A DNA stretch of 15,862 bases from the NCBI GenBank assembly GCA_026398715.1, contig JAPLSI010000235.1:1-15862 (forward strand). The letters run 5' to 3'. This document shows, piece after piece, positions 1-15,862 of this stretch. How positions within the stretch are numbered: position 1 is the stretch's first letter; each line of letters opens with the position of its first letter. The notes beneath the pieces were generated by a model, which ran no database searches, had not been told where the DNA came from, and saw nothing but the letters and a program-made list of their open reading frames with translations. The DNA comes from Gammaproteobacteria bacterium. Its GTDB lineage: Bacteria; Pseudomonadota; Gammaproteobacteria; Xanthomonadales; Xanthomonadaceae. A program made the position numbers and the translations under genes.

Positions 1-81
1 GCCATCCGCGAGATGCTGCACTTCGAAATTCGCCGCAACGGCAAACCGGTGGATCCGCTGGTGTTCTTGCCCAAGCCCTGA
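1..81 (+). CDS. 3' end of LytM/M23 peptidase, NlpD-like (partial)
   Basis: Only the last 26 codons and the TGA are in the window; the gene starts before base 1. The visible tail contains MLHFEIRRNGKPVDPL followed by a short VFLPKP end. It matches the final strand of the LytM (peptidase M23) domain in NlpD/EnvC-type proteins, where an [LM]HFEIR..GK.V[ND]P..[FY]LP tail closes the protein. Family members bind or cleave peptidoglycan in the periplasm or activate amidases at the division site. NlpD fits better than EnvC because of the LHFEIR and LP ending. The catalytic histidines and any LysM domain lie outside the window, so it cannot be told whether this is an active peptidase or a degenerate activator. 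It converges on tsf, and both share the terminator at 101-130. Confidence 0.7.
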   Translation, partial: AIREMLHFEIRRNGKPVDPLVFLPKP

Positions 82-100
82 GGCGTTTTCTTCGAACAAG

Positions 101-130
101 AAAAAACCCGCGATTGCTCACGGGTTTTTT
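101..130. terminator. Bidirectional intrinsic terminator
   Basis: AAAAAACCCG at 101-110 is perfectly complementary to CGGGTTTTTT at 121-130, with a 10-nt loop. The GC part of the stem is short (4 bp). The A-run becomes a U-run on the opposite strand, so the structure can stop transcription both from the M23 gene (plus) and from rpsB-tsf (minus). It lies 20 bases after the M23 stop codon and 27 bases after the tsf stop codon. Confidence 0.85.
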
Positions 131-156
131 CATCGCCCTCGATGGCTATGAGGTGC

Positions 157-1029
157 TTAGACCTGCATGGCCTTCGCCACTTCGGCCGCGTAATCCTCGA
201 CCACTTTCTCGATGCCCTCGCCGACGGCGATGCGCGAGAAGGAAACCACTTCGGCCTTGGCAGCCTTCAGCACGGCATCGACGGACTTGTCGGTGTCGAG
301 CGCATACGGCTGGCCGGTGAGGGTCACTTCGTTGATGATCTTAGCGACCTTGCCGCCGATGATCTTCTCGAGGATTTCGGCCGGCTTGGCCTTTTCCTTG
401 TCGGTCATCTTGGCCATCTCGATTTCCTTTTCCTTGGCGATGAAATCCGCCGGAACGTCGGAACCCGTGATGTAGGGGGGGTTCATCGCGGCGATGTGCA
501 TCGCCAGGCCCTTGGCCAGCTCTGCATCGCCACCCTTCAGCTCGACCAGCACGCCGATGCGGCCGCCATGCACGTAGCCGGCGACGATGTTGTTGCTGGC
601 GATGCGCACCAGGCGACGAACCTGCACGTTTTCGCCGACCTTCTGGATCAGCGCGGCGCGTGCCAGGTCGACCGTCTCGCCGCCGAGGGCAACGTCCTTC
701 AGGGCTGCGGCATCAGCCGCGCCCGAGGCGAGGGCGACGTCGGCAACCGCCTTGGTGAAGGCCAGGAAGCCGTCGTCCTTGGCCACGAAGTCAGTCTCGG
801 AGTTGATTTCGACGAGCACGGCCTTGTTGGCTTCGGAAGCGAGCGCGATGCGACCTTCGGCGGCCACGCGGCCGGCCTTCTTGTCGGCCTTGGCAAGACC
901 GGTCTTGCGCAGGTATTCCATCGCATTGTCGATGTGGCCGTCGTTTTCAGCGAGTGCCTTCTTGCACTCCATCATTCCGGCGCCGGAGCGCTCGCGCAGT
1001 TCCTTGACCAGGCTGGCGGTAATTTCCAT
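157..1029 (-). CDS. tsf: Elongation factor Ts
   Basis: EF-Ts is the guanine-nucleotide exchange factor that recycles EF-Tu from its GDP to its GTP form in the cytoplasm. The 290-residue product is close to the E. coli length (283). Both family signatures are visible: [16 protein letters not shown] at residues 11-26 (N-terminal domain that contacts the EF-Tu G domain) and [11 protein letters not shown] around residues 74-84. The TDF residues (79-81) are the tip that enters EF-Tu next to the Mg site. The ATG at 1029 is preceded on the minus strand by GAGGG with a 6-nt spacer. It follows rpsB on the same strand after a 73-nt gap holding a perfect palindrome, so it is probably co-transcribed with rpsB and partly uncoupled by that hairpin. 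Nothing in the protein looks altered. Confidence 0.98.
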
Positions 1030-1061
1030 GGGTGACCCTCGAATTTTCGAATGAATGAAAG

Positions 1062-1087
1062 CGCGGGGGCAGCATGCTGCCCCCGCG
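1062..1087 (-). promoter_or_regulatory. Perfect 26-bp palindrome in the rpsB-tsf gap (candidate attenuator/processing hairpin)
   Basis: CGCGGGGGCAGCA at 1062-1074 is followed without spacing by its exact reverse complement up to 1087. As RNA it folds to an 11-bp, very GC-rich stem with a CAUG loop. In the rpsB to tsf direction it is followed by CTTTCATTCATTCG, which has too few consecutive U for a textbook intrinsic terminator. It starts 15 bases beyond the rpsB stop codon and ends 32 bases before the tsf start codon. The likely role is partial termination, RNA 3'-end protection or processing that sets the S2:EF-Ts ratio. I recall an E. coli rpsB-tsf spacer that also carries such a structure. 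Confidence 0.55.
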
Positions 1088-1102
1088 TGACTTGCGTGTT
1101 AC

Positions 1103-1957
1103 TTAACGGCCGCCGTCGCGCTTGCCGTCGGTGCGCGCACCGTCACGGCGCGGAGCGCCCGGCTTCTTCGGCGGCGGGGCGCGGCGCGGGGCCGCCTTCT
1201 TGTCTTCCTTGCCGACCGGATTGCCTTCGGCGTCGAGCTCGACGAACTCGTCGTCGCGCTGGCCAGCCTGCGGAGCGGCAGCCTTGCCTTCCAGCACCGA
1301 GTCAGCGGCGGCGCGCACATACAGCTGCACGGCGCGGATGGCGTCGTCGTTGCCCGGGATCGGGTAGTCGACCAGGGTCGGGTCGTAGTTGGTGTCGACC
1401 ACGGCGATGACCGGGATGCCGAGCTTCTTGGCTTCCTGCACGGCGATGTTCTCGTGGCCGATGTCGATCACGAACAGCGCGTCAGGCAGGCGGTTCATTT
1501 CCTTGATGCCGCCCAGGGACGCCAGCAGCTTGTCGCGCTCGCGGCGCAGGCCGAGCACTTCGTGCTTGACCATCTTGGTGAAGGTGCCGTCGGTTTCAGC
1601 CGCTTCCAGTTCCTTCAGGCGCGAGACCGAGGCCTTCACGGTGCGGAAGTTGGTCAGCGTGCCGCCGAGCCAGCGCATGGACATATAGGGCATGCCGCAA
1701 CGCTCGGCTTCTTCCTTCACCGAATCGCGGGCCGAACGCTTGGTGCCGACGAACAGGATGGTGCCGCGCTTCTGGGCCAGGGCCGACACGAAGTTCATCG
1801 CGTCCTGGAACAGGGGCAGGGTCTTTTCGAGGTTGATGATGTGGATCTTGCCGCGGGCGCCGAAAATGAACGGGCCCATCTTGGGATTCCAGTAGCGCGT
1901 CTGGTGGCCGAAATGCACGCCGGCTTCCAGCATCTGGCGCATGGTGACTTGGGTCAT
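1103..1957 (-). CDS. rpsB: 30S ribosomal protein S2
   Basis: S2 is a late-assembling protein of the small ribosomal subunit and, in gammaproteobacteria, represses its own operon. The start at 1957 gives [20 protein letters not shown], which aligns with the E. coli N-terminus. AAGGA lies 7 nt before this ATG. The frame stays open upstream to an ATG at 2074, but that would be inside the promoter-proximal leader and has no homology. Family signatures are present: [13 protein letters not shown] (residues 94-106) and the [21 protein letters not shown] region (about 158-178). The product is 284 residues against 241 in E. coli. The excess is a low-complexity tail from about residue 226, with a strongly basic Arg/Lys/Pro/Ala/Gly stretch from 251 to the end. 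It is first in the operon with tsf. Confidence 0.97.
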
Positions 1958-2152
1958 TGCGTTGTCCTTGAAGAAATAGGAACCGCGCCGCATCTTGAGC
2001 GGACGAGTGGTTCCGGGGTTGGGCCTCCATCGGGCTTCCGTCTCGAACCTGGACCGGTTTACTGGTCTGGGCACCCCGGGACGGGGTTTAGCCTGATGTG
2101 TGGATTCACCGATGACGCTCGGCGTGGGCGGATGGAACGGTCAAGCCCCAAC
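1958..2152 (-). promoter_or_regulatory. rpsB 5' leader RNA, candidate S2 autoregulatory element
   Basis: About 195 nt separate the predicted start of transcription (near 2152) from the rpsB ATG. Three segments compete on the transcript: GGTTC (2049-2045), GGAACC (2014-2009) and GGTTCC (1984-1979). The middle one can pair with either neighbour. The 2:3 pairing encloses a second stem, CCGC/GCGG with loop TCAAGAT, and ends about 21 nt before the start codon, just above the Shine-Dalgarno. A further hairpin ACCCC/GGGGT lies at 2087-2073. In E. coli the rpsB leader (also known as the t44/tff RNA, located between map and rpsB) mediates S2 feedback repression. The position here is the same; the correspondence of structure is inferred, not shown. 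Confidence 0.6.
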
Positions 2153-2158
2153 CCATCG

Positions 2159-2188
2159 ATTATACCGGGCTGGCCTAAACCCTTGCAA
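2159..2188 (-). promoter_or_regulatory. rpsB sigma-70 promoter
   Basis: On the minus strand a -35 TTGCAA (2188-2183) and a perfect -10 TATAAT (2164-2159) are separated by 18 nt. Start of transcription is predicted near 2152. It is the best-matched promoter in the window, as expected for a ribosomal protein operon, and stands back to back with the map promoter. Confidence 0.85.
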
Positions 2189-2194
2189 CTGTTG

Positions 2195-2200
2195 GATAAT
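2195..2200 (+). promoter_or_regulatory. map operon -10 element, probably leaderless transcript
   Basis: GATAAT at 2195-2200 matches the -10 consensus at 5 of 6 positions and ends 7 nt before the map ATG at 2208, so transcription should begin at or next to the start codon. No convincing -35 and no proper Shine-Dalgarno were found (only a GGA at 2194-2196, which belongs to the -10 region). If correct, map mRNA is leaderless. Confidence 0.5.
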
Positions 2201-2207
2201 TCGGCCC

Positions 2208-2984
2208 ATGAACGTAACGATCAAGACCCCCGAAGACATCGAGAAGATGCGCGTGGCCGGCCGCCTGGCCGCCGAAGTGCTGCAAGTCGTGGCTCCGCAC
2301 GTCAAGGTGGGGGTAAGTACCGCCTATCTCGACCGCATCTGCCACGATCATATCGTCAACGTGCAGCAAGCCATTCCGGCCAATGTCGGCTACAAGGGCT
2401 TCCCGGCGACGGTCTGCACCTCGGTCAACAACGTGATCTGCCACGGCATCCCGACCGAAGCCAAGATCCTGAAGGAAGGCGACATCATCAATATCGACGT
2501 GACCGTCATCAAGGACGGCTTCCACGGCGATACCAGCCGCATGTACATCGTCGGCAAACCGTCGGTGAAGGCGCAGCGCCTCGTGGATGTCACGCGGGAG
2601 GCAATGTTCCAGGCCATCCGCCAGGTCCGCCCGGGCACGACCCTGGGCGACATCGGCCACGCGATCCAGCGCTACGTGGAAGCGGAGCGCTTCTCGGTGG
2701 TGCGCGAGTACTGCGGCCATGGCATCGGCCGCGTCTATCACGAAGACCCGCAGGTGCTGCATTACGGCACGCCAGGCACCGGCCTGCGCCTCGAGAAAGG
2801 CATGACCTTCACCATCGAGCCGATGGTGAACGAAGGCCAGCGCCACACCCGCCTGATGCCCGACGGCTGGACGGTCGTTACCAAGGACCGGTCCTTGTCG
2901 GCGCAGTGGGAACACACCGTGGCCGTTACCGATAACGGCGTCGAGATCCTGACCCGCGTACCCGGCGACGACAACGACCTGTGA
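2208..2984 (+). CDS. map: Methionine aminopeptidase, type I
   Basis: This enzyme removes the initiator methionine from nascent proteins in the cytoplasm. The 258-residue product starting MNVTIKTPEDIEKMRVAG keeps every catalytic residue at the same number as E. coli Map: His79 (in ICHG), metal ligands Asp97 and Asp108 (IDVTVIKDGFHGDTS), His171 (CGHGIG), Glu204 (FTIEPM) and Glu235 (QWEH). An in-frame ATG at 2100 was rejected because it lies upstream of the -10 element, within the rpsB leader on the other strand, and adds 36 residues without family similarity. It is the first gene of a plus-strand operon. Its TGA overlaps the GTG start of glnD by the sequence GTGA, implying translational coupling. 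Divergent from rpsB. Confidence 0.97.
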   Translation: MNVTIKTPEDIEKMRVAGRLAAEVLQVVAPHVKVGVSTAYLDRICHDHIVNVQQAIPANVGYKGFPATVCTSVNNVICHGIPTEAKILKEGDIINIDVTVIKDGFHGDTSRMYIVGKPSVKAQRLVDVTREAMFQAIRQVRPGTTLGDIGHAIQRYVEAERFSVVREYCGHGIGRVYHEDPQVLHYGTPGTGLRLEKGMTFTIEPMVNEGQRHTRLMPDGWTVVTKDRSLSAQWEHTVAVTDNGVEILTRVPGDDNDL

Positions 2985-5521
2985 CCCTGCCCGCGCCCGC
3001 GCCTACGCTCGCCTCGCGCCTTTCGCAGGCGAGTGACGACGCGGATTGGCGGGAGGCGGCGAAAGCCGCGCTGGGCCAGCATCGCAGCGACCTGCAGGCC
3101 GCCTTTGCCGCTGGCGAAGCGGTCGAGCGACTGATCGGCAAGCGTTGCACCCTGATCGACACCCTGGTTGCTGCAGCCTGGCAGCGCTGCATCGTCAACG
3201 TCGACGCGATGAGCCTGCTGGCCACGGGCGGGTACGGTCGCGGCGAGTTGTACCCGTTTTCCGACATCGACCTGCTGGTGCTGGCCGAGCCTCGCGTGCA
3301 GCGCAAGAACGAGCCGGCGATGGCGCGGTTCTTCGCGATGTTGTGGGATGCCGGCCTTGCCACCAGCCATGCCGTGCGATCGGTGGAAGAATGCGTGCAC
3401 GCAGCGCGCGACGACATCGCCACGCTGACGTCCCTGATGGAACTGCGCACGCTTGGCGGCAGCGATGCGCCGCGCGAGGCGTTGGTGAAAGCGCTGTCGC
3501 CGAAGAAGATGTGGCCGCCCGGGAAATATTTCGAAGCCAAGCGCGAGGAACAACGCGCGCGGCACGCCCGCTACAACGACACCGCCGACAACCTCGAACC
3601 CAACCTTAAGGAAGGGCCCGGCGGTTTGCGCGACCTGCATTCGGTCACCTGGATGGGGATGCGCCTGTACGGCGTGCCCGGCCTGCGCGCGCTGGTGCCG
3701 CTGGGCCTGCTGGGCGAAGTGGAGTGCGCGACGCTGGAACAGAAGTGGGCCGACCTGGCCCGATTGCGCTTCGGCCTGCACCTGGTGGCGGGACGACGCG
3801 AGGAACGCCTGCTGTTCGACCACCAGAAGGCGCTCGCCGCGCTGATGGGATTGAAGGACGAGGAAGGCAACCTGGCCGTCGAGCAGATGATGCAGGGTTT
3901 CTTCCGCGCGGCCGCCACGATGCTGCGCATCAACGACCGCCTGCTGCAGCGCTTCGAGGAACAACTGGCCGGCGTGGCCGCGCCGGTGCCTGTACAGCCG
4001 GGCTTCGAATTGCGCCATGGCTACCTGGCGATGACCGATGCGCCGCGACTGGGTCGCGGCATGACCGAGATACTGGAATTGTTCGCGGTGTGGACGCGCC
4101 TGGAAAGCGCACGCGGCCTGCATTCGGAAACCGCGCGGGCCCTTGCCGAATCCTTGCCAACCATCCACTCCTATGCGGAAGAGGGCGAGGCGGTGCGCGC
4201 GCGCTTCATCGAATTGCTGGCGCAACCCAACGCGGTCGGCATGCTGAAGCGAATGGCGCGGCTGGGCGTGCTCGGCCGCTACCTGCCCGAGTTCGGCAAG
4301 GTGTCGGGCCGCATGCAGTACGACCTGTTCCACGTCTACACAGTGGACCAGCACACGCTGACAGTGTTGCGCCTGCTGCAGGATTTCCTGCGCGGCGCGC
4401 CGGTGCCGGGTTTCTCGATGACGGCAGATGTCGTGCCGCGTTTGCGCAAGCCTTTCCTGCTGCTGGTCGCGGGCCTTTACCACGACATCGCCAAGGGCCG
4501 GCGCGGCGACCATTCGCAACTGGGCGCCGAGGACGTTCGCGAGTTCGCCGAGGCGCATGCTCTGCCCAGCGCGGATGTCGAATTGCTGGTGTGGCTGGTC
4601 CGCAACCACCTGGTGATGTCGACGACGGCGCAGCGGCAGGACATTTCCGACCCCGAAGTCGTGACGAAGTTTTCCCGGTTCGTCGCCGACCGCGAGCACC
4701 TCGATTACCTGTACCTGCTGACCTGCGCCGACATCGCCGGCACCAGCCCGAAATTGTGGAACGGCTGGAAGGACCGGCTGCTGGCCGACCTGCATACGGC
4801 CACGCGCTATGCGCTGCGTCGCGGCCTGGAACATCCACTCAATGCCGAAGACATCATGGCCGACACCGGCAACATGGCCCTGGCCAAGTTGCTCGATGCC
4901 GGCTTCGACGATTCGGCCATCGAAAAACTGTGGGCGAATTTCCCGGACGAGGCGTTCCTGCGCTATCGCCCGGAGCAACTGGTCTGGCAGACCGACGGCC
5001 TGCTGGCGCAGTCGCATCGCGAATCAGTGGTGCTGGCGCGCAGCCTGGATACTCCGGGCAGCTTCGAGGTGTTCGTGCGCACGCCCGATCGCGACGGCCT
5101 GTTCGCGGCCCTGGTGGCGACGCTCGATCGCCTGGGGCTGGGCGTGCTGGATGCCCGCATCATGAAATCCGCCGACGGTTTCGCGCTCGACAATTTCCAG
5201 GTGATTTCCGGCGCCCAGGCACCGGAACCTTCGCGCATCGTCGAGACGCTGCAGTCGGCCCTGCGCGATCCGGCGGCGGTCAAGCCGGCCCGGCGCGCCA
5301 CGCCCAGGCACCTGCGCCACTTCCGCGTGCCGGCGCGGGTGGACTTCGACACCCTGGACGCGCAGCGCACGCGGCTCAGCCTGGAGGATATATTCCTCAT
5401 CAGCGACCAGCATGACGCGTCGTTGCCCGAACCATTGATTGAAACTTTGCGCACGGCGTTGATCGCCTGCCTGGAAGGAGAACAGGGGAATGACGCAGCA
5501 AGATCCAGCCGCCAGGGCTGA
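2981..5521 (+). CDS. glnD: Bifunctional PII uridylyltransferase / uridylyl-removing enzyme with shortened second ACT domain
   Basis: GlnD senses glutamine and adds or removes UMP on PII (GlnB/GlnK), setting glutamine synthetase activity and Ntr transcription. Domains visible: nucleotidyltransferase motif [12 protein letters not shown] at residues 83-97 (catalytic Asp95 and Asp97); HD hydrolase domain with [12 protein letters not shown] (His501-Asp502) preceded by His451 and His458; first ACT domain from about 693 to 765. The second ACT domain is abnormal. The [10 protein letters not shown] lead-in and first strand RTRLSL (796-801) run directly into EDIFLISD (802 on), which in relatives is the last strand. 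The intervening ..TDRPGLL helix and middle strands, about 35 residues, are absent without a frame change. Total length is 846 against 890 in E. coli. Start is GTG, overlapping the map stop. Its 3' end overlaps dapD by 32 bases. Confidence 0.95.
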
Positions 5522-6344
5522 ACTGCGCAGCGCGATCGAAGACGCATTCGACCGTCGCGGCAGCCTGACCGTCGAGGAAATCGACCAGTCGGTGCGACCC
5601 AGGGTGGAGCAGGCCATCAGCCTTCTGGAATCGGGCGAGGCGCGCGTGGCCGAACCCCTTGATGGCAGCTGGCAGGTCAATGAATGGCTGAAGAAGGCCG
5701 TGCTGCTGTATTTCCGTTGCAACGACATGCGGGTGATGCCGGGCGGCGCGCCAGGGCCGTTCTGGGACAAGGTGCCGACCCGTTTCGAAGGCTTCGACGA
5801 AGCGGCGTTTCGCGCACTGGGCGCGCGTGTCGTGCCGGGCGCCGTCGTTCGCCGCGGCGCCTGCATCGGCAGGGACGTGGTGCTGATGCCGAGCTTCGTG
5901 AATATCGGCGCCTATGTCGGCGCGGCAACGATGGTGGACACCTGGGCCACGGTCGGCAGTTGCGCGCAGATCGGCGCCCGCTGCCATCTGTCCGGCGGTG
6001 TCGGTATTGGCGGCGTGCTCGAGCCCCTGCAGGCAGCGCCCACCATCATCGAGGACGATTGTTTCGTCGGCGCCCGGTCGGAAGTGGTGGAGGGCGTGGT
6101 GGTCGAGCGCGGCAGCGTGATCGGCATGGGTGTCTTCATCGGCCAGAGCACGCGCATCTACAACCGTGCCACCGGCGAGGTCAGTTACGGACGCGTGCCC
6201 GCCGGCAGCGTGGTGGTTTCGGGTTCACTGCCTGCGGCCGACGGCAGCCATTCGTTGTACTGCGCCGTCATCGTCAAGCAGGTCGATGCGAAGACGCGCT
6301 CCAAGACCTCGGTGAACGACTTGCTGCGCGGCGCGGTGGAATGA
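5490..6344 (+). CDS. dapD: Tetrahydrodipicolinate N-succinyltransferase
   Basis: DapD transfers succinyl from succinyl-CoA to tetrahydrodipicolinate, committing flux to meso-diaminopimelate (peptidoglycan) and lysine by the succinylase branch. The 284-residue product has the expected helical N-terminus with WLKKAVLL..F, then a left-handed beta-helix of hexapeptide repeats from about residue 108. The conserved blocks [43 protein letters not shown] and GARSEVVEG are intact, followed by the [13 protein letters not shown]oA-binding region. E. coli DapD is 274 residues. AAGGAG lies 9 nt before the ATG, inside the end of glnD, so the 32-base overlap is genuine. The next gene starts 1 base after its stop. 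dapE lies two genes on, giving both succinyl steps in one transcript. Confidence 0.97.
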
Positions 6345-6345
6345 C

Positions 6346-6708
6346 ATGCCAGGGCTGACGATGTACGGACTGGAGACCTGCGACACCTGCCGCAAGGCGC
6401 GCAACTGGCTGAAACGATTCGAGATAGCCCATGATTTCGTCGACTATCGCGCGCAACGCATTCCGGCGGAAACGCTGAAGGCCTGGGCGGCGAAGCTCGG
6501 CGGCTGGGACAAACTGGTCAATCGCGCCTCCACCACGTGGCGGACGCTGCCTGATGCGCGCAAGTCTCCCGGCTCGGACCCGGAATGGACCTTGCTGATC
6601 AAGGAATATCCTGCGCTGGTGAAGCGCCCGGTGGTCGTGATGGATGACGACGTCAGCGTCGGCTTCACGGACAATGGCTTCAAGAAGAAATTCGGGGTTG
6701 GTAAATGA
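6346..6708 (+). CDS. ArsC/Spx-family thioredoxin-fold protein, YffB-like
   Basis: A 120-residue small protein of the arsenate-reductase-like (ArsC/Spx/YffB) family. The N-terminal active-site motif [11 protein letters not shown] has Cys12 and Cys15, a CxxC as in Spx and YffB rather than the single Cys of plasmid ArsC. Further family landmarks are an R-S/A-T-T-[WY]R block near residue 60 and [15 protein letters not shown] near residues 81-97, the R-P turn typical of the fold. The first ATG (6346) has GGTGGA 5 nt upstream; an ATG at 6361, beginning MYGLETC, would also give the complete fold. It is sandwiched between dapD (1-base gap) and dapE (ATGA overlap). E. coli yffB also directly precedes dapE, which supports a YffB-type role. 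The substrate is unknown; arsenate reduction should not be assumed. Confidence 0.88.
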
Positions 6709-7856
6709 GCGACGTGATCGCGCTGGCGATGGACCTTGTCGCGAGGCAATCTGTGACGCCGGATGATGCCGGTTGCCAGTCGCTGATTTCCGCGCGGCTC
6801 GAGAAGTCCGGTTTCAACATCGAACACATCCCTTTCGGCCCGGTGCTGAACCTGTGGGCGAGCCATGGCACGGGATCGCCCGTGCTGGTCTTCCTGGGCC
6901 ACACCGACGTGGTGCCGACGGGCCCGGCGGCAGACTGGACCAGCCCGCCGTTCGAGCCGACGGTCCGCGACGGCCATCTTTACGGACGCGGCGCGGCCGA
7001 CATGAAGGGCAGCGTGGCCGCCTTCGTGGTTGGGCTCGAGGACTTCGTCGCCCGGCATCCGGCGCACGCCGGAACCGTGGCCGTGCTGCTGACATCCGAT
7101 GAGGAAGGCGATGCCGTGGATGGCGTGCGCCGCGTGGTCGAGTTGTTCCGGGAACGCGGCCAGCCCATCGACTACTGCGTGACGGGCGAGCCTTCATCGA
7201 AGGAAAAACTGGGCGACCTGCTGCGCGTCGGCCGTCGCGGAACCTTGTCGGGAACCCTGACGGTACGTGGCATCCAGGGCCATGTTGCCTACCCGGAAAA
7301 GGCGCGCAACCCGATCCACCAGGCGATGCCCGCGCTGGCCGAGTTGTGCGCGAGGCAATGGGATGCCGGATTCCCGCGCGAGGGCGAAAGCCTGTTCCCG
7401 CCGTCGAGCTTCCAGATATCCAACATCCACTCGGGTACCGGCGCGAACAATGTCATTCCCGGTGCGTGCGAGGTGGTGTTCAACTTCCGCTTCAACCCAG
7501 GATGGCGCGCGTCGGAGCTCGAGGCGGAAGTGCAATCCGTGCTTCAACGCCACGGCTTGGATTTCGACATCCGCTGGCATCGCGGTGGCGAGCCGTTCCT
7601 GACCGGTGAAGGAAAACTTCGCCAGGTGGTGCGCCAGGTGATGATCGACCGCTGCGGCGTGGCGCCGGACGAGAACACCGGTGGTGGCACGTCCGATGCC
7701 CGGTTCATTGCGCCGATGGGCGCGCAGGTCATCGAAATGGGTCCGGTGAATGCCAGCATCCACAAGGTGGACGAACGCGTGTCGCTGGATGAACTCGAGC
7801 GCCTGCCCGACATCTTTCGCGAGATCGCCGAAAAACTACTCGTCCCCGGGAGCTGA
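6705..7856 (+). CDS. dapE: Succinyl-diaminopimelate desuccinylase
   Basis: DapE hydrolyses N-succinyl-LL-diaminopimelate to LL-diaminopimelate and succinate using two zinc ions. The 383-residue product has all M20-family residues: His66 and Asp68 ([11 protein letters not shown]), bridging Asp99 (GRGAADMKG), catalytic Glu133 and ligand Glu134 (SDEEGDA), Glu162 (TGEPSS), the GGGTSDARF loop and final ligand His353 (ASIHKVDE). E. coli DapE is 375 residues with equivalent numbering. The start ATG overlaps the previous stop as ATGA. The GGGG just upstream is a plausible ribosome-binding site, but coupling probably dominates. The middle [14 protein letters not shown] dimerisation segment reads [19 protein letters not shown]. 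The DUF1028 gene begins 1 base after its stop. Confidence 0.97.
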
Positions 7857-7857
7857 A

Positions 7858-8850
7858 ATGAAAACCGTACTTTCGTTCGTGTTGTTGGCGGCCTGCACTT
7901 GCAGCCATGCGGCGGAGTTCCAGCGCGATTCCATCGCATTGCGGCCCGCGCACACCTTTTCCATCGTCGCGATGGACCCGGCCACCGGGCAGTTGGGCGC
8001 TGCGGTGCAATCGCACTGGTTTTCGGTCGGCGCCAACGTGATCTGGGCCGAGCCCGGCGTGGGCGCGGTCGCCACGCAATCCTTCATCGAGGTCAGCTAT
8101 GGGCCGAATGGCCTGGCGCTGATGCGCGACGGCATCGCCGCCGGCGATGCGCTGAAGCAGTTGCTGGCGAAGGACGAGCACACCAACGTGCGGCAGGTCG
8201 GCATGGTGGACGCCAAGGGCAACGCTGCGGTGCATACCGGCGACAAGGCCATCGCCGCGCATTGCGAGATACAGGGCGAGCACTACACGGTGCAGGCCAA
8301 TATGATGGAAAACGCCGGCGTGTGCCCGGCCATGAAGACGGCATTCGAAACCACGAAGGGCGACCTGGCGGAACGAATGATGGCGGCGCTGGAAGCGGGG
8401 CAGGGTGCCGGCGGTGATATCCGCGGCAAACAATCTGCCGCGATTCTCGTCGTGGCCGGCGAAAAGGGAACGCCACTGTGGAAGGGACGCCAGTTTGACC
8501 TGCGCGTCGAGGACAGCAAGGAGCCGATCGTCGAACTGCGTCGCCTGCTGCACGTGGCGCGCACCTATCGGCGCATGACCGACGGCGACGACCTGATGAC
8601 CGTGGGCAAGGTGGAGGAAGCGCTGGTTGCCTACAGCGAAGCCGAAGCCATGTCGCCCGACAACGACGAGGCGATCTTCTGGCACGCCGCCACGCTGGCC
8701 GCCATTGGCCGCGTGGACGAAAGCCTGCCCCTGTTCGGCAAGGCCTTCGCGATGAAGCCGTCGTGGCGGGAACTGGTGAAGCGCCTTCCGGCCAGCGACC
8801 TGCTGCCCAATGACCCGGCGCTGATGGCGAAGATCCTCGCCGTCCCCTGA
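7858..8850 (+). CDS. Exported DUF1028 family protein with C-terminal TPR-like region
   Basis: A 330-residue protein starting MKTVLSFVLLAAC. The N-terminus is a short signal peptide, with a signal-peptidase-I site likely after SHA or SHAA (residues 16-19). A LAAC lipobox at 10-13 makes a lipoprotein an alternative, but the hydrophobic stretch is short for that. Residues about 31-215 are a DUF1028 domain: HTFSIVAMD, GQLGAAVQSHWFSVGANVIWAEPG (in parts), VGAVATQSF, SYGPNGLALMRDG, RQVGMVDAKG and HTGDKAIA. DUF1028 is regarded as Ntn-hydrolase-like with no established substrate. Residues about 243-300 resemble two tetratricopeptide repeats (VEEALVAYSEAEAMSPDN.EAIFWHAATLAAIGRVDESLPLFGKAF). It is 1 base behind dapE and is the last gene of the operon. 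An in-frame ATG at 7750 inside dapE was rejected because it would bury the signal peptide. Confidence 0.85.
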   Translation: MKTVLSFVLLAACTCSHAAEFQRDSIALRPAHTFSIVAMDPATGQLGAAVQSHWFSVGANVIWAEPGVGAVATQSFIEVSYGPNGLALMRDGIAAGDALKQLLAKDEHTNVRQVGMVDAKGNAAVHTGDKAIAAHCEIQGEHYTVQANMMENAGVCPAMKTAFETTKGDLAERMMAALEAGQGAGGDIRGKQSAAILVVAGEKGTPLWKGRQFDLRVEDSKEPIVELRRLLHVARTYRRMTDGDDLMTVGKVEEALVAYSEAEAMSPDNDEAIFWHAATLAAIGRVDESLPLFGKAFAMKPSWRELVKRLPASDLLPNDPALMAKILAVP

Positions 8851-8858
8851 AATCAGGG
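8845..8858. repeat. Short inverted repeat across two convergent stop codons
   Basis: CCCTGA (8845-8850), two A, then TCAGGG (8853-8858). The repeat contains the TGA of the DUF1028 gene and, on the other strand, the TGA of the penicillin acylase gene, which are only 2 bases apart. There is no T-run, so termination activity is doubtful; it may simply reflect two opposed stop codons with similar context. Confidence 0.35.
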
Positions 8859-11243
8859 TGCGGCCTTCGGGCTGACCACGAGCGTGTGCTTGGCCGCGCC
8901 CGGCAGGAAGGGCGTGGCTTCGCCGTTCACCCAGGCGGCATGTCCCGCGCCCCAGAAGGGCGACAGGAAGTTTCCGCTCTGGCCGCCCGGCATGTGGATG
9001 ATGCCGTCCTCCTCGCGGCCCGGCGAAACCACCATTCGCTCCGACGCGCCAAACGTGGGCGTGGCGATGCGTGGCATGTTCAGGTCGCCGGCCAGGGCGT
9101 CGGGCGGCATGCACAACCAGCGCGAGGCAAGCGACGGCAGCGCCTTGGCCAAGGGATGGCAGACGGCGGCGGTGTTGTGTTCGGCCCATCGCCGATCCTT
9201 CAACGGCCCGCGCTTGCCGTGCTCTGCAGCCACGAATTTCGCCGCATCCAGCAACAAGGCGTCCCAGGTGGCGAAATCCTTCGGCAGCAGGTGCGCGGGG
9301 CGCTGCGAAACCAGTTGCCAGGCGACGCCTTCTATCTGCGGCAGGTCGGGCATGACGAAGTCATCGCCCAAGGCGACTATCGCCGGCGCCATCAAACCGT
9401 GCTTGATGCGATCAAGCACCGCCAGCCGCCACTCTCGCACCAGCAGGTAGCTGGTGGACTCGGGCGCGGCCCGGCCTTCCCATTTGCGCGTTGCCGCTTC
9501 GAACTCCACCCAGATCGGGTCGCGCGACGTCTTCGCCTGCTCGCGCAGCAATTGCCACCAGCGCTGCAGGAACACGGCGCGGTCATCGAGCTGGATCGCC
9601 ATCAGGTCGCGCTCGCTGAATTTGTTGCGGCTGAAGAGGTCGTCGCGAATCTGACGTGCGCGTGCGCCGTTGGCGTAGCCGGCATCGCCCAGCAAGTCGA
9701 GTTGCTCGTCATCGACCGTGCGCGCATTCGCGGTCCACAGTCGTCCGCTCGGCGGGTCGACGAAGGCGGGGTTGTCCTGCGGCGGTCGCCAGCCATTCCA
9801 ATCGCAGCCATCGAGAGGATCGATCGGCGCCTGCTTGTCGCAGTCGCCGGTGCGCCGCGGCATTTGCGCGGTCAATCGCCAGGCGATGCGCCCCGAGGAA
9901 TCTGCGATGACAATATTTTGCGCGGGCATGCCGACGTTGCCTGCGCGTTGCAGGGCGACGTCCAGCCCCGGCGCCGTGGCCAGGTCGGAAAGTCCGAGAT
10001 TGATCGCGCCGGGTTGGTGCGCGGCCCAGCGCAGGGCCAACGAGGTGTCGCCATCCTGTTCGCTGGTGATCGGCCACCAGATCGTTTCACGCACGGCAAA
10101 GGACTAGCTTGCGCCGCCTTTCACCGCGATCGACTCACTCACGACCGCTACCTGCTGCTCGCCGTCAGCGGTTCGATACCGCGAATGGGCGTCGTCGATC
10201 CAGTGCACCTGGTAGAAGTCGAGCCAGTCGCCGTAGGAATTGGTGAAGCTCCATGCCACGTGGCGATTGCTGCCGACGATGACCGTGGGAATGCCGGGCA
10301 AGGTGAATCCGCTGACGTCCACCTTGCCGCCGGGGGCGGCAGCGTCGCTGTAGATCATCCTCGCGCGGAACCAGATGTTGGGCGAGCGGATGGTCAGGTG
10401 CATGTCGCCGGCGACGATGGCGCGTCCATCGGCAGTGAGCTTGCCTGCCACGGCGAAGTTGTTGCTGCCGGGGGCAGCCTGTTCCGAGTCGTCGGTGGGA
10501 TTGTCCTTCGCCGGCGCGGGCAATTTGCGCAGGTCGATCTGGTCCATGCGCGGCAGGGCGACGTTGCCACGCGCGGCGCCGCGCAAGGGCGCGTCCCATT
10601 GGGTGCCGTCCGAATTGATGATTCGGTACAGAGCATCCGGGATGACCTGTTTGATCTTCCAGAGCGCGAGTTCGCGCGAATTGGATTCGTCCTGCAGGTC
10701 GAAGAACATCGCATAGCCGACCAGCACGCTGTCGGCCGGCTGCCAGTCGCGTGGCTGCGTGCGCAGCAGCAGATAGGGCCAGGGGCGGGCACGCAGCTGG
10801 TTCCTGCCTGCGTTCACGCCTTCGGCGTAGGCAACCAGCAGCGGCAGTTTGTCGCCGGCGACCGTGGACAGGTCGCGGCTGACGCGATGGCGAAGGCGAT
10901 GCACGCGGATCGACTTGTCCTTCTCCAATGCGACGTCGCCAAAAAGTTCAGACAACTCGCCCGCTGCGGAACGACGCAGCAGGTCCATCTCGAAGAAACG
11001 TTCCTGGCCGTGTACGTAGCCGAGTGCGCGGGCGGCATCTTTTTCGTTCGCTGCGTGAACCGTAACGGTACCCAATGCATCGCGCTCGACGCGCACGGGC
11101 GCCGACAGCCCAGGCAGCGACAGGTCGCCATCCAGGCGCGCCAGGCTGCCCCGGACGGCCCACCAGCCCGCTGCGGCGGCAATCGCCAGCAGGACCAGCA
11201 GCACAAGGACCAGGCGCAGCAGCAGGCGGGGCAATCGGGTCAT
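8853..11243 (-). pseudogene. Penicillin acylase family protein (Ntn hydrolase, S45), interrupted by an in-frame amber codon
   Basis: Read from the ATG at 11243 (GGAG 6 nt upstream) to the TGA at 8855, the frame is 796 codons, a normal length for penicillin/acyl-homoserine-lactone acylase relatives, with one internal TAG at 10106-10104 (codon 380). Upstream part: an N-terminal hydrophobic signal/anchor (about residues 7-27), the alpha-chain motif GYVHGQERFFEMDLLRR, and the autoprocessing site PGSNNF with nucleophile Ser260 (codon 10466-10464). Downstream part: VRETIWWPI and LALRWAAHQPGA follow at once, as in intact relatives, then a TANAR segment corresponding to the active-site Asn region. 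So a single sense codon seems to have become TAG about 120 codons into the beta chain. Intact members are periplasmic amidases acting on acylated substrates. It could be a real nonsense mutation, a sequence error or read-through. A GTG at 10094 could restart translation but would yield only a beta-chain fragment. Confidence 0.8.
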
Positions 11244-11288
11244 CGGCGGCTCCAGAGGCTTGGCGTCATGCTCGCATCGCGCCGGGGC

Positions 11289-11316
11289 TTGCGCCAGCCT
11301 TGGAATTGGCTATAGT
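11289..11316 (+). promoter_or_regulatory. Promoter of the asnB leader transcript
   Basis: TTGCGC (11289-11294) and TATAGT (11311-11316, 5 of 6 to consensus) with a 16-nt spacer. With the usual distance from the -10, transcription starts at about 11323, which is the A of the leader ATG. The promoter sits in the 79-bp gap between the divergent penicillin acylase gene and the leader peptide. Confidence 0.65.
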
Positions 11317-11322
11317 CGGGTC

Positions 11323-11391
11323 ATGAGCCGCCACAGCACCAATAACCTCAATCGCAATAATCCCAACGTCCCCTTGCGGGTCGACGATTAG
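11323..11391 (+). CDS. Asn-rich leader peptide of asnB (22 codons)
   Basis: A 22-codon ORF, ATG to TAG. Asn occupies residues 7, 8, 10, 12, 13 and 15 (cluster NNLNRNNPN), six of 22, and the peptide ends in Asp-Asp. Four of the six Asn codons are AAT, whereas asnB itself uses AAT once in seven Asn codons. The next gene is asparagine synthetase and an intrinsic terminator lies between, so the peptide has the hallmarks of an attenuation leader whose translation measures charged tRNA-Asn. No Shine-Dalgarno is seen; the predicted transcript begins at the ATG, so it may be translated as a leaderless mRNA. The peptide itself probably has no function after synthesis. It is too short for most gene finders. 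Homology to known leaders is not claimed. Confidence 0.75.
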   Translation: MSRHSTNNLNRNNPNVPLRVDD

Positions 11392-11431
11392 GCGCGCTCA
11401 GGCACAGCTCCCCGATCACCGACGACCCGCA
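11367..11431 (+). promoter_or_regulatory. asnB attenuator: protector and antiterminator pairings
   Basis: Segment 1 (CGTCCCC, 11367-11373) can pair with segment 2 (GGG 11378-11380 and GACG 11383-11386), giving a 7-bp hairpin with loop TTGC and a 2-nt bulge. Segment 2 as TGCGGGTCG (11375-11383) is exactly complementary over 9 nt to segment 3, CGACCCGCA (11423-11431), and two more pairs form beyond an A-A mismatch. Segment 3 is also the 5' arm of the terminator, so 2:3 and 3:4 exclude each other. Segment 2 lies in leader codons 18-21, after the Asn cluster. A ribosome stalled at the Asn codons covers segment 1 and leaves 2 free (antitermination). A ribosome at the TAG covers 2 (termination). 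Confidence 0.75.
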
Positions 11432-11449
11432 CGAGAGTGCGGGTTTTTT
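11425..11449 (+). terminator. Intrinsic terminator of the asnB attenuator
   Basis: ACCCGCAC, loop GAGA (a GNRA tetraloop at 11433-11436), GTGCGGGT, then a run of six T ending at 11449. It lies between the leader ORF and asnB, 33 bases before the asnB ATG, on the coding strand of asnB, so transcription must pass it to express asnB. The 3' arm shares the 7-mer TGCGGGT with the antiterminator segment at 11375-11381, which is why the two compete for the same partner. Confidence 0.92.
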
Positions 11450-11482
11450 ATTGCGCGCGATTTCCCAACCAGGACCTGACCC

Positions 11483-13156
11483 ATGTGTTCCATCCTCGGA
11501 CTATTCGACCTGACTCCCGGCGCCGACCTGACGCCGTTGCGCCCGCTGGCGCTTTCCCTGTCGTCGCGGCAGCGGCACCGCGGCCCCGACTGGTCGGGCG
11601 TGTACACCGAACCGCGCTGCCTGCTGGTGCACGAGCGCCTGGCCATCGTCGACCCGGCAGGCGGTGCGCAGCCGCTGTTGTCGGGCGACGGCCGATTGGC
11701 GCTGGCGGTGAATGGCGAGATCTACAACCATCGCGAGCTCGAGCGCGGCCTGAAGCAGCCGTACGAATTCCAGACCGGCTCGGACTGCGAAGTCATCAAC
11801 GCCCTGTATCTCGAGCATGGTCCGGCTGGCGTGGCGCTTTTGAACGGCATCTACGCCTTCGCCTTGTGGGACGCGCAGCAGGGCCGATACCTCATCGCCC
11901 GCGATCCGCTGGGTGTGTGCCCGCTGTACTGGGGCCACGACGGGGACGGCAGGCTGTGGGTTGCTTCGGAGATGAAGGCATTGGCGCGGCACTGCCACGA
12001 CGTGGCGGTATTTCCACCGGGACATGTCTATGACAGCAGCACCGGCGAACTCACGTTTTTCCACGAGCGCGCGTGGCGCGACTACGACGCCGTGCAGGGA
12101 AAGACCGTCACGCCGCAAGCGCTGCGCGAAGGCTTCGAACAAGCCGTGCACCGGCAGCTGATGACGGACGTGCCCTACGGTGTGTTGCTGTCCGGCGGGT
12201 TGGATTCGTCGCTGGTGGCGGCTTGCGCCGCGCGATTCGCCCGGCAGCGCGTGGAAGACGACGACCGCGCCGAAGCCTGGTGGCCGCGACTGCACAGTTT
12301 TGCGATCGGCCTGCAGGGATCACCGGACCTGGCCGCGGCCGAAGTTGCCGCCAAGGCCCTGGGCACGGTGCACCACGGCTTTACCTATCGCTTCGAGGAA
12401 GGCCTGGACGCCTTGCCCGACGTGGTCCGCCATGTCGAAACCTATGACGTCACCACCATCCGCGCGTCCACGCCGATGTACCTGCTGGCGCGCCGCATCA
12501 AGGCGATGGGCGTGAAGATGGTGCTGTCGGGCGAAGGCGCCGACGAGATTTTCGGCGGCTACCTGTACTTCCACAAGGCGCCGAACGCGCGCGCCTTCCA
12601 CGAGGAATGCGTGCGCAAGATTGGCGCGCTGCACCAGTTCGATTGCGCGCGCGCCAACAAGGCGATGATGGCCTGGGGCGTGGAGGCACGCGTGCCCTTC
12701 CTGGACCTGGAATTCCTGGACCTGGCGATGGGCATGGATGCGCAGGCCAAGATGGCCGGGCCGGGCCGCATCGAGAAAGCGATCCTGCGCGAAGCCTTCG
12801 AAGGGGTGCTGCCGCCGGAAATCCTGTGGCGGCAGAAGGAACAGTTCAGCGACGGCGTCGGCTACGGCTGGATCGACGGCCTGAAGGCGCACGCGGAGCA
12901 ATACGTGAGCGACGCGATGATGGCGCAGGCGCCGCTGCGCTTCCCGATCAACACGCCGCAGACGAAAGAGGCCTACTGGTACCGCGACATCTTCGAGCGC
13001 GAATTCCCCGGTGATGCCTGCGCGCTGACGGTGCCGGGCGGCAAGTCCATCGCCTGCTCCAGCCCGGCCGCCATTGCCTGGGACCCGGCGTTTGCGGCGG
13101 CCGCGGATCCATCAGGACGCGCGATCGCCGGCGTGCACGTCGCCGCCTTGCCCTGA
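11483..13156 (+). CDS. asnB: Asparagine synthetase B, glutamine-hydrolysing
   Basis: AsnB makes asparagine from aspartate, ATP and the amide of glutamine. The 557-residue product is close to E. coli AsnB (554). The N-terminal class II glutaminase domain starts MCSILGLFD with Cys2 as the nucleophile after Met removal, RHRGPD at 31-36, Arg52, NGEIYNH (Asn77, Glu79) and GSD (Asp101). The C-terminal synthetase domain carries the ATP pyrophosphatase loop SGGLDSS at 237-243 and SGEGADEIFGGY from 349. AGGA lies 8 nt before the ATG. The enzyme contains only seven Asn residues. It is preceded by the Asn-codon leader and terminator, so control by transcription attenuation is inferred. It converges on parC with a 3-base gap and no evident terminator. 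Confidence 0.97.
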   Translation: MCSILGLFDLTPGADLTPLRPLALSLSSRQRHRGPDWSGVYTEPRCLLVHERLAIVDPAGGAQPLLSGDGRLALAVNGEIYNHRELERGLKQPYEFQTGSDCEVINALYLEHGPAGVALLNGIYAFALWDAQQGRYLIARDPLGVCPLYWGHDGDGRLWVASEMKALARHCHDVAVFPPGHVYDSSTGELTFFHERAWRDYDAVQGKTVTPQALREGFEQAVHRQLMTDVPYGVLLSGGLDSSLVAACAARFARQRVEDDDRAEAWWPRLHSFAIGLQGSPDLAAAEVAAKALGTVHHGFTYRFEEGLDALPDVVRHVETYDVTTIRASTPMYLLARRIKAMGVKMVLSGEGADEIFGGYLYFHKAPNARAFHEECVRKIGALHQFDCARANKAMMAWGVEARVPFLDLEFLDLAMGMDAQAKMAGPGRIEKAILREAFEGVLPPEILWRQKEQFSDGVGYGWIDGLKAHAEQYVSDAMMAQAPLRFPINTPQTKEAYWYRDIFEREFPGDACALTVPGGKSIACSSPAAIAWDPAFAAAADPSGRAIAGVHVAALP

Positions 13157-13159
13157 ATC

Positions 13160-15379
13160 TTAGGTCGCATCGATCCAGTCGACGCGCTGGAACCCGCGCG
13201 GCAGAGAATTGCCGCGCGAGGCGCGCGTGCCTTCGTAGGCCTGCAGGTCGCGCCAGCCCAGCGTCAGGTGGCGCTGGCCGCAGTAGATGGTCAACTCGCC
13301 GCCCTGGCGCACGCAGGCGACCGCCAGCACGCTTTCCTCGCCACTCTTGAGCTTGGCCGGCGGAATCTGGATCAGTTTGTTGCCCTTGCCCTTGTCGAGC
13401 AGGTGGCCGGCGGACGTGACCGCGACGATCCAGTCCTTGGACGGGTCGGTGACGGGTGATGGCTGCAGTATTTGCGCCGCATCGTCGCAGTTGATCAATT
13501 GCTTGCCGGCCTTCTGGCGACCGGTAAAATTCTCGAAGCGCGTGACGAAGCCGTAGCCGAAACTCGACGCGACCAAGAAACGCGTATCGTTGTCACCGAC
13601 CGCCGCGCCCACGAACTTTGCGCCGCTGGGAAGCGTGAAACGCCCGGTCAATGGCTCGCCATTGCCGCGCGCCGAGGGCAGGGTGTGCGCCAGCGTTGAA
13701 TAGGCGCGGCCGGTGCTGTCGAGGAAGGCCACCTGTTGCGTGCTTCGCCCGCGCACGGCCTGCGCCAGGCTGTCGCCCTCGCGGTAGCTCAAGGTCGAAG
13801 CATCCACTTCGTGGCCCTTGGCAGCGCGAATCCAGCCCTTCTCCGACAGCACGATCGTCACCGGTTCGCTCGGGATCAGTTCGCTCTCGCTGATGGCCTG
13901 CGCGGCGCCGCGCTGCACGATCGGCGAACGACGGGCGTCGCCGAACTTCTTCGCGTCCGCAAGCAGTTCGTCCTTCACTTGTTTCTTCAGCTTGGCCGGC
14001 GAGGCCAGCACGGCCTGGATCGTGTCGCGCTCCTTCGCCAGTGCGTCCTGCTCGCCGCGGATCTTCATTTCCTCAAGGCGCGCCAACTGCTTGAGCTTGG
14101 TGTCGAGGATGTAGTCGGCCTGGTCGTCGCTGAGCGCGAAGCGCGCGATCAACGCAGCGCGGGCATCGTCCTCGGTGCGGATGATGCGGATCACTTCGTC
14201 CAGGTTGAGGAAGGCGACCAGCAAACCGTCGAGCAGGTGCAGGCGGCGCTCGACCTTTTCCAGGCGATGGCGCATGCGCTTGCGCACCGTCTCGAAGCGG
14301 AATACCAGCCATTCCACCAGCAGGGACTTGAGGTTCTTGACCTGCGGCCGGCCGTCGAGGCCGATGATGTTGAGATTGACCCGGAAGCTCTTCTCCAGGT
14401 CGGTCGTAGCGGACAGGTGGCCCATCAATGCGTCGTAGTCCACGCGGTTCGAGCGCGGCACCAGCACCAGGCGCACGGCGTTCTGGTGGTCGGATTCATC
14501 GCGCAGGTCTTCAAGCCAGGGCAGCTTCTTGGCCCGCATCTGGGTGGCGATCTGTTCCATGATCTTGGACGGCGACACCTGGTAGGGCATCGCGGTGATG
14601 ACCAGGTTCTGGCCTTCGCGCGTGTAGGTCGCGCGGGCACGCACGCTGCCGTTGCCGGTTTCGTACATGGACAGCAGGTCGTTGGCCGGGGTGATGATCT
14701 CGGCTGACGTGGGATAGTCCGGCCCGCGCACGTGCTCGCACAGGTCGCGCACGGAGGCGTCCGGATCGTCGATCAATCGAATGCAGGCGCTGACGATTTC
14801 GTTGAGGTTGTGCGGGGGCACGTCGGTGGCCATGCCGACCGCGATGCCGGTGGTGCCGTTCAACAGCAGGTGGGGCAGGCGGGCGGGCAACCAACTCGGC
14901 TCTTCCAGCGTGCCGTCAAAATTCGGGTTCCAGTCCACCGTGCCGTGCTCGAGTTCGCCCAGGAGGGCTTCGGCGATCGGTGTCAGCTTGGATTCGGTGT
15001 AACGCATTGCTGCGAACGACGAAGGGTCGTCGGTCGAACCGAAATTGCCCTGGCCTTCAATCAGCGGGTAACGATACGAGAAGGGCTGCGCCATCAGCAC
15101 GAGTGCGCCATAGCAGGCACTGTCGCCATGCGGATGGAACTTGCCGATGACGTCGCCGATGGTACGTGCGGATTTCTTGGGCTTGGCAGTGGAGGCCAGG
15201 CCCAGTTCGCTCATGGCGTAGATGATGCGGCGCTGGACCGGCTTCAGGCCGTCGCCCAGGAATGGCAGGGCGCGATCGAGCACGACGTACATGGAATAGT
15301 CGAGGTAGGCGCGCTCGGCGTATTCACGAAGCGGGATTTGTTCAAAACCGTGGAAACTGGGACGGGCGGGTTCAGTCAT
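13160..15379 (-). CDS. parC: DNA topoisomerase IV subunit A
   Basis: ParC is the DNA-cleaving subunit of topoisomerase IV (ParC2ParE2), which unlinks daughter chromosomes. The 739-residue product has the winged-helix breakage-reunion region with [10 protein letters not shown] (43-52), the quinolone-determining region [10 protein letters not shown] (82-91) and catalytic Tyr127 in AAMRYTES, the tower and coiled-coil region, and a C-terminal beta-pinwheel domain from about residue 490. It is ParC rather than GyrA because of its shorter CTD, the lack of a GyrA-box (QRRGGKG) and the HPHGDSACY / [10 protein letters not shown] sequence. Position 91 is Gly, where E. coli ParC has Glu84; Ser87 (E. coli Ser80) is normal. 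The ATG at 15379 lacks a good Shine-Dalgarno. The GGDEF gene upstream ends 56 bases away on the same strand. Confidence 0.96.
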
Positions 15380-15415
15380 TTCTGGGGCGGTCCGGAGGCG
15401 TGCTGCAATACCCGG

Positions 15416-15421
15416 ATTCTA
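15416..15421 (-). promoter_or_regulatory. Possible parC -10 element
   Basis: TAGAAT on the minus strand (5 of 6 to TATAAT), 36 nt before the parC start codon, in the 56-nt gap after the GGDEF gene. No acceptable -35 was found at 15-18 nt, so read-through from the upstream gene is equally likely. Confidence 0.3.
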
Positions 15422-15435
15422 CCCTTGCTGCACAG

Positions 15436-15862
15436 TCAGTCCCCGATCCGCGATGCCGCTTTTTCGCTTTTCGCGTACCCGGCGAGCACCACCCGGTTGC
15501 GGCCGCCGGCCTTGGCCGCGTACAGCGCGGTGTCGGCGCGGTGGAACAGGTTCTCGGCCTCGTAACCAGCGTCCGGGCCGGCCTGCGCCAGACCCAGGCT
15601 GATGCTCAACGGAGGCAGGCCCGAGTCCGGGGCGCGGCTGCGAAGTTCGACTGCTGCGCGGATGCGCTCGGCCAAGGCTTGCATGGTGGCCAGGTCGGCG
15701 CGGCTGGCTAGCAGGAACTCGTCGCCTCCGAATCGTCCGAACAAGTCCTCACTGTCCAACTGCTCGCGCACCAGTCCAACCAGCAATCGAAGAGCCGCAT
15801 CGCCGGTAAGATGCCCGTGCTGGTCATTGACCTGCTTGAAGTGGTCGAGGTCGAACACTGCC
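15436..15862 (-). CDS. GGDEF-domain protein, probable diguanylate cyclase (3' part, start outside window)
   Basis: About 141 codons at the C-terminal end of a gene that begins beyond base 15862. The sequence is a nearly complete GGDEF domain: FDLDHFKQVNDQHGH (substrate/Mg-binding N-terminal part), GDAALR, the intact active-site FGGDEF, SISLGLA, and a closing ADTALYAAKAGGRNRV. GGDEF enzymes condense two GTP to cyclic di-GMP, a second messenger for motility and biofilm. The signature is intact, so activity is expected. The allosteric I-site is missing: the position that would be RxxD upstream of GGDEF reads DSED. Sensor domains, membrane segments and start codon lie outside the window. It ends with a short tail after the domain and is followed by parC on the same strand. 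Confidence 0.93.
   Translation of the reverse strand, partial: AVFDLDHFKQVNDQHGHLTGDAALRLLVGLVREQLDSEDLFGRFGGDEFLLASRADLATMQALAERIRAAVELRSRAPDSGLPPLSISLGLAQAGPDAGYEAENLFHRADTALYAAKAGGRNRVVLAGYAKSEKAASRIGD

Follow-up and report, generated by a model that had tools for sequence, protein, structure and literature searches.

A candidate ribosome-mediated attenuator upstream of asnB, predicted to sense asparagine from a leaderless leader ORF

INTRODUCTION

The trp and his attenuators are arranged as RNA segments 1 to 4. Comparative analysis has added leader-peptide candidates at trp, cys and leu/ilv genes in Actinobacteria, as described in excerpts of one study (PMC1262725), and at hisS/hisZ in bacilli, according to excerpts of another (PMC2965389). 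In the excerpted main texts, "asn" is absent from the former, and "asparagine" and "asnB" are absent from the latter. A Xanthomonas small-RNA paper mentions AsnB2, in its excerpted text, solely as a gene tested by qRT-PCR (PMC3771888). No earlier description of an Asn or asnB peptide attenuator was found among the full-text literature matches listed; the surveys of Vitreschak 2004 and Lopatovskaya 2010 lie outside that scope, and an earlier computational prediction at asnB in those two is possible.

Here we analyze the region upstream of asnB in a DNA stretch of 15,862 nucleotides (the window) and its counterparts in other genomes. Judged from sequence, asnB is very probably controlled by a ribosome-mediated transcription attenuator in this region that responds to how much charged tRNA-Asn is available, with the stalling, the switch and the response to Asn all predicted. 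We file its working logic with that of the trp and his attenuators; what would be new is its Asn specificity.

RESULTS

Anatomy of the asnB leader

Between 11289 and 11482, the window carries in order a promoter-like pair, a 22-codon Asn-rich ORF, a spacer and an intrinsic terminator, and asnB comes next (Table 1). Rereading of the sequence reproduced, to the base, the anatomy that a preliminary description of this DNA had given, with a promoter, the ORF, the terminator and then asnB, and the coordinates that it had listed. Also borne out were its reports of six Asn codons in the ORF, of an exact 9-nt complement between 11375-11383 and 11423-11431, of the 7-mer TGCGGGT common to segments 2 and 4, and of a terminator with a GAGA loop and T6, to which the terminator scan adds a ninth pair, G-T. 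The ORF runs from the ATG at 11323 to the TAG at 11389-11391, and its Asn codons start at 11341, 11344, 11350, 11356, 11359 and 11365. When the 400 nt before the window asnB were shuffled 100 times, no shuffle reached six Asn codons in 15. The terminator reads ACCCGCAC-GAGA-GTGCGGGT, with T6 at 11444-11449. The asnB product matches asparagine synthase B at 831.5 bits (cut-off, 499). Its nearest relative is the AsnB of genome G127 (90% identical), and the nearest named one is that of Arenimonas malthae (83%).

Table 1. Features of the asnB leader region in the window
Feature	Position	Strand	Basis
-35 element TTGCGC	11289..11294	+	Direct reading; comparative TTGC spacing test
-10 element TATAGT, 16 nt after TTGCGC	11311..11316	+	Direct reading; comparative
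Leader ORF, 22 codons, 6 Asn, MSRHSTNNLNRNNPNVPLRVDD	11323..11391	+	Direct reading, frame test, codon counts, conservation
Asn codons 12-13, likely site of predicted stalling	11356..11361	+	Direct reading
Segment 1, 5' part of predicted 1:2 protector hairpin (11358-11390)	11358..11374	+	RNAfold
Segment 2, TGCGGGTCG, antiterminator partner of segment 3	11375..11383	+	Exact 9-nt complement; counterpart helix with both-side changes
Segment 3, 5' arm common to terminator and antiterminator, CGACCCGCA	11423..11431	+	Direct reading; terminator scan; covariation of both counterpart helices
Intrinsic terminator (3:4 hairpin and T6)	11424..11449	+	Terminator scan, RNAfold; counterpart helix with both-side changes
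asnB, glutamine-hydrolysing asparagine synthase B	11483..13156	+	NCBIfam NF006949 and TIGR01536 above cut-off

Elsewhere in the window, the minus strand carries an acylase-like gene (8853-11243) that diverges from asnB; the match of its first part to PvdQ is weak and falls far short of the cut-off. An in-frame stop at about 10104-10106 interrupts this gene and marks either a pseudogene or a sequencing error. About 6 kb upstream of asnB lies glnD (PII uridylyltransferase, TIGR01693 above cut-off; 2981-5521), with dapD and dapE between the two.

The leader is conserved with one type of AsnB

Regions upstream of asnB were scored by a fixed criterion: at least three Asn codons in 15, no more than 10 of 100 shuffles as high, and a terminator hairpin with a T run after the stop. 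In the order of genome G001, 127 of 200 genomes had a close AsnB and 110 upstream regions were read; the other 17 all had an AsnB at most 66% identical. The criterion was passed by 63 of the 64 regions with an AsnB at least 74% identical (the Lysobacteraceae/Rhodanobacteraceae type) and by none of the 46 read regions of the same order with an AsnB at most 70% identical. The one miss, L132, failed by a single shuffle (11); its ORF and terminator are both there, and it is identical in sequence to L037, a region that passed. The preliminary description had proposed a search of Xanthomonadales for a conserved Asn-rich ORF upstream of asnB, and such an ORF was found. Loss of the Asn codons or of the pairing in relatives, which it had named as evidence against its reading, is not the case.

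One region of the order, L170 (genome G088; AsnB 64% identical), is borderline and was left uncounted. It has four Asn codons (NTINTTNN) and a strong terminator, and 13, 8 and 13 of 100 shuffles were as high in three runs, of which 8 would pass. It could be an older form of the switch.

In a set of 80 named loci, the first 43 include 38 that pass. An ORF and a hairpin are present in L014 and L016, but without a good T run. The loci titled Deltaproteobacteria, Rhodococcus and Holophagales (L002, L015 and L030) have no leader yet sit inside the Lysobacterales group of the AsnB tree, which points either to transfer of asnB without the switch or to contamination. Among loci 44 to 80, L045 and L049 alone pass; L049 sits inside a coding frame, was judged false and was set aside. 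Seven loci on the minus strand (L091, L092, L100, L103, L108, L114 and L117) all carry the leader, and the counts over 95 or 94 loci and the alignments A1 and A2 leave them out. A set of 111 regions contained 104 distinct strings.

In a phylum search, none of the 22 new regions read (L244-L263, L265 and L266) passed. A class search returned 5 of 321 genomes, with at most four candidates scored in each; the other Gammaproteobacteria covered are L044-L080 and L272. A covariance model built on A1 was run against 200 genomes for paralogous leaders. Among the matches listed, no Asn leader away from asnB was seen by eye in the 20 hits read; most of these non-asnB hits look like the ends of genes, with terminators rich in GC, and four have a different conserved element in common.

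That element is a conserved stretch, GTGCGTCCCCCTACTGCCAACGCCAACACGCAAGCCCC, followed by a terminator, at L232 297-412 and L241 232-349 (plus strand) and at L239 913-1027 and L240 954-1068 (minus strand). In L239 and L240 its ends are complementary (CCGGGTGTC...GACACCCGG), and the gene downstream is presumably hemD. Rfam returned nothing for it at gathering (two weak matches in L241 are far below cut-off), no tRNA or tmRNA was found in it, and it is possibly an undescribed RNA. Separately, palindromic GGCCATCCATGGCC-like elements, repeated in some loci, were seen by eye between the attenuator terminator and asnB in L003, L005, L009, L013 and L017 (Rhodanobacter and some Lysobacter).

The leader transcript is predicted to begin at the ATG of the ORF

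A strict sigma-70 scan of 10900-11800 found no promoter, and the promoter call therefore rests on comparative evidence. TTGC at -35 spacing, a -10-like hexamer and a start codon 6 to 7 nt farther on occur together in 79 of 106 leader regions, versus 8 of 2120 shuffled ones; a promoter-anchored start is absent in 27 of the 106, including the five from a distant order described below. In the window, the -10 box ends 6 nt before the ATG (6 to 7 nt in relatives), so the predicted transcription start is the A of the ATG itself. The leader transcript is thus probably leaderless, a feature that the preliminary description had missed.

The leader ORF is constrained in frame and in its Asn codons

Start codons for a frame test were picked by promoter spacing, blind to frame. 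Every one of the 79 promoter-anchored starts shared the frame of the Asn block. The stretch that runs from this block through to the stop holds 2240 in-frame codons across the 94 loci, with 594 AAY (291 AAT and 303 AAC), 4 AAR and 55 AGN among them. The two other frames hold 0 and 5 AAY, a contrast that is partly built in, with an inflated AAY count, by choice of the frame and block for Asn; the promoter-anchored test is free of this. The distance from the stop to the terminator has no fixed phase (45, 23 and 26 of the 94 loci).

The ORF is conserved and probably translated, which would also be expected if it encoded a small peptide with a function of its own and the terminator were constitutive. 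The S. meliloti leader peptide peTrpL has a reported function in trans, as described in excerpts of the source (PMC7298713). In the 79 promoter-anchored cases, however, the asnB leader ORF is 20 to 45 codons long, with 18 different lengths, and its N-terminal part differs widely between groups. The pairing of segment 2 with the terminator would also lack an explanation. We consider a peptide with its own function highly improbable.

Slightly less probable still is that the AAY repeats are an RNA motif within an incidental ORF, with a protein or small RNA acting at the terminator. A-R-N triplet repeats are a motif bound by Hfq, and AAYAAY runs fit such a repeat. That motif would also accept AAR and AGN, which are scarce among the in-frame codons given above, though in a block picked for Asn. 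The in-frame position of every promoter-anchored start speaks against it as well, as does the placement of the last Asn pair relative to segment 2 (see below). Together, the promoter frame test and the codon counts argue for selection on the amino acid and not on an A-rich RNA motif.

Both the terminator and antiterminator helices covary

Alignment A1 comprises 44 of the 94 loci and A2 comprises 28 (the Xanthomonas/Stenotrophomonas group); the remaining 22 loci, L045 and for the most part near-copies, were deliberately excluded. The preliminary description had called for compensatory changes in the 2:3 and 3:4 stems, and in A1 both helices have them. The terminator helix is 97.0% paired, with a covariation score of 0.285 versus 0.132 when shuffled, and 5 of its 10 pairs change on both sides in some sequence. 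The antiterminator, with 14 pairs, is 81.1% paired (91.5% in its core helix and 66.8% in a second helix, to the stop codon); it scores 0.178 versus 0.122 when shuffled, and 8 of the 14 pairs have both-side changes. Sliding the antiterminator partner drops pairing to 28 to 50%, a comparison in which the tested structures, written from single rows (L006 and L029), are favored over slid versions. A slide of +2 has more both-side cells than the true register (29 versus 23), and the further pair types in 2:3 were equalled by 80 of 500 shuffles. L020 and L105 have U in place of C in segment 3 together with A in place of G in segment 2; as a consequence, 2:3 stays Watson-Crick and 3:4 turns to G-U.

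In A2, by contrast, 2:3 reaches up to 11 bp but hardly varies, with both-side changes in 2 of 11 pairs, and covariation is weak there. For a hairpin around the last Asn pair in A2, 117 of 500 shuffles had as many paired cells, and covariation gave it no clear support. Across the 94 loci, the 2:3 score was 22.3 with a locus's own arm, 18.6 with arms swapped between loci and 13.5 with shuffled ORF ends. In 74 of the 94, no more than 5 of 100 shuffles reached the own score; on average, 38% of terminator-arm swaps were at least as good as the own arm.

Least probable of all is direct sensing of tRNA-Asn or asparagine by a T-box or riboswitch-like element. Such elements control asparagine genes in other phyla, but Rfam had no match in the window at gathering, in 11200-11500 at E of at most 1, or at gathering in the relatives' leaders L001, L011, L017, L031 and L198, and by eye A1 and A2 have no further conserved block between the ORF and the terminator.

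Folding and spacing fit a ribosome-controlled switch

RNAfold of 11323-11450, as the preliminary description had suggested, gave -39.0 kcal/mol (z, -2.21), with 3 of 200 shuffles as good. The 1:2 pairing that it had placed within 11367-11386 exists (-6.6 kcal/mol alone), and 11356-11391 folds at -7.8 kcal/mol (RNAfold). The fold of 11323-11431 (-23.7 kcal/mol) contains 2:3 and not 1:2. Of the earlier claim that an untranslated leader terminates, the part that stands is that 1:2 can form; 2:3 wins once segment 3 is present, and the untranslated state may therefore terminate only if 1:2 forms first and persists. This is the least supported step of the model. When leaders were cut before arm 4 and folded free of ribosomes, 2:3 formed in six of seven loci, L202 being the exception, and the whole L031 leader, folded unrestrained, keeps 2:3 and not the terminator.

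Ribosome positions were modeled in 110 regions, which include the same-sequence pairs L045/L198 and L037/L132 and the set-aside L214 and L217. The search for segment 2 was confined to the final 45 nt of the ORF and the vicinity of the stop, which partly predetermines how near to the stop segment 2 lies. Segment 2 begins a median 11 nt past the last Asn-Asn pair (range, -1 to 51); in the window, 13 nt separate the end of Asn codons 12-13 from segment 2. A ribosome covers about 12 nt ahead of its codon (PMC4833913). The spacing fits the earlier proposal that a stalled ribosome exposes segment 2, the median being close to this footprint. With a ribosome stalled on the last Asn pair, at least 60% of segment 2 is paired downstream in 95 of 110 folds; in the other 15 regions, the exposed RNA lacks that share of segment 2 in the antiterminator. 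When leaders were folded only as far as segment 2, half or more of that segment was paired upstream in 101 of 110, a count with no shuffle control, and this pairing is weak in the window. All 110 folds with a ribosome on the stop codon form the terminator, a result partly built in by the choice of parts.

Leader genomes encode AsnRS

An AsnRS match was present in all 64 leader genomes of the order set and in the five distant leader genomes, for a total of 69 of 69 checked. Asn-tRNA in these genomes can therefore depend on and report free asparagine, as the mechanism needs. AsnRS was found in 178 of the 200 order-set genomes, and the 22 without it include no leader genome (20 listed and two inferred). 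It is also present in most genomes that have no leader and does not discriminate between the two; its presence is a prerequisite of the mechanism, not a correlation.

A similar leader in a distant order

The order of G206, reached via L045 (titled Rubrivirga), has a close AsnB in 24 of 114 genomes; the partial matches L221-L223 were left out. In five related genomes (L198 and L201-L204), an ORF with three to five Asn codons in 15 is followed by a strong terminator before asnB. L198 has the same sequence as L045, and the AsnB proteins of the five are 78 to 100% identical to that of L045. The longest 2:3 run, G-U included, is 10 bp in L204, 7 in L202, 6 in L201 and 5 in L198 and L203. Of the 16 other regions read in this order (L205-L220), 14 fail the criterion. 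The criterion is formally passed by L214 and L217, but both appear to lie antisense to a divergent coding gene and were set aside.

In the AsnB tree, a quick, midpoint-rooted one whose positive label includes L214 and L217 and, by choice, L014 and L016, the five distant genomes form a group of their own (support, 98) apart from the Lysobacterales group. These sequence relationships make a separate origin of the distant-order leader likely.

DISCUSSION

Several of the features by which an attenuator is recognized are found at this locus. A short leader ORF repeatedly encodes the amino acid that AsnB makes (6 Asn of 22 codons); these codons are conserved, in frame and AAY specific, and their translation is predicted. 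An intrinsic terminator lies between the ORF and the gene (ORF and terminator in 63 of 64 close-type regions; the 64th has the terminator too). A mutually exclusive antiterminator uses the 5' arm of the terminator (9-nt complement; both-side changes in 8 of 14 pairs in A1 and 2 of 11 in A2). The spacing of the regulatory codons, segment 2 and the stop is suitable (median, 11 nt; 95 of 110 stalled folds). The conserved Asn ORF, the covariation and the spacing support the logic of the trp and his attenuators with Asn as the sensed residue, as the preliminary description had proposed, with two refinements: the predicted leaderless start and the 1:2 state of an untranslated leader, which is the least supported step. 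We hold the anatomy with high confidence and the mechanism, which is read from sequence, with good confidence.

In the proposed mechanism, transcription would begin at the ATG of the leader ORF. When Asn-tRNA is scarce, the leading ribosome would stall on the Asn codons and cover segment 1; 2:3 would then pair, no terminator would form and asnB would be transcribed. When Asn-tRNA is plentiful, the ribosome would reach the stop codon and cover segment 2, 3:4 would pair and transcription would end before asnB. Cells would probably use this switch to turn on asnB when asparagine for protein synthesis runs short.

If this is true, leader-peptide attenuation, known for a small number of amino acids, extends to asparagine, and asnB gains a concrete regulator in a large group of bacteria associated with soil and plants; among the genomes examined, almost all of those with such an asnB carry the leader. 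With its predicted leaderless start, its covariation and its wealth of natural variants, the leader would offer a ready test bed both for the coupling of leaderless translation to RNA polymerase in attenuation and for whether such switches arise more than once. More tentative is the wider proposition, which we rate as slightly less likely than not, that Asn is a new sensed residue, that the leaderless switch is present in most Lysobacteraceae and Rhodanobacteraceae, and that it had a separate origin in the distant order that includes a genome titled Rubrivirga, so that asnB attenuation would have evolved at least twice.

The candidates in Actinobacteria and bacilli resemble the asnB leader in that, in the excerpted texts, codons for the cognate amino acid form runs in their leader ORFs, although the amino acids are others (PMC1262725, PMC2965389). 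In the trp and his attenuators of enterobacteria, as excerpts of their description put it, the leader ORF likewise carries regulatory codons for the amino acid produced by the controlled genes, and the ribosome races RNA polymerase (PMC1183508). In contrast with them, the asnB leader would sense Asn and control a single amidotransferase gene, its ORF is predicted to be leaderless, and its 1:2 hairpin is weak in this window. In the trpL-trpE(G) attenuator of Sinorhizobium meliloti, according to excerpts of two papers, the ATG of the leader ORF forms the very 5' end of the transcript, as predicted for asnB (PMC7298713, PMC10117765). That system differs, in the same excerpts, in its Trp codons and its bacterial class, and it is leaderless by experiment, whereas the asnB leader is so by prediction.
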